Origin: an uncultured Fibrobacter sp.
Lineage (GTDB): Bacteria; Fibrobacterota; Fibrobacteria; Fibrobacterales; Fibrobacteraceae
Direction: 5' to 3'
Assembly (NCBI GenBank): GCA_946413655.1
Contig: CAMKLO010000012.1
Span: forward strand, 1 to 64,000
DNA length: 64,000 nt
This document shows positions 1-64,000 of this stretch, piece by piece. The notes under the pieces are model-generated. The model ran no database searches, was not told the DNA's origin, and was given only the letters and a program-made list of their open reading frames with translations. How positions within the stretch are numbered: the first letter of the stretch is position 1; each line of letters opens with the position of its first letter. The position numbers and the translations under genes are program-made.

Positions 1-66
1 CCCGAAAAAGCGGGCATCTCCCATTCTTTTTTTGAAAAGGAGATTCCCGATTAAATCGGGAATGAC
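1..66. repeat. dispersed palindromic repeat (CCCG/CGGG with AAAGGAG)
   Basis: Two short palindromes, CCCG-AAAAAG-CGGG and ATTCCCGATTAAATCGGGAAT, the second preceded by AAAAGGAG and followed by GACAA. Near-identical units occur at 36172-36241, 38434-38466 and 48497-48533, always outside genes or at their very edges. No function is evident; it may act as a terminator or a stability hairpin for the minus-strand operon ending at 138. Confidence 0.7.
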
Positions 67-137
67 AATATTCTCCTACTTCCTATCGCCTTCGGCTACA
101 GGATGACGCACTTGGTTTCCCTACTCGACCAAGCGCG

Positions 138-836
138 TCACTTCTTCACGATTCTCAGAATGCCTTGTTTGTTGTATTCGGGGGCATCTTTCGAGAACAG
201 GCCCTTGGTTTCCTGGCGGAGCACGTATTTTTCTTCATCGCCCCAATCAACGACACTCCCCGACTTCGCGGGAACACCGTCCCCGAACAAGCTTTCCGCA
301 GCCATCATCAGAGCCTCTTCCGGGTCTTCAATTGCGGTCGAGATGCACAAATCCGGGAGCGAAAACGTTGAAAGTCCCAGCGTATAAAGGGTCTTTTCAT
401 CCTCGCCCTCGATTATGTTAATCCACGGATCCATCGGACATTCGCCACCGCCAAACACATCCTTGAACGCTTCGACGGTCCATGCTGTACCGGCTTGTTG
501 CATATAAACGCCAAGAGCTCCCGCATCAAGCATCTTCAAAATGGCGGAATTCACCATTTCAACATCGTTCATGCTTTTCACGTTTCCGAGCAAAAACAAA
601 AGAGACTTGTGGGACGAAAGCACCTGTTCCTCTTCGGCAGTCAATTCACAGTGTTCCTTGAAAATTTCCAAAACATCGGGCGATGCGCCCTGGCGGACAA
701 CGTTAAAGAGCACACTGCAGCCAGGAATCATCACTGTCTTAGTATCTGCGGCAACCTTGACGATTTCGGTAACTGCGAATGGTTCATCAGCGGCAATCGG
801 AAGCGGAAAGGCAAGAACAAACTGGTTCATCGTCAT
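138..836 (-). CDS. DUF4261-like hypothetical protein
   Basis: A 232-residue soluble protein without signal peptide or membrane segment. The central stretch around GALGVYMQQAGTAW and the spacing of acidic and hydrophobic blocks recall DUF4261, a family without a known role; I hold that assignment loosely. The start ATG at 836 overlaps the stop of the upstream glycosyltransferase (ATGA), with AGAGAG just before it, so it is translationally coupled and is the last gene of the four-gene minus-strand operon. A second in-frame ATG lies two codons downstream. Nothing in the sequence points to a catalytic site. Confidence 0.75.
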   Translation of the reverse strand: MTMNQFVLAFPLPIAADEPFAVTEIVKVAADTKTVMIPGCSVLFNVVRQGASPDVLEIFKEHCELTAEEEQVLSSHKSLLFLLGNVKSMNDVEMVNSAILKMLDAGALGVYMQQAGTAWTVEAFKDVFGGGECPMDPWINIIEGEDEKTLYTLGLSTFSLPDLCISTAIEDPEEALMMAAESLFGDGVPAKSGSVVDWGDEEKYVLRQETKGLFSKDAPEYNKQGILRIVKK

Positions 837-2038
837 CTCTCTTTTAATTTTCGAACAACATTTTTTACGGCATCATGGAGCAGGTTCTGCTTTCCCGGTG
901 CAACCATCGTAACACAGGACTCAAAGGCTTTTTCAAGCGTTTCGGCAGAGAGTTCTTCTGCCGGAATTTGAGTCGCATAACCCGCCGCCGACAAATCATG
1001 AGCAAGGACAATCTGTTCAAACTGCCCAGGCGTCGGTACAAAAATACATTTTGCGCCAAGTTCCGCCATGTCCATCACGGTGCTGTAGCCGCCACGGCTC
1101 ACCACATAATCGGCACTGCGTATGGCCGTTGCAAAAGCTTCATCCGGTAAATGCGTATGGAATTCAATATTTCCTTCAATCCAAGTTTGATGCCCTGCCG
1201 CAGGTTTCCCGAGAATCATCATATGACGACCGGGAATTTCAGAAAGTGCCTTGCGCAACTGTACTTCGAATTGGGTACGCGCCGGTTCCACACCCGAAAC
1301 GACGGCCACGACTTTGTAGCGTGGAGTTTTATCCGAGGCCACAGTCCATTCCACGCTCGCAGAGCGCGCCATGAACTCAGAGACGCTCATCAAATCCACT
1401 TCGCTTTCAAAATCATTTTCAGCACCCGCCGCATTCGCTCGCGAAACATCCACAGTGCGTTCCGAGAATCTCGAAAGCGTCCCTACGTAACGCATCGGCT
1501 TATCTCCAGGGGTCGCCCCAGAATGCGAAAGAGAACCAGCATACCCCGGATAGAATTCCATGTCGGGCACCCAGACTTCGTCGAACTTTCGCATGATGTT
1601 CGAATGCCAAAGAACGCCAACGCCTTCGAACGCCGAGAACGCTTTCGGGAAGGCTATCCGACGTTGGTGCGTCATGTAAATGTTGTACGCATTCTTGGAA
1701 TAAAAAGCAAAGCGGTTATCCGAAAACAGCACATCGTAACCGTGGCGTTCGACCATTTCTTCGGCAAAATGGTGTTCATAGCGCATAATAGAATTTAGGT
1801 GCATGCTGTTCTTGAGCAGCCAAAGCGCCATGTTGTAGCCGTGTTTTGGATAAACGATGTTGTAACTAGGCGCAACACGCTGCCGCAAATCTGGGAACAG
1901 TTCGCGGAAAAAATTCGCATTGGCGTTGACTACAGCAATTTCCACCTCGGCGCCGCCCCGCAAAAACTCCCGGATGACAGGCACACAACGTGTCGCGTGC
2001 CCAAGTCCCCAATCAAGCGGAGCTACCAGGACTTTCAA
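833..2038 (-). CDS. MurG-like glycosyltransferase family protein
   Basis: A 401-residue cytoplasmic or peripheral GT-B-type glycosyltransferase. The N-terminus has the acceptor-domain glycine loop DWGLGHATRC (about residues 9-18). The C-terminal half has the nucleotide-sugar binding region VSRGGYSTVMDMAELG followed by PTPGQFEQ (about 320-350), as in MurG and UDP-glycosyltransferases. The start is TTG at 2038, overlapping the TGA of the preceding gene, with GAGG upstream. No nearer ATG fits, because the conserved MKVLVAPLDWG begins here. It lies between a GT-C membrane glycosyltransferase and a DUF4261-like gene, which suggests a role in surface glycan or glycolipid assembly. Donor and acceptor cannot be read from sequence. 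Confidence 0.85.
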   Translation of the reverse strand: MKVLVAPLDWGLGHATRCVPVIREFLRGGAEVEIAVVNANANFFRELFPDLRQRVAPSYNIVYPKHGYNMALWLLKNSMHLNSIMRYEHHFAEEMVERHGYDVLFSDNRFAFYSKNAYNIYMTHQRRIAFPKAFSAFEGVGVLWHSNIMRKFDEVWVPDMEFYPGYAGSLSHSGATPGDKPMRYVGTLSRFSERTVDVSRANAAGAENDFESEVDLMSVSEFMARSASVEWTVASDKTPRYKVVAVVSGVEPARTQFEVQLRKALSEIPGRHMMILGKPAAGHQTWIEGNIEFHTHLPDEAFATAIRSADYVVSRGGYSTVMDMAELGAKCIFVPTPGQFEQIVLAHDLSAAGYATQIPAEELSAETLEKAFESCVTMVAPGKQNLLHDAVKNVVRKLKER

Positions 2039-4575
2039 TTTTCAGCCTCAAGCCAAGCGTGAGCCCAGTCGCCGTGGTCGCAATCCTTGTCGTCGCCCAT
2101 CAGCACACGCAAATTAATCGACTTTGCACCCTTGATGTCCAGTCTCAAGCGTTCCTTGTCTGTCGTATAAAGTTTCTTGGAACGGTAGATTTCACGACCG
2201 TCAGCCTCGACCGCAAAGTAGGCACCGTCGCCGCAAGCACTTTCGTCATCAAGTCCGATGACCGCATTCAGCCAGTCATAGCTGCGGGAAAGCGAATACT
2301 CGATGGACGAATTGGCATGGCTACCAATACCGTAGCGGAATGGTTCGCCATCCAAAGTAATCTTGTGATGATCAACCGTTGCGTTCATCTGCGGTTCGCC
2401 CCATTCCTGATGGAAGCGGCTCATCTTGAGCTTCGAGAGGAGAGCGACGTTCGGCGCATCGATAAAGAAATCCCTGTACGTCACGAGCGTATCTTCGTCG
2501 GGCATGTAGCAGCTCAACACGACGCGGTTCATGCCGGCGCGAATCTTTGCAGAATCCAGGAACAGCGTATCAGCATTGTTCGACACAAGCATTTCGCCTT
2601 GGTCCTTATCGTTCACCTTGTAATCGCAGGCAATTGATTCCGGGAAGCTCTTGTTCACAACGACAAAGCCGTTCGATTCCTCGGTCACCATGAAGTTCTG
2701 GGCATAATGCGATACACCCTTCTTCGAAATAATCTTGTAAATGGCTAGGCCGTAACCGAAATCCCTCGCATTCATCAGCACGCGTTCGTTCTTGTAATCG
2801 CTCAAGATATCGTCAATTTGGTCGGTTGTCTTGAAGCCCACCACGCGGCTTGCGCGGTTGACCTTTCCGTAGCCATCCTGACCGCGGACGAGGTAAATGT
2901 TGCCACCAGATTTCTGCATCCATTCCGCAAACTGTTCGGTACTCCAGCTCTTAAAAGAGCTTTCGCTGAACGAGGTGTGACCGGAGGCAAGCATCTGCCA
3001 AGGCCTTGCGTAAATAAACACAGAATTTTTCGGATACTTCGCTAGTTCCGTATTCAAGAAATCTTCTTCGGTGAGGAGCTTGTTCTTGTAATAGAGCATG
3101 TTGGCCTTGTAGCTCGGAGCATGATAAATCATCAACCCGACAGACAAAATGCACGCCACGCCCAAGACAATCTTTGCCGCAGCATCGTCCTTCATCTTTG
3201 TCGTAAAGAGGAGCGCATCGTAAAGGCCAAGCGCCATCAAAAGAGCAAACAACGGAAGAGCCACAAGCACGTAACGCTGGTTGATATCAATCGTAAACGT
3301 TCCCGACACGTTCAAGAGAATCACGAAAATCTGCAAGCAGAACGTGATGCCCAGAATGAACCCGCGGAAGTAACGACGGGAATAAATCATGCGGAACAGG
3401 AGCCACACCGTCGCCAAAAGCAGAATCACGGTGAACGTCGTGTAGAACGGATTTTCCATGATGCCGCCAAAAGCAGAATCCGTCTTGAGGTTCATCATGA
3501 CTTCGATGTTCGTCTTGAGGTTGAACCAGAAGTTCTCCAACGAATGGGCCGCATGTTCGCCACCCTGGAAGTCATAACCGCGATATGCCGCCATCGTATT
3601 GATGGAAGGCCAGCTCACCGCAATCACGGACGCCACAAAGGCCGGCAAGCGGTACGGCTTTTCGAGGAAATAACGGTAATAGTAAAGAGCGAACGGGATA
3701 AACGCGAACACAGTCTCCTGACGGGTCTGCGCAAAGAAGCCCAGCAGCGGCACCGTCAAAAGGAAATGCTTCCACGTGACCTTGTTCGTCGGCACAAAAG
3801 CGTACCACGCCATCAGCACCGCAAGCAGAAGGATGTAGAGAACTTCAGTCGATGCCGAACGCGACTGCAACAGGTAAATCGGCATACCGCCCAAGAACGC
3901 CGTTGCCGCAAGCGCAAGCTTATCGCTCTTGAACCACTTGCTAAGCGCAAGGAAGAACGCAATCAAGCTCAAGATGTAGAACGGGTAGTTCACCGTCAAT
4001 GCCGTATCGCGGTTCGGTTCCATGAAGTTGAACACGAGCGAATAGACAAACCCGAGCGCTTTGCCCTTGAAGTTGTTCACTTCAGTCTTGCAATCGAGAA
4101 CCCCGTCCGTCCAGATACCCTCGTTACAGACGCCGCCCGTATGCTGGAAATACATCTGGAGCCCCATGGACTCCCAGCTCGTCTCGTCGCTCAACACGCG
4201 GTGCGTATTGCCGATGTTCCCGAAGATGAACACCGAGAACACGATGAGCAAAAGCGCAAGCCCGCAAAAGCCCTTGCCGCTCGGCAAGAAACCGCGGATA
4301 TGCTTTGCCACGAACGGAGCGTTGACCACGACACCCGCCACGAGCAAAAGGAACGTCAAGAGTATGGAGTAATACCCCCACTCGATATCCCAATGGCGCG
4401 CATACGACACGGATAAATTGTTAAAGATAAGGAAAGCGGATACAAGCACAAAGGCCGTCGCCGCCAACATGACATTCTGAGGTTTATCCCAGTGAAGGGA
4501 ATCCTTCCATTCCATAAAGGACTGACGCAAAGACTTCTGCTTCACACCGTCCCTTCCCAACGTTTTATTTTTCAT
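2035..4575 (-). CDS. GT-C (GT39-like) membrane glycosyltransferase with C-terminal NPCBM domain
   Basis: An 846-residue protein. Residues about 35-475 hold roughly a dozen hydrophobic segments typical of polyprenyl-phosphate-dependent GT-C enzymes. The acidic pair D130-E131 in the first extracytoplasmic loop (SDETSWESMG) matches the position of the catalytic acid in this fold. After a periplasmic stretch, residues about 720-846 form an NPCBM-type carbohydrate-binding domain, recognisable by YGIGSHANSSIEY, GLDDE and DWAHAWLEAE. A glycosyltransferase carrying its own sugar-binding module suggests an enzyme that modifies or extends a surface polysaccharide. It follows the Aas-like gene by 19 bases and overlaps the next gene by 4. 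Substrate unknown. Confidence 0.85.
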   Translation of the reverse strand: MKNKTLGRDGVKQKSLRQSFMEWKDSLHWDKPQNVMLAATAFVLVSAFLIFNNLSVSYARHWDIEWGYYSILLTFLLLVAGVVVNAPFVAKHIRGFLPSGKGFCGLALLLIVFSVFIFGNIGNTHRVLSDETSWESMGLQMYFQHTGGVCNEGIWTDGVLDCKTEVNNFKGKALGFVYSLVFNFMEPNRDTALTVNYPFYILSLIAFFLALSKWFKSDKLALAATAFLGGMPIYLLQSRSASTEVLYILLLAVLMAWYAFVPTNKVTWKHFLLTVPLLGFFAQTRQETVFAFIPFALYYYRYFLEKPYRLPAFVASVIAVSWPSINTMAAYRGYDFQGGEHAAHSLENFWFNLKTNIEVMMNLKTDSAFGGIMENPFYTTFTVILLLATVWLLFRMIYSRRYFRGFILGITFCLQIFVILLNVSGTFTIDINQRYVLVALPLFALLMALGLYDALLFTTKMKDDAAAKIVLGVACILSVGLMIYHAPSYKANMLYYKNKLLTEEDFLNTELAKYPKNSVFIYARPWQMLASGHTSFSESSFKSWSTEQFAEWMQKSGGNIYLVRGQDGYGKVNRASRVVGFKTTDQIDDILSDYKNERVLMNARDFGYGLAIYKIISKKGVSHYAQNFMVTEESNGFVVVNKSFPESIACDYKVNDKDQGEMLVSNNADTLFLDSAKIRAGMNRVVLSCYMPDEDTLVTYRDFFIDAPNVALLSKLKMSRFHQEWGEPQMNATVDHHKITLDGEPFRYGIGSHANSSIEYSLSRSYDWLNAVIGLDDESACGDGAYFAVEADGREIYRSKKLYTTDKERLRLDIKGAKSINLRVLMGDDKDCDHGDWAHAWLEAEN

Positions 4576-4594
4576 AGTGCGCTAAATATAAAAT

Positions 4595-7500
4595 TTATCC
4601 AGAAATTCCAAGGCGTTCCCTGGCTATTTTCTTGCCAGTTTGTACGTCAAATTTACCAGAACCTAATTTTGGCAGTTCATCCAACTTAAGTACAGCCCCC
4701 GGAACCATCAAAGGAGGCAGCCCAATCTGGCGCAACATCGTCTTGATTTCGTCCTCGGACTTGTCTCCCGAATAAAGGAGCACTATCTTTTCGCCCTTCG
4801 CGCCATCCGGAACCGGAACCGCAATATGGTCGATATCTTCAAACAAGGGGCTTTCGGAAATCTTGAAATCCACGGCGCCGAGGCTCACCATTTCGCCACC
4901 GAGCTTGGCAAAGCGGCTGTAGCGATCGACAATCGTCAAGAAACCGTCCTCGTCGATATGTCCCTTGTCGCCGGTCTTGTACCAACGGCGCCCATTGAAC
5001 ATGGCAATTGCGTTTTCGGTACGCTCCGGGTCGTTCAGGTAACCCTTCATAATCTGTGCGCCGCCAATCAAAATCAGGCCATCCGTCCCCAGCGGGAGCT
5101 CTTCGAGCGTATCGGGATCCACAATGCGGAACTGGCAACCCGGCATGGGCACGCCCACCGTCCCCGGTTTGTTGCCCACCACGACCGTCTTGTAGTCGTC
5201 CAGCAAGAAATCCTTCGTGTTGACGGAGGCGACCGGCGTCGTTTCGGTACAGCCAAAGCCTTCGAAAATTTCAAGCTTGAACTTTGTTCTATACAAATTG
5301 CGGATATCTTCGCGAATCTTTTCGGCACCGGCAAAGATGCAACGCACATGTTCGAACATGAGCGGATGGATGTAGCGGCTCGTGCCCCACATGCGAAGGA
5401 ACGTCCCTGTTGCCACCATGATAGTCACCTTGAATTCCGCCGCCATGCGGCCAATCAGGCGTACATCCGTCGGGTCGGGGCAAGTTGCCACCGGGACACC
5501 TTCTACCATGCAAAGCATAGTCGTAATCGAAAAGCCGAACGCATGGAACATCGGCAAAAGCCCAAGGAACACATCTTCCGCCCCGACATTGATGACGCTT
5601 GCGCACTGTTTGATGTTGCCCATCAAATTGAAATGCGTGAGTTCCACGCCCTTCGGCGTCCCTTCGGAACCGGAACTGAAAATAATCGTCGCCACATCGT
5701 CAAGGCTCACCTTCTTGAAGAAGCGCCATTCGAGATACCATGCCGGGAGGAACATCACGCGCAAAAAGTTCAGAATAAGCGTCGGTTTCTTGACAAACTG
5801 CTTGCCCAGGTCTTCCATGTAATAGACTTTGTAATTGCAAAGCAGCTTGCCTTCAAGATCGACGCCCTTCTGTTTTAGCTTATCTACAAACGCATGAGCG
5901 GTCACAATCGTTTTTACCCCTGCCACCTTGCAGCAGTAATCCATCGTCTCCGGCGTGCTGGAGTAGTTCAAGTTGCAGACGGTCCTTGCCTTGACTAGCA
6001 TCGCAAGGTTCGTAAAGATTCCCGGGCCCGAAGGCGGAATCAATATACCCACGCACTTTTCGTCCTTGCCGAGAAGTTTATCGAAAATGTTGGCAAACGT
6101 AAGCGCCGCCGTCGCAAGGGAATAACCCGAGAAATGCTTTCCGTCGGGGCTGAACACCAAGGGAGAGTTTTTACGGCGCTTCGAAGCACGAATCCAGCTG
6201 TTCGGCACCGGACGGAGTCTGCGGATGTACGCCTCCCATGCGGTAATCGAGAGTTCCTGGATGGAACGCAACATCTGCACGTTACCGCAATCGACGGGCA
6301 CGGGCTTGCCGAACGCGACCGAGACAATGCGGCCACCGCTGTGCACAATGTCCTGGTAACCGGCACTTGCCATGGAATAGGAACTTCCCCACAGTCCCTG
6401 CACGTAAAGCGGCAAAAGCGTGAGTTTCGGTACATCCTTGATAGCGGAACTGTAATCCAGGCGGAAACGGTTCACGTTACCCGTCGGCGAAAGCGCATTT
6501 TCGGGGAACACCACCACGGCCTCGCCACGCAAAAGCGATTCATGGGCCTCCGCCATAGCCTTCTCGGGGTGCGCCAGGTCCAAATCAATCACGTTCATCT
6601 GCGAAAGAATCAGACGCACGTACCACTTTTCGTACGAACGGCGGCTCAGCACAAAGCGGAGCGGACGCGGGCTTGCCATCTGGATAAGCGCCCAGTCGAT
6701 GTAAGAAATATGGTTACTGACAAGAAAAACAGGACCTTCCCACGGCAAATTCTTGAGACCGTTGACGATAAACTTATAATGGAGCGAAAGCGTGGTGCGG
6801 AGCAACTGGCGCAACAGCGACTGCGGCATAATCCACAACGCCCAAATCGTAGCACCCGTGCAGAAAATGCCAAGCACAAAGAACAAGTCCATGCGGTCCA
6901 GTCCAAGCAATCGCATTGACAAAATCGCAAGCACGTCAAACGCAATCACGCATACGTTCTGCACCATGTTGTTCACAGCTAGCACATGGCCCGCAGACCT
7001 CGGCTTCGAGTTGTACAGGAGCAACGCAAACATCGGAAGCATGTACATGCCGGCGCAAAAGCCGAGCAACGAGAACGCGAGAGCGTTGTACGGTCTCGGA
7101 ATAAACGGAATCAAGAAAATCAAAATGGCAGAACCCGCCGTACCCATCGGTACAAGTCCCGTCTCGATAAAGTTGTTCGACATGCGCATCGCAAACGCAA
7201 AGCCACCAATCAGGCCAATAGCGGCACCGATAATCGTATAGTTCAGGAGAGCATCGACACCAAAAAGCGACCCCGAACTAAACTGGTCCTGAATCACGAA
7301 CACCATGAGGAATATCAAGACCCAGAACATCGAAAGTCCGATGATGGACTGCCGGATACCGCGATTGCTCCAAGCCTTCCAGAACTTGCGACGAGCAAAG
7401 ACGAGATTCCAATAGCGGTTCCACGGGAACTTCATATCGGGGTCGAAGCCACCTATCGCCGGTAGTCTCAATGCAAAAAAAGCTCCCAGCAACTGCAACG

Positions 7501-8017
7501 CGCCAACAGCAACAATTACCGATAACCACGCCCCGTAATAGCTCGCAATCGCAAGCCCGAGCAACGTCAGCACAAATGCGCTAAACCAAACAATCATGAG
7601 GATGCCCGTTCCATACGCGAGATTCCTCACGCCCATCAGTTCCTTGAGGTAACCGCCACGCGCCGGAGACTGGAACGCCTGCAGAATAAAGAAAAGTCCC
7701 ACCGATGTAATCACCAGCGGAACACTTTTATTATAGACGCCAAAACAGAAGAGACCAATCACGGGTATAGAAAGCAGCGTTGTATATAATAGAACGCGTT
7801 CCTTGGGATATTTGTCCGAAAAATAGCCTGCAGGGGTCAATAGCAAGATACAGGGCAGCAGGAACAGCAAATGAAGAACGTAAAATTGCCAGGATCCAGT
7901 CGCCGTGAGGCCCATGCGATTAAAGACTAGCTCCATCGTTCCAACGATTATTGTAGAAATAGCCACTTGGGAAAAAGCTAGGCCATAATAGGAGAAAAAA
8001 CCTTGGTTCTTTTTCAT
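4595..8017 (-). CDS. aas: LplT-Aas fusion: lysophospholipid transporter / acyltransferase / acyl-ACP synthetase
   Basis: A 1140-residue three-part fusion. Residues about 1-400 are a 12-segment MFS transporter like LplT, which flips lysophospholipids inward. Residues about 405-610 are a PlsC-type acyltransferase with NHISYIDW at 435-442 (H436, D441). Residues about 630-1140 are an AMP-forming acyl-activating domain with FSSGSEGTPKG at 780-790 and GFGCTETTP. Together they would take up, activate and re-acylate lysophosphatidylethanolamine in the inner membrane. The acyltransferase block III reads FPEN rather than the usual FPEG. The gene heads the minus-strand operon. The start ATG overlaps the stop of a 63-codon open frame that I do not consider a gene. 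Fusions of this kind are known in several phyla. Confidence 0.93.
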   Translation of the reverse strand: MKKNQGFFSYYGLAFSQVAISTIIVGTMELVFNRMGLTATGSWQFYVLHLLFLLPCILLLTPAGYFSDKYPKERVLLYTTLLSIPVIGLFCFGVYNKSVPLVITSVGLFFILQAFQSPARGGYLKELMGVRNLAYGTGILMIVWFSAFVLTLLGLAIASYYGAWLSVIVAVGALQLLGAFFALRLPAIGGFDPDMKFPWNRYWNLVFARRKFWKAWSNRGIRQSIIGLSMFWVLIFLMVFVIQDQFSSGSLFGVDALLNYTIIGAAIGLIGGFAFAMRMSNNFIETGLVPMGTAGSAILIFLIPFIPRPYNALAFSLLGFCAGMYMLPMFALLLYNSKPRSAGHVLAVNNMVQNVCVIAFDVLAILSMRLLGLDRMDLFFVLGIFCTGATIWALWIMPQSLLRQLLRTTLSLHYKFIVNGLKNLPWEGPVFLVSNHISYIDWALIQMASPRPLRFVLSRRSYEKWYVRLILSQMNVIDLDLAHPEKAMAEAHESLLRGEAVVVFPENALSPTGNVNRFRLDYSSAIKDVPKLTLLPLYVQGLWGSSYSMASAGYQDIVHSGGRIVSVAFGKPVPVDCGNVQMLRSIQELSITAWEAYIRRLRPVPNSWIRASKRRKNSPLVFSPDGKHFSGYSLATAALTFANIFDKLLGKDEKCVGILIPPSGPGIFTNLAMLVKARTVCNLNYSSTPETMDYCCKVAGVKTIVTAHAFVDKLKQKGVDLEGKLLCNYKVYYMEDLGKQFVKKPTLILNFLRVMFLPAWYLEWRFFKKVSLDDVATIIFSSGSEGTPKGVELTHFNLMGNIKQCASVINVGAEDVFLGLLPMFHAFGFSITTMLCMVEGVPVATCPDPTDVRLIGRMAAEFKVTIMVATGTFLRMWGTSRYIHPLMFEHVRCIFAGAEKIREDIRNLYRTKFKLEIFEGFGCTETTPVASVNTKDFLLDDYKTVVVGNKPGTVGVPMPGCQFRIVDPDTLEELPLGTDGLILIGGAQIMKGYLNDPERTENAIAMFNGRRWYKTGDKGHIDEDGFLTIVDRYSRFAKLGGEMVSLGAVDFKISESPLFEDIDHIAVPVPDGAKGEKIVLLYSGDKSEDEIKTMLRQIGLPPLMVPGAVLKLDELPKLGSGKFDVQTGKKIARERLGISG

Positions 8018-8336
8018 TACACGTTCCTGAAACAGTGATGGTCAAAAGTTAATACTTTAAAGCAATCAACGCCATTTAGTAATGTAAAAATAAACATGGT
8101 ATGGATCCATTGCATTTCCGATTTACGCCAAGGAACACCGAACATATCCCCGCCCGACCAGTTTTCGTAAAAAAATTTTTCATTCCTATATAATACACTT
8201 TTCTTCAAAAAGCCAAATTATCACTAAAAAAACAAAGAAAAAATTTCGATTTTTCCAGTTTTTTTCTTCAAATTATACACTTCTTTTATTTATATTAATC
8301 CAAGAAGTATTTGGGCTACTTGGAAAGGAGTTAAAA
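8018..8336. promoter_or_regulatory. AT-rich divergent promoter region
   Basis: About 320 bases between the aas operon (minus) and the lipoprotein locus (plus), without a credible gene. The stretch 8210-8310 is very AT-rich and holds TATATTAAT near 8291-8299 as a possible -10 for the plus strand. AAAGGAG at 8324-8330 is a strong Shine-Dalgarno site six bases before the ATG at 8337, unlike the downstream paralogs, which have none. Confidence 0.5.
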
Positions 8337-9812
8337 ATGTTTTACAAGCACTGGAAAAAGATTTCTCTTGCACTGACCGCCTTCTTTTGGGCAAGCTGCA
8401 ACAACACTACTGTAGTAGAACCACCTCTTTACGGATGCCCGTCCGAAGGATGCGGCAATCAACCCATCAGTTCCAGCGAGGCAAGTCCAGAATCCAGTTC
8501 CAGCGAAACGACCGCACAGTCCTCCTCCAGTAGCGAAGCCGTTTCTTCAAGCGGTACCGCAAAAAGTTCCAGCAGTTTCGTACTACCAGTGCCCGCATAT
8601 GGCGTTGAAGCAGTTCCCTGCTACGAAGACAGCAAGGGCGTAAAAACGAACGGCGAAATCTCGCAAAAGAAATTCTATTGCGTTGACGGCGTGACATGCA
8701 AGGAAACTGAAGTACTCGTAGAAACAGGACGCGAGCCCTGCAGAACTTTTGACGACGGCGACCTCAAGGGAGCCGTAGCCTGCCCCGATTATGGCATTGT
8801 TCATATCACCGAAAGGACTTACGACTGCGACGGCGTAACCTACAACGAAGCCGAATTCCGCTCCCGCTACTTCAACGCAGGCATCAAGCCGCCAAGCTCC
8901 AGCAGCACAGAACAAAGTTCCAGTTCCGCCGTGACCTGCAGTCCTAACTTAGACAAATTTTTCTCCATAAGCAAAGCCGACCGTTACTCTATAGACAATG
9001 CAGCCCCAGACGCATCAAGTCAAGCAAAATTTGATGCAAACAGAAAAATAACAGCCATTCGCGATAGCCTCTCTAAAGACACCCCAAAATGCCTTAAAGA
9101 CATGCAAGAAGATTTAGAACGCAACTTTGTCGCAGTGTATGGTGCACCATATGCAAATCGCTTCCCCGCAGAAGAAACATGCAGCGACGGCACTACGCGC
9201 CCAACAAAAGAATACCTCGAACAGCAGAAATTTGACGAAGAACAAGCAAAGAAAAAGCCTCAATACGACGAAAAATACAATGAGGTGTACAAAGAAGAGA
9301 CCAAAAAACTCGACAAGGCCATCAACGATTGCCTAAATTCCAATAATCCATCCTCCAGTTCTAGTAAAGAAAATCCCAAAAGCTCCAATTCCGCCGATGT
9401 GACATGCGCCCCCGGAGATTCTACGGTAACCTATTACCCACCATCATACTCTGCAGACATCGCAAAAATGAACGCAGAAGAACGGGCAAAACGCGCAAGC
9501 GTTAGCAAAATCGACAGCACGATAAAGACTCTGCCATCAGTCCCGCAGTGCCTTGCAAACTTGCGCCAAGAACTCGACATGTTCGTCGCTCTATACGGAG
9601 CACCTGTCACACTCCCCAAAGATGAAGTTTGCAGCGACGGTACCGTCCGCCCCACGGAGGAATATCTAGAATATCAAAAAATGAAAGAAGAATGGGAAAA
9701 GAACAAACCAGCACTAGACGAAGAATGCCAAAAGATTTACGAAGAAAAATTGGAGAACATTCAGAAAAGAATCAACAAATGCTTGAATTCATTCGGCACG
9801 GATCAAACCTAA
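8337..9812 (+). CDS. Cys-rich Ser-linker lipoprotein, rSAM/lipoprotein locus paralog 1
   Basis: A 491-residue predicted lipoprotein. The signal peptide begins MFYKHWKK and ends AFFWASC, with Trp at -3 of the lipidated Cys. Next come LYGCPSEGC, a poly-Ser linker, and two short Cys modules (FYCVDGVTC and YDCDGVTYNEAEF). Then come two long copies of a module ending YGAP-x-CSDGT-x-PT-x-EYLE followed by a charged helix and a final CLN, each introduced by another poly-Ser linker. The repeated helix is nearly identical at DNA level to the one in the gene at 10435. It is the only member of the cluster with a clear Shine-Dalgarno sequence and its own terminator (9819-9859). Probable substrate or partner of the radical SAM enzyme at 14647; function unknown. 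Confidence 0.9.
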   Translation: MFYKHWKKISLALTAFFWASCNNTTVVEPPLYGCPSEGCGNQPISSSEASPESSSSETTAQSSSSSEAVSSSGTAKSSSSFVLPVPAYGVEAVPCYEDSKGVKTNGEISQKKFYCVDGVTCKETEVLVETGREPCRTFDDGDLKGAVACPDYGIVHITERTYDCDGVTYNEAEFRSRYFNAGIKPPSSSSTEQSSSSAVTCSPNLDKFFSISKADRYSIDNAAPDASSQAKFDANRKITAIRDSLSKDTPKCLKDMQEDLERNFVAVYGAPYANRFPAEETCSDGTTRPTKEYLEQQKFDEEQAKKKPQYDEKYNEVYKEETKKLDKAINDCLNSNNPSSSSSKENPKSSNSADVTCAPGDSTVTYYPPSYSADIAKMNAEERAKRASVSKIDSTIKTLPSVPQCLANLRQELDMFVALYGAPVTLPKDEVCSDGTVRPTEEYLEYQKMKEEWEKNKPALDEECQKIYEEKLENIQKRINKCLNSFGTDQT

Positions 9813-9818
9813 CGAAAC

Positions 9819-9859
9819 TTTGAATCTATGTCCTTATGGCATAGATTCAAAATATTTTT
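9819..9859 (+). terminator. Rho-independent terminator after lipoprotein paralog 1
   Basis: Perfect 12-base stem TTTGAATCTATG / CATAGATTCAAA around a 9-base loop, followed by ATATTTTT. It separates the first lipoprotein gene from the rest of the cluster. Confidence 0.9.
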
Positions 9860-9883
9860 ATAAGCACCGCCCCCCCCCTGCAA

Positions 9884-9911
9884 CCTATTACCTAACACCT
9901 AAAACCTAAAC
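9884..9911 (+). repeat. heptad leader (CCTANNA)4 abutting ATG
   Basis: Four consecutive 7-mers, CCTATTA, CCTAACA, CCTAAAA and CCTAAAC, end exactly at the ATG at 9912. There is no Shine-Dalgarno sequence. A C-run of eight lies just upstream (9871-9878). Confidence 0.9.
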
Positions 9912-10313
9912 ATGTTCTACAAGTTCCTAAAATTCCTCTTTCTCTCGACGCTCACTCTCGTTTGGGGCGGTTGCGACACCAAGGACGACGCCGTAGCCGG
10001 TTACGGATGTTTCCCGACCAAATGTTACAATACAACTGCCACAGACAAGAACGGCATGACCATAAGCATCATCGAATGCGAAGACGGGACTAAATACCTA
10101 AGAAACCAGGGTCTTTACATCGAAGATCCTAAAAGGGAAGAAACATTACCCGACGACATCCAGATCGTAGCTCCAAACACAGACGAATGCGGAGCGACGA
10201 ACTGCAAATACGATTCTGTCCGAGTCTGCATCGACGCAATCACCGTGGATGAACAAGGAAACGAGCACGGAATCGGAGCTTGCCACGCCAACATCGAATG
10301 CCCGGAGAAATGA
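9912..10313 (+). CDS. Cys-rich lipoprotein, rSAM/lipoprotein locus paralog 2
   Basis: A 133-residue lipoprotein without a poly-Ser linker. The signal peptide MFYKFLKF...TLVWGGC keeps Trp at -3 but has FYKFLK in place of YKHWKK. Right after it comes GYGCFPTKC, equivalent to the YGCPP motif of paralogs 1 and 7. The rest (CYNTTATDKNG, IECEDGTKYLRNQ, LPDDIQIVAP, then a final Cys cluster ending IECPEK) matches the C-terminal 100 residues of the gene at 13772, so the same module exists alone here and fused there. No Shine-Dalgarno; heptads run to the ATG. A terminator-like hairpin follows at 10329. Confidence 0.88.
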   Translation: MFYKFLKFLFLSTLTLVWGGCDTKDDAVAGYGCFPTKCYNTTATDKNGMTISIIECEDGTKYLRNQGLYIEDPKREETLPDDIQIVAPNTDECGATNCKYDSVRVCIDAITVDEQGNEHGIGACHANIECPEK

Positions 10314-10328
10314 GCTTAGTTATTAGAG

Positions 10329-10353
10329 ATTCGCCGGAAAAAGCGAATTTTTT
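10329..10353 (+). terminator. probable terminator after paralog 2
   Basis: Stem ATTCGC / GCGAAT with an 8-base loop followed by TTTTTT. Confidence 0.65.
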
Positions 10354-10404
10354 GGAACTTTATGACTTGAAATTTGTATTTTATAAATTAAACAAACTAT
10401 AACC

Positions 10405-10434
10405 ACAAACTACTCCCTACTTCCGACTTTAATT
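10405..10434 (+). repeat. heptad leader of ACTTCCG type before paralog 3
   Basis: 7-mers ACAAACT, ACTCCCT, ACTTCCG and ACTTTAA, then TT and the ATG at 10435. The last two heptads and TT also precede the gene at 11871; at 15924 the last heptad reads ACTATAA instead. Each of these three genes encodes the MNIRKHWKR leader. Confidence 0.85.
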
Positions 10435-11352
10435 ATGAACATCCGCAAACACTGGAAAAGACTTTTACTCACGACCACAGCCCTCTTTTGGGCAAGTTGC
10501 ACGAGCGAAAACGAAAATACGTTCCCGACGATTGGTCAGGACACGCCACACGCTGTTGACCCCGGCATAAGCTCCGACAGTAATATCGCAAGCTCTAGCG
10601 AAAATGCCGTCGAAAGCAGTTCATCCGAAGCCAAAGCCCCAAGTTCCAGCAGCGAGTTTACGCAAGTTATCAATCCAGAAGAATCGTCTAGTTCCGCAGC
10701 AGAAAGTTCCAGCAGTCAAGTATCTTGCATGATTGACGGAAACTCGTACTTTTACAAGGACAGAAGCGAAAAATACACAGAAAGTCAAGCGATTTCCCAT
10801 GCAACCACACAAGTCCAATGGGACGCTGCTAAAAAAATCGGATTAATGATCCAAAACGACCTTAAGTCAAAAGGAGTCCCCCAATGCCTTCAAGACATGC
10901 AAGACTCTCTCGAAAGAAGTTTTGTTGCATTATATGGAGCCCCGGGCACACCTATCCCAAGTCAATACAAATGCAGCGACGGCACAACGATACCCACAGA
11001 ATCATACCTTGAACAAAAAGCATTTGACGAAGAACAGGCAAAGAAAAAGCCTCAATACGATGAAAAATACAATGAGGTTTACAAAGAAGAAACCGAAAAA
11101 TTCGATAAGAGAATCAACGATTGCTTGAACGATTCAAACGCCGTCAAAAGGATTGCATGCGAAATGACAGAGATGTGTCCCTTATATGGAGTGAATTTAA
11201 AATGTTCTTTCAACTACAAATGCGATGACGGCATTTCATGTCAAGGAACCGAAGGCGAAAACGATATAAATTGCACCGACAAGCAAGGCGAAGCAATCAA
11301 ATACACCCAAGAGGAATTCGAAAAGAGATATTACACGAAACGTCGCTATTAG
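10435..11352 (+). CDS. Cys-rich Ser-linker lipoprotein, rSAM/lipoprotein locus paralog 3
   Basis: A 305-residue lipoprotein starting MNIRKHWKR with lipobox FWASC. The first 36 codons are almost identical in DNA to those of the gene at 11871. After a Ser-rich linker comes one copy of the YGAP-CSDGT-EYLE module with the charged helix found twice in paralog 1. A C-terminal module follows: CPLYGVNLKC, YKCDDGISC, INCTDKQG and EEFEKRYYTKRRY. That end module recurs in paralogs 4, 5 and 6, so this protein is a hybrid of two module types. No Shine-Dalgarno site. Function unknown; likely on the outer membrane or cell surface. Confidence 0.9.
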   Translation: MNIRKHWKRLLLTTTALFWASCTSENENTFPTIGQDTPHAVDPGISSDSNIASSSENAVESSSSEAKAPSSSSEFTQVINPEESSSSAAESSSSQVSCMIDGNSYFYKDRSEKYTESQAISHATTQVQWDAAKKIGLMIQNDLKSKGVPQCLQDMQDSLERSFVALYGAPGTPIPSQYKCSDGTTIPTESYLEQKAFDEEQAKKKPQYDEKYNEVYKEETEKFDKRINDCLNDSNAVKRIACEMTEMCPLYGVNLKCSFNYKCDDGISCQGTEGENDINCTDKQGEAIKYTQEEFEKRYYTKRRY

Positions 11353-11374
11353 TTATTGGACATTGGTCTATACC

Positions 11375-11402
11375 CCTACCACCTACAACCTAACACCAAA
11401 AA
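11375..11402 (+). repeat. heptad leader (CCTANNA) abutting ATG of paralog 4
   Basis: CCTACCA, CCTACAA, CCTAACA, CCAAAAA, then the ATG at 11403; no Shine-Dalgarno site. Confidence 0.88.
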
Positions 11403-11762
11403 ATGTACAAGCACTGGAAAAAAAACGCACTTGCAATCGCAGCATTCTTTTGGAACGGCTGTAGCGACAACTCGTCATCGAGCGACGTAAAATACGCATG
11501 CTCCTTTAAGGGAGGGGCATGCCCCGATTATGGTATTGACTTCTACTATTGCGAAAATCCTGAAGATTATCATTCTCCAGACATGGACAAAAAATGTACT
11601 TTCACTCCTCATGACCCATGCTCCAATTATTACGAATGTGAAGATGGGGCCACTTGTGTAAAATACGATAATGAAACTACTATGAGATGCATCGATGCTC
11701 AAGGCAACCAAATCACCCAAGATGAAATCGAAAAGAAATATTACACGGAAAACCGTTATTAG
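11403..11762 (+). CDS. short Cys-rich lipoprotein, rSAM/lipoprotein locus paralog 4
   Basis: A 119-residue lipoprotein: signal MYKHWKK...AFFWNGC (Trp at -3), a very short SSSS tract, then a single module with about ten Cys. It contains ACPDYGIDFYYC, a central CTFTPHDPC, YYECEDGATC, MRCIDAQG and the C-terminal KKYYTENRY. The gene at 13257 is its close duplicate, roughly nine in ten bases alike over the module, with long identical runs in the 3' part. It is the simplest member of the family and therefore shows the minimal unit: signal, YG motif, C-x-DG-x-x-C and the KYY-x-x-RY tail. Confidence 0.88.
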   Translation: MYKHWKKNALAIAAFFWNGCSDNSSSSDVKYACSFKGGACPDYGIDFYYCENPEDYHSPDMDKKCTFTPHDPCSNYYECEDGATCVKYDNETTMRCIDAQGNQITQDEIEKKYYTENRY

Positions 11763-11777
11763 TCATTGGTCTATACC

Positions 11778-11870
11778 CCTACCACCTACAACCTAACACC
11801 TACCACCTAAAACCTATAGCCTAATCACAAATCACTTCCTACCGACAACTTCCTACTTCCGACTTTAATT
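11778..11870 (+). repeat. long heptad array before paralog 5
   Basis: Thirteen 7-mers in one phase: seven CCTA-type (CCTACCA, CCTACAA, CCTAACA and others), then ACAAATC, ACTTCCT, ACCGACA, ACTTCCT, ACTTCCG and ACTTTAA, then TT and ATG. The two heptad classes join here without loss of phase. Confidence 0.85.
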
Positions 11871-13082
11871 ATGAACATCCGCAAGCACTGGAAAAGACTT
11901 TTGCTCACGACGACAGCCCTCTTTTGGGCAAGTTGCACAAGCGAAAACGAAAATACGTTCCCGACGATTGGTCAGGACATGTCATCCGCTGTTGACCCCG
12001 GTGCAAGTTCCGATAGCAATATCGAAAGTTCTAATGAAAACGCAGCCGAAAGCAGCTCTTCTGATGCGGTCGCAAGTAGCTCATCCGAAGCCAAAGTCCC
12101 AAGTTCCAGTAGTTTAAATCTTAACGCCTACAGACTTGCAAGCGACCCAAGCGTCACATGCATTCAAGATTTCATCAACGGTGGCAAATGCCTCGACGAA
12201 GAAGATGCCAAAAGCAACAAAGAAGCTATTCAAAGAAAAATCGACGAGTACAAAAAAGCCGTTGAAGAAAACCAATCGCTGACTTTGGAACAGCTCGATT
12301 CCCTCGAAGCAAAAATAAATGCAAATTTAAAAGAATGGCTTGATGCAGACAATAAAGCGTATAGAACACCCAAAACTCATTGTACACATGTAGATCTAGG
12401 AACGTTGGTATATAAATGTTCAAATAACGAAAGCTACGAAGCCAGTACATTAGCGACCGATTCCGAAAATCGCATTCTCTATACAAAAGAAGAACACAGA
12501 GCAAAGTTTCCTGAAAAATATCAATCCAGTTCCAGCACAGAGCCAAAGTCCAGCGGCAGCACAACGCCCCCATCCCCGCTTTGTCAAAAGCACGATTTTA
12601 CCACAGAAGCCGATTTCAATAAAGCGTGGGAAGATGACAAAAAAGAACTTTTAGACATCGCCAAGAAAGAACTCGGAACAAACCTTGCGGAAAAAGACTC
12701 TATTTGCCTTGACCGCGTAGAAAACACTTATATATCTCCATCCACAGATGTTATTGCTAAAAAGCAAACCTGCGACGGCGAAACAATCGTGAATCCGCGT
12801 TATCAACAGGAGCTAGACACACTCAAAGCATCGTTAAAAAAACTAATCGACAAATGCATAGAATATTCAAAAATCGAACAAATCGCATGTGAATATACTG
12901 TTTCGTGCCCCTTATACGGCGTGGATTCAAAATGTACGGACTACTACAACTGCAATGACGGTCTTTCATGCAGGAGAATAATGAATGAAAGCAATATGAA
13001 TTGCACCGACAAACAAGGGAAAGAAATCAAATATACCCATGAGGAATTCGAAAAGAAATATTATGAGAAAAGACGTTATTAG
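11871..13082 (+). CDS. Cys-rich Ser-linker lipoprotein, rSAM/lipoprotein locus paralog 5
   Basis: A 403-residue lipoprotein with the MNIRKHWKR...FWASC signal shared with paralog 3 at near-DNA identity. After the poly-Ser linker comes a domain shared with the gene at 15924 (VTCIQDF..., a charged helix containing LEQLDSLEAKI, and a Cys pair around KCSNNESYE). A second Ser-rich linker and a QTCDGETIVNPRYQ module follow, also shared with the 15924 gene. It ends with the CPLYGVDSKC / YNCNDGLSC / MNCTDKQG / EEFEKKYYEKRRY module of paralog 3. It is thus a mosaic bridging the two halves of the locus. No Shine-Dalgarno sequence. Function unknown. Confidence 0.9.
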   Translation: MNIRKHWKRLLLTTTALFWASCTSENENTFPTIGQDMSSAVDPGASSDSNIESSNENAAESSSSDAVASSSSEAKVPSSSSLNLNAYRLASDPSVTCIQDFINGGKCLDEEDAKSNKEAIQRKIDEYKKAVEENQSLTLEQLDSLEAKINANLKEWLDADNKAYRTPKTHCTHVDLGTLVYKCSNNESYEASTLATDSENRILYTKEEHRAKFPEKYQSSSSTEPKSSGSTTPPSPLCQKHDFTTEADFNKAWEDDKKELLDIAKKELGTNLAEKDSICLDRVENTYISPSTDVIAKKQTCDGETIVNPRYQQELDTLKASLKKLIDKCIEYSKIEQIACEYTVSCPLYGVDSKCTDYYNCNDGLSCRRIMNESNMNCTDKQGKEIKYTHEEFEKKYYEKRRY

Positions 13083-13096
13083 TTTAGTCATTAGTC

Positions 13097-13222
13097 AATG
13101 GGCACGCTTCGCTTTGGGCTATGAGCACGCTCGTAAACTCGCTCTGGGGGCGCTACGCTTTGGGCAATGCCCATACCCCAAGGGAGCCGTAGGCGACCGA
13201 GCCCATACCCCATACCTTCATT
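13097..13222. repeat. dispersed hairpin-rich intergenic element
   Basis: Contains GGGCACGCTTCGCTTTGGGC, a second GCGCTACGCTTTGGGC and CCCATACCCC segments. Shorter relatives lie at 13630-13680, 26035-26160, 27595-27735, 32632-32672 and 48606-48655. They mix GCGAAGCG-type and GGGGC-TTCG-CCCC hairpins. No coding capacity is evident. Confidence 0.65.
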
Positions 13223-13256
13223 CCCTAAACCACTAACCACAACCAAACACCAAAAA
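13223..13256 (+). repeat. heptad leader before paralog 6
   Basis: CCCTAAA, CCACTAA, CCACAAC, CAAACAC, CAAAAA, then the ATG at 13257; no Shine-Dalgarno sequence. Confidence 0.75.
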
Positions 13257-13616
13257 ATGTACAAGCACTGGAAAAAAATCGCACTTGCGATTGCAGCTTT
13301 CTTTTGGAATGGCTGTAACAATAATTCGTCATCAAGCGATGTGACAATAGCATGTTCCTTTAAGGGAGGAGGTTGTCCCGAATATGGCGTTGATTTCTAC
13401 TATTGCGAAAATCCAGAAGATTACCAATCCCCAGATATGGACAAAAAATGTACTTTCTCCCCTCGTGATCCATGCTCCGATTATTACGAATGTGAAGATG
13501 GAGCCTCCTGTGAAAAATACGATAATGAAACTACTATGAGATGCATCGATGCTCAAGGCAACCAAATCACCCAAGAGGAATTCGAAAAGAAATATTATAC
13601 GAAAAACGATTATTAG
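13257..13616 (+). CDS. short Cys-rich lipoprotein, rSAM/lipoprotein locus paralog 6
   Basis: A 119-residue near-duplicate of the gene at 11403. I start it at the ATG at 13257 because the MYKHWKK...FFWNGC signal begins there; the open frame upstream is intergenic repeat. The module holds GCPEYGVDFYYC, CTFSPRDPC, YYECEDGASC, MRCIDAQG and ends KKYYTKNDY. Differences from its twin cluster in the YG and middle Cys regions and at the final residues, while the CxDG to CIDAQG stretch is almost unchanged. That pattern suggests recent duplication or gene conversion. Function unknown. Confidence 0.88.
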   Translation: MYKHWKKIALAIAAFFWNGCNNNSSSSDVTIACSFKGGGCPEYGVDFYYCENPEDYQSPDMDKKCTFSPRDPCSDYYECEDGASCEKYDNETTMRCIDAQGNQITQEEFEKKYYTKNDY

Positions 13617-13690
13617 TTATTAGTCAATAGTCAATGGGCACGCTTCGCTTTGGGCTATGCCCATACCCCATACCTTCATCCCCTAAACCA

Positions 13691-13771
13691 CTAATCACTA
13701 ACCACCAACCACTAATCACTAACCACTAATCACGCCCCTACACCCTATTACCTAAAACCTAACACCTAATT
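13691..13771 (+). repeat. heptad array before paralog 7
   Basis: Six CTAAYCA-type heptads at 13691-13732 and, after a short break, CCTATTA, CCTAAAA, CCTAACA and CCTAATT ending exactly at the ATG at 13772. The array beyond the preceding gene's stop (13616-13636) begins with GTTATTA, GTCAATA, GTCAATG, also in 7-nt steps. Confidence 0.88.
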
Positions 13772-14560
13772 ATGTACAAGCACTGGAAAAAAATCGCACT
13801 TGCATTAACGGCCCTATTCTGGGCCAGTTGCGATGAAACATCTTCCGTCGAAGGGCCGGATCTCTATGGATGCCCGCCTGATATATGTAACCCGATGCCC
13901 GCGATGCCCGAAAGCAGTTCCAGCGTAAATCCTCTTCCGTCAAGTTCTAGCAATGAACAAATAGCGTGCAAACGTCTATCAAGAATTTACGACACACGCG
14001 AGAATGATAGAAATTACATTTCCGTAGATTATTACGAATGCAAAGACGGAACAATATGCGAAGACTATGGTTATAGTGATTCTTTTTCTTGCACGGATTA
14101 TCAAGGCAAATACATCTCATACACCAAAGACGAATTCAACTCAAAATACTACGTTGAAAGCGAACGCATTCATGCCGAAGTCGAATCATATCATGAATCC
14201 AGTTCCAGTTTTGCGGAAACCAACTTGAGCAGCAACACCGAAGCAGTCAAGCCACTCATAAACTGCTATAACGACACCGCATTAAATGACAAAGGACAAT
14301 CCTTTGATATTATATCATGCGACGATGGAAATAAATATCTACGAGACCATTCTGTATATAGCGAAGTTCCTAAGGAACGTGAAAAAGTCCCAAAAGATGT
14401 ACAAATATTTGCCCCTACTCCGGGTTCTGAAAAAGCTGCAAACTGTACAAAAGGACCAAGGAAATGTCATGACTATAAGCTCATAGATGAAAATGGAAAC
14501 ACTGTAAAAAATGTCGGAGGTTGTAACTACAACACAATCACATGTCCAGCCAAGCCCTAG
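13772..14560 (+). CDS. Cys-rich Ser-linker lipoprotein, rSAM/lipoprotein locus paralog 7
   Basis: A 262-residue lipoprotein: MYKHWKK...LFWASC, then LYGCPPDIC (the clearest YGCPP motif in the locus) and a Ser linker. A YYECKDGTIC / FSCTDYQG / EFNSKYY module follows, like the ends of paralogs 3-6. A second Ser linker leads to a C-terminal domain matching paralog 2 (CYNDTALNDKG, ISCDDGNKYLRDH, VPKDVQIFAP, final TITCPAKP). It lies directly upstream of the radical SAM gene, with 86 bases between stop and start. It carries the three main short motifs (YGCPP, C-x-DG-x-x-C, CDDGNKYLR), so it is a good candidate for a canonical substrate. Confidence 0.9.
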   Translation: MYKHWKKIALALTALFWASCDETSSVEGPDLYGCPPDICNPMPAMPESSSSVNPLPSSSSNEQIACKRLSRIYDTRENDRNYISVDYYECKDGTICEDYGYSDSFSCTDYQGKYISYTKDEFNSKYYVESERIHAEVESYHESSSSFAETNLSSNTEAVKPLINCYNDTALNDKGQSFDIISCDDGNKYLRDHSVYSEVPKEREKVPKDVQIFAPTPGSEKAANCTKGPRKCHDYKLIDENGNTVKNVGGCNYNTITCPAKP

Positions 14561-14612
14561 ACTACAACAGCAAAATCTATTAGTCAATGGTCATTAGTCA
14601 TTGGTCCACACC

Positions 14613-14646
14613 CCTACCACCTACAACCTATTACCTACAACCTATC
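14613..14646 (+). repeat. heptad leader before the radical SAM gene
   Basis: CCTACCA, CCTACAA, CCTATTA, CCTACAA, CCTATC, then the ATG at 14647. This is the same leader class as four of the lipoproteins and has no Shine-Dalgarno sequence. Confidence 0.85.
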
Positions 14647-15723
14647 ATGCAACTCTCTCTCAAAAAGAAACTCGCTCTCGAAGCTTATCGCCTTTACCGT
14701 CACAACGAAATCAAGGCGCACCCGCTCACCTACTTTTTCTGGGAATGCACGCTCCGCTGCAACCTACACTGTCTGCACTGCGGTAGCGACTGCGTCAAGG
14801 ACGCCATCCCCGACATGCCCCGCGACGATTTCATGGGCGTACTGGACAAGCTCGCCCCGCACATCGACCCGAAGCACTTTATCGTGGTGATTACCGGCGG
14901 CGAACCGCTCATGCGCCCAGACCTCGAAGAATGCGGCCAAGAAATCAAGAAACGCGGCTACCCCTGGGGCATGGTCACGAACGGTCTTGCCATGACTCCC
15001 GAACGCTACACGCGACTTCTGAACGCGGGGCTGCGCTCGCTCACCATCAGCCTCGACGGTCTCGAAGCGAACCACAACCATTTCCGCGGCGACCCGCATA
15101 GCTTTGAACGCGCTCTGCGCGCCATCGACATGGCCGCCCACACGCAAGGACTCACCTTCGACGTGATGACGTGCGTGAACCGCGAAAACCTGAAGGAACT
15201 CCCCCGCATCTTGGACTTGCTTTTGAAAATTGGCGTAAAGCGCTGGCGTATCGCGACGGTGTTCCCGAAGGGCCGCGCCAAGGACAATCCGCTGTTCCAG
15301 CTCACGAACCAAGAATTCCGCCAGGTGTTCGACTTCATCCGCGAAGTCAAATCGCTGAACGTCATCAACGTGAACTACGGCTGCGAAGGATTCCTCGGCA
15401 GTTACGAGAAGGACGCTCGCAACTACCCGTTCTTCTGCCGTGCCGGCGTGAACGTCAGTTCCGTGCTTTGCGACGGCAGCATCTCGGCATGCCCGAGCCT
15501 GCGCGGCGACTACATCCAAGGCAACATCTACAAGGACGACCTCTGGGACGTGTGGCAAAACCGCTACCAAGTCATGCGCGACCGCAGCTGGGCCAAAATC
15601 GGCGACTGCAAGAAGTGCAAATACTGGCGCTACTGCGAAGGCTCCAGCCTGCATCTCCGTGACGAAAAAACGAAAGAGTTGGCTTACTGCCATGTAGCGA
15701 GACTTGAAGCCGCTGGTGCGTGA
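14647..15723 (+). CDS. radical SAM/SPASM enzyme of an rSAM/lipoprotein system
   Basis: A 358-residue radical SAM protein. The [4Fe-4S]-SAM site is C38-x3-C42-x2-C45 (CNLHCLHC) and the SAM-binding GGEP is near 84-87. A C-terminal SPASM domain provides C246, C264, C275, C282, C321, C324, C330 and C348 for auxiliary clusters. SPASM enzymes usually modify peptides or proteins. The gene lies among eight paralogous lipoproteins and shares their heptad leader. I recall TIGR04133 (rSAM of an rSAM/lipoprotein system) as the closest family. I start at 14647 because the upstream extension is heptad repeat. The base composition looks clearly GC-richer than the flanking lipoprotein genes. Reaction and target residue unknown; the fragment at 15813 repeats its last 18 codons. 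Confidence 0.92.
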   Translation: MQLSLKKKLALEAYRLYRHNEIKAHPLTYFFWECTLRCNLHCLHCGSDCVKDAIPDMPRDDFMGVLDKLAPHIDPKHFIVVITGGEPLMRPDLEECGQEIKKRGYPWGMVTNGLAMTPERYTRLLNAGLRSLTISLDGLEANHNHFRGDPHSFERALRAIDMAAHTQGLTFDVMTCVNRENLKELPRILDLLLKIGVKRWRIATVFPKGRAKDNPLFQLTNQEFRQVFDFIREVKSLNVINVNYGCEGFLGSYEKDARNYPFFCRAGVNVSSVLCDGSISACPSLRGDYIQGNIYKDDLWDVWQNRYQVMRDRSWAKIGDCKKCKYWRYCEGSSLHLRDEKTKELAYCHVARLEAAGA

Positions 15724-15812
15724 TGACAAATGCGTAAGGCGAGCGTCGCAGCCATGCTTGCATGGATATGACCGAGCCTAGCATTTGGTACTTGAGCGAA
15801 GCGAAAGTACAA

Positions 15813-15869
15813 AAGACTAAGGAATTAGCCTACTGTCATGTGCAGCGTCTCGAGGATGCAGGAGCGTAA
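15813..15869 (+). pseudogene. duplicated 3' end of the radical SAM gene
   Basis: An in-frame fragment encoding KTKELAYCHVQRLEDAGA and a stop, differing from the end of the intact enzyme (KTKELAYCHVARLEAAGA) by two residues and by several synonymous bases. The segment after its stop (GGCGTGCGTCGCAGCCA) also resembles the one after the real stop (GGCGAGCGTCGCAGCCA). The copies are 146 bases apart. This is the remnant of a second enzyme gene or a tandem end duplication. Confidence 0.85.
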
Positions 15870-15893
15870 ACGCATAAGGCGTGCGTCGCAGCC

Positions 15894-15923
15894 ACTGCCT
15901 ACCGCCTACTTCCGACTATAATT
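15894..15923 (+). repeat. heptad leader of ACTTCCG type before paralog 8
   Basis: ACTGCCT, ACCGCCT, ACTTCCG, ACTATAA, then TT and ATG; matches the leaders of paralogs 3 and 5 except for ACTATAA in place of ACTTTAA. Confidence 0.85.
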
Positions 15924-16946
15924 ATGAATATCCGCAAGCACTGGAAAAGACTTTTGTTTTCCGTAACAACCCTGTTCTGGGCAAGTTGCGGCGGGGACAG
16001 CGAGAATTCGCCTGTCCTCCCCAACAATATCGGAAGCGAAACGCCTTCGAGCAGTTCCGTTGTGACACCCACAAGCAGTGCCGGTATTACAGAAAGCAGT
16101 TCAAGCGAAACGCCGATAAGCAGTGTCGAAACTGCATCAAGCAGTTCCACCACCATTTCGAGCAGTTCATCAGCAAAGCTGTACAAACTAGCCAGCGACA
16201 CCACCATAACATGCACAGAGTCCGCAGAATCCCTCGGCTGGGGTTGCCTTCTATACGACTCCCCAAACTCAAAGTCGGGTCCAAGCAGTGCTGAACTTCA
16301 AGAAATATTGAAAAACAACAAGACACGCACATTAGAAGAACTAGATGCTATCGAAGACACATTAGAAAACATACCAGAATTTGAGATGGCCTTAGATTAC
16401 GGAATTCCATATTGCGTCAGGCCCGAAATAAAGTATTCTTTCAAATGTTCAAACAACAAATCGATTGTTGTTCACGACCCGGATGAAAATGTCCTTATAT
16501 TGCGAGACACGCTCCACCACAGAGGGGAATATCTGCGTGAAAACCGTGAAGGCGAGTACATTTATACGCTGGAAGAATATTTCAAAAAATTCGTCAGCAG
16601 TTCAAGTAGCGCACCTGAATCAAGTAGCAGTAGTGTAGAGCCCCCTTCACCACTTTGCACCAAAGACGAATTTGTCAACTACCATAAATTAGACGATACC
16701 TACAGCGAAACAAAAGAACACATGGCAGACAGCGTCAAGGCATCATTGAGCGAAGAAGAACTCGAATCCAAAACAGCCTGCCTAAACAAGATCCAAACAA
16801 AGGACAAATACTTCCAAGGAGTCGTTGCGTCAAAGCAAATTTGCGACGGCGACACCATCGTGAACCCGCGCTACCAGGCAAGGCTCGATTCAAACAAGGT
16901 TTACATTCAAGAACAAATTGACGAGTGTTTGAAAGACAAACAATAA
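15924..16946 (+). CDS. Cys-rich Ser-linker lipoprotein, rSAM/lipoprotein locus paralog 8
   Basis: A 340-residue lipoprotein with the MNIRKHWKR...LFWASC signal and a long Ser/Thr linker. The first domain (ITCTESAES, a helix with LEELDAIEDTL, then KCSNNKSI) corresponds to the first domain of paralog 5. After a second Ser linker it ends with a QICDGDTIVNPRYQ module and CLKDKQ. It lacks the KYY-x-x-RY tail. It is the only paralog downstream of the radical SAM gene and ends the locus at a bidirectional terminator. No Shine-Dalgarno site; ACTTCCG-type leader. Function unknown. Confidence 0.9.
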   Translation: MNIRKHWKRLLFSVTTLFWASCGGDSENSPVLPNNIGSETPSSSSVVTPTSSAGITESSSSETPISSVETASSSSTTISSSSSAKLYKLASDTTITCTESAESLGWGCLLYDSPNSKSGPSSAELQEILKNNKTRTLEELDAIEDTLENIPEFEMALDYGIPYCVRPEIKYSFKCSNNKSIVVHDPDENVLILRDTLHHRGEYLRENREGEYIYTLEEYFKKFVSSSSSAPESSSSSVEPPSPLCTKDEFVNYHKLDDTYSETKEHMADSVKASLSEEELESKTACLNKIQTKDKYFQGVVASKQICDGDTIVNPRYQARLDSNKVYIQEQIDECLKDKQ

Positions 16947-16976
16947 CGGTTCATTGCCAAAATCCGTTTTAAGCAC

Positions 16977-17010
16977 AAAAGACGCCCGGTTTAAACCGAG
17001 CGTCTTTTAA
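16977..17010. terminator. bidirectional terminator between convergent genes
   Basis: AAAAGACGC / GCGTCTTTT stem with GGTTTAAACC inside; T-rich on both sides, between the plus-strand locus and the minus-strand gene ending at 17032. Confidence 0.85.
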
Positions 17011-17031
17011 TTTCAAGCAACTTTCAAGAAC

Positions 17032-17928
17032 TTACTTGGCTTCGAAGTAGTAAGTCTGGACAGTCTTTCCGTCCTGGGAGAGCTGGATAATCTGCTTGCC
17101 CTTCGGGAGGTCGCCAGTAATCTTGAAGAGGTTTTCAGCAACGTATTCGACCTTGAGGTCAGTGCCCTTGTCCTTAACCGGGAACACGCCGTTCGTTTCG
17201 CCAGCGCCAAAGCCCTTGCAGTCCTTGTGGGAGGCGATCGAAGCGACAACGGCCGGATAGGTCTTTGCCGTGAGAGCAGTCGTCACAGAGGAAGCGTTGC
17301 GGTAGAAGACTTCGAGCTTGCCTTCGATGACACGCGGATCCGGGAGGTTCGTGACCTTTGTGACAACCTGGGCGGCAGGAGCCGGTTTGTGCTTTTTCTT
17401 GCCCTTCTTGCCCTTCTTCGGGACACCAATCTTTTCGGCAATGCTTGCAGTAGCGCTTTCGACCTGCTGCGGCATCGACAAACGGTAACCGACGATAGAT
17501 TCGTCGCAGTTGGTAGAATAGACGACCCACTGGTTCGAAATCTTGAGCGGTCCTTCCGGAGTACCCTGGTACAGACCCGGTTCTACCTGAGAGTTGTAAA
17601 TGTAGAGACGAAGCGTTGCATTCGGATTCTGTTCCGTCGTCGTAACCGTGGTACGGGTCTTGACATACTTGGAGCGGCCCGCATAAACGCGATAAGTTCC
17701 AGGAGGAACCTTGACAAACTTGAACTTACCCTTGCGGAGTTCCTGGTTGAACTCGTACTTCTTCGAAAGGGTGGTGTAAATCGTGGAGTCCATACCAACG
17801 GTAGGCATTTCCAACGGCTTACCGGTGAAAGCATCGCAAACTTCACCTTCGATGGTACCAGTCTTTTCGCAACCAGTCATGGCGAGAGCGATGATGGCTG
17901 CGGCACAAATGCTAAGTTTCTTTTTCAT
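17032..17928 (-). CDS. lipoprotein with carboxypeptidase-regulatory-like domain
   Basis: A 298-residue lipoprotein (signal MKKKLSICAAA, lipobox LAMTGC). Residues about 24-115 (GTIEGEVCDAFTGKPLEMPTV through VPPGTYRVYAG) look like a carboxypeptidase-D regulatory / prealbumin-like beta-sandwich, which starts with GxVxDxxTGKPL and ends PGxYxV. A Lys-rich linker (KKGKKGKKKHK, near 180) follows, then an unassigned C-terminal domain. GAGGAC precedes the ATG. It lies downstream of the L31 gene but beyond a terminator, so it is probably separately transcribed. Function unknown. Confidence 0.85.
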   Translation of the reverse strand: MKKKLSICAAAIIALAMTGCEKTGTIEGEVCDAFTGKPLEMPTVGMDSTIYTTLSKKYEFNQELRKGKFKFVKVPPGTYRVYAGRSKYVKTRTTVTTTEQNPNATLRLYIYNSQVEPGLYQGTPEGPLKISNQWVVYSTNCDESIVGYRLSMPQQVESATASIAEKIGVPKKGKKGKKKHKPAPAAQVVTKVTNLPDPRVIEGKLEVFYRNASSVTTALTAKTYPAVVASIASHKDCKGFGAGETNGVFPVKDKGTDLKVEYVAENLFKITGDLPKGKQIIQLSQDGKTVQTYYFEAK

Positions 17929-17951
17929 TTTGCGTCCTCTAGGGTTAATAA

Positions 17952-17978
17952 GAGAAAAGCCTCCCTAATTAGGGAGGC
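17952..17978 (-). terminator. terminator after rpmE2
   Basis: Perfect palindrome GCCTCCCTAATTAGGGAGGC followed on the minus strand by TTTTCTC. Confidence 0.88.
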
Positions 17979-17994
17979 CCTAAACTTTAGAAGA

Positions 17995-18303
17995 TTAAGC
18001 TTCTTCTTCAGCCTTGACCGGTGCAGCCTTGCGAGTCTTACGCTTTGCAGTGGTGATATTGGCACCGCCGCCATAGCGCTTGTTGAAGCTGTCGATACGG
18101 CCAGCCGTATCCACGCGATGCTGCTTGCCCGTCCAGAACGGATGGGTATCAGCCGTAATTTCGAGAGAAATTACGCTATATTCAACACCATCGATAGTCT
18201 TCTTTTCGGCGGAAGACTTCGTGGAGCGGGTGATGTATTCTTTACCCGTATTCGCATCGACGAACACGACCGGTTGATAATTAGGGTGGATACCTTCTTT
18301 CAT
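17995..18303 (-). CDS. rpmE2: 50S ribosomal protein L31, type B
   Basis: A 102-residue bL31. The sequence KEGIHPNYQPVVFVDANTGKEY, the S-x-EITADTHPFWTG block and a C-terminal NKRYG are diagnostic. The zinc-binding CxxC of type A is absent, so this is the zinc-independent form. A 15-residue Lys/Ala/Glu extension follows NKRYGG. AGGAAG precedes the ATG. Monocistronic, followed by a strong terminator. Confidence 0.97.
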   Translation of the reverse strand: MKEGIHPNYQPVVFVDANTGKEYITRSTKSSAEKKTIDGVEYSVISLEITADTHPFWTGKQHRVDTAGRIDSFNKRYGGGANITTAKRKTRKAAPVKAEEEA

Positions 18304-18400
18304 TATAAAACTTCCTGTGAAGTAAATGTTGAGAGCTAAAATTTAGTTGTTTTTCGGGAATTTGGCAAGCGTGGGCTTCATTTTTAGTATTTTTTACAAC

Positions 18401-19003
18401 ATGAAATCTCTATTGTCGCTCTGTTTTTTGTCCTGTTTTTTGCTTTTGGCCTGCGAAAAAGACCATCCGACCATTAAAATCATACAGGTCAACAAGAAAA
18501 TGGTCCTTGAAGATTGGCCCGACAGCATCTATATTGCCTCGCTGGACTCTATTTTGGCTCTTGAACCCGTCAAAAAAGGCAAGGATTCCGTCGATGTGAA
18601 CCTGACCATGAACACATCCAAGATGCCGACTTTCAAATTGCCGCCGTCTGTCACCGGGAAACCGAACAACCAGAAAAAAACATCAACAAAAACGAAAAAC
18701 GACAAGTCCGCCGCCAAGCACGCACCAGAGGTTGCTAAGCCAAACCATTCAGCCGAAAATTTTGCGGCCAAATTCTCGAACGCGCTCTCGGCACTCCAGT
18801 CCGACCCGTCCAACAAGAGCCTTTACAAAACTGTCACGGCAAACGACGGAGAAGACCTGTTCAAATTGCTCCGCAGGACTTACGGTGCAGGAACGCAGAG
18901 CCTCCCCCACTTTTACGTGCTCTCCTCCCTGCAGTCCGTCAACCCAGGTGTGTCGTTGGAACATCTGAACGCGGGCGATAAGGTGAGAGTTCCCAAATTG
19001 TAG
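18401..19003 (+). CDS. lipoprotein with LysM-like C-terminus
   Basis: A 200-residue lipoprotein, starting at the ATG at 18401 where the signal MKSLLSLCFLSCFLLLAC begins; the upstream in-frame ATG would give a doubtful leader. A Lys/Thr/Pro-rich linker covers about residues 85-130. The last 60 residues (VTANDGEDLFKLLRRTYG ... SLQSVNPG ... LNAGDKVRVPKL) have the layout of a LysM domain: a start with D and L, a central L-x-x-x-NP, and a closing GDKVRVP. It may anchor to peptidoglycan. No clear Shine-Dalgarno sequence. Confidence 0.8.
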   Translation: MKSLLSLCFLSCFLLLACEKDHPTIKIIQVNKKMVLEDWPDSIYIASLDSILALEPVKKGKDSVDVNLTMNTSKMPTFKLPPSVTGKPNNQKKTSTKTKNDKSAAKHAPEVAKPNHSAENFAAKFSNALSALQSDPSNKSLYKTVTANDGEDLFKLLRRTYGAGTQSLPHFYVLSSLQSVNPGVSLEHLNAGDKVRVPKL

Positions 19004-19041
19004 CTGTCGCAGTGGTTAGGGCGACTTCGTCGCAGTAAACA

Positions 19042-19160
19042 GTGGTTAGTGGTTAGCAGGCAATAGGAAATTGGAAGGATGGCGTCATTCTGAGCCATTT
19101 GATGGCGAAGAATCCAGTGACCTTTACTGGATCCTTCCACCTACGGTGTCAGGATGACAA
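19042..19160. repeat. heptad run plus GTCATCCTGA-type element
   Basis: 19042-19074 reads in 7-mers (GTGGTTA, GTGGTTA, GCAGGCA, ATAGGAA). It is followed by CATTCTGAGCC...AATCCAGT and ACTGGATCC...TCAGGATGACA, two opposed copies of the dispersed element also found at 25983, 33856 and 38676. Confidence 0.7.
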
Positions 19161-19224
19161 AAGCATAAGAATTTCACATTCTCTCGTCCCTCACCCCACA
19201 CCTCATTTGCCCATAGCCCACTGC

Positions 19225-20607
19225 CTAGAACAGCGTTTTTGCGCCAAAGCCGAGCACGCCGTCTAGATAATCGCACCCGTTGCGGAGTGCGTAGTAAATG
19301 CTAAAGCTCCACGACTTGCGGTACTGCGTAAAACCTATGCCATAATCATGTTCACGGGCCCAACCGTGGAACGGCCTCATCCGCCTATACAGTCCCGGCT
19401 GGTAGAACAACTCAATCGACAAGTCGTAACCGTCCTGCCAAAGCAGTGATGCCTGCGAAAAGCCATACGCCCGCGTCCGAGTAAAGCCGTACATCATCCC
19501 CTTGAACGAGTTCATCCCGCCCAAGCTGAACATGTCCTCGCGTGCAAACGAGCCGCCCGACGGAAGCATCGTACCGGCAGCAGCAGAATACCGCATAATG
19601 AAATTTTTCCACACGGGAACGTAATGCACGAAGGACGATTCCAGCCGCAGGTAGCTGTCGAGCGAATCGGGACGGTCCATCATCCACGCCAGCGAGACGT
19701 CCAAGGACGTGCCGCGCCGTGGCAAAACGCTACGGTCAAGCGAGACGTACGAAAGTTCGAACGTAGAACTCTTTTCGTCGTTCCCGATTCCAACAAACGC
19801 AGACACTTCGAAATTAAACCCGACGTTCCGCGACACGCCCACTTCCAGCCGCGAATTGCGCGATAGCGAATCGTCCTCGAAGAATCCGCGAACAAGCACG
19901 TCCCACGATGTCCCGAAGATAAACCTTTCGCGGTACGAGCCTTCCAGGCGGCGGGAATTCTCCTGCGATGTTCCCTCCAGACGCAAGTCTCGTCCCGTGC
20001 CCAAAATGTTGTACAAAGCGAGATCGACATGCCCGTCCCAGACATTTTCGTCACTCGAATACGTGAGAAAACCTTCTGCATAAGATATAGCCGTCGCACG
20101 CATGGAATACGCAGGGATAACGCGATTGCGTACGGGGTCACGGAACAAGCGGACATCCGCCGTTTTGTCATAATAACCTAAACGCGATAGTTTTCTATCG
20201 GAGCGCTCCAAATCCGAAAGCGATACAGGGCCATCAATTTCAATTCCCGTAAGTTGCCTAAAGACTTCTATATCCGTCGCACCCGAATCCAGATTTTCAG
20301 GTTCGCCCCACACCCAGGCGCTTCCGCGCTCGAACTGGCAACGCATAACGCCTACACTATCGACTTCCACCTGCAACTTTGCTCCAAGGAATCCATGGTC
20401 CTCGTAATAACGTAACAACTTTTCCTTCGCCACAGGCCAAGAATCGCAAGGCGCCCCGACAACGTCCCCCATCGTAAGTTCGTCGAACTCGCTGTGTTTA
20501 CCATCCCATTCAATTCGTTCAATGCGGCACGAGGCATGGCCAAAACCGGCACCGAAGAGGAGCGCCGTAAAAGCACAGAACAAAATATTTTGCCACCACC
20601 GCATCAT
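19225..20607 (-). CDS. BamA/TamA-like outer-membrane protein
   Basis: About 460 residues from the ATG at 20607, one base after the upstream stop. A further upstream start would lie inside the preceding gene and precede the signal peptide MMRWWQNILFCAFTALL. After the signal, residues about 30-130 look like a POTRA domain (RIERIEWDGKHSEFDELTMGDVVG..., LLRYYEDHGFLGAKLQVEVD). The rest is a beta-barrel with alternating pattern, a DMFSLGGMNSFKGMMYG turn as in Omp85 proteins, and a terminal Phe (GFGAKTLF). It is short for BamA. It is the last gene of the mglA-mglB operon, so a role in export or surface assembly linked to that module is possible. Confidence 0.82.
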   Translation of the reverse strand: MMRWWQNILFCAFTALLFGAGFGHASCRIERIEWDGKHSEFDELTMGDVVGAPCDSWPVAKEKLLRYYEDHGFLGAKLQVEVDSVGVMRCQFERGSAWVWGEPENLDSGATDIEVFRQLTGIEIDGPVSLSDLERSDRKLSRLGYYDKTADVRLFRDPVRNRVIPAYSMRATAISYAEGFLTYSSDENVWDGHVDLALYNILGTGRDLRLEGTSQENSRRLEGSYRERFIFGTSWDVLVRGFFEDDSLSRNSRLEVGVSRNVGFNFEVSAFVGIGNDEKSSTFELSYVSLDRSVLPRRGTSLDVSLAWMMDRPDSLDSYLRLESSFVHYVPVWKNFIMRYSAAAGTMLPSGGSFAREDMFSLGGMNSFKGMMYGFTRTRAYGFSQASLLWQDGYDLSIELFYQPGLYRRMRPFHGWAREHDYGIGFTQYRKSWSFSIYYALRNGCDYLDGVLGFGAKTLF

Positions 20608-20608
20608 A

Positions 20609-23509
20609 CTAGAAATACGCCTTCGCCTCGCTCGCCAGTTTCTGGAACACATTTTCTTCGGCATCGCCAAAGCGCAAAATGTACCGGAGCGAAAGCGACA
20701 AAAAGTTATTGACTTCTACGGACACCATCGTTTCGAGCCTGTACGTAACGCCGTCGCCAAAGCCGGACATCATCTGGTATGGGATCACCCCATCGTGTTT
20801 ATTCATTTGTATGGACGCAAACGAAATATGGCCATCGACACTTCCCTTTCTCTCGTAACCAAGCCGGATTTCTTCTTCCCATAAGTGCGCCCCGAAAGTC
20901 TCATCCATATCGTCTTCGCCGGAACCTTCCCTGTATCGGATACGCGGAGTCAAGCTGAAGCCCGCAGGCAATTTCCATGTATAAAGTCCTGCAATTTCCC
21001 AGATATTCCAATCCAGTTTTTGAAGCGCCGTCAAATGAACTTTTTCAAAAGTATTTTCAACCCCCACATAATGATCGTCATTTATCTCAAACCCGGCCGT
21101 AACTTTATGGTCGAACATGTCCTGGTAATACCCGGTAGAAGACATTTTCTTCTCGTAATTTGCACTCGGATTGTACGTTGCAGACAAACCGGACGGATGA
21201 TTCCAAGCAAGGCTAGCCTCCCACGAGACCGTTCCCGCCGTCACGCCACGCAAAGCGGAAGGCGCTACCGGAGGGAAATAAATCTTTTTACCAGTCGTAT
21301 CTTCGGCCTCGGAATGGAACGATGCACTAAGCGTGATATCGCGCAAGAAACCTTGGGTAATGCCAAGCGAAACTCCGGGATTCCATTCCAACGAGGCTTC
21401 GAAGGTCGCATTCGACGAAAGTACAGCACCAACAGAATCGTTGCGCCCCATACCTTCATAGACAAAGTCACCATTATCGACACCCTCGATAAATGCACCC
21501 GTGAGGCTATCGTAGCGCACATCGCCCGTTCCCTTCGCTACAGCCTTGTAAATCGCCGTATAGGTCTGTTCCGAAGACATCCCGAACTGGTAAGCGACAG
21601 AGCCCTGCACGCCCATGTCGTCATCGCCGAAATTCGCCGACAAGTCACCAATCCAGGAATCAGCTGTTCCAAGCGAATCCGACACCACATGCGAATACTG
21701 CAACAAGTGCGACAAGTTGAACCGACGGAAGTTCGCTTCTGCCGACTGCGTCCACGTCACGGAACTTACGGAATCACGCCAATCCTCGCCGCTCTTCATT
21801 TCGTGCTTGCGCACGGTGAGCGTCCCGACGGATTCCTTCACGTTCCATAAATCCTCGTTGAGCGTCGCGCCGACTGCAGTCTTTACGTAACCGCGCTCCG
21901 TCTCATGCCCTAGCGAATCCCGCACCGAATAGCGGACATCGCCGCTGCCGAACGGCCTAAAGAATCCCTGCAAGAACTCCGACGAGAACGTTCCCTGATA
22001 ACGTTTCTGCTCGACCTCTTGCGAACTCGAAACGTACGACGCCGTAAACTCGCTAATCGCTTCCGAACCGCGGTGCACAAGCGAAAGTTGCGACCGCGAA
22101 GAATTCCAACGTTCGTCATCGCCACGGCGATAACCCCACTGCGCCGAACCAAACCAGTCCTTGCCGAGCCGAATCCGAAGCGCAAGTTCATCGTAGTGCA
22201 AATCGCCCCTCAACAACGCACTGTCCAAATCCCATTCGTTACGAAGCGCATACGCATTCCAGTCCCTGTCACTCCCGCCAAAATCCGAAAGCGCAAAACC
22301 TTTTTGAACAAAGTTTCCATAAACAGAAAGTGCCACCGGGAAGGTCTGCATGTTCTGCGTCGAATCCGAAGTCACATACCAACGGAACGCACGACCGCTC
22401 GGGCCACCGACGTTTTTCGAAACGGTATTCGAGTCCATGCGGTTTAAGCCCAGTTCCAAGTCTGCAAAAAAGCGATGTTCCGCCTGCAAGCGAAGCCGCG
22501 CTCCCACGCGCTCGGACATTTTCGGGCGGTGCAGTTCATTCAGCGACGAGTCCCGCAATTCCCCGCCACGGTCATTTTTCAAAAGCTCGTAATCCGCACT
22601 GTCGAGCGTATTCTTGCGCATGCGGTCCACATCGTTTTCCAAATGGAATCCAGACACATCGAAGAACACGTTCTCGAACCGGAGGCTCCCGCGAAACGCG
22701 TACATCGTATAAATATCGTCGCTCATGTAAGCGTCATATTCCACGAGGATTTCATCATCCGTCCCCGGAATAATCCCGTTCTTAAAGTCTAGAAGGCCAC
22801 CCGCGTAATTCACCTCGTAATCGCGATTACGGACAAGTTTCACGCCATTCAACCAGACCTTTTCGGAATTGGGGACAACCGAAATAAAACCGCCTGATTC
22901 GTCCAAGTGATAACCTTCGCGTTGTCCTTGCACGCCGCCAAACGACCACGAATAATGCGAGACCTCGTCCGTACCCCAGGCACCGCTCACCTCAGAGCCG
23001 CGATAACGCAACGTCGCCATGGCGCCAAGCGTCGAGCGTTCAAACGATGTCAGCCCCATGGAACGGTCTTCCCACGTAAAGTCGCCCAAATGGAGCATGG
23101 CATACGGAGATTCCACCCTAAAATAAATTTGATCGACATCTTGGAGCGTTGCCGTGGTCTGGTCGCCCGCCTTACGATCGACATCCGACAAAAGTGCGTC
23201 GATATAAACACTATCGGTAAGCCGCCCTTGAATCGAGAGCCGCAGTTCCTGATCGACCTGTGTGCCGCCGTCGCCCACCGTCACCTGCATCGTCTTGTAG
23301 CCGTGCGTCTCGATTTCGGCACGAGACGAATCCTGCGCATCCGAACGCACATTCGAAGACGCAGCCGAAGTCACGGCATTTCCTGCATCACCTTCATCAA
23401 GCGATGCACTTTTTTCAAGAATAGAAGGGTTCCAAACAGGGAGCGAATCTACATCCAACGCAAAGGCTAAACTGACAAACAGCAGGCCCAGACAGGGAAT
23501 CGACCGCAT
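20609..23509 (-). CDS. large outer-membrane beta-barrel protein of unknown function
   Basis: A 966-residue exported protein: signal MRSIPCLGLLFVSLAFA, an acidic/Ser-rich region to about residue 60, then a beta-rich protein to a C-terminal aromatic (EAKAYF). Alternating hydrophobic and polar strands with many Tyr, Trp and Asp-rich turns fit a large barrel. A segment near 225-250 (WLNGVKLVRNRDYEVNYAGG) is a short motif also seen in large surface proteins such as SprA; that similarity is weak. It is preceded by the DUF2914-like gene and followed within one base by the BamA-like gene. I do not recognise a family. Confidence 0.78.
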   Translation of the reverse strand: MRSIPCLGLLFVSLAFALDVDSLPVWNPSILEKSASLDEGDAGNAVTSAASSNVRSDAQDSSRAEIETHGYKTMQVTVGDGGTQVDQELRLSIQGRLTDSVYIDALLSDVDRKAGDQTTATLQDVDQIYFRVESPYAMLHLGDFTWEDRSMGLTSFERSTLGAMATLRYRGSEVSGAWGTDEVSHYSWSFGGVQGQREGYHLDESGGFISVVPNSEKVWLNGVKLVRNRDYEVNYAGGLLDFKNGIIPGTDDEILVEYDAYMSDDIYTMYAFRGSLRFENVFFDVSGFHLENDVDRMRKNTLDSADYELLKNDRGGELRDSSLNELHRPKMSERVGARLRLQAEHRFFADLELGLNRMDSNTVSKNVGGPSGRAFRWYVTSDSTQNMQTFPVALSVYGNFVQKGFALSDFGGSDRDWNAYALRNEWDLDSALLRGDLHYDELALRIRLGKDWFGSAQWGYRRGDDERWNSSRSQLSLVHRGSEAISEFTASYVSSSQEVEQKRYQGTFSSEFLQGFFRPFGSGDVRYSVRDSLGHETERGYVKTAVGATLNEDLWNVKESVGTLTVRKHEMKSGEDWRDSVSSVTWTQSAEANFRRFNLSHLLQYSHVVSDSLGTADSWIGDLSANFGDDDMGVQGSVAYQFGMSSEQTYTAIYKAVAKGTGDVRYDSLTGAFIEGVDNGDFVYEGMGRNDSVGAVLSSNATFEASLEWNPGVSLGITQGFLRDITLSASFHSEAEDTTGKKIYFPPVAPSALRGVTAGTVSWEASLAWNHPSGLSATYNPSANYEKKMSSTGYYQDMFDHKVTAGFEINDDHYVGVENTFEKVHLTALQKLDWNIWEIAGLYTWKLPAGFSLTPRIRYREGSGEDDMDETFGAHLWEEEIRLGYERKGSVDGHISFASIQMNKHDGVIPYQMMSGFGDGVTYRLETMVSVEVNNFLSLSLRYILRFGDAEENVFQKLASEAKAYF

Positions 23510-23515
23510 ACAAAA

Positions 23516-23983
23516 TTACCGGGAAGGAGTCACAATGCGGAACTGTCTACTAGCGAGCAGCTTCCGGCCAGCCACCAAATCGACACTCCATTCCCCAAGT
23601 TCAACCATGTCCGAAGCCAGCATAGAACTGCAAACGTCACCTGTCAGGTTACAAGGTTCCGCATAAATGGTATCTATCCCCTTGTACCAAATGTGGACAA
23701 GCGAATCTTCCTGGTAGCTGGCAGAATTCGTGACGACCGAAAACACGTAAAGTCTCGTATTTTCTTCAAAGACGCTGTCGGTGCCGAAGGGTTCCCCGTT
23801 CACGATATGGCGGCAGACAGAACTGGTAGCCGGAGAAAGTTCGACGTCGGTAGAATCTGAAAAATTAACGTCGTCGTCAATAAAGAATGCGACAAAACGG
23901 TGAACAAAAAAAGTACAAAAGACAACAATCGCAAAGACGGTCGTCTTTCTCAAATTCCTCAGTGGCGGAAACTTGCCTGCCAC
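23516..23983 (-). CDS. membrane-anchored DUF2914-like protein
   Basis: A 155-residue protein with one N-terminal membrane segment (TTVFAIVVFCTFFVHRFVAFF, about 14-34). A periplasmic domain follows whose layout (RLYVFSVVTN ... VHIWYKG ... SSMLASDMVELGEWSVDLV ... LLASRQFRIV) resembles DUF2914. The start is GTG at 23983, with AGGAGG five bases upstream. It sits 8 bases after mglB and 6 bases before the big barrel gene, so it is a firm member of the operon. Function unknown; it could link cytoplasmic MglA/MglB to the envelope, which is inference. Confidence 0.75.
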   Translation of the reverse strand: MAGKFPPLRNLRKTTVFAIVVFCTFFVHRFVAFFIDDDVNFSDSTDVELSPATSSVCRHIVNGEPFGTDSVFEENTRLYVFSVVTNSASYQEDSLVHIWYKGIDTIYAEPCNLTGDVCSSMLASDMVELGEWSVDLVAGRKLLASRQFRIVTPSR

Positions 23984-23991
23984 AAGACCTC

Positions 23992-24417
23992 CTACCGGAC
24001 AAGACTGCTCGTATTCTGCGTAAACGCAGGAACGGCTTCCTCCAGCTTTTCGACCAGCAAACGGTTGAAATCATCGATGCGGTTCGGAAGCCTGCCCGCA
24101 TTAAAGACCTGAACTAGCAACAGCGACTGGTCAACAGGGGAAATATAGACAGAACGATTTTCGCCCGTAAACGAAACGGACTGGAAGTTCTCACCGCCGA
24201 GCATTACGCCAATCTGGCGCGAAGAGTCAAAAGCGGCAATGCTAAGAACAGCAAGGGGCGTTGCATCTAAATCGGACCCGAGGGTACCGACTTCGGCGAC
24301 AATGTTTCCATCACGATGGCATAGGACAACATATTCGCACTTTACACTCGCCTGGTAAGCGGCCATCAAGCGGCGCACTTTATTAGCATCATCTGAATAA
24401 ATTGTATAATCGCTCAT
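23992..24417 (-). CDS. mglB: roadblock/LC7 domain protein, MglB-like
   Basis: A 141-residue soluble protein of the roadblock/LC7 fold. VVLCHRDGNIVAEVG is the usual strand-turn, followed by the LSIAAFDSSRQIGVMLGGENFQSVSFTGENRSVYISPV core. MglB homologs act as GTPase-activating partners of MglA, setting cell polarity or controlling type IV pili and gliding. It follows mglA by 29 bases on the same strand, the reverse of the order in Myxococcus. The C-terminal 25 residues extend past the core. Confidence 0.88.
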   Translation of the reverse strand: MSDYTIYSDDANKVRRLMAAYQASVKCEYVVLCHRDGNIVAEVGTLGSDLDATPLAVLSIAAFDSSRQIGVMLGGENFQSVSFTGENRSVYISPVDQSLLLVQVFNAGRLPNRIDDFNRLLVEKLEEAVPAFTQNTSSLVR

Positions 24418-24446
24418 ATTCGAATCACACCAAACTCAATTAAACT

Positions 24447-25409
24447 TTACGTATCCTTCGGCTTGTACGGACGCAAGACAATTTCATCATCATCCGCCGA
24501 GGCCCGTTTTTCGACTACGCGGCCGAACGTAGGCATTCTAGGAACGGCAGTCGCCACACGCGGGCGTGCAAACGGCGAAGACATGGCTCCCTTCTGGAAT
24601 AAGCCTGAACCAGCACCGCCGGAGTTCCCCATATTGGCCTGTGGTTTTGCGGCAAACGAAGGCATTCGGAACGGCGACGTAGGCTGTTGCGGAGTTGCTG
24701 CAGCGATATTCTGGGCATTGCCTTGATCCGCACCTTCGGAAACAGTTCCACCGTCCTTTGTAACAGAAACTTCCTGAATGCCGGTATTGTTCGCATTCGC
24801 AGCGGCCTTGCGCAAAAAACCCTGCTTCACGTTGAACTTTTCGATAACCAACATGGCAATTGTCTTCAACGTCGTCACGACACCCTTACCGTTATGGGCG
24901 GTCGCCGGGAAAAACTGAATCTTCTTTTCCGGATTAAGCTGTTCGTTCATCTCGTCCAGGGTAAAGACGTTTTCCATGTCGCGCTTATTGTACTGTAGCA
25001 CGAACGGGATATCGTCCAAGTTCATGCCGTAATCCTGCAAATTCTGACGAAGATTCTGGAGGCTCTCCAAATTTTCAGCCTGACGGGAACGCTGAGAATC
25101 AGCAACAAAAACAATACCATCGACACCGCGAAGCACGAGCTTACGTGTGCTGTTGTAATAAACCTGACCAGGTACAGTATAAAGCTGGAAACGAGTCTTG
25201 AATCCCTTGATGTCGCCCAAGTTCAAAGGCAGAAAGTCAAAGAACAAGGTCCTATCACCTTCTGTAGCAAGCGAGACCATGTCTGTTCGCTTATCTTGGG
25301 GCATTTTTTGATGGATTACCTGGAGGTTTGTAGTTTTACCACTAAGACCAGGACCATAATAAACGACCTTACAGCTTATTTCTCTTGTAGCAAAATTAAT
25401 AGACGACAT
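24447..25409 (-). CDS. mglA: MglA-type small GTPase with long C-terminal tail
   Basis: About 320 residues from the ATG at 25409. This start matches the family N-terminus (SSINFATREISCKVVYYGPG) and has AAGGAATT upstream; the longer reading lacks support. The P-loop is G19-PGLSGKT. TVPGQVYYNSTRKLVLRGVDG is the switch II region, and QYNKRD gives the base-recognition motif. MglA is a Ras-like switch for polarity of motility machinery. Beyond the GTPase core (about residue 195) there is an unusual tail of some 125 residues rich in Ala, Pro, Gly, Asn and Gln, with repeated FRMPSFAA / PRMPTFGR pieces. It heads the operon with mglB and three envelope proteins. Confidence 0.93.
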   Translation of the reverse strand: MSSINFATREISCKVVYYGPGLSGKTTNLQVIHQKMPQDKRTDMVSLATEGDRTLFFDFLPLNLGDIKGFKTRFQLYTVPGQVYYNSTRKLVLRGVDGIVFVADSQRSRQAENLESLQNLRQNLQDYGMNLDDIPFVLQYNKRDMENVFTLDEMNEQLNPEKKIQFFPATAHNGKGVVTTLKTIAMLVIEKFNVKQGFLRKAAANANNTGIQEVSVTKDGGTVSEGADQGNAQNIAAATPQQPTSPFRMPSFAAKPQANMGNSGGAGSGLFQKGAMSSPFARPRVATAVPRMPTFGRVVEKRASADDDEIVLRPYKPKDT

Positions 25410-25591
25410 TATAATTCCTTGAAACCCAATACTTAATCTAGTAAAAAACTTCGCCAAACTTAAAAAAAAATTGTTTATTTCGGCTTTTTTTGACCAATTT
25501 TAGCATTTCAAGCAAATTGCACAATACAAAACAACCCGATACACCCTTGGCATATCGGTTCATTTTGTTTTAAAAATCTTTAAAGATTTAA

Positions 25592-25852
25592 TTAAGCGAG
25601 GCCGTTGATGACCTTAGCAACCTTGGCCTTGTAGTTGGCAGCACGGTTGGCGCAGAAACCAGCGCGGTGAGAAACGGCAGCCTTGTCGAGCATGCTGAAG
25701 AGTTTCGGCATTTCTTCGAGGGCAGCAGCTTTCGTAGAAGCGGTACGGATAACCTTGAGGCTAGCACGGATAGCGCTACGAGTGGAACGGTTCATTGCGT
25801 TGGCCTTTTCGGCCTGGAGCAAACGCTTTTTGCAAGACTTGTGTTGAGGCAC
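25592..25852 (-). CDS. rpsT: 30S ribosomal protein S20
   Basis: An 86-residue basic helical protein matching bS20: the N-terminal PQHKSCKKRLLQAEKAN, the central NRSTRSAIRASLK and the C-terminal HRAGFCANRAANYKAKVAKVIN. It binds 16S rRNA during 30S assembly. The gene is monocistronic, with an AT-rich gap to mglA and a GACGAGA repeat array upstream. Confidence 0.96.
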   Translation of the reverse strand: MPQHKSCKKRLLQAEKANAMNRSTRSAIRASLKVIRTASTKAAALEEMPKLFSMLDKAAVSHRAGFCANRAANYKAKVAKVINGLA

Positions 25853-26387
25853 CTTAAAATCTCCGGGTGAAAACCTACTTTAAAAAATGTTAGCACAAAG
25901 ATAGTAAAAGTTTGAAAGTTGTCAAGGGGGGTTTTAGACGAGAGACGAGAGACGAGAGACAAAAGACGAGAGATTAAAGCATTTCGTCATCCTGAAGGGA
26001 GCGCATGCGACCGATAGGATCCAGTGAAGGTTTGGGGTATGAGGTATGGGCTCGGCACTGCGTGCCTTTGGGGTATGAGGTTATTGTAATTAGAAATGCC
26101 CAAAGCGAAGCGTGCTCATCGCCCAAAGTGCGAAGCACGACCTCATACCCCTAATACCTATTACCTAACACCATTCTCTAAGTGAGATTATCGCTTCGCT
26201 CTAATCTCAACTGCTAGGCTCGGAAAGTCTCGAAAAGCGAATGAAGCAGTCAAAAAATATTTGACTATTTCTGAGCTCAAGAGACAACGCTTTAGCGTTA
26301 AATAGGCTTGCAAGCAATCCTGCTTCACTCGCCTTACGCAGTTGTCTAAGCTCTAAATTCCAAGCTCTAAGTTCTATATTTACCACC
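25853..26387. other. gene-free stretch with promoter of rpsT and stacked repeats
   Basis: No credible gene. It holds the rpsT upstream region, the GACGAGA heptads (25937-25978), a GTCATCCTGA/GGATCCAGT element (25983-26030) and GGTATGAGG/GCGAAGCG hairpin elements (26035-26160). A GAGATTA...TAATCTC hairpin lies at 26184-26208. A larger inverted arrangement of GAGACAAC (26279-26286) with GTTGTCT (about 26340) encloses smaller palindromes such as AACGCTTTAGCGTT. Confidence 0.6.
25937..25978. repeat. GACGAGA heptad array
   Basis: Six 7-mers: GACGAGA three times, GACAAAA, GACGAGA, GATTAAA. A second array of the same unit is at 43073-43107. Confidence 0.92.
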
Positions 26388-27584
26388 ATGATTCCGTTCA
26401 TCAACGTACGTGCGCAGCGCGAAGCTTATAAGTCAGAATTTTTGCAGGCCGAACAGCAAGTCCTTGACAGTGGATGTTTTATCGGGGGACCGGTGATCCA
26501 ATCGCTGGAAAGAGAACTGGCCGATTTTTGCAATTCTGGGAAAAACAGCGCGGAACCCGAAACCAGGGCCATCACATGCGCCAGCGGCACCGACGCCCTC
26601 ACCATTGCCCTCATGGCCCTCGGACTCAAACCGGGCGACGAAGTCATCGTACCGGATTTCACGTTCATCGCCCCCGCGGAATGCGTCGCACTGCTGGGAG
26701 GCGTGCCGCGTTTCGCGGACATCGACCCCGAAACGCTCCTGATCGACCCGGAAAGCGTGAGAGCGCTGATCGGTCCCAAGACGCGCGGAATTATCGGCGT
26801 GGACCTGTTCGGACAAGTTGCGGATTTCAACGAGCTATGGGAAATCGCCGTCGCGAACGACCTCTGGATTCTGGAAGATGCAGCACAGGCGTTCGGGGCG
26901 ACATTCGCTCCGTGGGAAGGCATATCCCCAAAATCCCCAAACAAGCCCTGGCGCGCCGGCACCATCGGCAGCATCTCGATTACGAGTTTCTACCCCTCGA
27001 AGCCGCTGGGTTGCTACGGCGACGGCGGCGCGCTGTTCACCAGCGACCCGAAGTTGGAAGCAAAAATCCGGCAAATCGCGAACCACGGGAGTAGGGAACG
27101 CTACCTACACGAGACCGTGGGCATGAACAGCAGGCTTGACGCCCTGCAGGCGGCAGTGCTCCGGGTAAAGCTCCGCCACCTCGAAGACGAACTGAAGGTG
27201 CGCCGCGAAAACGCCCGCAAGTACGACGAATTTTTCGCGGAATACAATGCGGGTCTTCGCGCTTCCGCGGGTGCGGGCTCGGGCGCAAGCGCCGGTGCAA
27301 AAATCGTGCCGCAATACATCGAGCACGGATGCACCAGCACCTACGCGCAGTACACCGTGCTGGCCGATGACCGCGAAACATTTATCAAGAAGCTGGACAA
27401 AGCGGGAATTCCGCACTGCATCCACTACCCGCAGCCGCTGCACGAACAGCCATGCTTTAAGGAACTCGCGCAAGACAGCGAGAACAGGAACGCCATCATG
27501 GCGAGCAAGAAGGTCGTTAGCCTCCCCATGTGCGCCTTTACGGACGTGGAAGAGATAATTGCAAGACTTAAGAAAGTAATGTAG
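26388..27584 (+). CDS. DegT/DnrJ/EryC1/StrS family aminotransferase
   Basis: A 398-residue PLP enzyme of the sugar aminotransferase family. The N-terminal IPFINVRAQ, the ASGTDAL phosphate-binding turn (65-71), EDAAQAFGA (163-171) and the Schiff-base lysine K205 in SFYPSKPLGCYGDGGA are all present. Such enzymes aminate keto-sugars for O-antigen, capsule or glycan precursors. An unusual 14-residue Ala/Gly/Ser insertion (around 287-300, bases 27252-27300, very GC-rich) interrupts the protein. The gene stands alone between repeat elements. Its exact sugar substrate is unknown. Confidence 0.92.
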   Translation: MIPFINVRAQREAYKSEFLQAEQQVLDSGCFIGGPVIQSLERELADFCNSGKNSAEPETRAITCASGTDALTIALMALGLKPGDEVIVPDFTFIAPAECVALLGGVPRFADIDPETLLIDPESVRALIGPKTRGIIGVDLFGQVADFNELWEIAVANDLWILEDAAQAFGATFAPWEGISPKSPNKPWRAGTIGSISITSFYPSKPLGCYGDGGALFTSDPKLEAKIRQIANHGSRERYLHETVGMNSRLDALQAAVLRVKLRHLEDELKVRRENARKYDEFFAEYNAGLRASAGAGSGASAGAKIVPQYIEHGCTSTYAQYTVLADDRETFIKKLDKAGIPHCIHYPQPLHEQPCFKELAQDSENRNAIMASKKVVSLPMCAFTDVEEIIARLKKVM

Positions 27585-27594
27585 GTATGAGGTA

Positions 27595-27735
27595 TGGGCA
27601 CGGGCCTACGGCCCTTTCAGGTATGAGGTATGAGCTCGGTCGCCGACGGCTCCCTTTGAGATTATTGTAATTAGAAACGCTCAAAGCCTTGCAAAGCGAA
27701 GCGACCCCAAAGGGGCTTTGCCCCGACCCCATAGC
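27595..27735. repeat. dispersed hairpin-rich element with heptads
   Basis: GGTATGA/GGTATGG pairs in 7-nt steps, GGTCGCCGACGGCTCCC and GCGAAGCGACCCCAAAGGGGCTTTGCCCCG-type hairpins between the convergent ends of the DegT and HAD genes. Confidence 0.65.
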
Positions 27736-27743
27736 TCACAGCC

Positions 27744-28589
27744 CTACAAAACAAATTTCTCGATAACTTCGGCGATTCCCGAGTGGTTGTTGTCGTGCAC
27801 CGTTACGTAATCTGCAACGGCCTTCGCCGCCGGTGACGCATTCGCCATCGCCACACCGACACCCGCCGCTTCAATCATCGGGCAATCGTTTTCTTCGTCG
27901 CCCACGGCAATCGTATTTTCAATCGGCTCATGGTAAAAGTCCGCCATGTAGCGCACCGCAGCACCTTTATTCGAAAGCATGTGCGAGAACTCCAGCATTT
28001 CGGGCTTGCTGAACACATCAAAGAGTTTATCCGCAGTCACAGTCCGCATGTCAGCTCGGAAATCGACAAGACTTGAATGTTCAAACGGCGTAATGACGTT
28101 GACCTTGATTGGCGGTTTCACCACGACATTTATCGGGCCGTTCACATCGCGCTGTTCGCCGTAGTACGTACGAATATCGTCAACAACAACATAATCCATC
28201 TGCATCAAGCGGCAATACGTCTTGAGCTGTTCCGTCTCGTATTCCGAAACGACTAAATCGCCAGCGTAAGTATGCGCATGCATTCCGCGCTTGTGCGCCT
28301 CGTCCATAATGAACTTCACCTGATCCACAGCAATACGGCGCGTCAAAATCGGCTGTTTCGTACCGCAGTCGTAAATAAGCCCGCCATTAAAACTCACCAA
28401 AAAATATCCCTGTTTCAAGAAGCCATACTTTTCCGCAATCCGCTTCACGCTTGTAAGCGGACGCCCCGTCGTCATCACGAACTTATGACCAGCGTCAATC
28501 ATCGCGTGAATAGCGGCCATATCCGCGTCGCTGATATTCTTCGCATCGTCGAGAAGCGTACCATCCAAATCAGTAAAAAGAAGTTTCAT
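27744..28589 (-). CDS. Cof-type HAD-superfamily hydrolase
   Basis: A 281-residue HAD IIB phosphatase. Motif I is FTDLDGTLL (residues 5-13) with the two catalytic Asp, motif II TTGRP, and motif IV GDEENDCPMIEAAG near 232-245. A cap domain lies between motifs II and III. Members dephosphorylate sugar phosphates, FMN or PLP; the substrate cannot be told from sequence. The gene is flanked by repeat arrays on both sides. Confidence 0.92.
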   Translation of the reverse strand: MKLLFTDLDGTLLDDAKNISDADMAAIHAMIDAGHKFVMTTGRPLTSVKRIAEKYGFLKQGYFLVSFNGGLIYDCGTKQPILTRRIAVDQVKFIMDEAHKRGMHAHTYAGDLVVSEYETEQLKTYCRLMQMDYVVVDDIRTYYGEQRDVNGPINVVVKPPIKVNVITPFEHSSLVDFRADMRTVTADKLFDVFSKPEMLEFSHMLSNKGAAVRYMADFYHEPIENTIAVGDEENDCPMIEAAGVGVAMANASPAAKAVADYVTVHDNNHSGIAEVIEKFVL

Positions 28590-28601
28590 AATGCAAATTT
28601 A

Positions 28602-28822
28602 GTTACTAGTTAATAGTTACTAGTTACTAGAGGCATTTTTATAAGCGTATTCTAGTAACTAGTAACTCAGAACTTAGAACTCAATTATAAGCGTATTCTA
28701 GTAACTAGTAACTCAGAACTTAGAACTCGAAATTGTGCCATAGGCACCCTAGTAACTCAAAACTTAGAACTCAATTACAAGCACATTCTAGTAACTAGTA
28801 ACTCAGAACTTAGAACTCAACT
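28602..28822. repeat. long heptad-periodic repeat array
   Basis: Begins GTTACTA, GTTAATA, GTTACTA, GTTACTA. Related copies of a block built of TAGTAAC, TAGTAAC, TCAGAAC, TTAGAAC, TCAATTA follow, the first two 46 bases apart (28653 and 28699). The first run is the reverse complement of the later TAGTAAC unit. It fills the gap upstream of both divergent genes. Confidence 0.88.
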
Positions 28823-28838
28823 TACTATATTCGTTTTC

Positions 28839-29792
28839 ATGAAAATAGATGATTTATTGAACGAAGCAAAAACCATAGCCATTTTCGGACACGTCCGCCC
28901 CGACGGCGATTGCGTAGGCTCCACCCTTGGACTTTACAACTACATTTGCGACAACTACCCGACAATCAAGGTTCAACTGTTTTTGGAGCGCTTTCCCGAA
29001 AGCTACAAGATTCTCCCAAATTCAAACAAAGTTTGCGAAATTTACGATGACAATTCCGCACCTGTCGATTTAGCATTCCTCATAGATACGCCTTCGTTTG
29101 AACGCATCGGAGCCAACGGCGAAAAATGCCTCAAGACCGCAGGCAAGACCTGCAACATCGACCACCACATCAGCAATCCGCTGAACCTCTGCACAAAAAA
29201 TTTTGTCGAAGTCAAGGCGAGTTCCGCAAGCGAAGTCCTGTTCTTTTTGCTTAACCCGAATAAAATAAGCAAAGACACCGCAGAATGTCTGTATCTCGGA
29301 ATCGTCCATGATACGGGCGCATTCAAATTTAGCTGTACCGGGCAAAAGACGATGGTCGCCATTGGCGAATTGCTCGACAAGGGAATCGACTTTACACGCA
29401 TCATCAACGAGACTTACTATACAAGGACATACATCCAGACGCTCGTCACCGGATTCGTGATGCTGAACAGCAAGCTTGCGCTTAACGGCAAGGTCGTCTA
29501 TAGTTACCTCACCCCCGATGACATGACCCGCTACTCCGTAACACCGGTCGAATTGAGTAACGTCATCGACACTTTACGCGAAGTGAGCGGCACCGAAGTC
29601 GCCATATTCCTTTACCCCGTCAATGGGGAATACAAAATCAGCTTGCGTAGCAATTATGTTGTCGATGTCAACACCATTGCCAAGAATTTTGGCGGGGGCG
29701 GACACATTCGCGCCGCAGGCGGAAACTCCAAGGAATCCCCCGAAGAGACAATCAAGAAGCTTCTGTTGCTCATACAACAACAATTATCGTAA
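28839..29792 (+). CDS. DHH-family phosphoesterase, NrnA-like
   Basis: A 317-residue DHH/DHHA1 protein. The N-terminal domain has GHVRPDGDCVGS, LIDTPSFERIG and the DHH signature in NIDHHISN. The C-terminal DHHA1 domain has GGGGHIRAAGG. It matches bifunctional oligoribonuclease/pAp phosphatase NrnA, which clears 2-5 nt RNA and 3'-phosphoadenosine phosphate with metal ions. All metal-binding Asp/His appear intact. No Shine-Dalgarno site; the heptad array lies 17 bases upstream. Confidence 0.9.
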   Translation: MKIDDLLNEAKTIAIFGHVRPDGDCVGSTLGLYNYICDNYPTIKVQLFLERFPESYKILPNSNKVCEIYDDNSAPVDLAFLIDTPSFERIGANGEKCLKTAGKTCNIDHHISNPLNLCTKNFVEVKASSASEVLFFLLNPNKISKDTAECLYLGIVHDTGAFKFSCTGQKTMVAIGELLDKGIDFTRIINETYYTRTYIQTLVTGFVMLNSKLALNGKVVYSYLTPDDMTRYSVTPVELSNVIDTLREVSGTEVAIFLYPVNGEYKISLRSNYVVDVNTIAKNFGGGGHIRAAGGNSKESPEETIKKLLLLIQQQLS

Positions 29793-29860
29793 CAACGACA
29801 TTAAATAAAAGTCCATCTCCGTTTTTTGTATATATTTTAAAAGAAGGAGGATATTTCATA

Positions 29861-31234
29861 ATGATTCGTAAGATAATTCACGGCCTAGCAGTGGTCCCCT
29901 TTGGGGCGGCAGCCTTTTTTGCAAGTTGTTCCGACAACGCCAACGATCCAATTCCCGCGTTAAGCGAATATTCTAGCAATTCCGAAACGGTTCTGTCCAG
30001 TTCCGAGATGGACGATTCCAATTCCGAATCACTTTCCTCCAATTCCCAATCTAAAGGTTCCAGCTCGTCAGAGGTTTCCTCGAGTTCAGCAAAGACGCCC
30101 TCGAGTTCGGCAAACGTTCAATCCAGTTCGGCAAAAGCACAATCCAGTTCGGCAAAGGATTCTTCTGCTTCAGCACAAGGTTCTTCGAGCTCTGCGACAA
30201 CGACAGTCAATTCAAGCACTGCAAAAAATTCATCCAGTTCAACAGCAACTTCGTCAAACACAACGCCATCCAGTTCCGCAGGCGCTAAATCCGCAGGCAG
30301 CAACGGCAACTCTTCCATTTTCGAACCGGTCGTGCGTTCGTCCAGCAGCTACAGCAAATTACGTAACGAACCCGAAGACGAACGCCACAAGATTTACCGC
30401 CTGCTCTACCCTGTCGAAAACGGAGCGCTCGACACGGGCTATTTCGACCAGGGCGACTGCGAAATCCTTAGCGACGGATCCTTTGCATGCCGTCAAAAAA
30501 GCTGCGTTGAATATGTCGGAGGGTACATCAGCCTCCATAGCGAAGGAATGTTCCCCGGAGACGGGAGCGAGAGACACGCCCAATATTTCCGCGGGAGCAC
30601 CGACGAGACCAGACTCATTGACATCAATCTAGGCGACAGCGCCCTCACGTCGTACATTCCCTACGCCGACATCCCGGAATTCGACATAGACGACATCAAG
30701 AGCAAACTTTCGACACTCCCGGCAGCCACGTGCACCACATTGATACAGTTTGTCAGCAATTATAAAATGAGCGCCAGCGGGTTGCCCGAAGGTTTTGTCT
30801 TGCACCTAGACGCCAATTTTGCACTCAAGCCGTCAGAGCGCGTGACAGAACCCTATTCCATGGTATTCCCGAAAGAAGAACTGGACACCGTCAAGGCGAA
30901 CATTTCCACCAACGAAAACCGCATTGCACACGGCTACACGTTGTTTAACGAAATTCAATATGCCAAGGAAACCCTCTTCTCCAAGAGTTCCATTGAATAC
31001 AACACCTATGTCAGCGACCAGGGCTGTGGCATCGTAGCGCACACATACAATCCCATGCCCTCCGGTATGGCCGGTCTATGCCAAGGCTGGATCATTCCCG
31101 AAAGAGCACGGAATTTCTCGGTGCGCCTCATCAACACCTCGGACAAGACTCCGGCTTCGTTTACATGGAAATTGACCTACATGGACCAGTTTGGCCGTGG
31201 CAATACAATCGACATCACGACGCAGCTACGATAA
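29861..31234 (+). CDS. Ser-rich lipoprotein of unknown function
   Basis: A 457-residue lipoprotein (signal ending AAFFASC) with an exceptionally long linker, residues about 35-165, of SSS and SSA repeats interspersed with Asn, Lys and Thr. The C-terminal 290 residues form a domain I do not recognise, with a Cys pair near 205-217 and a Tyr/Phe-rich beta pattern, ending TWKLTYMDQFGRGNTIDI. A strong AAGGAGG precedes the ATG by nine bases, unlike the Trp(-3) lipoproteins, and the lipobox lacks Trp. It is therefore a separate family that shares only the linker style. Confidence 0.85.
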   Translation: MIRKIIHGLAVVPFGAAAFFASCSDNANDPIPALSEYSSNSETVLSSSEMDDSNSESLSSNSQSKGSSSSEVSSSSAKTPSSSANVQSSSAKAQSSSAKDSSASAQGSSSSATTTVNSSTAKNSSSSTATSSNTTPSSSAGAKSAGSNGNSSIFEPVVRSSSSYSKLRNEPEDERHKIYRLLYPVENGALDTGYFDQGDCEILSDGSFACRQKSCVEYVGGYISLHSEGMFPGDGSERHAQYFRGSTDETRLIDINLGDSALTSYIPYADIPEFDIDDIKSKLSTLPAATCTTLIQFVSNYKMSASGLPEGFVLHLDANFALKPSERVTEPYSMVFPKEELDTVKANISTNENRIAHGYTLFNEIQYAKETLFSKSSIEYNTYVSDQGCGIVAHTYNPMPSGMAGLCQGWIIPERARNFSVRLINTSDKTPASFTWKLTYMDQFGRGNTIDITTQLR

Positions 31235-31242
31235 CGCGCTCG

Positions 31243-31935
31243 TCAAACGACAAACAAGGCAATTGCAAGCAAGATAAAAACGCAACCGCTGAACCAGTTG
31301 AGGTTGCGGTTTGCTTTTGGCGAATTTAAAAGATATTTCTTGACGGTCCCCGCCAAAAGTGCAATCGAGCCAAAGACAATCATCGTCGCCACGATAAATT
31401 CAGCGCCAAAAATCGCCGTCTGCAAACTCGGGTGAATCGGGCGATCCAAGCGCACCGCAGGCGGAATCAGCGAAAGAATAAAGAGAATCACCTTCGGGTT
31501 CGTCATGTTCATGATGACTCCGCGCAGGTAAAGCTTGCGCGCCGAAGGCTGGCCGAGTTCTGCGGGCCTGGATCCTTCGGGGCTTTGCCCCTCAGGATGA
31601 CGTGATGGAGACTCAGGATGGCATGAAGCCGCCGAGCCCGTTTTGTCGTCTAAATCCACAGTTCCAGCGCGGACTTGGAAACTTTTGTACGCGAGGTACA
31701 GCAGGTACGCTGCGCCAAGGCACTGAATCACAAAAAACGCCATCGGGCTAGCGGCAATCAAAGCCGACACCCCCAGCACCAGAAGGCAAATCTGCAAAGC
31801 AATCCCGGTACAAAGTCCGAGAATAATGCAAAATCCGAGACGCGCCCCGTACGTCGCACTCTGGGCAAGCACAAATAAATTATCCGGTCCAGGAGCAATC
31901 CCGATTACAAGAGCAGCAATGAAGAATTCTAGCAT
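31243..31935 (-). CDS. LysE/RhtB-family exporter with in-frame repeat insertion
   Basis: A 230-residue membrane protein with six hydrophobic segments and the family N-terminus LVIGIAPGPDNLFVLAQSATYG. It would export amino acids or related metabolites. Between the third segment and QPSARKLYLRGV, about 25 residues (CHPESPSRHPEGQSPEGS and neighbours) are encoded by a dispersed intergenic element (31568-31615, GGATCC...TCAGGATGACG) read in frame. Family members are usually near 205-210 residues, consistent with this added length. NPKVILFIL after it is the conserved continuation, so the reading frame is intact and the insert falls in a loop. Confidence 0.9.
   Translation of the reverse strand: MLEFFIAALVIGIAPGPDNLFVLAQSATYGARLGFCIILGLCTGIALQICLLVLGVSALIAASPMAFFVIQCLGAAYLLYLAYKSFQVRAGTVDLDDKTGSAASCHPESPSRHPEGQSPEGSRPAELGQPSARKLYLRGVIMNMTNPKVILFILSLIPPAVRLDRPIHPSLQTAIFGAEFIVATMIVFGSIALLAGTVKKYLLNSPKANRNLNWFSGCVFILLAIALFVV
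31568..31615. repeat. GTCATCCTGA/GGATCC element inside the LysE gene
   Basis: CTGGATCCTTCGGGGC and GCCCCTCAGGATGACG flank a TTT loop as a hairpin. The same layout with a CACCCCTTGCGGGG hairpin occurs three times at 38676-38818, and related forms elsewhere are intergenic. Confidence 0.85.
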
Positions 31936-31940
31936 ATTTA

Positions 31941-31975
31941 GGTTACAGGTTATAGGCTATAGGTTTTAGGCTCTT
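31941..31975. repeat. GGTTATA heptad array
   Basis: GGTTACA, GGTTATA, GGCTATA, GGTTTTA, GGCTCTT; the complement of the CCTANNA class, just upstream of the LysE gene start. A second short run (TAGTAAC, TAGTAAC, TCAGAAC, TAGTAAC) lies near 32035-32062. Confidence 0.88.
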
Positions 31976-32079
31976 CAGGCGGCAAAGTCGCAATTGTTAG
32001 CTACAGTTTATTGTTACAAAAATTTTAATTTTTCTAGTAACTAGTAACTCAGAACTAGTAACTGCACCGAAGGTGCAAA

Positions 32080-32460
32080 TCACAATTTGCTCAAGAAGGC
32101 ATCGACGTCGAGGTCCGCCAAATCTTTTTGCAGGGTATCGAGCACATCGTCCGTAATTGTCGAATGTTCATGAGCGCGTTCATCGGCACGAGCGTTCGAA
32201 ACATCCACCAGTTTCTTGAGCGTATTCGCCACCTCGCCCACGGTACCGTCCTGGCGCATCACGACATCCAAGACCTTCGAAAGTCTTTGGCGCAACCTTG
32301 CAAATTCTTCGCGATCCAGCTCCGAAACCTCCCCATGATAGCACATCAAGGGAGTCTGGCACCTAGCACACGGGAACACCATCATATTCGAGAAGTCACC
32401 GTCTATCTGGACCTTAAATTTCGTTCCGCAATGCGGACATTCGATATCCATTTCACTCAT
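32080..32460 (-). CDS. small zinc-ribbon protein
   Basis: A 126-residue soluble protein starting at the ATG at 32460. That ATG precedes the conserved DIECPHCGTKFKVQ; the longer reading adds 14 residues of doubtful value. CPHC and CARC (about residues 9-37) form a four-Cys zinc ribbon of the MJ0042-like type. The rest is helical and acidic, with a possible coiled coil from about 50 to 120. Such proteins are often regulatory or adaptor proteins; no more can be said. Confidence 0.75.
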   Translation of the reverse strand: MSEMDIECPHCGTKFKVQIDGDFSNMMVFPCARCQTPLMCYHGEVSELDREEFARLRQRLSKVLDVVMRQDGTVGEVANTLKKLVDVSNARADERAHEHSTITDDVLDTLQKDLADLDVDAFLSKL

Positions 32461-32685
32461 ATAACTAAATGTAGAATTTTTTACAATTCCTAGCCAATAC
32501 AACTACAATATTTTATTTTTACGCAGTCCATCAAGCTTTGTGAACCCGTTATATAATTTTTCTATGTAAAACTAAACAACACTTTTCGCCTAAAAAGAAA
32601 GCTGAACTTTTCAGATTGAAAATTCAACCTCAAAGCGAAGCGACCCCAAAGGGCGAAACCCGAGCTCATTCCCCCAACCTAAAAT

Positions 32686-33834
32686 ATGCTCTGCCACTGG
32701 CTTTATCAAACAACTCACATCGACCTTTTCGACGGACGTCTGTTCCGCGCAGGCTCTGCCGCCATGCTCTCCATCATCTTGGTGCTCTTCTTCATGCCTA
32801 AGTACATCCGCTTTTTGCAGAGATTGGACGCCACTAGCGATTTCGACAAGGACGGAAAGACAAAATCGCCTCCCATCATGGGCGGACTCCTCCTCGTTGT
32901 CGTGGTAGAGATTGTTTCGTTGCTCGTGTGCCAGATGAACGGCTACACCATATCGACACTCGTAATTTTGGCGTTGTTCAGTGCCGTAGGTGCCACCGAC
33001 GACATGGCGAAAGTCCGTGCCAAGCGCCTCGTGAACCAAGGCAAGCTCAAGGCCGCCGAATACATGGACAAGGCCGATGGCATTTCCAGCACACTTAGAC
33101 TTATCCTCTACTTCTTGTTCAGCTTTGTTGTTGCCGTTTTCTGCTACAAGTTCATTCCCGAACTCAAAGGGGACTTGACCATTCCGTTCTGCCCCATCGA
33201 CGTGTTCCAGATTCACCTCCCCAACTGGATTTTCGTTGCATTCATGACGTTCGTCATCGCCGCATCCGCCAACGGAACGAACTTCACGGACGGTCTCGAC
33301 AGCCTCGTTTCCGTGCCGATTCTCACCAGCATGTTCTTCGTGGGGCTTGTGGCCTACGTTAGCGGAAACTTTATCTTTAGCCAGTACCTCAGCGTGCCGT
33401 ACCTCCCCGGCTGCGACGAACTTTTCCCGATTGCGACTTCCATAGCAGGCGCGTTGCTCGCTTATCTGTGGTTCAACAGCCCTCCAGCCGAAATCTACAT
33501 GGGCGACGCAGGTTCCGTGGGCTTTGGCGCCACAATCGGCATCATGTTCATCTTGGTACAAGCAGGGCTTTTCCTCCCCATCGTTTGCATCATCATCATT
33601 GCCGAAGCATGCTCCGTACTCATGCAAATCACCTGGTTCAAAATCACCAAGAGAGCAACCGGCACAGGCAAACGCATTTTCCTGTGCGCCCCACTCCACC
33701 ACCACTACCAAAAGAAATGGGACGGACGCTTCCCGAGCAAGCCACTCATGAACTCCAAAATCGTTTGGCGCATGCACTTGGTGAGCATTTTCGCGCTCAT
33801 CTTTAGCATGGTCGTGTTCTTTGGAATCAGGTAG
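32686..33834 (+). CDS. mraY: phospho-N-acetylmuramoyl-pentapeptide transferase MraY
   Basis: A 382-residue inner-membrane enzyme with about ten membrane segments. It transfers phospho-MurNAc-pentapeptide to undecaprenyl phosphate, giving lipid I. Signatures are KSPPIMGG (near 65), the AVGATDDMAKV acidic pair, NGTNFTDGLDSL, EIYMGDAGSVGFG and the late APLHHHYQKKW. All catalytic Asp are present. The gene is not next to other mur/fts genes here. It lacks a Shine-Dalgarno site: a GCGAAGCG-type repeat and CCCCCAACCTAAAAT run up to the ATG. A terminator follows at 33926. Confidence 0.95.
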   Translation: MLCHWLYQTTHIDLFDGRLFRAGSAAMLSIILVLFFMPKYIRFLQRLDATSDFDKDGKTKSPPIMGGLLLVVVVEIVSLLVCQMNGYTISTLVILALFSAVGATDDMAKVRAKRLVNQGKLKAAEYMDKADGISSTLRLILYFLFSFVVAVFCYKFIPELKGDLTIPFCPIDVFQIHLPNWIFVAFMTFVIAASANGTNFTDGLDSLVSVPILTSMFFVGLVAYVSGNFIFSQYLSVPYLPGCDELFPIATSIAGALLAYLWFNSPPAEIYMGDAGSVGFGATIGIMFILVQAGLFLPIVCIIIIAEACSVLMQITWFKITKRATGTGKRIFLCAPLHHHYQKKWDGRFPSKPLMNSKIVWRMHLVSIFALIFSMVVFFGIR

Positions 33835-33855
33835 TAGACAGTTAGATGTTTGCGG

Positions 33856-33895
33856 CGTCATCCTGAGTGTAACGAAGGATCCAGTAATTTTTGGC
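33856..33895. repeat. GTCATCCTGA/GGATCCAGT element
   Basis: GCGTCATCCTGAG...GAAGGATCCAGTAA between mraY and its terminator, followed by a heptad run at 33901-33928 (GTAGTTA, GCAAACA, GTAGGCA, GTAGAAA). Confidence 0.75.
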
Positions 33896-33925
33896 GATTA
33901 GTAGTTAGCAAACAGTAGGCAGTAG

Positions 33926-33953
33926 AAAGTCCCGCGATGTCGGGACTTTTTTT
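33926..33953 (+). terminator. terminator after mraY
   Basis: AAAGTCCCG-CGATG-TCGGGACTTTTTTT, a 7-9 base stem followed by a T-run. Confidence 0.9.
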
Positions 33954-33978
33954 ACTTTGGCAACAATTTTGAATTTAC

Positions 33979-34659
33979 TTAGTCCTTGACGCAACGGACG
34001 CTGAGCGATTCATTTTTGTAATCAAGTTTCACGCTCGGATCGTTTAGTTTAGAAGAAGATGTCGATACAAAGTTCATATAATACGCAAACGTATCGTCGT
34101 TATCAGCAGAACTCCAAAAGAACGCCACGCGTTTTTCATTGACAAAAACACCACCAACATCCCTAAATCCACCAGGAAGCATCGAAAAACCGTAGGTGTC
34201 CGAACCGTTCAAATTATCCACCCAGCCGCTTGTCGATTTAAGGCCCAAATTCGCAGAAGAAGAATCCCCGACAGCAGTAAACAAGGCATGCCATTCTTCT
34301 TTGCTCGGCAAATGCCAACCCATAGGACAGGCTTCCATCGCGGCGGCCCACTCGTAAAGACGACCGTACTTTTCGCAGTATTCAGCAGAATCGTTGTAGC
34401 AATAACTGTTCGCCGTCTTGACGTTCAGATTTTCAGCCATCCATACCTGGTTACCGATTTTCACCGTTTTGTATGAACGATTATCGCGAGAATCCGTCAA
34501 TGAGCCATACACGCAATTGTCCTCGGATTCTGTCTTGCAAGGTTCCAAGATACCCTCATTCGACTCCTGCAAGACGCTGGAAGAAAAACCGCGGTCGTCG
34601 GCACAGGCGGTAAACAATGCCACTACCATAAATGCGGTCAGGAATTTCAAATCATTCAT
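33979..34659 (-). CDS. FISUMP-domain lipoprotein
   Basis: About 226 residues from the ATG at 34659, which has GGGGAAGAGG upstream and begins the signal MNDLKFLTAFMVVALFTAC; the longer open frame starts in the promoter region. The FISUMP domain covers most of the mature protein: SYKTVKIGNQVWMAENLN, YGRLYEWAAAMEACPMGWHLPSKEEW, STSGWVDNLNGSDTYGFSMLPGG and the closing SLSVRCVKD. The fold is probably C-type-lectin/FGE-like. The role of these abundant Fibrobacter paralogs is unknown. Surface display is likely. Confidence 0.92.
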   Translation of the reverse strand: MNDLKFLTAFMVVALFTACADDRGFSSSVLQESNEGILEPCKTESEDNCVYGSLTDSRDNRSYKTVKIGNQVWMAENLNVKTANSYCYNDSAEYCEKYGRLYEWAAAMEACPMGWHLPSKEEWHALFTAVGDSSSANLGLKSTSGWVDNLNGSDTYGFSMLPGGFRDVGGVFVNEKRVAFFWSSADNDDTFAYYMNFVSTSSSKLNDPSVKLDYKNESLSVRCVKD

Positions 34660-34821
34660 CCTCTTCCCCTTTTGAATATCCGTAAAATACAAAATAATTT
34701 GTTTATCAGATAACAACAAAACTAATCTTGCAGAAATCACTTTTATCATTTTCTTTTTTGTAGCCCCTAAAGAAAAAAACATCCTATTTTCACAACTTCA
34801 ACTATTACTATATTACCTCTT

Positions 34822-36159
34822 ATGAATATCATCGAAACTTTGAATGCAGCGGGTCAACAAGAATTGGCCCAACATCTTGAGACTTTGACGGGCGATGCCC
34901 GCACAAACCTCGAACGCGATATTTTGAGCCAGGACTGGCAAGAACTCAAGGCTTTGCATGCCGAGAAATCGGCGGCCAGCCTGAACGACAACGTTTCTGC
35001 CGACCTCACCCCGATGCCGTGGAAACTCGCTACAGACGATCTCCGTTACGATTTCTGGAAAGAGACCGGCGAGATTCTTTTGGGTAAAGGACAAGTCGCT
35101 GCATTCCTCGTTGCAGGCGGTCAAGGTTCCCGCCTCGGTTTCGATGGTCCCAAGGGCATGTTCGATATCGGCCTTCCGAGCCACAAAAGTTTGTTCCAAT
35201 TACAAGCTGAACGTTTGCGCAACCTCGGTGCACGCGTAGAACACGCAATTCCGTGGTGCATCATGACGAGCCCGCTCAATCACGAAGCCACCGTCAACTT
35301 TTTCAAGGAACATGATTACTTTGGTTTAAACCGCGAAGACATCCGATTCTTCCAGCAAGGAACGATTTGCGCCCTCACCGCAGACGGCAAGGCAGTCCGC
35401 GACGGCGAAGACCATTTGGCACTCGTGCCCGATGGAAACGGCGGTTGTTTCCGCGCACTCGCCCAAAGCGGTACGCTCGCCTGGCTTGTGGAACGCGGCG
35501 TGCAATACGTGTTCCTCTACAGCGTCGATAACGCACTTTGCCGCATTTGCGACCCGGCTTTCATCGGTGCCCTCGCCGAAAAAGGCAACATGCTCAGCGC
35601 CTCGAAGGTCGTGCACAAGGCCGGCCCGAACGAAAAAGTTGGCATTTTCGCCTTCCAAAACAAGAAGCCGGGCGTTGTCGAATACAGCGACCTCCCGGAA
35701 AACTTCCGCGACATGACAAACGCCGATGGCAGCCTCACGTTCGACGGCGGAAACATTGCAATTCACTTGTTTAAAATCAGCGGACTTCGCAAACTGCAGA
35801 CAAGCAAACTTCCGTGGCACACCGCTCGCAAGACCGTTTGCGGAGTCGAAAAGTGCTTCAAGTTCGAACAGTTCCTCTTTGACGCCTTCCCGCAGCTGGG
35901 TTCCATGCTCCCGTTCGGCGTCATCCGCGAAGAAGAATTCAGTCCCGTCAAGAACGCCGAAGGCAACGATTCCCCGAAAACCGCACGCACGATGATCGGC
36001 AAGCTCCACCGCGACTGGCTCCGCAAGGCCCACGTAAAAATCGACGAGAAAAAGCTCTACGAAATTTCGCCGACCATCAGCTACGCCGGCGAAGGCCTCA
36101 AGCAGAGCGTTTTTGACCGCGAACTCGGAAGAAACATTCTGGAGTTTGAGGAAGAATAA
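34822..36159 (+). CDS. UDPGP-family nucleotidyltransferase, UAP1-like (UDP-HexNAc pyrophosphorylase)
   Basis: A 445-residue nucleotidyltransferase. FLVAGGQGSRLGFDGPKGMF (near 95-115) is the UTP-binding loop. WCIMTSPLNHEATVNFF, EHDYFGL, FFQQGT, VPDGNGG and YSVDNALCRICDPAFIG follow in the order seen in eukaryotic UDP-GlcNAc pyrophosphorylase (UAP1/AGX1) rather than bacterial GlmU. It would make a UDP-hexosamine or UDP-sugar in the cytoplasm for envelope glycans. No Shine-Dalgarno site is visible before the ATG. The next gene is LpxL-like, compatible with an envelope role. Confidence 0.88.
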   Translation: MNIIETLNAAGQQELAQHLETLTGDARTNLERDILSQDWQELKALHAEKSAASLNDNVSADLTPMPWKLATDDLRYDFWKETGEILLGKGQVAAFLVAGGQGSRLGFDGPKGMFDIGLPSHKSLFQLQAERLRNLGARVEHAIPWCIMTSPLNHEATVNFFKEHDYFGLNREDIRFFQQGTICALTADGKAVRDGEDHLALVPDGNGGCFRALAQSGTLAWLVERGVQYVFLYSVDNALCRICDPAFIGALAEKGNMLSASKVVHKAGPNEKVGIFAFQNKKPGVVEYSDLPENFRDMTNADGSLTFDGGNIAIHLFKISGLRKLQTSKLPWHTARKTVCGVEKCFKFEQFLFDAFPQLGSMLPFGVIREEEFSPVKNAEGNDSPKTARTMIGKLHRDWLRKAHVKIDEKKLYEISPTISYAGEGLKQSVFDRELGRNILEFEEE

Positions 36160-36171
36160 CCAGGCGTCAGC

Positions 36172-36241
36172 CTGTCATTCCCGCGAAAGCGGGAATCTCC
36201 ATTTCTGCAAAGGAGATGCCCGACTAAATCGGGCATGACAT
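36172..36241. repeat. dispersed CCCG/CGGG palindromes overlapping a start codon
   Basis: Hairpin ATTCCCGC-GAAA-GCGGGAAT followed by AAAGGAGATGCCCGACTAAATCGGGCATGACA-type unit. The ATG inside the second palindrome is the annotated start of the next gene. Confidence 0.8.
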
Positions 36242-37248
36242 TAGTGAGAAAAACTTTATATAAAACTTTTCTATACGCCTTATTATGGTTGCCGAACATA
36301 TTCTATTCGGCACTTTTTGCGATTACATTCCCCGTCTACAAAGCTTTGCATAAGAAGCGCGCCTACGGGCGCGTTGAAAAGCACTTGGCAGCCGCAAAGG
36401 AATACAAGGCAAGAGAACGCTACGACACCAACAAGATGCCGCACAATGAGAAAAGCCCGCCCCCCAATGCGATTGCAAAGATAAATGCGCGCGACACGTT
36501 CCGTGGCATTTTCTGGAACGCCCTAGAATCCTACCGCGGACTCGCCCGTTTCAAAAGCGTTGGAAAACGGATCGTGTACGAAAACGAGCATATCATCCAG
36601 GGAGCCGTCGCTGAATGCGCCAAACAACACGCCCCCATTGCCGCCATCAGCATTCACCAGGGCGCCTTCGAACTTTTGCACCGCGCACTCTGTCGCTACA
36701 GCGAACACGTCCACCTCATTACGGACTCCGTCGGCGACATCGCCTTCCGCGACGTTCTAAAGGAACTCCGCAGCGATCCGCACCTCACCGAATACCACCC
36801 CGACGAAACAGGTCGCCTAATTCGCGAATTATTCCGCACTAAAGGCATTCTCGCCATGGTCGTCGATCAAGGCAAACACACCAAAGGGAACACGGTATCG
36901 CTATTCGGCCGCCCCAGCACGCTCTATTTACGCCTCCCGCAAAAAATAAACGAAATGGGCGCAGGCATCGTCACCTTCCGCACATGGAGCGAAAAAAAAC
37001 GCATCGTCATTCGATTCGAGAGCTACTACCCGCCCCAGTACGACGTAACCCACAAACCACCGCACATTAACCCGAGCACCCTAAGCGCCCCAACAAGCGG
37101 AACGCACACAAATTCAGGCGAAAATCGAGCAAACGCAACAATCGACAACAGCCCGCTCGTTACGGGAATCGCGCGCGAAGTTGAGACATGGATAGCCGAG
37201 CACCCCGAACAATGGAGCTGGAACTACCACGGGAATTTTATAAGATAA
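36235..37248 (+). CDS. LpxL/HtrB-like lipid A acyltransferase
   Basis: A 337-residue protein with an N-terminal hydrophobic segment (about 10-32) and the LPLAT signature HQGAFE (H-x4-E, near 142), followed by the NSVGD-like ITDSVGDIAF and a later VVDQGKHTKGNTVSLFGRP block. It resembles acyltransferases that add secondary acyl chains to lipid A. The start is uncertain. The ATG at 36235 lies within a dispersed palindrome whose AAAGGAG is about 17 bases upstream. A GTG at 36244, giving VRKTLYKTFLY, is an alternative. A Thr/Ser/Asn-rich insertion occurs near 280-305. Confidence 0.83.
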   Translation: MTLVRKTLYKTFLYALLWLPNIFYSALFAITFPVYKALHKKRAYGRVEKHLAAAKEYKARERYDTNKMPHNEKSPPPNAIAKINARDTFRGIFWNALESYRGLARFKSVGKRIVYENEHIIQGAVAECAKQHAPIAAISIHQGAFELLHRALCRYSEHVHLITDSVGDIAFRDVLKELRSDPHLTEYHPDETGRLIRELFRTKGILAMVVDQGKHTKGNTVSLFGRPSTLYLRLPQKINEMGAGIVTFRTWSEKKRIVIRFESYYPPQYDVTHKPPHINPSTLSAPTSGTHTNSGENRANATIDNSPLVTGIAREVETWIAEHPEQWSWNYHGNFIR

Positions 37249-37565
37249 AAGTCTTTATCTTTATTTAAACGTAAATAGCACTTTATGCGGGCGGGGCCCC
37301 AGCTCGGAGTTGACGCTTACGCGTCCGTGGCTGCATTCGGTCATGAGAGTCTGCAAGCAGCCTCCCGCGACACTCATTTTGCACACTTTTGCGAAGGCCG
37401 CACGGGCCCCTCCCTGCACCCACCCCATCCTTGGCCGACGCTTTTATTCTCTATACGATTCTTTTCTTTTTTCTAATTTAACAGATTTTCTCGCTTTTAC
37501 CATTTATAAAATTCAACAAATTTAAGGTTGTATTTTTTATATTTCGCTAAAAAGCAGGAATAACA
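37249..37565. other. gene-free stretch with a GC-rich island
   Basis: About 317 bases. Bases 37285-37444 are markedly GC-rich between AT-rich flanks and include GACGCTTACGCGTC, TCTGCAAGCAGCC, CGCACGGGCCCCTCCC and CACCCACCCCATCC. An open frame of 63 codons covers it but looks unlike the protein style of the genome. After the island comes an AT-rich promoter-like run (TATTTTTTATATTTCGC) leading to the Smr gene. The island could be a repeat or a structured RNA; no other copy is in this window. Confidence 0.4.
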
Positions 37566-38021
37566 ATGCCTTTAAATGCAGAAGAAGAATTTCAGTTAGA
37601 GTGGATCAAGAACCACCCCATGCAAGACAAGGACGAACTTGCCGAAATCCAAGCGGAAGCCGAAGCCGAGGCGAGACCCCAGCGTGCCACCCGAGGCAAG
37701 AAAATGCGCCGCAACCCCGCCGCGTGGGAACTCCCGAACCCCGAAGACGAAATCGACCTCCACGGGCTCACCTCCGAGGAAGCAGCCGAAGCCGTCGAAC
37801 GCCGCATTGACGACCTTCTCATCGCAGGCCTCAGCGTTTTGCGCGTCATCCACGGTGGCGGGAACCCCGAATACGGAAACGTCAAACGAATCATCGACAG
37901 AAAAGTCCGTTCCGAGTGGAGCAACCGCATCGTATTTTACAAGGTCGAGCCCGACAACGCCGGTTCCAGCATCATGAAAATCGGCAAACCGCGCTCACAA
38001 GCCACCAAAAAGAAGAAATAA
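37566..38021 (+). CDS. Smr domain protein
   Basis: A 151-residue protein. An acidic, Glu/Ala-rich N-terminal helix (1-50) is followed by a Smr domain (about 60-135) with EIDLHGLTSEEA, VLRVIHGGG and the closing YKVEPDNAGS. Smr domains are nicking nucleases or RNA-binding modules found alone or at the end of MutS2. The LDLHG-type (here IDLHG) and HGxG motifs are present (HGGG). It stands alone, upstream of tRNA-Pro. Confidence 0.9.
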   Translation: MPLNAEEEFQLEWIKNHPMQDKDELAEIQAEAEAEARPQRATRGKKMRRNPAAWELPNPEDEIDLHGLTSEEAAEAVERRIDDLLIAGLSVLRVIHGGGNPEYGNVKRIIDRKVRSEWSNRIVFYKVEPDNAGSSIMKIGKPRSQATKKKK

Positions 38022-38077
38022 GTAAAATTTTTCATTTTTTTCGGCAAAGACCCCTTTAAAACACGATCAGATTTAAC

Positions 38078-38083
38078 TATAAT
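38078..38083 (+). promoter_or_regulatory. -10 element of tRNA-Pro
   Basis: TATAAT thirteen bases upstream of the tRNA. The best -35 at correct spacing is TTTAAA (38055-38060), a weak match. Confidence 0.55.
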
Positions 38084-38095
38084 TGTGCCCGTCAC

Positions 38096-38169
38096 CGGAA
38101 TATAGCTCAGCCTGGTAGAGCGCTTGCTTCGGGAGCAAGAGGTCGTGAGTTCGAATCTCGCTATTCCGA
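38096..38169 (+). tRNA. tRNA-Pro (anticodon CGG)
   Basis: A 74-nt cloverleaf: acceptor CGGAATA / TATTCCG, D-arm GCTC...GAGC, anticodon stem CTTGC / GCAAG with loop TTCGGGA (anticodon CGG, reading CCG), T-arm GTGAG-TTCGAAT-CTCGC, discriminator A. CCA is not encoded. The last 16 nt recur twice downstream (38356 and 38418). Confidence 0.95.
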
Positions 38170-38174
38170 CTAAA

Positions 38175-38212
38175 ACGAAAAAGACTCCTCAATGGAGTCT
38201 TTTTTCGTTTTA
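38175..38212 (+). terminator. terminator of tRNA-Pro
   Basis: AAAAAGACTCC-TCAAT-GGAGTCTTTTTT hairpin with T-run. Confidence 0.88.
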
Positions 38213-38213
38213 T

Positions 38214-38433
38214 GCTGCATAGAGCAAATGAGAACTCACGAAGTGAGTTCGACTAAATCACGCCATGAGCGTAGCGAATAACGCGTGATTTAGAGATTAC
38301 GCCACAAGGCGTAACCCGAAGGGCAAAACACGAAACGCAAGTGAGGGTTTTGTCTAATCTCGCTATTCCGAGAATAGTCACCTCGCTTTCTTATAAGAAA
38401 AGCGTATCAGGTTCGGCAATCTCGCTATTCCGA
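38214..38433. repeat. palindrome mosaic ending in two copies of the tRNA-Pro 3' end
   Basis: Consecutive hairpins GAACTCACGAAGTGAGTTC, CTAAATCACGC...CGCGTGATTTAG and GAGATTA...TAATCTC. Then AATCTCGCTATTCCGA at 38356-38371 and again at 38418-38433, each identical to bases 38154-38169 of the tRNA. The second copy is preceded by GTTCGGC, resembling the T-loop GTTCGA. Confidence 0.85.
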
Positions 38434-38466
38434 TAAAGGAGATGCCCGATCAAGTCGGGCATGACA
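38434..38466. repeat. dispersed CCCG/CGGG palindrome with AAAGGAG
   Basis: AAAGGAGATGCCCGATCAAG and TCGGGCATGACA; same unit as at 36212 and 1-66. A GTCATTCTGACG...GAATCCAGT element follows at 38485-38560. Confidence 0.8.
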
Positions 38467-38627
38467 ATCGCATTCTGCCAGTCATGCCTCTTACGTCATT
38501 CTGACGACCGCAGGGAGGAAGAATCCAGTAACGTTCTACACTGGATGTTTCTCCCCGCAAGGGGGACCATGGATTACTAAGGGCTAAAGCCCAAGTAACC
38601 AAAGTGCGTTGCTCAACATGACGAAAA

Positions 38628-38655
38628 AAAAGGCCCCGGCACAAGGCCGGGGTAA
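38628..38655 (-). terminator. probable terminator of the CotH-family gene
   Basis: CCCCGGC-ACAA-GGCCGGGG region; on the minus strand the stem is followed by a run of T (complement of AAAAAAAA at 38624-38631). Confidence 0.7.
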
Positions 38656-38675
38656 CATTGTAATAGATTCTGCGA

Positions 38676-38818
38676 CTGGATCCTTCACCCCTTGCGGGGT
38701 TCAGGATGACGTAGCAACCACCGCAATGGATCTTTCACCCCTTGCGGGGTTCAGGATGACGTAGCAACTACCGCAATGGATCTTTCACCCCTTGCGGGGC
38801 TCAGGATGACGCAACAGC
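38676..38818. repeat. three 50-nt tandem copies of the GGATCC...GGATGACG element
   Basis: Units start at 38676, 38726 and 38776 with exact 50-base spacing. Each contains TGGATC(C/T)TTCACCCCTTG, a CCCC-TTG-CGGGG hairpin, TCAGGATGACG and CAAC. The third runs into the stop codon of the CotH-family gene. Confidence 0.93.
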
Positions 38819-41800
38819 TATCGCTCAGGACGAAGGACAGTCGCTTTCTTTCCGTAGTACGCGCCGCGGGCGTTGTTCGTACCATTCACGCGACGGCCCT
38901 TGAGGTCGAACTTGCCGTGGTCGTAGTTCATCTTGATTTCACCCGTGCGGGTGTTGAAGTGCCCGATAACGGTCGTATGTTCCGCATTGTCATCGTCGCC
39001 ATCGCCATTATCCACAATAATGCTCATGAACTCCGGCAGTTCCGTTTGCGTAACGGAAGGACGCATCACGTAAGCGCCGTTCGCGCGCACGCCCTGCGCC
39101 TTTGGCACAACATCAGACTTGACGAGGTAAGCGCGCATCGGGCGAATCCAAGCGCCTACGCCGACCTTGACGAAATCACCCACCTGAATTTTGTTGTCGT
39201 CAGAAGAACTTGCGGCAAAGCCATAAGCAACGCCCAGTTCCGGGTCACCACTTTCCCACTTCTTGTATTCCCAGGTGCCGCGGAATTCCCATTCCCATTC
39301 AGGATACTTCGTGACGGCTTCGGTAGTTGCCTTGAGCGTCACTTTGCCATCCACCTTGAATTCAGGTTTGTTCATTTTCACCAGATACGGAGTATTCGCA
39401 CTTATTGTAGTATGTTCATACTCCTTATCTTTACCATCAGCATCCTTTATGACACCTTTTTCAGCCCACAAGACTTTCATCTTGACAGCGTCCTTGCCAT
39501 TCTTGTCCTTACCAATGCCATTATAGTAGAGCACAGCTTGAAGACCCGAAACGTTTGCCGTATTCACATCAAACGGCAAAACGATTGTCGAATAAGCGCC
39601 GACCGGGAATGCGCGGTTATACTCAACGGCAACGTCTTTAATTTCTCCCGTAATTTTGACAGCATCCGTTTTACCATAAGTTCCGTCGATGACGGCGCGC
39701 GTGCCGCTATTGTATTCGCGAATCTGCACGGCGGCGTATTCTGTCGTCTTCGGATAGACAAACGGACTTTCTTCAATATCGTTGTCATAAACAACATCGC
39801 CGATGGTGATTTTACCCTCTCTAGAACCATCAGTACCTTTACCTATACTATAAGGCTCATATTCACCCTTTGTTGCAGTAACCTTAGTCACGTTATCCGT
39901 AATCGTGATGTTACCAACAGTTCCTTCATAACCGCCACCGATACCAGCAGCACTAGAACCACCTGTAGCGTCAACAGTTCCTCCATTAATAATGATGTTT
40001 CCAACTGTTCCTTGATAACCACAACCTATACCAGCAGACCAAAAACCGCCCTCAGCAGTAACAGATCCTCCACTAATCACAATGTTTCCACATTGGGAGT
40101 AACCACAACCTATGCCAGCTGCATTACCATTGCTACTTGCATTAAGGGAACCCGTTCCCGAAATGGTAAGCGTATAATTCTCCGACACATAAATACCAGG
40201 ATAAGCGCTATGAAAACCCTTCACAATATTATCGCCTTCCAGAATAATATTGCAGTCACCCAAGCAAGAGATACCCGCCCATGGGTATTGTTCTTCATTA
40301 ACACCATTGATGGTCACACCATTGAGCGTCACCGTAGCGCCGGCCGCAATCGAGATCTTGTAATTGCCAAGTGTACCCGTCAGCACTTCTCCATCTACAG
40401 CCACATATTCGCCATCAAGAGTCCCCAAATTCGTCAATTTCTCTACATACGAATTTACAGTTTGCACCTTGTTCACCAAGGATTGTGTCAAGAAGGCGAC
40501 ATTGCCGTCAAAACTAAAGTCCTTCGTTTCCACGTAATCCCTATGGGCGCCCCACCTCAAGCTATCCAGTTTCGCAGCGACCGCCAAGACGGCAGTCATT
40601 CTCTCAATTTCATTAGATACGGCAAGAATATTTTCCATTGTAGCGAATTCGTTCCATAAGTCCTTCACGGTTTGAATAAACTTCGGGGACTTGAACAATG
40701 CGTTGTAATAAATGCTCGTATCGAGCCTGACGGGAGCGTCCGTTGTCGTCGCGCCCGCATCAAAGTCCCAAACCGGACCGGCCTTGAACTCATCATGGGT
40801 TCTTCCTTCTTTCTCATCTTTATACTGATAAGTAAAATAGGCGCTCTTGGGTTCATTCAATTCCGTATTGTCCATGATTTCGTTGATGAGCCAGAACTTC
40901 GCCCAGGATTCGACATCAATGATGTCCGCATAAGATTCATCGGGGGCGCTGCAATTATTAGTGTTCACTTTGCAATTATTATTTGTTTCATAATCCGGAT
41001 AGAGTAAATTTTCCAAAGTGGCAATCTTATTCTGGAAGCGTTCCAGACGGGCGGTGCCGCCGCTTGTCATGGCGTTATCATTGTCCTCGTCATAGAAATA
41101 GTCGTCATTCTTGATCATGTAGGGCATCTTACGAATCGGGGTCGTGAACTTGACGACTTCATCGTAATGCGAGTCCATCTCGATCAAGAGGTCCTTGTCA
41201 TCTGTGTCGAACATTTCATCTTCGCCATCATAAATGTTTACACGTTTTTTATCGACCTTGATGGCTTCACCCAACCAGTAAAGGCCACGATAGACGCCGT
41301 TGAAAACAAGGTTCACAAACTCTCCACGGACCGTATATTTCATTCCAAGCTTTTTGCTCAAGTAGAAAGCCATGTGGTTTTTCAAGAAACTGTTGTCCAG
41401 GTAGTTGGCTATCAGCACCCAACGTTTATGCTTGGGCATATCCATAATCTCGGTCTTTTCATTCAACTTAAGCGCATAAGGCTTCTTGGGTTGCTGCCAG
41501 GTCGAATTGCCACGACCGCGAATGCTCGTTGTCAATTCATTAAAATTCCATTCAAAATCTTCGGCATCTTTCAGCTTCAAGTTCGTTTTTTTGGTCCAAT
41601 CTTCCTTTGAGGTGATTTCAACACCCTTGGGAGTATCCACGTACAGCACCGGGAGTCCCGTGTAGGCTACCGCCGCGACATCCGAGGTCACGCTTTTTTC
41701 ACCGACCGACGCGACACAGAAATAGTAGCGGACTCCTTTTTCGCTAATGGCTCCTGTTTCGAACGAGGATTCATCAGCCCCTTTGAGCGCTACAGCATTT

Positions 41801-42033
41801 TTTTTAGAGCCATCGGCAGAACTATACCACTGGTAAGAGACATTCTCGTCACCCATTTGAGCGACAAACGAAAGCGTAACCGACGAATCCTTTTCTACAA
41901 CAGTAATTGCAGTCGGTTGCTCGGTAATCGCAAACGTAGGTTCAACCGTCGCAAATACCGAAGTTGCCATGGAAAAAGCCAAAAGCATGACCAGGCCCCA
42001 TTGAGCCATCAGCCCCTCTTTCATTTTTTTCAT
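38818..42033 (-). CDS. secreted CotH-family protein with beta-helix-like glycine repeats
   Basis: About 1071 residues from the ATG at 42033, which follows AAAGGGA and starts the signal peptide MKKMKEGLMAQWGLVMLLAF. After it comes an Ig-like segment (about 30-115), then a CotH kinase-like domain (about 120-520) with SIRGRGNSTW, HKRWVLIANYLDNS, NGVYRGLYWLGE, LLIEMD and GPVWDFDAGA. Around 560-720, Gly/Ile-rich repeats of the type AAGIGCGYSQCGNIVISGGS suggest a right-handed beta-helix, seen in carbohydrate-binding proteins. The end, GRRVNGTNNARGAYYGKK, is a tail common in secreted Fibrobacter proteins. CotH enzymes phosphorylate proteins in Bacillus; activity here is untested. Probably extracellular. 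Confidence 0.88.
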   Translation of the reverse strand: MKKMKEGLMAQWGLVMLLAFSMATSVFATVEPTFAITEQPTAITVVEKDSSVTLSFVAQMGDENVSYQWYSSADGSKKNAVALKGADESSFETGAISEKGVRYYFCVASVGEKSVTSDVAAVAYTGLPVLYVDTPKGVEITSKEDWTKKTNLKLKDAEDFEWNFNELTTSIRGRGNSTWQQPKKPYALKLNEKTEIMDMPKHKRWVLIANYLDNSFLKNHMAFYLSKKLGMKYTVRGEFVNLVFNGVYRGLYWLGEAIKVDKKRVNIYDGEDEMFDTDDKDLLIEMDSHYDEVVKFTTPIRKMPYMIKNDDYFYDEDNDNAMTSGGTARLERFQNKIATLENLLYPDYETNNNCKVNTNNCSAPDESYADIIDVESWAKFWLINEIMDNTELNEPKSAYFTYQYKDEKEGRTHDEFKAGPVWDFDAGATTTDAPVRLDTSIYYNALFKSPKFIQTVKDLWNEFATMENILAVSNEIERMTAVLAVAAKLDSLRWGAHRDYVETKDFSFDGNVAFLTQSLVNKVQTVNSYVEKLTNLGTLDGEYVAVDGEVLTGTLGNYKISIAAGATVTLNGVTINGVNEEQYPWAGISCLGDCNIILEGDNIVKGFHSAYPGIYVSENYTLTISGTGSLNASSNGNAAGIGCGYSQCGNIVISGGSVTAEGGFWSAGIGCGYQGTVGNIIINGGTVDATGGSSAAGIGGGYEGTVGNITITDNVTKVTATKGEYEPYSIGKGTDGSREGKITIGDVVYDNDIEESPFVYPKTTEYAAVQIREYNSGTRAVIDGTYGKTDAVKITGEIKDVAVEYNRAFPVGAYSTIVLPFDVNTANVSGLQAVLYYNGIGKDKNGKDAVKMKVLWAEKGVIKDADGKDKEYEHTTISANTPYLVKMNKPEFKVDGKVTLKATTEAVTKYPEWEWEFRGTWEYKKWESGDPELGVAYGFAASSSDDNKIQVGDFVKVGVGAWIRPMRAYLVKSDVVPKAQGVRANGAYVMRPSVTQTELPEFMSIIVDNGDGDDDNAEHTTVIGHFNTRTGEIKMNYDHGKFDLKGRRVNGTNNARGAYYGKKATVLRPER

Positions 42034-42194
42034 ATTCAATCCCTTTCTGAGTTGATTTAATAATCTCATCCGCATGAGGTTGCGGTAAGCCTGTTATTTT
42101 ATTTCAAAAATACAAAAATATTACAAAATGTCAACAAGCGATATTTATTTTATATCATTTACTTTCGTAAACAAAATATTACAAATAATCGAAT
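42034..42194. other. AT-rich gap upstream of the CotH gene
   Basis: Low-complexity AT-rich sequence (ATTTATTTTATATCATTT around 42141) upstream of one minus-strand gene and downstream of another. No hairpin strong enough to call. Confidence 0.4.
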
Positions 42195-43067
42195 TTACAA
42201 AAAACAGCACCCAGCATTTTTATCAACATAGCGACGTTCTGGGTTCGGGCAATGGTCTTCGCTACCATCCGGCAGAATCCAGACTTCGTCTGTAAATGGG
42301 CAAGTATCATCGACTTGCGAAAAATGGCCGCACGGGATTTTCATAAAAAGCGAGCCTTCATTCCGGACTTTACTGCCACATCGCGCCGTAGCGTCAAGAA
42401 CCAGGTTGCGGACTTCATCCAGCCCGACATCCAACGCAAATTCACTTTTAAGGGACGCCGAAGCCACGCTTAAAAAAAACACCGTATTCCACTTGATTCG
42501 AGCAATCCCTATCGACGACGCCCATTTCACCAGATCCGGCACCATGTCCAAGTTTTTCCGGTGCAACGTCACCTGCAACGAGACCGTCGCAACACCCGCC
42601 GCATGTTCAACGCACAGTGACCGCCGTACGGTCATCAGTTTTTCGACATTCGCTTTCCAGCCGCCAAACTGTTCCGAAGCCAAATGACTCACCTTGATGT
42701 CGCTACACGAACGCAAAAGCAATTCCATTGCAGATTCGTGCGCCCATTTTCCAGGGAACGTCCCGTTCGTCGTCAAATTCAGCGGGATTCCAATCAAGCG
42801 GCAGAACTCAAGCAGTTCATCAAAATGCGAATAAAGTAAAGGTTCCCCCATCGTCGAAGGAATCACCTCGCGCAAAAGTCGATTTCCTGAAGCATCTCGC
42901 GCCGCGGCGTACTTTTCAATCGCCGCACGCGCAATTTCGAAAATCATTTCGCCCATTCCAAACACACAGCCCTCACCACAATTCTGCAAAGGCCGCTGAT
43001 TCAAAAAACACAGCGGACAATGCAAATTGCACTTGTCAGGATTCGTAAGTAAAGTAATACGGCGCAT
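42195..43067 (-). CDS. radical SAM protein of unknown function
   Basis: A 290-residue radical SAM enzyme with C13-x3-C17-x2-C20 (CNLHCPLC), STMGEPLL as the GGEP-equivalent and LTTNGT. A long Cys-containing loop (LQNCGEGCVFGMGEM) follows the cluster site. The C-terminal region has CGHF, DDTCPFTDEVWILPDG, HCPNPERR and ends NAGCCFL; these extra Cys could hold an auxiliary cluster, as in short SPASM-like (twitch) enzymes. It has no neighbour suggesting a substrate; a flavoprotein reductase gene lies 101 bases upstream beyond a GACGAGA array. I do not recognise a named family. Confidence 0.85.
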   Translation of the reverse strand: MRRITLLTNPDKCNLHCPLCFLNQRPLQNCGEGCVFGMGEMIFEIARAAIEKYAAARDASGNRLLREVIPSTMGEPLLYSHFDELLEFCRLIGIPLNLTTNGTFPGKWAHESAMELLLRSCSDIKVSHLASEQFGGWKANVEKLMTVRRSLCVEHAAGVATVSLQVTLHRKNLDMVPDLVKWASSIGIARIKWNTVFFLSVASASLKSEFALDVGLDEVRNLVLDATARCGSKVRNEGSLFMKIPCGHFSQVDDTCPFTDEVWILPDGSEDHCPNPERRYVDKNAGCCFL

Positions 43068-43072
43068 TTTTA

Positions 43073-43107
43073 GACGAGAGACGAGAGACGAAAGACGAGA
43101 GACGAGA
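43073..43107. repeat. GACGAGA heptad array
   Basis: GACGAGA, GACGAGA, GACGAAA, GACGAGA, GACGAGA. Five exact 7-nt steps immediately upstream of the radical SAM start. Confidence 0.92.
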
Positions 43108-43168
43108 GGTAAAAAGGTTTAACAATCTTTCGTCTATCGTCTGTAGGACCGCAGGTCCGTTCTTTCGT

Positions 43169-44035
43169 CTAAGTTCTATGTTCCCTCAGGTATTTTATCG
43201 CGGCAAGCCCTGCGATAGCGCCCTCGCCCACGGCAACTGCAACCTGGAGAGTTCCGCCCGTACAGTCGCCCGCGGCAAAGAGCCCCGGAACCGTAGTCTG
43301 GAAATCCTTGTCCAGCACGAGTTTACCCGCATCGAACGCAGCGCCCGCCTTGAGCGCCAAATCAGTCGCGTTCGCGCTTCCCATCGCCACAAACAGGCCA
43401 TCGAAATTCAATTCGGAACCGTCTTCGAAGCGCACGCCTTCAAAAGCACTCTCGCCCTTGAGACCTGCGATTTTCCTCGTCTCGATGTGGACGTTTTCAG
43501 GGAACTTCGCCGTCACGTCCATGCCATTTGTCAAAAGCGTCACGCTCCCGACTACAGACAACAGTTCATTCACTTCGTGCAAGGCATATTCGCCCGAACC
43601 AAGCACAGCCACGTTCTTTTTACGATAGAAGAACGCATCGCAGACTGCGCAGTAGCTCACGCCATGGCCTTCCATCTCGGCCATTCCCGGCAGCGGAGTT
43701 TTCTTACGTGCAGCGCCCGTCGCCATGATGCAAACCTTTCCACGGAACGAACCACCGAGTCCAGTTGCAACAAACTCATTGCCATCAAACATGAGGTCCG
43801 TCACTTCGTCATCCGCGATTTTCGCACCAAGCGTTAACGCTTGATTTTTGCCGACTTCGGCAAGTTCTTCTCCCGTAAGCGGTTCTTTTAAACCAAAATA
43901 ATTTTCAATCTTATGGGCCTTCGCAAGAGCTCCGGCATCCTTACCGACAAGTTGAACATCAAGTCCAGCACGCAAACCATATAACGCAGCCGATATTCCG
44001 GCCGGACCATAACCTAAAATCAATATATCTGACAT
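43169..44035 (-). CDS. thioredoxin reductase-like FAD oxidoreductase
   Basis: About 288 residues from the ATG at 44035, which has GTGGAGG upstream and begins the FAD-binding motif SDILILGYGPAG (GxGxxG at 8-13). The redox-active pair C129-AV-C132 followed by D is that of thioredoxin reductases. A second GxGxxA-type motif (AVLGSGEYA) is present but degenerate for NADPH, and the closing FAAGDCTGG binds FAD. It is shorter than TrxB (about 310-320). It may use a partner other than thioredoxin, or ferredoxin or NADH as donor. It stands alone. Confidence 0.9.
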   Translation of the reverse strand: MSDILILGYGPAGISAALYGLRAGLDVQLVGKDAGALAKAHKIENYFGLKEPLTGEELAEVGKNQALTLGAKIADDEVTDLMFDGNEFVATGLGGSFRGKVCIMATGAARKKTPLPGMAEMEGHGVSYCAVCDAFFYRKKNVAVLGSGEYALHEVNELLSVVGSVTLLTNGMDVTAKFPENVHIETRKIAGLKGESAFEGVRFEDGSELNFDGLFVAMGSANATDLALKAGAAFDAGKLVLDKDFQTTVPGLFAAGDCTGGTLQVAVAVGEGAIAGLAAIKYLREHRT

Positions 44036-44102
44036 AAAAACCTCCACTCAAAAGATACGAATTTATTTATTTTAAATATTACATAGGAATGGATTTTTAG
44101 AA

Positions 44103-45227
44103 ATGAGTGCAATGTTGCAACGTTACCCGACGCGTGATTTATTTGTTGAAGCTGGATATGGTCCCAATTTTGCGGACCAGCTTATTCAGAATGCCTATAG
44201 CAAACTTTTTGAAGGCGATCCGATAGATGAACGCATCTATTTTGATGCCTCAGACGACATGGGCTACATCATCGACATCGGGCACGACGACATCCGAGCC
44301 GAAGGCATGAGTTACGGTTTGTTTATCGCGGCCTTGACCGACCACGAAGCCATGTTCGACAAACTCTGGAACTTCTCCAAAAAATACATCCGCAACAACG
44401 ACGGCCCCCACAAAGGGTTCTTCTCTTGGCAAGTCAGTACCACCGACTTTTCCATGATGGACCCTGGTGCTGCACCGGACAGCGAGGAATACATCGCCGC
44501 CGCACTCCTTATCGCCGCCAAGAAATTCAATCGCGACGACCTCCGCCACGAGGCAGTCCAGCTTATCACCGACATCAAGTACAAACCACAAAACGAACTT
44601 GTCGGGCCGATAATAGACCCCGAATGGAAGCTCATCAAGTTCTCCCCTGTACTCGGAAACGACTTCACCGACCCAAGCTACCACACGATGGCGTTCTACC
44701 GCATGTTTGCCGAAGCCACAGGCGACAACACCTGGCTGGACGTCGCCCAGGCCAGCATCGAATTTTTGCAGAAGGCGGCGCACCCCGTCACAGGACTTTG
44801 CGCAGACTACGCCGAATATGACGGAACCCCCAAAGCTATGCCCTGGTTCCCCGAAAGCAACAACTTCAGCGGGGACGCGTGGCGCGTGGCGCTCAACTTG
44901 AGCCTTGACTACGCCATTTTCCGCGGAGACGAAAGCGAAAAAGAAATCTGCGAACGCATCCTGAACTTTTTCCAGAATTGCAACCCCTACCTTTCGGACT
45001 ACGCGGTCGATGGAGGCCCGTACCCGCACCAAGGCAGAAACGCGACCCCAGGACTTATCGCCATGAATGCCGCAGCCACACAAGTGCTCCCGCCAGACGA
45101 CCCGCGCATCACGCCGTACGTCAAGAGACTGGCAGCCTTGTCTGTGCCCTACCGCTTCTGGCGCTACTACGATGGAATGTTATACATGATTGGGCTTCTC
45201 GCGACAGCGGGAAAAATTTCACTATAA
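44103..45227 (+). CDS. GH8 reducing-end xylose-releasing exo-oligoxylanase-like enzyme
   Basis: A 374-residue glycoside hydrolase family 8 protein. E67 in RAEGMSYG is the expected general acid. The neighbouring INxAxxxLF-like N-terminus, DDMGYIIDIGHDDIR, PGAAPDSEEYIAAAL and YPHQGRNATPG follow the Rex (EC 3.2.1.156) subgroup rather than endoglucanases. There is no signal peptide, so it would act in the cytoplasm, trimming xylose from the reducing end of imported xylo-oligosaccharides. That is striking because Fibrobacter is generally thought not to grow on xylose. It forms an operon with the following lipoprotein gene (gap nine bases). Confidence 0.9.
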   Translation: MSAMLQRYPTRDLFVEAGYGPNFADQLIQNAYSKLFEGDPIDERIYFDASDDMGYIIDIGHDDIRAEGMSYGLFIAALTDHEAMFDKLWNFSKKYIRNNDGPHKGFFSWQVSTTDFSMMDPGAAPDSEEYIAAALLIAAKKFNRDDLRHEAVQLITDIKYKPQNELVGPIIDPEWKLIKFSPVLGNDFTDPSYHTMAFYRMFAEATGDNTWLDVAQASIEFLQKAAHPVTGLCADYAEYDGTPKAMPWFPESNNFSGDAWRVALNLSLDYAIFRGDESEKEICERILNFFQNCNPYLSDYAVDGGPYPHQGRNATPGLIAMNAAATQVLPPDDPRITPYVKRLAALSVPYRFWRYYDGMLYMIGLLATAGKISL

Positions 45228-45236
45228 GGAGTACGC

Positions 45237-46154
45237 ATGAAACACCTTCCATTCATTCTATTCATCGCGGCAGGTTCACTAGCCTTTACCGCATGCGAAG
45301 ACGTTCGAGTTGAAAAATACCCGAACGGGAACGTCCGTTTCGAAGCCACCTATGTCAACGACAAGAAGGAAGGGCTAGAAAAGGAATACTACGACGACGG
45401 CACGCTCAAGCGCGAATCGAATTTCGTGAACGACCGCCGCGAAGGCATGACCAAGGAGTTCTACAAGGACGGCACACCGCAGTCAGAACTCCCCTACGTG
45501 AACGGTTACATCGAAGGAACCGTCATCCGCTACCACAAGAACGGAAAAGTCGCTTCAAAAGCGGAGTACAAACAAAATAAGCAAATTGCGTTTGGCCAGA
45601 CGTTCAACGAGGACGGAAGTCCCGCCACAAGCGGCAGCTACAAGGACCCGCGCGACGGAAACTCCTACGAATGGATTGTCATCGGCGACCAGCTCTGGAC
45701 TGCCGAGAACATGAACTTCGCCACAGCCTCCGGTGCAATTTGTGCGCAATGCAACCACTGGGGCCGCCTCTACGACTTCGAGAACGCCCAAAAAGCTTGC
45801 CTCGAAGGATTCCATATGCCGAGCAAGGCCGAATGGCAAAAGCTCCTCGCCGTTGCCGGCAAAAAGCCGGGCGTCGTTCTCAAGGCTGGCTACGGCTGGG
45901 ATCCTATCAAGAAGGATTCTCCGATTTTCGGAAACGGCAAGGATGAACTCGGATTCGGTGCAAAGGCTGGCGGCGCTCACTTCGCCAAGAGCGATGTTCC
46001 TATAAAAGAACGCAAATTTGAAGAAGCCGGTAAGAAGGCATACTTCTGGACAAGCGAAGGCGAAGTCCTCATATTCTTCAACGACAAGGATATCGCCAAG
46101 TTCGAAAAGTTCGATCCCACATTCGGCGCAAGCTTACGTTGTATTAAGGATTAA
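45237..46154 (+). CDS. MORN-repeat and FISUMP-domain lipoprotein
   Basis: A 305-residue lipoprotein (lipobox LAFTAC). Residues about 25-125 hold five or six MORN-like repeats of the pattern Y-x-x-G-x-x-x-x-E-x-x-Y-x-x-x-x-x-x-G (YPNGNVRFEATY, YYDDGTLKRESNF, FYKDGTPQSELPY, YHKNGKVASKAEY), the type often annotated YwqK-like. From about 140 there is a FISUMP domain: WIVIGDQLWTAENMN, WGRLYDFENAQKACLEGFHMPSKAEW and SLRCIKD. AAGGAG precedes the ATG. The fusion and coupling to a GH8 gene are unusual; function unknown. Confidence 0.9.
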   Translation: MKHLPFILFIAAGSLAFTACEDVRVEKYPNGNVRFEATYVNDKKEGLEKEYYDDGTLKRESNFVNDRREGMTKEFYKDGTPQSELPYVNGYIEGTVIRYHKNGKVASKAEYKQNKQIAFGQTFNEDGSPATSGSYKDPRDGNSYEWIVIGDQLWTAENMNFATASGAICAQCNHWGRLYDFENAQKACLEGFHMPSKAEWQKLLAVAGKKPGVVLKAGYGWDPIKKDSPIFGNGKDELGFGAKAGGAHFAKSDVPIKERKFEEAGKKAYFWTSEGEVLIFFNDKDIAKFEKFDPTFGASLRCIKD

Positions 46155-46199
46155 CGATTCATCATCTGAGCTACCGTTTGATAGCGATAGATCAAGAAC

Positions 46200-46245
46200 T
46201 AAACTTGACTGGATTCTTCGAGGCTCCGCCTCTCAGAATGACGAA
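46200..46245. repeat. GGATTC...CAGAATGACG element
   Basis: GACTGGATTCTTCGAGGC-TCC-GCCTCTCAGAATGACG; a variant of the dispersed GGATCC...GGATGACG family with its own hairpin. Confidence 0.75.
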
Positions 46246-46253
46246 CTAAAAAC

Positions 46254-46285
46254 GAAAAACGCTCCGGTTAGCCGGAGCGTTTTTT
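46254..46285 (+). terminator. terminator after the MORN/FISUMP gene
   Basis: AACGCTCCGG-TTAG-CCGGAGCGTT followed by TTTTG; A-run on the other side, so probably bidirectional. Confidence 0.9.
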
Positions 46286-46290
46286 GTAAA

Positions 46291-46322
46291 CCACCTCCCT
46301 AATCACTCAAATAGGGAGGTGG
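46291..46322. terminator. second hairpin between convergent genes
   Basis: Perfect 11-base stem CCACCTCCCTA / TAGGGAGGTGG with a 10-base loop, 32 bases beyond the stop of the alcohol dehydrogenase gene. No strong T-run follows on the minus strand. Confidence 0.6.
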
Positions 46323-46353
46323 CTGGGATTGGATGGGATTTCTTGTATAACGT

Positions 46354-47532
46354 TTATTCCAGCGTGGCGTGGGCCGCAATCTTGTAAATCGCAGTCACGT
46401 CCTTTGCCTTGAGCGGCACGAATCCCCAGCCGTCTCCCGGGTTCAGCTTTTCCACCATTTTCGGGATGTCTTCTTCCTTCGCGCCCAGTTCGGCGAAGTT
46501 GATGGGCATGCCGATGGAATGCAAGAAGCGGCGGAAAGCCTTGATGCCTTCGAGGGCCGTGGCCTTCGGGTTTTCAAAATTCATTTCGCAGCCGAACACG
46601 CGCGTCGCCATCTGGGCAAAGCGCATCACGTTGTGATCCACGACGTATTCCATCCAGGCAGGCATAATGACTGCAAGGCCCGCGCCATGGGCGCAGTCGT
46701 AAAGCGCAGAGAGTTCATGCTCGATGGCGTGGCTGTTCCAGTCCTGACTGCGCCCGCAGCCCACAACGCCGTTGTGGGCTACCGTACCCGCCCACATGAT
46801 GTTCGCACGAACCTGGTAGTTGGCGGGGTCGGCAATGGCGCGGGGGCCCTCCTTCACCATCGTCAAAAGCACAGCTTCGCACAGGCGGTCGGTAATTTCC
46901 ACTTCGAGCGTGTTCGTGAAGTAGCGTTCAAAAACGTGGGCCATGATGTCGGTAATGCCGCAGGCCGTCTGGTAAGCAGGCAACGTGCAAAGAAGCGCCG
47001 GATTCTGCACCGCGAACTTCGGGCGGATATGCTCGCTGCTGGCACCCCGCTTAAGCATGCCGTCTTCCTTGGTCACCACGGAGTCCCCGCTGCCCTCGGA
47101 ACCGGCAGCCGCAATCGTCTGCACCACGCCAATCGGGAGCGCGCGCGCCGCTGTTGCCTTGCCATCGTAAAAGTCCCAGAAATCGCCGTCGTAAACCGCA
47201 CCCATAGCAATAGCCTTGGAGCTATCAATGGTAGAGCCGCCGCCCACCGCCAAAATAAAATCGACGCCATTTGCACGGACAATTTCAATGCCTTTATAGA
47301 CAAGAGAATCATGCGGATTCGGCTTCACGCCGCCAAGTTCCACATGCGGGATTCCAGCCGCATCCAGGCTCGCCTTCACGCGGTCAATGAGCCCCGAACG
47401 CACGGCGGAACCGCCACCGTAATGAATCAGCACCTTGGTGCCGCCATACTTTTTCACGAGTTCACCGCATTCGCTTTCGCGGTTCATGCCAAATACAAAT
47501 TCTGTGGGGCTGTAGAAATTAAAGTTATCCAT
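46354..47532 (-). CDS. iron-containing alcohol dehydrogenase, YqhD/BdhA type
   Basis: A 392-residue NAD(P)-dependent group III alcohol dehydrogenase. NFxFYSPTEFVFG at the start, LAVGGGSTIDSSKAIA (nucleotide binding), the metal-ligand region ITDIMAHVFERYF and the His-rich SHAIEHELSALYDCAHGAGLAVIMPAWM are as in butanol dehydrogenase and YqhD. It would reduce short-chain aldehydes in the cytoplasm. D and three His of the metal site are present. AAGGATGG precedes the ATG. Substrate specificity is not readable. Confidence 0.95.
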   Translation of the reverse strand: MDNFNFYSPTEFVFGMNRESECGELVKKYGGTKVLIHYGGGSAVRSGLIDRVKASLDAAGIPHVELGGVKPNPHDSLVYKGIEIVRANGVDFILAVGGGSTIDSSKAIAMGAVYDGDFWDFYDGKATAARALPIGVVQTIAAAGSEGSGDSVVTKEDGMLKRGASSEHIRPKFAVQNPALLCTLPAYQTACGITDIMAHVFERYFTNTLEVEITDRLCEAVLLTMVKEGPRAIADPANYQVRANIMWAGTVAHNGVVGCGRSQDWNSHAIEHELSALYDCAHGAGLAVIMPAWMEYVVDHNVMRFAQMATRVFGCEMNFENPKATALEGIKAFRRFLHSIGMPINFAELGAKEEDIPKMVEKLNPGDGWGFVPLKAKDVTAIYKIAAHATLE

Positions 47533-47665
47533 ATTCCATCCTTATATTTTCCAACTAAAATACAAGAAAATCCCGCCATAAGCAGGATTTTACCACTTTT
47601 TCTGTTCACTGGAGGAAACACCTAAGCAAAGCGCCTCGCAAAAGGCAAATCAGAGAATCAACCTA

Positions 47666-48415
47666 CTAGAACTTAAGCGAAACACCTACGCGCGGAACAA
47701 TCTGAAACCCAGAAAAGACATGATTGAGTTTATAATCAATTGTTTCAAAATTATCGTTGCTATAATTAAATTCTTTCGTTCTATTTCCAAAACCGAACAA
47801 ATTCACAACCACATCTACACCCGCATTAATTCCAAACCGTTCCGTAATTCGATACCCCAAAACAATATCGGCACCACCAACAAAATTAAACAGCCACGTT
47901 GAAATATCTTCGGTGATATCCTCCATCTGATAAGTTTTCCCCAAGTATTTCATGTCACCACCCAAAATAGCATGTACCGCTAATATGAAATCATTTACAA
48001 ACGGAGCATAGCCCAATCCAACTTTTGCATTCAAATCAAAACGAGAATCAATCTGATTCATATGGTCATACGGATCAAAATAAGAATATTTTTTGGATTC
48101 ATTCACAGGGAAATTAATAAAACCAATTCCCGCGCCGACCTCAAAAGACAAACCACCTTGATAAACCAAATCACGAGTCCACTTCAATTGAAGTCCCATG
48201 ATCATATCCATTTTTAAATCACGATCACGAGTAAAACTGCCATCATCGTATTTTAAATTGCTAGACTGTTCCCACGTTCCACCCCAATCCATCGGAAGCG
48301 CAATACTAAATGTATGGAAAACAATATTTTTCTTCTGTATTCCTTCACTCTGAGCAAAAGACGTTAAAGCCAAGAGCATCACGGCAACAAGCGCAATTTT
48401 TACCAATTTGAACAT
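47666..48415 (-). CDS. outer-membrane beta-barrel protein (hypothetical)
   Basis: About 249 residues from the ATG at 48415, chosen because GGAG lies six bases upstream and the signal MFKLVKIALVAVMLLALTSFAQS begins there; an ATG four codons further up is possible. The mature part has alternating strands with many Tyr, Phe and Gly (LSFEVGAGIGFINFPV, KVGLGYAPFVNDFILAVHAILGG) and ends VGVSLKF with the terminal Phe typical of outer-membrane barrels. It resembles small OmpW/OprF-like eight-stranded barrels in size. Function unknown. Confidence 0.8.
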   Translation of the reverse strand: MFKLVKIALVAVMLLALTSFAQSEGIQKKNIVFHTFSIALPMDWGGTWEQSSNLKYDDGSFTRDRDLKMDMIMGLQLKWTRDLVYQGGLSFEVGAGIGFINFPVNESKKYSYFDPYDHMNQIDSRFDLNAKVGLGYAPFVNDFILAVHAILGGDMKYLGKTYQMEDITEDISTWLFNFVGGADIVLGYRITERFGINAGVDVVVNLFGFGNRTKEFNYSNDNFETIDYKLNHVFSGFQIVPRVGVSLKF

Positions 48416-48455
48416 TCCATTCTCCATCAAAAATTTATACAAAAAAATATAGTTT

Positions 48456-48494
48456 AATAAAAGAACGCTTTGGCTAAGCCAAAGCGTTCTTCAT
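48456..48494 (-). terminator. terminator downstream of argJ
   Basis: A 13-base perfect stem AGAACGCTTTGGC / GCCAAAGCGTTCT with a 3-base loop, followed on the minus strand by TTTTATTAAA. Confidence 0.88.
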
Positions 48495-48496
48495 CC

Positions 48497-48655
48497 CAAA
48501 GGAGATTCCGGCTCGAAGGCCGGAATGACAGCTAACGGCTAATGATAAAGATACCTAACCACTAGCCACTAATCACTAACCACTGATCAGATCGGGAATG
48601 ACAAAAAGGCTCAGAGCGAAGCGAGCTCACAGGGGCTTCGCCCCGAGCTCATACC
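48497..48655. repeat. stacked dispersed repeats between argJ and its terminator
   Basis: AAAGGAGATTCCGG...CCGGAATGACA palindrome (48497-48533). CTAACCA, CTAGCCA, CTAATCA, CTAACCA, CTGATCA heptads (48555-48589) overlap the partial palindrome GATCGGGAATGACAA. A GCGAAGCG / GGGGCTTCGCCCC hairpin element ends the stretch (48606-48655). Confidence 0.88.
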
Positions 48656-48665
48656 TCACAACCTA

Positions 48666-49883
48666 CTAAGTCGTGTACTCTGCGTTGATTTTCACGTAGC
48701 CGTAGCTCAAGTCGCAAGTGAATGCGCTTGCAGAAGCCTGGCCGATGTTCAACACGAGCGTTACTTTGTATTCACGCTGACGAACCACGGCATGCAGTGC
48801 AGCCATTTGCTTTTCGTCCAGCTGTATCGGACGGCCACCTTCGAGCACCTTGACTTCACCGAAGTAGAGGTCCGTGTGTTCAGCAACCATGTTGCAGCCG
48901 CTGGAACCAGCACTGCTGAGGATGCGGCCCCAGTTCGGATCTTCACCGAACATAGCGCACTTGGCGAGGTTAGACGTACCGATGAAGCGAGCCATGCGGA
49001 GAGCTTCTTCGTGGCTTTCAGCCTTTTCAATGCGGAGTTCGATGAGCTTCGTTGCACCTTCACCATCGCGCACAATGTCCTTGGCGAGGCTCTGCATCAC
49101 GAGCATGAGAGCCGCACGGAATTCGCCCTGTTCACTGAGGGAAAGGTCTTCGTACTTGATACCGCTCATGCCGTTAGCAAGCATGATGCAAGTGTCGTTG
49201 GTGCTGGTGTCACCATCAACGGTAATAGCGTTGAAGGAATCAGCGATGTCCGCACGGAATTCAGCAAAGAAGTCAATCGGCAAAGCAAGGTCCGTCGTGA
49301 TGAACGCAAGCATCGTCGCCATGTTCGGGTGGATCATGCCACTGCCCTTGCAGGCGCCACCGATTGTCACCGTTCCCTTTTCCGTCTTGATTTCCACGGC
49401 GTGGGATTTAAGAGCGAGGTCCGTCGTGAGAATGGCACGGCCAAATTCTTCGGAAGCTTCAGAGTGGAGCTTTTCCACGAGCTTCGGGATGCCGGCTTCA
49501 ATCTTGTCCATCGGCATGAGGTGGCCAATCACACCCGTGCTGCAAACGAGCACGCTCTTCGGCGTGAGCTTCAAGGCTTCTTCGGTAAGTACCGCCATGC
49601 GTTCAGCATCGGCATAGCCCTTCTCGCCCGTGCAGGCGTTCGCGTTACCGCTGTTCACAATCACGGCAGAAGCAAAGTGAGCGTGTTCGAGGGCGGCCTT
49701 GTCATAGAGGACCGGGGCGGCCTTCACCTTATTGGTGGTAAAAACGGCGAAGCAGCGGGCAGCCTTTTCGCTCTTGAGAAGAGCCATATCGGCATTGCCG
49801 CTGGCCTTGATTCCGGCGCAAATTCCAGATGCGGTAAAGCCCTTGGGGGAGCAAACGCCGCCTTTTTCCAATACAGTGTACAT
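48666..49883 (-). CDS. argJ: bifunctional ornithine acetyltransferase / N-acetylglutamate synthase ArgJ
   Basis: A 405-residue arginine-biosynthesis enzyme that transfers the acetyl group from acetylornithine to glutamate and can make N-acetylglutamate from acetyl-CoA. The start MYTVLEKGGVCSPKGFTASGI, VNSGNANACTG, CSTGVIG and IHPNMATMLAFITTD are diagnostic. The Thr of MATML is the autoprocessing and catalytic nucleophile. The C-terminal CDLSYGYVKINAEYTT is complete. AGGAGA precedes the ATG. Divergent from greA. Confidence 0.97.
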   Translation of the reverse strand: MYTVLEKGGVCSPKGFTASGICAGIKASGNADMALLKSEKAARCFAVFTTNKVKAAPVLYDKAALEHAHFASAVIVNSGNANACTGEKGYADAERMAVLTEEALKLTPKSVLVCSTGVIGHLMPMDKIEAGIPKLVEKLHSEASEEFGRAILTTDLALKSHAVEIKTEKGTVTIGGACKGSGMIHPNMATMLAFITTDLALPIDFFAEFRADIADSFNAITVDGDTSTNDTCIMLANGMSGIKYEDLSLSEQGEFRAALMLVMQSLAKDIVRDGEGATKLIELRIEKAESHEEALRMARFIGTSNLAKCAMFGEDPNWGRILSSAGSSGCNMVAEHTDLYFGEVKVLEGGRPIQLDEKQMAALHAVVRQREYKVTLVLNIGQASASAFTCDLSYGYVKINAEYTT

Positions 49884-49958
49884 AGTATCTCCTAAAAAAG
49901 AAGCTTTCTTTGCGATTCGGGGTTCGCAACGCCCGTTAAAATTTTTACCTTATAGAGC

Positions 49959-50426
49959 ATGGAAAAGATCATGTTTACACAAGAGGCTTACGACAAGCTC
50001 GTTAAGGACCTTGAAAATTTAAAAAATGTTGAACGTCCCCGCGTACTTCAAGAATTAGTTGATGCCCGTGCACAAGGCGATTTAAGCGAAAACGCAGAAT
50101 ATCACGCCGCCAAGGAGCGCCTGGCCGCTATCGACAACATCGAAATGCCGAAACTCCAGGACCAGCTCGCCCGTGCCCAGGTGATTGCTTTTGATACGAA
50201 TTCCAACACCATCAAGTTCGGTGCTACCGTCACGGCCAAGAACTTGAAGACCAAGCGCAATATCGTCTATCAGCTCGTCTCCCCCGAAGAAGCCGACGCC
50301 CTCAACGGCAAAATCAGCTTCAAGAGCCCGATTGGTGCAGCCCTCATGGGCAAAACGCGCGGCGACATCGTCGAAGTCGTGACCCCGAAGGGCAAGAACC
50401 AGTTCGAAATCATCGACTTCAAGTAA
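49959..50426 (+). CDS. greA: transcription elongation factor GreA
   Basis: A 155-residue GreA. An N-terminal coiled coil with the acidic tip DLSENAEYHAAKERL (about 43-57) stimulates cleavage of backtracked RNA by RNA polymerase; the C-terminal FKBP-like domain ends VTPKGKNQFEIIDFK. The start may be the ATG at 49959 or the one four codons later (49971), which is preceded by GGAAAAG and gives the more usual MFTQEAYDKL. It is followed by holA after 16 bases, probably co-transcribed. Confidence 0.96.
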   Translation: MEKIMFTQEAYDKLVKDLENLKNVERPRVLQELVDARAQGDLSENAEYHAAKERLAAIDNIEMPKLQDQLARAQVIAFDTNSNTIKFGATVTAKNLKTKRNIVYQLVSPEEADALNGKISFKSPIGAALMGKTRGDIVEVVTPKGKNQFEIIDFK

Positions 50427-50442
50427 TCCAGCTTAACAATCC

Positions 50443-51411
50443 ATGTTCGTAACGCTCATCGGCAAAGACCAGTTCAGCAAGGACAAGCGAATCGAGAAAT
50501 TCCTCGCTGAGACTCTTGGCGACCGGATTTCAGATCCGATGGCCAAGCAGGTGCTGTACGCCACCGACACAAACATCGCCTCCATCTCCGATGTCATCAT
50601 CGAAGCCTGCGATTCCGTGTCGATGTTCTCGCCGGAACAGGTCATCGTCGTACGCAAGGCCGAAGCCATGAAAGCCGACGATTGCAAAGCAATCGCCAAA
50701 TGGATTCCCCACGCGGCAAGCGGCAAAGTGCTCTTTGACTTCGAGACGCTCCTCGCCAGTAGCGAACTTTACAAGGCGCTCTCGAAAGTCTGCAAAGTCG
50801 AAAAGTACGACGTGCCGAAGCAATACGAAATGGCCGACTGGATTTCTGCCGTTGTCCCGACGCACTTCAACAAGGCAATAGAACCTGCGGCATCGCAGTA
50901 CCTCGCCGAAGCACTCGGCAACGACACCAAGCTCGTGTGCGAAGAAGTCGATAAAATTCTCCTTTACGCACCGGACTGCAAAAAGATTACCCTCGACCTC
51001 GTGAAAACGATGGTCGTCTCCCAGCGCGATATCCCGACTTACGAAATCGAAGGGTTCTTCGGGATGCAGGACGCTAAAGCCTACGTCCAGAAGCTGAACG
51101 AACTTTTGAACAGCGGCGTGGATGCCATCCGCATTTCCAACACGCTCTACAGCTACGCGCTCTCGCTCTTGAACTACGGCTCGCTTACCGCCAAGGGCGT
51201 CTCGCCCGAAGAAGCCGCCAAGAAAATTGGCAAGAACTACTACATGTTCGTGAAAAAAGGCCAAGCCGCCGAATGCTGCCGCCGCTGGCGTAAGCCGCTC
51301 CTTATTCGCGTGCTGCGCCGCCTCGCCGACCTCAACTACGAAATGAAAAGCGGCAAGTGCCCCACCCGCATGAGCCAGGAGCTCGCCCTCGCCGCGCTTG
51401 TGGTGCGCTAG
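50443..51411 (+). CDS. holA: DNA polymerase III delta subunit
   Basis: A 322-residue clamp-loader delta subunit. MFVTLIGKDQFSKDKRIEKFL, the SMFSPEQVIVVRKAE segment, AEALGNDTKLVCEEVDKILLYA and the C-terminal helical collar region (EEAAKKIGKNYYMFVKKGQAAECCRRW) match the HolA layout. It opens the beta sliding clamp within the clamp-loader complex. No Shine-Dalgarno site is obvious; translation may couple to greA. A GTATGACA-type repeat follows the stop. Confidence 0.92.
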   Translation: MFVTLIGKDQFSKDKRIEKFLAETLGDRISDPMAKQVLYATDTNIASISDVIIEACDSVSMFSPEQVIVVRKAEAMKADDCKAIAKWIPHAASGKVLFDFETLLASSELYKALSKVCKVEKYDVPKQYEMADWISAVVPTHFNKAIEPAASQYLAEALGNDTKLVCEEVDKILLYAPDCKKITLDLVKTMVVSQRDIPTYEIEGFFGMQDAKAYVQKLNELLNSGVDAIRISNTLYSYALSLLNYGSLTAKGVSPEEAAKKIGKNYYMFVKKGQAAECCRRWRKPLLIRVLRRLADLNYEMKSGKCPTRMSQELALAALVVR

Positions 51412-51536
51412 CCAAGCATTTTTTCAGATTACATCACTGGAATACTTCACGGCTTTTCGCCGTTCAGTATGACATAAAACGAAAAAGCCCACGCAACCGA
51501 CCGCGCGAAGTAGAATCGCATATAATTGAATTTTCA

Positions 51537-51567
51537 ACAAAAAAAGCCCCGGCAAACCCGAGGCATT
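51537..51567 (-). terminator. terminator after pilQ
   Basis: On the minus strand GCCTCGG-GTTTG-CCGGGGC followed by TTTTTTTT. Confidence 0.85.
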
Positions 51568-51594
51568 TCGTTTCACACTTTTCAAAGAACCTAA

Positions 51595-53055
51595 TTACTG
51601 ATTCCAGCTATCGTCGTGAGAATTTTCCGGAGCCGGAGCATCCGGAGTCTGGCCCAATGCCGGAGTATCTTCAACAGGCTTCAGTTCCGGAGCAGCGTTG
51701 CCAGAAATTTCTTCAGACTTTTCAGATATAGGAATGTTGCCAATGTAATTGCGGATAATTCTCGGCGTCACGAAAATCACGAGGTCCTTCTTCGTGATGG
51801 ACTTACGAGTATATTTGAAGAGGTTTCCGAGAAGCGGGATATCCTTGAGGAACGGGATGCCGCTTTCGCTTTCCGTATTTTCGTTACGGGTAAGGCCACC
51901 GATCACGACCGTTTCACCATCAGCCACAACCACCTTGGTCTTTGCTTCCTGAGTCGAAATCACGATTTCGCCCTTTTCGTCATAGCCGTAAGAGTTGTTC
52001 TGCGGATAAAGGTCGAGCAAAATGCGGTTGTCGCCAGTGACATGCGGAGTCACCGTGAGCTTGATACCCGTTTCCACCATCTTGGTGGAAGATTCGCCGC
52101 TATCGTCAATCACGCGGATAGAGACCTGGTCACCCATGAACACGCGGGCTTCGGTATTGTCGAGCGTAGAAACCTGCGGAGATGCAAGCACTTCGGTCGA
52201 AGCGTCACCCATCAAGTTCGAAATAGCAATCTGCAAGTTGTTGTCGAGGAGGCTTGCAGTAATGGCCGTGCTGGCATTACCCACAGCCGGAGAAGTCCCT
52301 TTTCCGTTCGGGAAAGACCGGATTGCGCCACTGATTCGGCTAGAACCAGCCGCAGCCCCGGTTGCAGTAGTAACCGTACCCGGAGTAAGCGATGCGGAGC
52401 CCACAGCAGCCGTCCAGTCCACACCAAGTTCGCGGGCCAGTTCGCTGTTCACGACCACGAGCTTTGCGGTAATCATAATCTGCAGCGTTTCAACATCGAG
52501 TTCGGTGAGGGCATTTGCCATCTGTTCGATTTTGTTTTCTGTATCATAGACGATGATGGAGTTCGTGCGTTCCACAACAGAAATTTTACCGCGGTTGGAC
52601 TTCATGTTATCAAGGACCTTGACAAGTTCATCGGCCTTGGCATGATGAATCTGGAAGTTCTTACGAACAAGCGGAGCATTCTGTTCGGCCTGTTTTTCTT
52701 CATCGGCAAGTTTCTTCTGTTTGGCCTGATAAGTGCTCTGGCGCTGGATAGAAATGTACTTGTCCTGAATCACCCACGTGAGGTCATTCATGTTACAAAT
52801 AATATCCAAGGTTTCTTGCCAAGTCTTCTTGGTCACGCGCAAGCTGATTTTACCCTTGACATCAGGAGCCACCAAGATATCCACGCCAGCAATGACGGAC
52901 ACAGAACGGAATATGGCTTCATAGTCCATGTTCACGAAGTTAAAGTCATACAACTTCTTATTCGGGGCAACAGAACCTTCGGCAGGAGCTGCCCACGAAG
53001 TGGCAAAACTAGCCACCATAATAAGAATCGTCAGAATTTTAGTCAGCTTTTTCAC
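51595..53055 (-). CDS. pilQ: type IV pilus secretin PilQ
   Basis: A 486-residue secretin forming the outer-membrane pore for the type IV pilus. Signal MKKLTKILTILIMVASFATSWA, then an STN/N0-like domain (FVNMDYEAIFRSVSVIAGVDILVAPDV...), an N1 domain around 120-200 (NFQIHHAKADELVKVLDNM) and the secretin core (about 235-440) with TVSxxDNTEARVFMGDQVS and the VPFL-type SGIPFLKDIPLLGNLFKY. The AMIN domains usually at the N-terminus of PilQ are missing; one appears in the upstream gene instead. The start is GTG, overlapping the stop of pilP (GTGA). Last gene of pilMNOPQ. Confidence 0.95.
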   Translation of the reverse strand: MKKLTKILTILIMVASFATSWAAPAEGSVAPNKKLYDFNFVNMDYEAIFRSVSVIAGVDILVAPDVKGKISLRVTKKTWQETLDIICNMNDLTWVIQDKYISIQRQSTYQAKQKKLADEEKQAEQNAPLVRKNFQIHHAKADELVKVLDNMKSNRGKISVVERTNSIIVYDTENKIEQMANALTELDVETLQIMITAKLVVVNSELARELGVDWTAAVGSASLTPGTVTTATGAAAGSSRISGAIRSFPNGKGTSPAVGNASTAITASLLDNNLQIAISNLMGDASTEVLASPQVSTLDNTEARVFMGDQVSIRVIDDSGESSTKMVETGIKLTVTPHVTGDNRILLDLYPQNNSYGYDEKGEIVISTQEAKTKVVVADGETVVIGGLTRNENTESESGIPFLKDIPLLGNLFKYTRKSITKKDLVIFVTPRIIRNYIGNIPISEKSEEISGNAAPELKPVEDTPALGQTPDAPAPENSHDDSWNQ

Positions 53056-54890
53056 TTTTGACCCCCAAATTTATCGGGAAGACCCATAGAGTAGCGACGG
53101 CTCACCCCGAATTCTTGAATCAAGAAGAGCACATCAGTTTGTGTGATTTTAAGAACTTTTCCGTTCATGATCTTATCGCCTTCCTTAAGCGTGTAAGATA
53201 CACTCGGATTCTTGGTTTCGACGAGGATGGCCACCGGCTCCTCGGCTTCCCAAATGATACCCACCAATTCAACCTGGTCGATGTTGATACCTTCTTCGAC
53301 CAATCCCTTGATTTCAACAAACGGATCACGACGACCAAAGGAACTGTAAGTCACGCGGTCTTCATAAAGTTCGTCAAGAGCGCTTCCGGCGGGTTTCATG
53401 CCCTGCGTGAGCTTTTCGCCGCGTTCCTGATCCACCTTCTTGAGGCGTTCCATCTGGACTGCAGAAAGTTCATCGGAGAAGCTTACGGCACGGCGGTTCA
53501 CATAACCGATCTTGTTTCCGACCTGCACCTTGCGGTAAAGTCCATTCAAGTCCATGTTCACGAGGCGATCGCCAAAGACAACACGCTGCATGACCTGGGC
53601 CTTTTCACTCGGGGCGGCATAGAATTCCGTTTCATCGGCAACGACAATCAATTCACGCACGACTGGGCGCAAATGGAACGTCTGAGTGCTGGACACCAGC
53701 TTTTTGCTATCCTTTTCGTAGGACTTCACAAATTCCGAGAATTCAGGAGCGCGTTCCGGAGTCTTCATCCAGTCGCGGACAAAAATTCCATCCGGGCGAG
53801 CACCCCAAAACACGAATCCGTCACGACGGACCGCATTTTCGGACGTCTGCAAAATCAAAGCGCCTTCTTGCACCAAAATCACAGGCTTCGCCCCTACTGA
53901 CAATTGGATGTTGAGGCCGTTCGCATCCCAATAGACCGATTTCACAAGAGAACCGGCACTAACTTTGAATACCGGAGACTTTCCGGGGCCGTTAATAGAG
54001 ACCGTGATAATGAAGGCGCCACTCACATTCGAGACTTTGTCTATACTCAACGGTTTGTCGGCCACAAGGCGGAACTGCTCCATGCCCGAACCGATAAGGA
54101 CCGTCATTTCCTTTATGCCAGAGAGCAAAGCCGAAGCAGATGTCGGCGCACTAGCGACTTGTCCCTGCAAAGCCTTTTCAGCGGCTTTTCTTTCAAGCAG
54201 AGCCTGCTTTTCGGCGGCTTTGCGTTCGGCGGCCAAGCGCTTTTCTTCTTCGCGGGCAGCTTTCTCGGCAGCCTTGCGTTCCTGTTCAGCAATCTTGCGG
54301 TCAATCGCGGCTTGCTTTTCAGCAGCTTTCTTATCAAGCAGAGCCTGCTTTTCGGCGGCCTTTCTGTCAAGGAGCGCCTGCTTTTCAGCAGCCTTGCGTT
54401 CGGCAGCCAAGCGCTTTTCCTCTTCGCGAGCAGCCTTTTCGGCGGCAGCCTTCTTGCTTGCGAACAACTTAGAAAGCACCCAGGACTTGCCGTTCTTGGC
54501 CCCGAATTTCAAAAGGAAATTCGCCTTTTCAAGCGCAATGGCGTTCTTGTCCGTCGTAATGGACGAGCCCACCAACATTTCAATCTTCAAGAAGTTCATA
54601 CCGCGATAGGGTTCCTTGAAAACCTTCATGGAACGCACAAACGGCGAAGACTTATCGACATCGTAATCACCGACGCCAAGAGCAAAATCCGATTCGGAAA
54701 AACCGACCGTCAATTTCTTTGAAGCCTCATCGTATTTCTGGAAGAATGTCGGCAAATCCTTGTCGGAGGTGAACTGGAATACCATTTGGCAATTCTTCGC
54801 ACCACCACAATCAAGGCGGACATCCTTAATCAGCGCCGCCTGCAAAGCCACGGCACTAGATAACAGCATAAGAAGGAACTTGCATTTCAT
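53052..54890 (-). CDS. pilP: PilP-like protein with N-terminal AMIN domain, TolA-like helix and SH3 domain
   Basis: About 612 residues from the ATG at 54890, which overlaps the pilO stop (TAATG) and starts the signal MKCKFLLMLLSSAVALQA. Domains in order: AMIN-like (about 20-130), a highly charged Ala/Lys/Glu helix with repeated RKAAEKQALLDRK units (about 145-240), and an unassigned segment with a second AMIN-like part (about 260-350). A bacterial SH3 region (about 410-475) includes FYAAPSEKAQVMQRV. The closing PilP domain (RRDPFVEIKG ... VELVGIIW ... YTLKEGDKIMNGKVLKI) couples inner-membrane PilMNO to PilQ. Family PilP proteins are near 175 residues, so this one is greatly enlarged. Confidence 0.88.
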   Translation of the reverse strand: MKCKFLLMLLSSAVALQAALIKDVRLDCGGAKNCQMVFQFTSDKDLPTFFQKYDEASKKLTVGFSESDFALGVGDYDVDKSSPFVRSMKVFKEPYRGMNFLKIEMLVGSSITTDKNAIALEKANFLLKFGAKNGKSWVLSKLFASKKAAAEKAAREEEKRLAAERKAAEKQALLDRKAAEKQALLDKKAAEKQAAIDRKIAEQERKAAEKAAREEEKRLAAERKAAEKQALLERKAAEKALQGQVASAPTSASALLSGIKEMTVLIGSGMEQFRLVADKPLSIDKVSNVSGAFIITVSINGPGKSPVFKVSAGSLVKSVYWDANGLNIQLSVGAKPVILVQEGALILQTSENAVRRDGFVFWGARPDGIFVRDWMKTPERAPEFSEFVKSYEKDSKKLVSSTQTFHLRPVVRELIVVADETEFYAAPSEKAQVMQRVVFGDRLVNMDLNGLYRKVQVGNKIGYVNRRAVSFSDELSAVQMERLKKVDQERGEKLTQGMKPAGSALDELYEDRVTYSSFGRRDPFVEIKGLVEEGINIDQVELVGIIWEAEEPVAILVETKNPSVSYTLKEGDKIMNGKVLKITQTDVLFLIQEFGVSRRYSMGLPDKFGGQK

Positions 54891-55495
54891 TATTTGCCAA
54901 CCTTCTTGGATGTATAAGTGGTCAAGTTGAAGTTCACCGACATGGTAATCGGAGTCCAACCGTGAGATTCAGCTTTTTGCACTTCGGCAGCGATACCCGA
55001 ATAGCGAGAAAGCCTCAAGTTCGTAATGGCAGTCGGGTAATTAAAGTTCGCGATTTCTGCGAACAAATAACCGAGCATGTGGTAACCGGAATTGACCGCA
55101 ATAGAATAGCGGTTTTCGATGTAATGTTCCCTTTCGGAACGGCCTTCCGGGTTGAACTTCTGGATTTGCACACCGGAACTGCGCAGCACGGAATAGAGAT
55201 CCTGCAAGCGCAGCGGCACTTTTTCTTCTTCCGGGAACATTTCCTTCAACTTTTGGAAATCCTTTTCGGCCTGAGCGAGTTGCATTTCGAGTTCTGCCAC
55301 GCGATGTCTCTTGGATTCAATCTTTTTGAGTTCGTTAGTTGCAGATTCCAACCGGCTTTCGAGACCTTTCCTCTCCTCGTCAAACGGAACCCATACATAG
55401 GTATAGACGGTATAGCCCGCCACGAGAATCACGAGAGTCATGATAAAGGCATACAGAGTCTTTTTGTCTTTCAAATCTATATTAAGGCCACCCAT
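54890..55495 (-). CDS. pilO: type IV pilus inner-membrane protein PilO
   Basis: About 201 residues: one membrane helix (FIMTLVILVAGYTVYTYVWVP, about 18-38), a coiled coil (40-90) and a ferredoxin-like domain with EEEKVPLRLQDLYSVLRSSGVQI. It pairs with PilN in the alignment complex. I use the ATG at 55495, which has AGGAGG at good spacing; a GTG at 55501 overlapping the pilN stop is the alternative. Confidence 0.92.
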   Translation of the reverse strand: MGGLNIDLKDKKTLYAFIMTLVILVAGYTVYTYVWVPFDEERKGLESRLESATNELKKIESKRHRVAELEMQLAQAEKDFQKLKEMFPEEEKVPLRLQDLYSVLRSSGVQIQKFNPEGRSEREHYIENRYSIAVNSGYHMLGYLFAEIANFNYPTAITNLRLSRYSGIAAEVQKAESHGWTPITMSVNFNLTTYTSKKVGK

Positions 55496-55497
55496 AA

Positions 55498-56115
55498 TCA
55501 CCCCTCCTCACCAAAGTCTCGCTTGAGATCGACCTTGAGCGTAAAGCTGTAAGCCTCATCCCCATCGACCTTCGTTGTGGAAATGGTCACCAACGAAACC
55601 TTTTCGACACTAACCTGTTTTTCGAGTTTGACCATGTATTCCGCCACTTCGGAGAAATCAAACGTCATCCCCTTCATTTCCAGATTGAACTCGCTCACCT
55701 GCGACAAGCTCAGCAGCCACATGTTCGGCGGGAGCACCGACGAAATGTTTTCGAACAACACCACCCAGCGTCTCTTGTTAATTTGTATAGACTTAAGGGC
55801 ATTTATTTTGGTATTGATGATAGACTGGCTCTTTTCGAGTTCACTTATCTTCACCAATAGCGGACGTTCGCGATCCACGGCGTCCCTTACGGACTTGAGT
55901 TCGGCTTCCAAACTCGAAATCGTTTCTATAGTGTACGCATAAACAAACAAAACGCAGAACACAGAAACAATAAATATAACTGTAGGCCAAACAATTCGGC
56001 GGTCGGTTACCCAAGTCAAGTCCTTCTGCTTCTTGCGGTGTTCGCCAGGCAAAAGGTTGATGGTAATCGCAAGCGCCTTATTGGAGCCTTTACCTTTATT
56101 AATCTTCGTCGCCAT
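55498..56115 (-). CDS. pilN: type IV pilus inner-membrane protein PilN
   Basis: A 205-residue protein with the cytoplasmic INLLPGEHRKKQKD motif (about 18-31) that binds PilM. One membrane helix follows at about 47-66, then a coiled coil, and a periplasmic domain with LPPNMWLLSLSQVSEFNLEMKG. The start ATG overlaps the pilM stop. The N-terminus is extended by about 15 basic residues before the NLLP motif. Confidence 0.93.
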   Translation of the reverse strand: MATKINKGKGSNKALAITINLLPGEHRKKQKDLTWVTDRRIVWPTVIFIVSVFCVLFVYAYTIETISSLEAELKSVRDAVDRERPLLVKISELEKSQSIINTKINALKSIQINKRRWVVLFENISSVLPPNMWLLSLSQVSEFNLEMKGMTFDFSEVAEYMVKLEKQVSVEKVSLVTISTTKVDGDEAYSFTLKVDLKRDFGEEG

Positions 56116-57254
56116 TAGAACTTCCTCATTGCAAGTCCCAAAGCCGGGGCATAAATGTTAGACAAGGCAATGGATATACCTTCCGTTCCGACAACGCTGG
56201 AATCGCATTCCACCGAGCGGAAGGGGTTTACGGTATCCGTTTCGATTCCAGTTTTTTCGGCAATGTATTCCAAAAGTCCGGGAACCGCGGCACCACCACC
56301 GCCAATCAAAATTTTTTCGAGCGGACGAGCGTCTTCGGCAGAAGAGAAATAGCGGATGCCAAACGTTATCTGGGACATCAGTTCTTCGAAGGCGACCTTC
56401 ATGGCGTCTTCCAACACGGAGATGGCCACACCTTCAATAACTTTCAAGTCGTTCTTTTCGAACATCTCATGGCACTTTTCAGGAGTGGCATCGAGACTGG
56501 AAGAAAGTTTGTTAATAATAACGTTCAGCGAACCGCCATTCATGGACCTGACCGAGTGGAACTTGCCATCCTGAATAAAGCCGACACTCATCTTGTTGTC
56601 GCCAATATTGAATATGGCCGTCGTCTTTTTGCGGTCTTCTTCTGATGCTGTTGCAACAAAAGAATTCAAAAGGCCAAAAATATCGACATCCAATGCCGAA
56701 AGCTTGATTCCTTTACGTGTAAAGAACTGTGCCCAGGAATCGAGCATGGAACTCTTGGCGGCCACGACGTTGACCTTGACTTCGTCGCCTTCACGAGAGA
56801 CAACCTCATAGTCCAGAACGTTGTCCTGGTCATCAAATGGCGGACGGGACTGTGCGGTCTGAACGATAATGGCTTCTTCATTGCCATTCTTCGGAACCTT
56901 GATCGACATATGATCGACCAACACACCACCTTCACCCGCACCACAATTCACCGATGCCACAACATCCACATTTTCATCAATCGGATGACGAAGCATAAGC
57001 TTGGAAAAAGCTTCGCCGAGCATGTCGAAGCCATCTTTTTCCTTCTTTTCGCCAGCCATATCATCGGATTCACGCCTCTGGATAAGACCATTAATAATAG
57101 AACCCGCAGGTACAGGTTCAAGATCAATATCGCGCACAATCCTTTTACCGTTAGCATCATGATAGACCTTAACGTACTTGATGCTGTAGTGGCCAACATC
57201 TATGCCAACAGTTTCGCGCTCTCCACGAATTCTAGCAATCAATCCTAAAGCCAA
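56115..57254 (-). CDS. pilM: type IV pilus assembly protein PilM
   Basis: A 379-residue actin-fold ATPase like FtsA. VGIDVGHYSIKYVKV (phosphate 1), IFNIGDNKMSVGFIQDG (phosphate 2) and ILIGGGGAAVPGLLEYIAE (adenosine motif) are intact. It binds the PilN N-terminus on the cytoplasmic face. The start is TTG at 57254, with CGGAG seven bases upstream and no other fitting start. Relative to standard PilM there is an acidic/Lys insertion near 65-75 (RRESDDMAGEKKEKDG). First gene of the five-gene pil set. Confidence 0.94.
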   Translation of the reverse strand: MALGLIARIRGERETVGIDVGHYSIKYVKVYHDANGKRIVRDIDLEPVPAGSIINGLIQRRESDDMAGEKKEKDGFDMLGEAFSKLMLRHPIDENVDVVASVNCGAGEGGVLVDHMSIKVPKNGNEEAIIVQTAQSRPPFDDQDNVLDYEVVSREGDEVKVNVVAAKSSMLDSWAQFFTRKGIKLSALDVDIFGLLNSFVATASEEDRKKTTAIFNIGDNKMSVGFIQDGKFHSVRSMNGGSLNVIINKLSSSLDATPEKCHEMFEKNDLKVIEGVAISVLEDAMKVAFEELMSQITFGIRYFSSAEDARPLEKILIGGGGAAVPGLLEYIAEKTGIETDTVNPFRSVECDSSVVGTEGISIALSNIYAPALGLAMRKF

Positions 57255-57362
57255 AATAAAACTCCGATAAGTAACAATACTATGTAAATTTTACTTTCAT
57301 AAACATCGAATGTCAAGCGAAAAAAAGCTCTAAGTAATTGATTTTTAAGATTTTACGGCATT

Positions 57363-58376
57363 TTATGCCGTTTTTTTCGCCTTTGCTTTGTGATTTACCT
57401 CAAAAATGTACTGTAGAACACGTTCCTGCGTCCATGCATAGGCTCCAGTAAACACTGCCGAGAGGGAAAAATACTGTGGAAAATTGGGGTTTCTGTGCCC
57501 CAAATTGTTCAAAACCTTCACATCGACGTTCTGTTCGCCAAACGTCGGAAGCTCAAATTTTATTGAAATTTGCTGATCCGGCTTGCAGTCATCGGGCAGA
57601 CCAAGCAGAATACCCCCTGCAGAAAGGTCGTACAGCATGCCCGAACGGACCTCGCCATTAGGGAACGTCGCTTCCACAGGGAAATCGACGACTTCGCGGA
57701 CCCACTTACGCAGTTGTTCCTTGTCCAGCTGCTCGCCATGGCCGAAAACAATCTTTTCCGGAGTGACAGAAAGCACCTGGAGCCGAGTCGAATAGACGGC
57801 ATCGTTCATGCGAGTCCAGCGGACCAGCACATACGATCCCACCAAAGATTTTGCAATGGCTGCAGCACCATCGACCTCAACGCTCCACATTTTTTCGGAT
57901 CGTTCGAGAATCATGACGCGCTTAAAGACGCGGTTGTTTTCAAGCTCCAAATCGACGCGGTCGCCAACATTGAACTGCCTCGTCGAACAAACCATCGTCA
58001 GAGGATTGGAACCGGTGAAGTCCATCTTCCGCCTCAGGCTCTCGATTGCATCCAACGTTTCGTCGCGAACGGAAAGCACATTACGGATACGGTAAAACTC
58101 GGTCACAGCAGCTTCAAAAAGCCCGGAAGAGTTCAGCACGGCGTCCTTGTTCTCAAACTTGGACGAGCGTACCAGTTTTTCCAAAGTGCGCACTTCCTTG
58201 GGCGTGAGCTCGAAAGCCTTGATTTTTTCGTTAAAGGCGTCTGTACCGAACATTTCTTCGTTTTCGCGACGGTTGTACATGAGCTGAATTTCAATCAGCA
58301 CAAGCACCACGAACGGAAGAACCGGAAGTGCATAATATTGGAACATGTTCCAGACTTCTTGAAGAACGTCGGTCAT
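57363..58376 (-). CDS. membrane-anchored PilZ-domain protein
   Basis: About 337 residues from the ATG at 58376 (the TTG at 58391 is less likely). One N-terminal membrane helix (about 16-33, ALPVLPFVVLVLIEIQLMY), a helical segment (55-115), a beta-rich middle and a C-terminal PilZ domain (about 225-330) with YDLSAGGILLGLPDDC and LNNLGHRNPNFPQYF. PilZ domains commonly bind cyclic-di-GMP. The RxxxR and D/NxSxxG signature is only partly visible (DLSAGG is clear; the Arg pair is not obvious). It is 15 bases after pyrC' and 108 bases before pilM, so it may be read with either set. Confidence 0.82.
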   Translation of the reverse strand: MTDVLQEVWNMFQYYALPVLPFVVLVLIEIQLMYNRRENEEMFGTDAFNEKIKAFELTPKEVRTLEKLVRSSKFENKDAVLNSSGLFEAAVTEFYRIRNVLSVRDETLDAIESLRRKMDFTGSNPLTMVCSTRQFNVGDRVDLELENNRVFKRVMILERSEKMWSVEVDGAAAIAKSLVGSYVLVRWTRMNDAVYSTRLQVLSVTPEKIVFGHGEQLDKEQLRKWVREVVDFPVEATFPNGEVRSGMLYDLSAGGILLGLPDDCKPDQQISIKFELPTFGEQNVDVKVLNNLGHRNPNFPQYFSLSAVFTGAYAWTQERVLQYIFEVNHKAKAKKTA

Positions 58377-58391
58377 CAACGCCTCACCCAA

Positions 58392-59651
58392 TTACAGTTC
58401 TGTCCAGACGCTGTTAATGTAGGTAGCGAGGATAGACGACGGAAGTTCCTTGCCTGTAAACGGAGAATTACAGACGTGACCGGCAAAATCGCTTTCGACG
58501 ACCATATGCGGTCTATCTGGGGAAAGCACAATAACGTTGTCCTTAGCAGGGGCAGCACCCGCCAGGCGAGCAGGGACGGTCGAAAGAAGTTCAACGGCAC
58601 GTTGTTCGCCAACGCGTTCCACAAGCTTGTTCCAAATCGCAGGGAGGGCGACTTCCAGCGAAAGGGCTCCCGGCACGGAATCTTCGAAGTTCACGACCGT
58701 ATCCTGACGGAGCACTGGGGTGTGGTTCACGCTGATGGCGTCAACCGTCCCGTCGATAACGCCCTGCCACAAGGCTTCGCGGTCTGCGGCCGAACGAATC
58801 GGCGGAAGGATGTGGTATGCGGAATCCAGCGTTTCGAGGCAAGAATCGTCCAACAGCAAGTGGTACAAATTCACATCACAGGTGACATCGATACCTACCC
58901 TGCGTGCACGGCAGACGAGGTCCAGCGTTTCGCCACAAGTCACTTGTTTGAAATGCACCGGAACCTGCAAGAACCGAGCCGTTTCAAGAATCGTGTAAGC
59001 GGCAATCGTCTCCGCGATACGCGGAATGCCCTTCATGCCAAGCATGTCGGAATAGGCGCCTTCGTGGACGCAACCGCTATGGCGGAGCGTCTTGTCCATC
59101 GGCTGGAAAAAGAAGCGTTTGCCCGTCATCTTGCCGTATTCCATTGCAAGGCGGAGGAAGCGGGAATGGGGAATCGCGCTGCTACCGTCGCCAAAGCCAG
59201 CGACACCCGCTACAGCCAGTTCCACCATTTCAGCCAAACTGTCAGTACCGAAGCCCTTGCTGTAGGCGCCGAGGAACTTTATTTCAAAGCCCTTTCCACC
59301 GAGTTCTTCGGTCTTGAAGCGGTTGACCATCGCGGTAAATTTGTCCGCATCGTCAATCGGGTTTGCAGCGCTTTCGTAAAGGCCACCATAGAAGCCGCCC
59401 TTGCGCATAGCTTCAAAGCCGTCCGCAAACGTATAGACATCATCGCGGAGCGGCTCCATAAAGTCCAGTCCGAGACCGAAAAGGGCCGGCAACACCAAAG
59501 CGCCATTGCAGTCAAATTCAGTCGTTTCAGAGCCTTCGCAGGCATTCAGGCGAACTTCGCTACGCAATTCAAAAGACTTGCCATTCCAATACTTTGCATT
59601 TTTAAGAACAACATTCGAAAGACGACCCTTACAAGGTTTACGCATTTTCAT
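58392..59651 (-). CDS. pyrC': PyrC'-type inactive dihydroorotase homolog
   Basis: About 419 residues from the ATG at 59651, which has GGAGG at good spacing and overlaps pyrB by 14 bases. The fold is that of class I dihydroorotase, but every metal ligand is altered: PALFGLGLDFMEP at 55-67 has G61 and D63 where the family has HxH, FQPMDK replaces HCED, VHFKQVTC replaces HxxHVS, and SVNHTP replaces TDHAP. Such PyrC' proteins are catalytically dead partners of aspartate carbamoyltransferase, known from Pseudomonas. A real dihydroorotase must be encoded elsewhere. It lies between pyrB and a PilZ gene. Confidence 0.9.
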   Translation of the reverse strand: MKMRKPCKGRLSNVVLKNAKYWNGKSFELRSEVRLNACEGSETTEFDCNGALVLPALFGLGLDFMEPLRDDVYTFADGFEAMRKGGFYGGLYESAANPIDDADKFTAMVNRFKTEELGGKGFEIKFLGAYSKGFGTDSLAEMVELAVAGVAGFGDGSSAIPHSRFLRLAMEYGKMTGKRFFFQPMDKTLRHSGCVHEGAYSDMLGMKGIPRIAETIAAYTILETARFLQVPVHFKQVTCGETLDLVCRARRVGIDVTCDVNLYHLLLDDSCLETLDSAYHILPPIRSAADREALWQGVIDGTVDAISVNHTPVLRQDTVVNFEDSVPGALSLEVALPAIWNKLVERVGEQRAVELLSTVPARLAGAAPAKDNVIVLSPDRPHMVVESDFAGHVCNSPFTGKELPSSILATYINSVWTEL

Positions 59652-60579
59652 TGTTGCGACCTCCAGCCAAAAGGAAGAGAACAGCCATACGGACGGCAAC
59701 ACCGTTAGTCACCTGATCCAGAATAACAGAATGGTTGCCGTCGGCAATGTCGGAATCCAGTTCGACACCGCGGTTGATTGGCCCCGGATGCATGATGATG
59801 ACTTTGTCCTTAGCGCAGTCCAAAAGTTCCTGCGTGATGCCGAATGTGTTGCGGTATTCGCGCATGCTCGGGAGGAGCGCGTCATCCATGCGTTCTTTCT
59901 GCAAGCGGAGCGCGATGATGGCATCCGCATTGGCGACTGCCTTCTGCACATCCGGTTCCCACGTCACCTGGTCCATCAGTTCCGTATTGCGGGGTACTAG
60001 CGTCGAAGGTCCGCAAAGCGTCACATGGGCTCCCATCGTCGTCATGCCCCAGAGGTTACTGCGGGCCACGCGGCTATGGCGGATATCACCGATGATGGTC
60101 ACGTTCTTGCCTTCGAGAGTCCCGAGCTTTTCTTCGACCGTCAGCATGTCGAGGAGAGCCTGCGTCGGGTGTTCGTGAGCACCGTCGCCCGCGTTCACGA
60201 TAATCGCATTGCTGTTGTCCGCAAGGAACTTCGGCACGCCGGTCCCCTTGTGACGGACGACCACGATATCGATTTTCATGGCCTCGATGTTACGGAGCGT
60301 ATCGACAAGCGTTTCGCCCTTCTTGACGCTGGAGTTAGAACTCGTGAAGTTCACCGTGTCGGCGGAAAGACGCTTCTCGGCAAGTTCAAAGCTCGTACGC
60401 GTGCGGGTGCTGTTTTCGAAGAACAAGTTCACCACAGTCATACCGCGAAGGCTCGGAACTTTCTTGACCGGGCGTTCGAGAATTTCGCGGAACTGTTTTG
60501 CATGGTCCAGAATCAATCGGATATCATGCTTGGACACGCCACGGAGTCCAAACAAGTGTTTAATTTCCAAAGAGCTCAC
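59638..60579 (-). CDS. pyrB: aspartate carbamoyltransferase catalytic subunit
   Basis: A 313-residue enzyme forming carbamoyl-aspartate, the committed step of pyrimidine synthesis. FFENSTRTRTSFELAEKRL (about 54-72) holds the carbamoyl-phosphate STRTR loop; HEHPTQALLD, GDIRHSRVARS and MHPGPINRGVE are intact. The start is GTG at 60579, with GGAGG upstream, two bases from the pyrR stop. No pyrI is nearby; the partner is likely PyrC'. Confidence 0.97.
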   Translation of the reverse strand: MSSLEIKHLFGLRGVSKHDIRLILDHAKQFREILERPVKKVPSLRGMTVVNLFFENSTRTRTSFELAEKRLSADTVNFTSSNSSVKKGETLVDTLRNIEAMKIDIVVVRHKGTGVPKFLADNSNAIIVNAGDGAHEHPTQALLDMLTVEEKLGTLEGKNVTIIGDIRHSRVARSNLWGMTTMGAHVTLCGPSTLVPRNTELMDQVTWEPDVQKAVANADAIIALRLQKERMDDALLPSMREYRNTFGITQELLDCAKDKVIIMHPGPINRGVELDSDIADGNHSVILDQVTNGVAVRMAVLFLLAGGRNNENA

Positions 60580-60580
60580 G

Positions 60581-61141
60581 CTACGCCTCCACTTCTACGA
60601 GATAAACGGAATTTTCTTTGTCAATCGGGTCAATCAGCACTCGGACTTCCTGATTTTTGGCGGTCTCGACCGTAAGGCCGACGCAATCCGGTGCAATCGG
60701 GAGTTCGCGGTGCCCGCGATCGACGAGCACGCAAAGTCGGATGGCCGCCGGGCGCCCAAGGTCCAAAATCGCACGCATGGCCGCAAGCGAAGAACGGCCC
60801 GTATAAAGTACGTCATCGACGAGAATCACGGTCTTGTTTTCTACGGTGGCGGGCATTTCGGTAAAGCGCATCTCGGTGGAGGCGCTGGGCTTGCGGTAAT
60901 GGAAGTCGTCACGGTAGAACGTGGCATCGAGGCAGCCCATTTCGATAGGCTTCCCGAACTTCTGGGAAAGGCGCTCTGTGAGTTTCTTTGCCAGCGGAAT
61001 CCCGCGGCTGGCCATGCCAAGTACAATCAAGTTTTCGGCGGACGGATGCATCTTGGCAATCTTTGCAGCCATCTCGTCGAGGGCGAATTCCATCGCCTGC
61101 GCCGAAAGCAGTTCCTGAATACGTTTGCAGTTGTCTTTCAT
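60581..61141 (-). CDS. pyrR: bifunctional pyr operon regulator / uracil phosphoribosyltransferase PyrR
   Basis: About 186 residues from the ATG at 61141 (a TTG two codons upstream is less likely). The PRPP loop VILVDDVLYTGRSSLAA and the SRGIPLAKKL region are those of PyrR, which attenuates pyr operons by binding their leader RNA and has uracil phosphoribosyltransferase activity. The N-terminal segment is typical in length. It heads the pyrR-pyrB-pyrC' set, the standard order in PyrR operons. I see no clear PyrR-binding terminator/antiterminator in the 67 bases upstream. Confidence 0.93.
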   Translation of the reverse strand: MKDNCKRIQELLSAQAMEFALDEMAAKIAKMHPSAENLIVLGMASRGIPLAKKLTERLSQKFGKPIEMGCLDATFYRDDFHYRKPSASTEMRFTEMPATVENKTVILVDDVLYTGRSSLAAMRAILDLGRPAAIRLCVLVDRGHRELPIAPDCVGLTVETAKNQEVRVLIDPIDKENSVYLVEVEA

Positions 61142-61208
61142 ATCCAAGAATTTAGTAAACCCGAACGTATTTTGGCGGGGCTGTCCCCTAGAAAAGGCCT
61201 AGCAAAAA

Positions 61209-62069
61209 CTAATCCTTGACACAACGGATAGATTGAGCAGAATTTTTCCAGTAATACGTAAATTCAGCCATATTTCCACTAAGCCATATTACCAAGATAT
61301 ACGTTCTACCATCATCCGATAGGCTCGGATTTTTCGTCGAAGTCGTAAAAAATTGAGCCGCTGAACCCAGAGAACTGAATATCGGATCATCACGATTTGA
61401 CGGCTTGCTCCATTCGCCTGCAGGATACGCGGAAAAACCAAAGGAATCGGTACCATTATATTTTTCACGCCAGCCACTGGTAGATTTCAAGTCAACATTT
61501 TCCCATTCCCAGTAATGATTTTCGTCACTCTTTCCACCCATAGATTCAAACATTATCACGAATTCATCCATACTGGGCACATGCCAGCCTTCAGGGCACA
61601 CCCCGCGGATTGGGCGGTCCAAAGGGCACTCCGTACCTTTGCCACACCCTTCTGCGTCAGAAGAGAAAAGCCCCGCACTATCCACCGCCGCGCTAAATAG
61701 GTACAGACGACCATATTGGTTACAGTTTTTGGGGTCATCGTCATAGCAGAAACTGCTTGAATCCAGGGTTTCCGTGGGTTGCAGGTAAGCGTAGTTCAAG
61801 TTCTCCGCCATCCACCACTGGTCCCCGATTTTCACGGTCCTGTAAGTCTGTCCGTCACGGTCGTCTTTTAGCTTGCCATATTCGCATGTTTCGCAACCTG
61901 TCACCGGAGCAACCGAACTTGACGAACCAGTTCCTTTGGGCGAAGAACTTGATTTTCCCCCGTCTTGAGGTTTAGCGGCAAAAGACTCGTCATCAGAACA
62001 GGCGGTAAAGTTCAGGATAACGACAGCGAACAGGGCCGCCCATGAAAGAAAAACGATTTTCCTGAGCAT
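61209..62069 (-). CDS. FISUMP-domain lipoprotein
   Basis: A 286-residue lipoprotein (lipobox LNFTAC) with a short Ser/Lys/Gly linker (KSSSSPKGTGSSSS, about 38-52) and one FISUMP domain: TYRTVKIGDQWWMAENLNYAY, YGRLYLFSAAVDS, GVCPEGWHVPSMDEF, STSGWREKYNGTDSFGFSAYPAGEW and the closing SIRCVKD. It also has several Cys pairs, for example CETCEYG at the start of the domain. A close relative of the gene at 33979. Function unknown; surface-exposed by inference. Confidence 0.93.
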   Translation of the reverse strand: MLRKIVFLSWAALFAVVILNFTACSDDESFAAKPQDGGKSSSSPKGTGSSSSVAPVTGCETCEYGKLKDDRDGQTYRTVKIGDQWWMAENLNYAYLQPTETLDSSSFCYDDDPKNCNQYGRLYLFSAAVDSAGLFSSDAEGCGKGTECPLDRPIRGVCPEGWHVPSMDEFVIMFESMGGKSDENHYWEWENVDLKSTSGWREKYNGTDSFGFSAYPAGEWSKPSNRDDPIFSSLGSAAQFFTTSTKNPSLSDDGRTYILVIWLSGNMAEFTYYWKNSAQSIRCVKD

Positions 62070-62181
62070 TGTAGCACTTCTCCTTTTACCACATAATACC
62101 TTTATCGCGATATCGCGTCAATTAAGGCATGTATTTTTACCTATATTAAGGCGGTAAATTCAACAACTCCAAGGAGATTCC

Positions 62182-62730
62182 ATGTTCAATCAGCTCGACA
62201 AACCGCAGGTAGGCGAAACCATCGCCATCATGAAAACCAACCACGGCACCATGAAGCTCCGCCTTTTCGAAGAACTCGTCGGCGAATGCGCCACGAACTT
62301 CATTGAACTTGCAAAGCAGGGCAAGTACGACGGTGCTCCGTTCCACCGCATCATCAAGGACTTCATGATCCAGGGTGGCGACTTCACCCGCAGAAACGGC
62401 ACCGGCGGACACGCAGCACAGGGACCGGGTTCCACCATCGGCGACAAGTACGACCCACGCCTCACCCACATGCGCGGCGCCCTCAGCTGGGCGAAGACAG
62501 CCATGCCGCACAGCATCGGTAGCCAGTTCTTCATCGTCCACGGCAACAACGTCCACTTCTTGGACCACGACCAGTGCGGCCCGGGCCCAGCTGACGGCTA
62601 CTCCGTGTTCGGACAGCTCTACGAAGGTTTTGACGTGCTCGACGAAATCGCCGGCGTTCAGACTGGCCGTAACGACGCCCCTTACGAAGACGTGATTATC
62701 GAAAGCGTGACGATTGAGAAAGCTGTTTAG
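62182..62730 (+). CDS. cyclophilin-type peptidyl-prolyl cis-trans isomerase
   Basis: A 182-residue cyclophilin without signal peptide, so cytoplasmic. PFHRIIKDFMIQGGDFTRRNG (about 53-73) holds the catalytic Arg and the substrate pocket; SQFFIVHG, HLDHDQ-like FLDHDQ and YSVFGQLYEGFDVLDEIA follow. AAGGAG precedes the ATG. The loop ADGYSVFG and an added GGHAAQGPGSTIGDKYD segment are as in bacterial low-molecular-weight forms. It accelerates proline isomerisation in protein folding. Confidence 0.95.
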   Translation: MFNQLDKPQVGETIAIMKTNHGTMKLRLFEELVGECATNFIELAKQGKYDGAPFHRIIKDFMIQGGDFTRRNGTGGHAAQGPGSTIGDKYDPRLTHMRGALSWAKTAMPHSIGSQFFIVHGNNVHFLDHDQCGPGPADGYSVFGQLYEGFDVLDEIAGVQTGRNDAPYEDVIIESVTIEKAV

Positions 62731-62736
62731 ATTTTA

Positions 62737-62870
62737 GTTACTAGTTAATAGTTAGGAGTTACTAGAAATTGCAATAAGAACATCTCTAGTAACTAGTAAC
62801 TTCGAACTCATAACTGCGATGCAGTCGCCCTGATAACTAGTAACTTGGAACAAGTAACTAACAATTAGAA
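62737..62870. repeat. heptad array and AT hairpin before tRNA-Ala
   Basis: GTTACTA, GTTAATA, GTTAGGA, GTTACTA (62737-62764), then TAGTAAC/TCATAAC-type heptads to about 62858. Next begins an AT-rich hairpin ACAATTAGAAAAAAA / TTTTTTTTCTAATTGT (about 62859-62896) directly before the tRNA promoter. Confidence 0.82.
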
Positions 62871-62899
62871 AAAAATTTCTTTTTTTTCTAATTGTTCCC

Positions 62900-62928
62900 T
62901 TGACACGTACATCTATTCATTCTATATT
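62900..62928 (+). promoter_or_regulatory. sigma70-type promoter of tRNA-Ala
   Basis: TTGACA (62900-62905), 17-base spacer, TATATT (62923-62928); the tRNA begins 13 bases after the -10. Confidence 0.88.
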
Positions 62929-62941
62929 TGTGCGCGTCCTC

Positions 62942-63014
62942 GGGGTTATAGCTCAGTTGGTAGAGCGCCTGCATGGCATGCAGGAGGTCAGGAGTTCGAC
63001 TCTCCTTAGCTCCA
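62942..63014 (+). tRNA. tRNA-Ala (anticodon GGC)
   Basis: A 73-nt cloverleaf: acceptor GGGGTTA / TAGCTCC, D-arm GCTC...GAGC, anticodon stem CCTGC / GCAGG with loop ATGGCAT (anticodon GGC, reading GCC), T-arm AGGAG-TTCGACT-CTCCT, discriminator A. CCA is not encoded. Confidence 0.96.
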
Positions 63015-63018
63015 CGAA

Positions 63019-63052
63019 GAAAGACTCGCATTGCGGGTCTTTTTCTTTTTTC
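63019..63052 (+). terminator. terminator of tRNA-Ala
   Basis: AAAGACTCGC-ATT-GCGGGTCTTT followed by TTCTTTTTT. Confidence 0.88.
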
Positions 63053-63176
63053 TAGTAAATATTTCCGCTAACGATGGCAAAAAATGGTAACACTCCAAAT
63101 TTAAGCAAAAAAAACGTTCAAATAAAGAAATATCATTATCACTATAAAATAATAATTTTGTATTTTATTTAGCATT

Positions 63177-64000
63177 ATGGATAGGTTCACTAAAATTTCA
63201 TCGTTTATACTCACCGTCGGCTGCGTATTTGGCATCGCTGCTACAACCGCAGAAACCTCATGTGACGCCTCCAAAATGGACGCTTTCGCTTACGAGGACT
63301 GCATCGCCGCCCAACGAGGCGTCAAAATCGACAACACGGATTTTTCCGAAAGGGCCGCTCCGCCGCCAGAACTCGTCTCGGAATCCTACGTCGAGCCGTT
63401 TAAATACGACCCGTTCCAGCGAGACGCCTACTTGACATCTTCGTTCGGCGAAAACCGCGGAACCCGCTACCATGCCGGTATCGATTATTCCACGGAAATG
63501 GAAGAAGGCTGGCCAATCTTCGCCCCGGAAAACGGCTACGTCAAAGAAGTCCAGACCTCGCCCTTCGGCTACGGCAAGGTGATGTACTTCGAAGGCAACA
63601 GCGGAAAGACCTGGGTATTCGCCCACCAGAGTAGCTTCACCCCGGCGGTCGAAAACGCTGTGCGCCAAAAACAGTACGCCACCAAAAGCAACGATGTAAC
63701 CGTCAAGCCCAACATTCGGTTCCGTAAAGGAGCCCCGCTCACGTACTCAGGCAGCACAGGAATCGGCAACCCGCACCTGCATCTCGAAGTCCGCCTGAAC
63801 AAAGATGAAATTGTATCTCCATGCCAACTCGGCGTCAAGTGCCTCGACACCATTGCACCGCAAATTTTCGGGGTTGCCGTATGGCAAGGCAACAACCTAT
63901 CCCTCACGACAGACCAAGCGCTACGCAACGGATGCGCAGAAACACCAGTCAAGAACGAATTCAACCTGTCCATGGCGATAAAAATCGCCGACTACAGCCG
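63177..64000 (+). CDS. M23-family peptidase (truncated by window end)
   Basis: An open frame from the ATG at 63177 to the window edge, at least 274 codons. Signal MDRFTKISSFILTVGCVFGIAATTAE, then a short Cys-containing region. The LytM-type domain follows: SSFGENRGTRYHAGIDYSTE, whose H-x3-D gives two zinc ligands, FAPENGYVKEV, and NPHLHLEVR with the HxH. Active-site residues are complete, so it should be a zinc endopeptidase or an activator acting on peptidoglycan in the periplasm. The domain ends near residue 215 and at least 60 further residues follow, so there is an additional C-terminal domain. No Shine-Dalgarno site; AT-rich leader. Confidence 0.9.
   Translation, partial: MDRFTKISSFILTVGCVFGIAATTAETSCDASKMDAFAYEDCIAAQRGVKIDNTDFSERAAPPPELVSESYVEPFKYDPFQRDAYLTSSFGENRGTRYHAGIDYSTEMEEGWPIFAPENGYVKEVQTSPFGYGKVMYFEGNSGKTWVFAHQSSFTPAVENAVRQKQYATKSNDVTVKPNIRFRKGAPLTYSGSTGIGNPHLHLEVRLNKDEIVSPCQLGVKCLDTIAPQIFGVAVWQGNNLSLTTDQALRNGCAETPVKNEFNLSMAIKIADYS

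Follow-up and report, generated by a model that had tools for sequence, protein, structure and literature searches.

How does a palindromic element that is scattered through the genome of a rumen bacterium come to lie in frame within an intact transporter gene, and what could have carried it there? The question is raised by a LysE-family gene in the window, by which we mean the whole stretch of 64,000 nucleotides from an uncultured Fibrobacter sp. analyzed here (Table 1). The product matches Pfam LysE PF01810 over residues 12-228 of 230 (profile match, E = 1.2e-35), and its open frame (31243-31935) contains CGTCATCCTGAGGGGCAAAGCCCCGAAGGATCCAG, the minus-strand sequence of 31602-31568. The original prediction of a dispersed palindromic element, inserted in frame in this gene, is borne out by the intact 230-aa frame and by 152 strict copies in the genome. 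The extent it gave, 31568-31626, takes in a whole element at 31568-31602, while the remainder holds a half copy, a 5′ arm at 31612-31626 that precedes the whole element in the reading direction; in one relative (G069, L035), three such arms stand in tandem in the LysE linker. The element, which we call R1, carries a CGTC tag, an outer stem (ATCCT/AGGAT), an inner stem (GGGGC/GCCCC) and a CCA(G) tail, with a tandem G.A mismatch (2x2 internal) separating the outer stem from the inner one. The DNA hairpin has a folding energy of -8.1 kcal/mol (z -2.7), and the DNA and RNA folds alike consist of a 5-bp stem, the 2x2 mismatch and a 5-bp inner stem. The peptide that it encodes is hydrophilic (CHPESPSRHPEGQSPEGSRP), and in the AlphaFold model residues 92-126 have a pLDDT <50 between flanking helices at 64-87 and 132-144, in agreement with the predicted placement between membrane helices. 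The predicted gain of about 25 residues is also close, as the linker has 49 residues here and 25 in a near relative (G067, L076), a difference of ~24; compared with the shortest orthologue linker (20), it is 29 residues longer. That the protein tolerates the insert can be seen from the intact gene and from a dN/dS of about 0.02-0.07 outside the linker, where the gene is strongly constrained. Rfam gave no match at the element and one sub-threshold chance match nearby, and a literature search with the element's own sequence returned only papers unrelated by title.

Table 1. Features of the window that bear on the LysE insert and on other copies of its family.
Feature	Position	Strand	Basis
LysE-family transporter gene, intact frame, 230 aa	31243..31935	-	Pfam LysE PF01810 and genus orthologues
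Variable linker of 49 codons separating two predicted helices (SFQVRAG...PSAR)	31537..31683	-	orthologue alignment and AlphaFold
R1-type CGTC-tagged REP, 35 nt, HPE frame, within LysE	31568..31602	-	
Outer stem 5′ arm (ATCCT) of LysE R1	31594..31598	-	folding
Outer stem 3′ arm (AGGAT) of LysE R1	31572..31576	-	folding
Inner, hypervariable stem of LysE R1, 5′ arm	31587..31591	-	folding and core comparison
Inner, hypervariable stem of LysE R1, 3′ arm	31579..31583	-	folding and core comparison
Partial tandem copy of R1 5′ arm in LysE	31612..31626	-	21-nt spacing = 7 codons
Head-to-head dimer of R1 REPs with outward tags, intergenic	19084..19158	19084-19117 +, 19127-19158 -	
Variant REP (GTCATCCTGAAGGGAGCGCATGCGACCGATAGGATCCAG) adjoining GACGAGA array	25986..26024	+	
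R1 REP, intergenic	33857..33884	+	
R1 REP, intergenic	38495..38528	+	
Three R1 REPs in array, 50-bp period	38676..38826	-	
R1 REP, outside recognizable genes	46209..46242	-	

The LysE insert belongs to a dispersed family. Within the window, TCAGGATGACG occurs 12 times with at most one mismatch, against 0.87 expected, and none of 100 shuffles reached 12. A strict pattern (TCATYCTGA-N6-36-GAAGRATCCAG) finds the 152 copies in this genome where its reversed control finds none, and a relaxed pattern finds 188. Seven strict copies fall in the window, and that in LysE is alone in lying in a recognizable gene, with one more in a 94-aa chance frame, so that the element is, as predicted, otherwise intergenic here. 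The relaxed pattern detects R1 in 79 of 80 Fibrobacter genomes (range 0-243 copies, median 38.5) and in 7 of 87 other searched genomes of the phylum. Counting 30 loci together with the 7 window copies, 5 of 37 REP copies are in frame in recognizable genes, namely one in LysE, two in an HrpA-like helicase gene, one in Dus and one in a TatD-like gene, and the eight close pairs among the listed places comprise four head-to-head (HH), one TT and three HT.

Comparison of the copies indicates what the family conserves. Among 20 copies of one length, the outer-stem pair 5/27 is always C-G or U-A, and 35 cells are changed on both sides, against 11.2 after shuffling (0 of 500 shuffles as high) and at most 10 when the partner is slid by 1-3 columns. 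Across 83 distinct inner cores, taken from 94 of the listed places after two overlapping long readings and four neighboring copies had been set aside, a mean of 2.80 contiguous base pairs form from the outside in, compared with 1.11 bp for chimeric halves and 0.57 bp for shuffles. In essence, the inner helix is free in sequence and constrained in pairing, as its base-pair covariation demonstrates. The tag is CGTC in 27 and TGTC in 8 of 38 copies from this genome, its first two bases being unconstrained; a CCA tail is present in 38 of 38, in loci that were fetched with a pattern ending in CCAG, and the stem starts with A-T and T-A pairs in 20 of 20 copies, where the search pattern itself demanded these bases. 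Copies beside the GIY-YIG genes described below mostly have a CTA tail.

These traits resemble those of the super-family of CGTC-tagged REPs described by Di Nocera et al. (2013, PMC3733652). The two have in common a CGTC/TGTC tag, many copies, in-frame intragenic copies and no Y1 link, and R1 may also share the AT-starting stem, the CCA tail and the head-to-head pairs of the super-family. Its four described families, CGTC-1 to CGTC-4, have uninterrupted 8-9 bp stems and 4-5 nt loops (PMC3733652), whereas R1 has a 5-bp stem, a tandem G.A and then the hypervariable, covarying inner helix. R1 therefore appears to fit the super-family but none of its four described families. The super-family includes Rickettsia RPE-4 and RPE-6 (PMC3733652), which makes the earlier comparison with in-frame palindromic elements of Rickettsia an apt one. 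The string "Fibrobact" is absent from the main text of that paper (PMC3733652), and the association with a GIY-YIG gene is added here. The insert is thus very probably one copy of a lineage-specific Fibrobacter family of CGTC REPs (R1) that now sits, and is kept, in the disordered linker of LysE; it would be kept there because an insert of this length and phase does not disturb the reading and because a hydrophilic peptide is tolerated in the linker.

Whether the insert is peculiar to this gene copy was examined across the genus. Matches to LysE were found in 63 of 80 Fibrobacter genomes, and 59 orthologues from 59 genomes were aligned, after dropping fragments from G052, G068 and G075 (L093-L097) and the sole match in G041, a 35% paralogue. 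Linker length ranges from 20 to 79 codons. With a detector of fixed limits for R1, R2 (GTCATYCTGGA...GATAGRATC), R3 (GTCATYCCCG...CGGGRATC) and heptamer arrays, REPs of the R1, R2 and R3 types are detected in 9, 3 and 6 of the 59 linkers; GACGAGA arrays occupy 10 and TTCGGAA arrays 7, and at least one repeat is detected in 31. REP matches in shuffled linkers numbered 0 of 1180 in one run and 1 of 1180 (an R3) in another, and stretches from the rest of the gene gave 0 of 590. R1 is read in the HPE phase in 7 orthologues and in the VIL phase in 2 (L048, L087), with a weak additional case in L037 (three substitutions), while R3 is in the opposite orientation every time. The LysE linker is, then, repeatedly occupied by different repeats, in more than one frame and orientation. 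Many Fibrobacter orthologues lack the insert, as do the two homologues from other phyla, which have short linkers; the outcome that would have counted against the earlier prediction, one insert shared by every LysE orthologue, did not occur. R1 is not ancestral to LysE.

The linker changes rapidly within a gene that otherwise changes little. Outside the linker, the gene of this genome (G000) differs from those of six relatives by a dN of 0.036-0.082 and a dS of 0.87-1.69. G076 and G077 are closer still (dN 0.002, dS 0.079 outside the linker), with R1 in the former and a plain linker in the latter; here the entire linker has been swapped, not merely interrupted. On a tree built from linker-free LysE, the presence of R1 takes a minimum of 7-8 changes, with gains and losses not separated and many forks open. 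The claim that the element can move is upheld in part: its scatter and its repeated presence in different forms agree with movement, but among the LysE orthologues no target-site duplication and no exact or clean empty site was found for R1, and the G076/G077 linker was exchanged whole. One might suppose that the linker peptides are selected for LysE function, for example through length tuning, as all 59 orthologues keep the linker open and in frame. This is highly improbable, given that near-identical LysE proteins differ in the sequence and length of this peptide and even in whether they have it; L049, L063 and L083 have linkers of 54, 32 and 26 codons in proteins that are otherwise identical.

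A second question is whether the linker elements descend from one old, diverged insert or from repeated insertion. In a 15-member LysE clade, remnants such as AAGGATCC.GTAAAGTCTA lie downstream of different elements in several members, and these shared remnants suggest one old R1 within that clade. A parallel exists in Rickettsia, where CGTC/ATGAC-ended hairpins likewise occur in frame and orthologues carry different elements near one place (PMC3733652); for R. japonica, in which different RPEs occupy one place in orthologues, both hot spots and one old insert were considered and left open (PMC3767692). For the Fibrobacter linker as a whole, a single old insert is improbable. Its occupants include R1 in both the HPE and VIL phases, elements in opposite orientations, three intact REP types and unrelated heptamer arrays, and some relatives have linkers of 20-27 codons without any element. 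The presence of heptamer arrays, two phases and both orientations in one linker sets Fibrobacter apart from Rickettsia and favors repeated occupation over one diverged insert. Such linkers would look like hot spots mainly because only there would frame-keeping insertions survive.

LysE is one instance of a wider pattern, in which several unrelated repeat types use the same linkers. Dus was matched in 78 of 80 genomes and HrpA in 79 of 80, and the best-ranked 30 of each were used. Among these, the Dus linkers contain R1 in 2, R2 in up to 9, R3 in 8, heptamers in up to 5, or no repeat, although some of the REP matches sit at the detector limit of two substitutions, and the R3 detector is imperfect in that it matched conserved codons distant from the linker in 3 of 30 Dus genes; in L152, the R2 match overlaps the R1 of that locus. 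The repeat-free Dus linker measures 23 codons (L165, L170, L173). In the HrpA linkers, R1 and R3 each occur in 5 and heptamers in up to 11; for both genes, 600 shuffles gave no match. The linkers of Dus and HrpA are therefore also repeatedly and variously occupied, in more than one frame and orientation. One Dus linker (G069, L155) holds a longer, R1-like element in frame with an extra hairpin (ACTAGGGACTTCAGTCCCTTAGTAGAG), and a sequence similar to its 3′ part precedes GIY-YIG genes in L285, L292 and L294. A TatD-like protein (L029:627-1616) ends in a C-terminal run of SGMTSSEE-type repeats, for which REP-like tandem units seemingly code.

About ten tandem arrays with a 7-bp period lie in the window (at 11774, 13686, 14613, 25936, 28600, 31939, 32034, 43072, 48555 and 62735), with units as different as TACCACC, AACCACT, CCTACAA, AGACGAG, TAGTTAC, TAGGTTA, CTAGTAA and CTAACCA, and they prefer period 7 whatever the unit. 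In the genome as a whole (contigs C1-C32), 6 of 36 GACGAGA arrays are within 50 bp of a strict REP. GACGAGA arrays and REPs are also neighbors within the linkers of HrpA, Dus and LysE, and in LysE linkers the heptamer arrays change mostly in 7-residue steps.

What, then, spreads R1? The CGTC REPs are apparently without a dedicated transposase, according to the main text of PMC3733652. A RAYT or another Y1 (IS200/IS605-like) transposase, as is thought to move GTAG REPs, would be one candidate, since the hairpin-with-tag layout of R1 is like theirs and Y1_Tnp (PF01797) occurs in 27 of 80 Fibrobacter genomes. The R1 tag, however, is CGTC and not GTAG, no Y1 transposase was found in the genome studied here (88% complete), and among eight Y1 loci examined none had a full R1 and one had a variant CGTC hairpin ~150 nt downstream. 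R1 density is also similar in genomes with and without Y1 (13.0 vs 12.1 per Mb, p 0.63). Searches of the genome and the genus, the flank check and the copy-number test thus gave no support to Y1 or RAYT as the mobilizer of R1, and we regard it as very unlikely.

A different enzyme came to light beside the repeats themselves. In G007 (L212:9659-10032), two R1 REPs with their tags outside enclose a 94-aa frame (L212:9709-9993) that matches Pfam PF01541 GIY-YIG at 60.7 bits (cut-off 22.6), and its stop codon overlaps the edge of the right-hand REP. The same REP-nuclease-REP cassette occupies this place in G055 and G073 and is absent in G015, where loss is as possible as absence before insertion because CAGGATGACA remains at the cassette junction. 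GIY-YIG relatives occur in 77 of 80 Fibrobacter genomes. Thirty loci were examined for flanking REPs, and 40 more with a looser detector. Among the 30, 15 are bracketed, with a CGTC REP upstream on the plus strand and another downstream on the minus strand, 8 have a REP on one side only, 2 on both sides in the same orientation and 5 none, while 0 of 3023 random boxes in the same loci showed such a bracket. When the ranking is cut at the 20 top-ranked single-domain genes, a cut chosen after the table was seen, 14 are bracketed head-to-head and all 20 have at least one REP. These 20 fall into six location groups by flanking sequence, four of which include a bracketed unit. No REP flanks the 21st locus (L297, 59% identity), and the lower-ranked, more distant relatives have mixed flanks. 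R1 density is not clearly raised in the genomes of the top 20 loci, at 16.9 per Mb vs 11.0 in the others (p 0.085, without kinship correction), so that its correlation with the bracketed nuclease is weak. A further point against the link is that the genome studied here, with its 188 relaxed R1 copies, has a best match only 45% identical (C14:284-559), with CGTC-like hairpins on both sides that are of another sequence and not R1. The single-domain GIY-YIG nuclease is, on these sequence associations, a candidate mobilizer of R1.

We consider it nearly an even chance that R1 owes its spread or maintenance to small single-domain GIY-YIG nucleases whose genes lie between copies of these hairpins. 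Such a nuclease would recognize the single-stranded form of its own REP hairpin, as might be exposed on the lagging strand, and would nick or cut it. With another copy as the template, repair would then convert cores, add REPs or insert a REP-nuclease-REP cassette into the break. This model would account for core swaps with kept outer arms, for pairs with tags outside and for scattered copies that lack an enzyme. The arrangement would recall that of RAYTs and GTAG REPs, where a small gene for a nuclease or transposase likewise lies among hairpin repeats, and would differ in its enzyme (GIY-YIG vs Y1) and its tag (CGTC vs GTAG). In a 2025 paper, Ssn GIY-YIG nucleases reportedly cut single-stranded copies of a genome-wide repeat (NTS) in Neisseria. 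The Ssn system reportedly resembles that of R1 in that a single-domain GIY-YIG nuclease is tied to a genome-wide repeated sequence, and it may partly anticipate the GIY-YIG link.

REPs and heptamer arrays could also spread with no mobility enzyme at all, through ordinary recombination, gene conversion between copies and replication template switching, with hairpin cores exchanged from copy to copy. At L215:14110-14145, for instance, G007 and G055 share outer arms and flanks while the inner hairpin core is swapped; the intergenic place L212:1337-1372 is taken by another REP type in G055 and by a heptamer-like array in G015 (relatives L234, L237, L243); and whole LysE linkers have been exchanged between relatives. 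Enzyme-free spread has perhaps one chance in three of being the explanation, but it leaves unexplained both the tight head-to-head REP bracket around the GIY-YIG genes and the hundreds of scattered copies. Across the L215 place and its relatives (L247, L253, L254, L263 and L271), which have the same outer arms and flanks, the core of G055 is completely different from that of the others.

The GIY-YIG association also extends beyond the phylum. A tblastn search found 36 plasmid records with a GIY-YIG relative, many from Rhizobiales and sphingomonads and others from Azospirillum, Novosphingobium and Neisseria, groups named for CGTC repeats in PMC3733652. Ten of these loci were fetched with short flanks, together with one Neisseria record, and 12 with long flanks (24 kb). 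Because background matches on plasmids were frequent with a looser hairpin detector, the 12 loci were scanned with a strict one. In four of the 12, CGTC hairpins in head-to-head orientation then enclose the GIY-YIG gene within 150 nt (Rhizobium CIAT894, Shinella WSC3-e, Shinella PSBB067 and Neorhizobium EC2-8), against 57 of 22832 random boxes; an upstream CGTC hairpin on the plus strand is present at 7 of the 12, and the other 5 have none upstream. In the one Neisseria stretch fetched, 15 CGTC hairpins surround the GIY-YIG relative. The dRS3 repeats of Neisseria (CGTC-1 in PMC3733652) are thus like R1 in being CGTC hairpins found around such a gene, but have another sequence and form dense arrays instead of a single bracket. 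Taken broadly, CGTC REPs may be the ends of a compact mobile cassette of ~380 bp (REP - single-domain GIY-YIG - REP) that occurs in Fibrobacterota and, in a looser form, in Alphaproteobacteria and Neisseria, and from which enzyme-less hairpins would spread and repeatedly rewrite disordered linkers in frame; this is a tentative proposal to which we give somewhat less than an even chance.

The wider pattern beyond LysE, the shared linkers and the candidate enzyme are what the present analysis adds to the earlier reading. If the GIY-YIG link is true, a single small protein and a single oligonucleotide would be enough to test what moves CGTC REPs, the gene-invading Rickettsia elements included. 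The linkers themselves amount to a natural experiment on selfish hairpins as a source of new protein sequence, with one linker followed through many close species and through several element types, frames and orientations. In a plasmid of Planktothrix agardhii (L350), a GIY-YIG relative around which no CGTC hairpins were detected lies between an MmeI-type restriction gene and the DISARM gene drmA.
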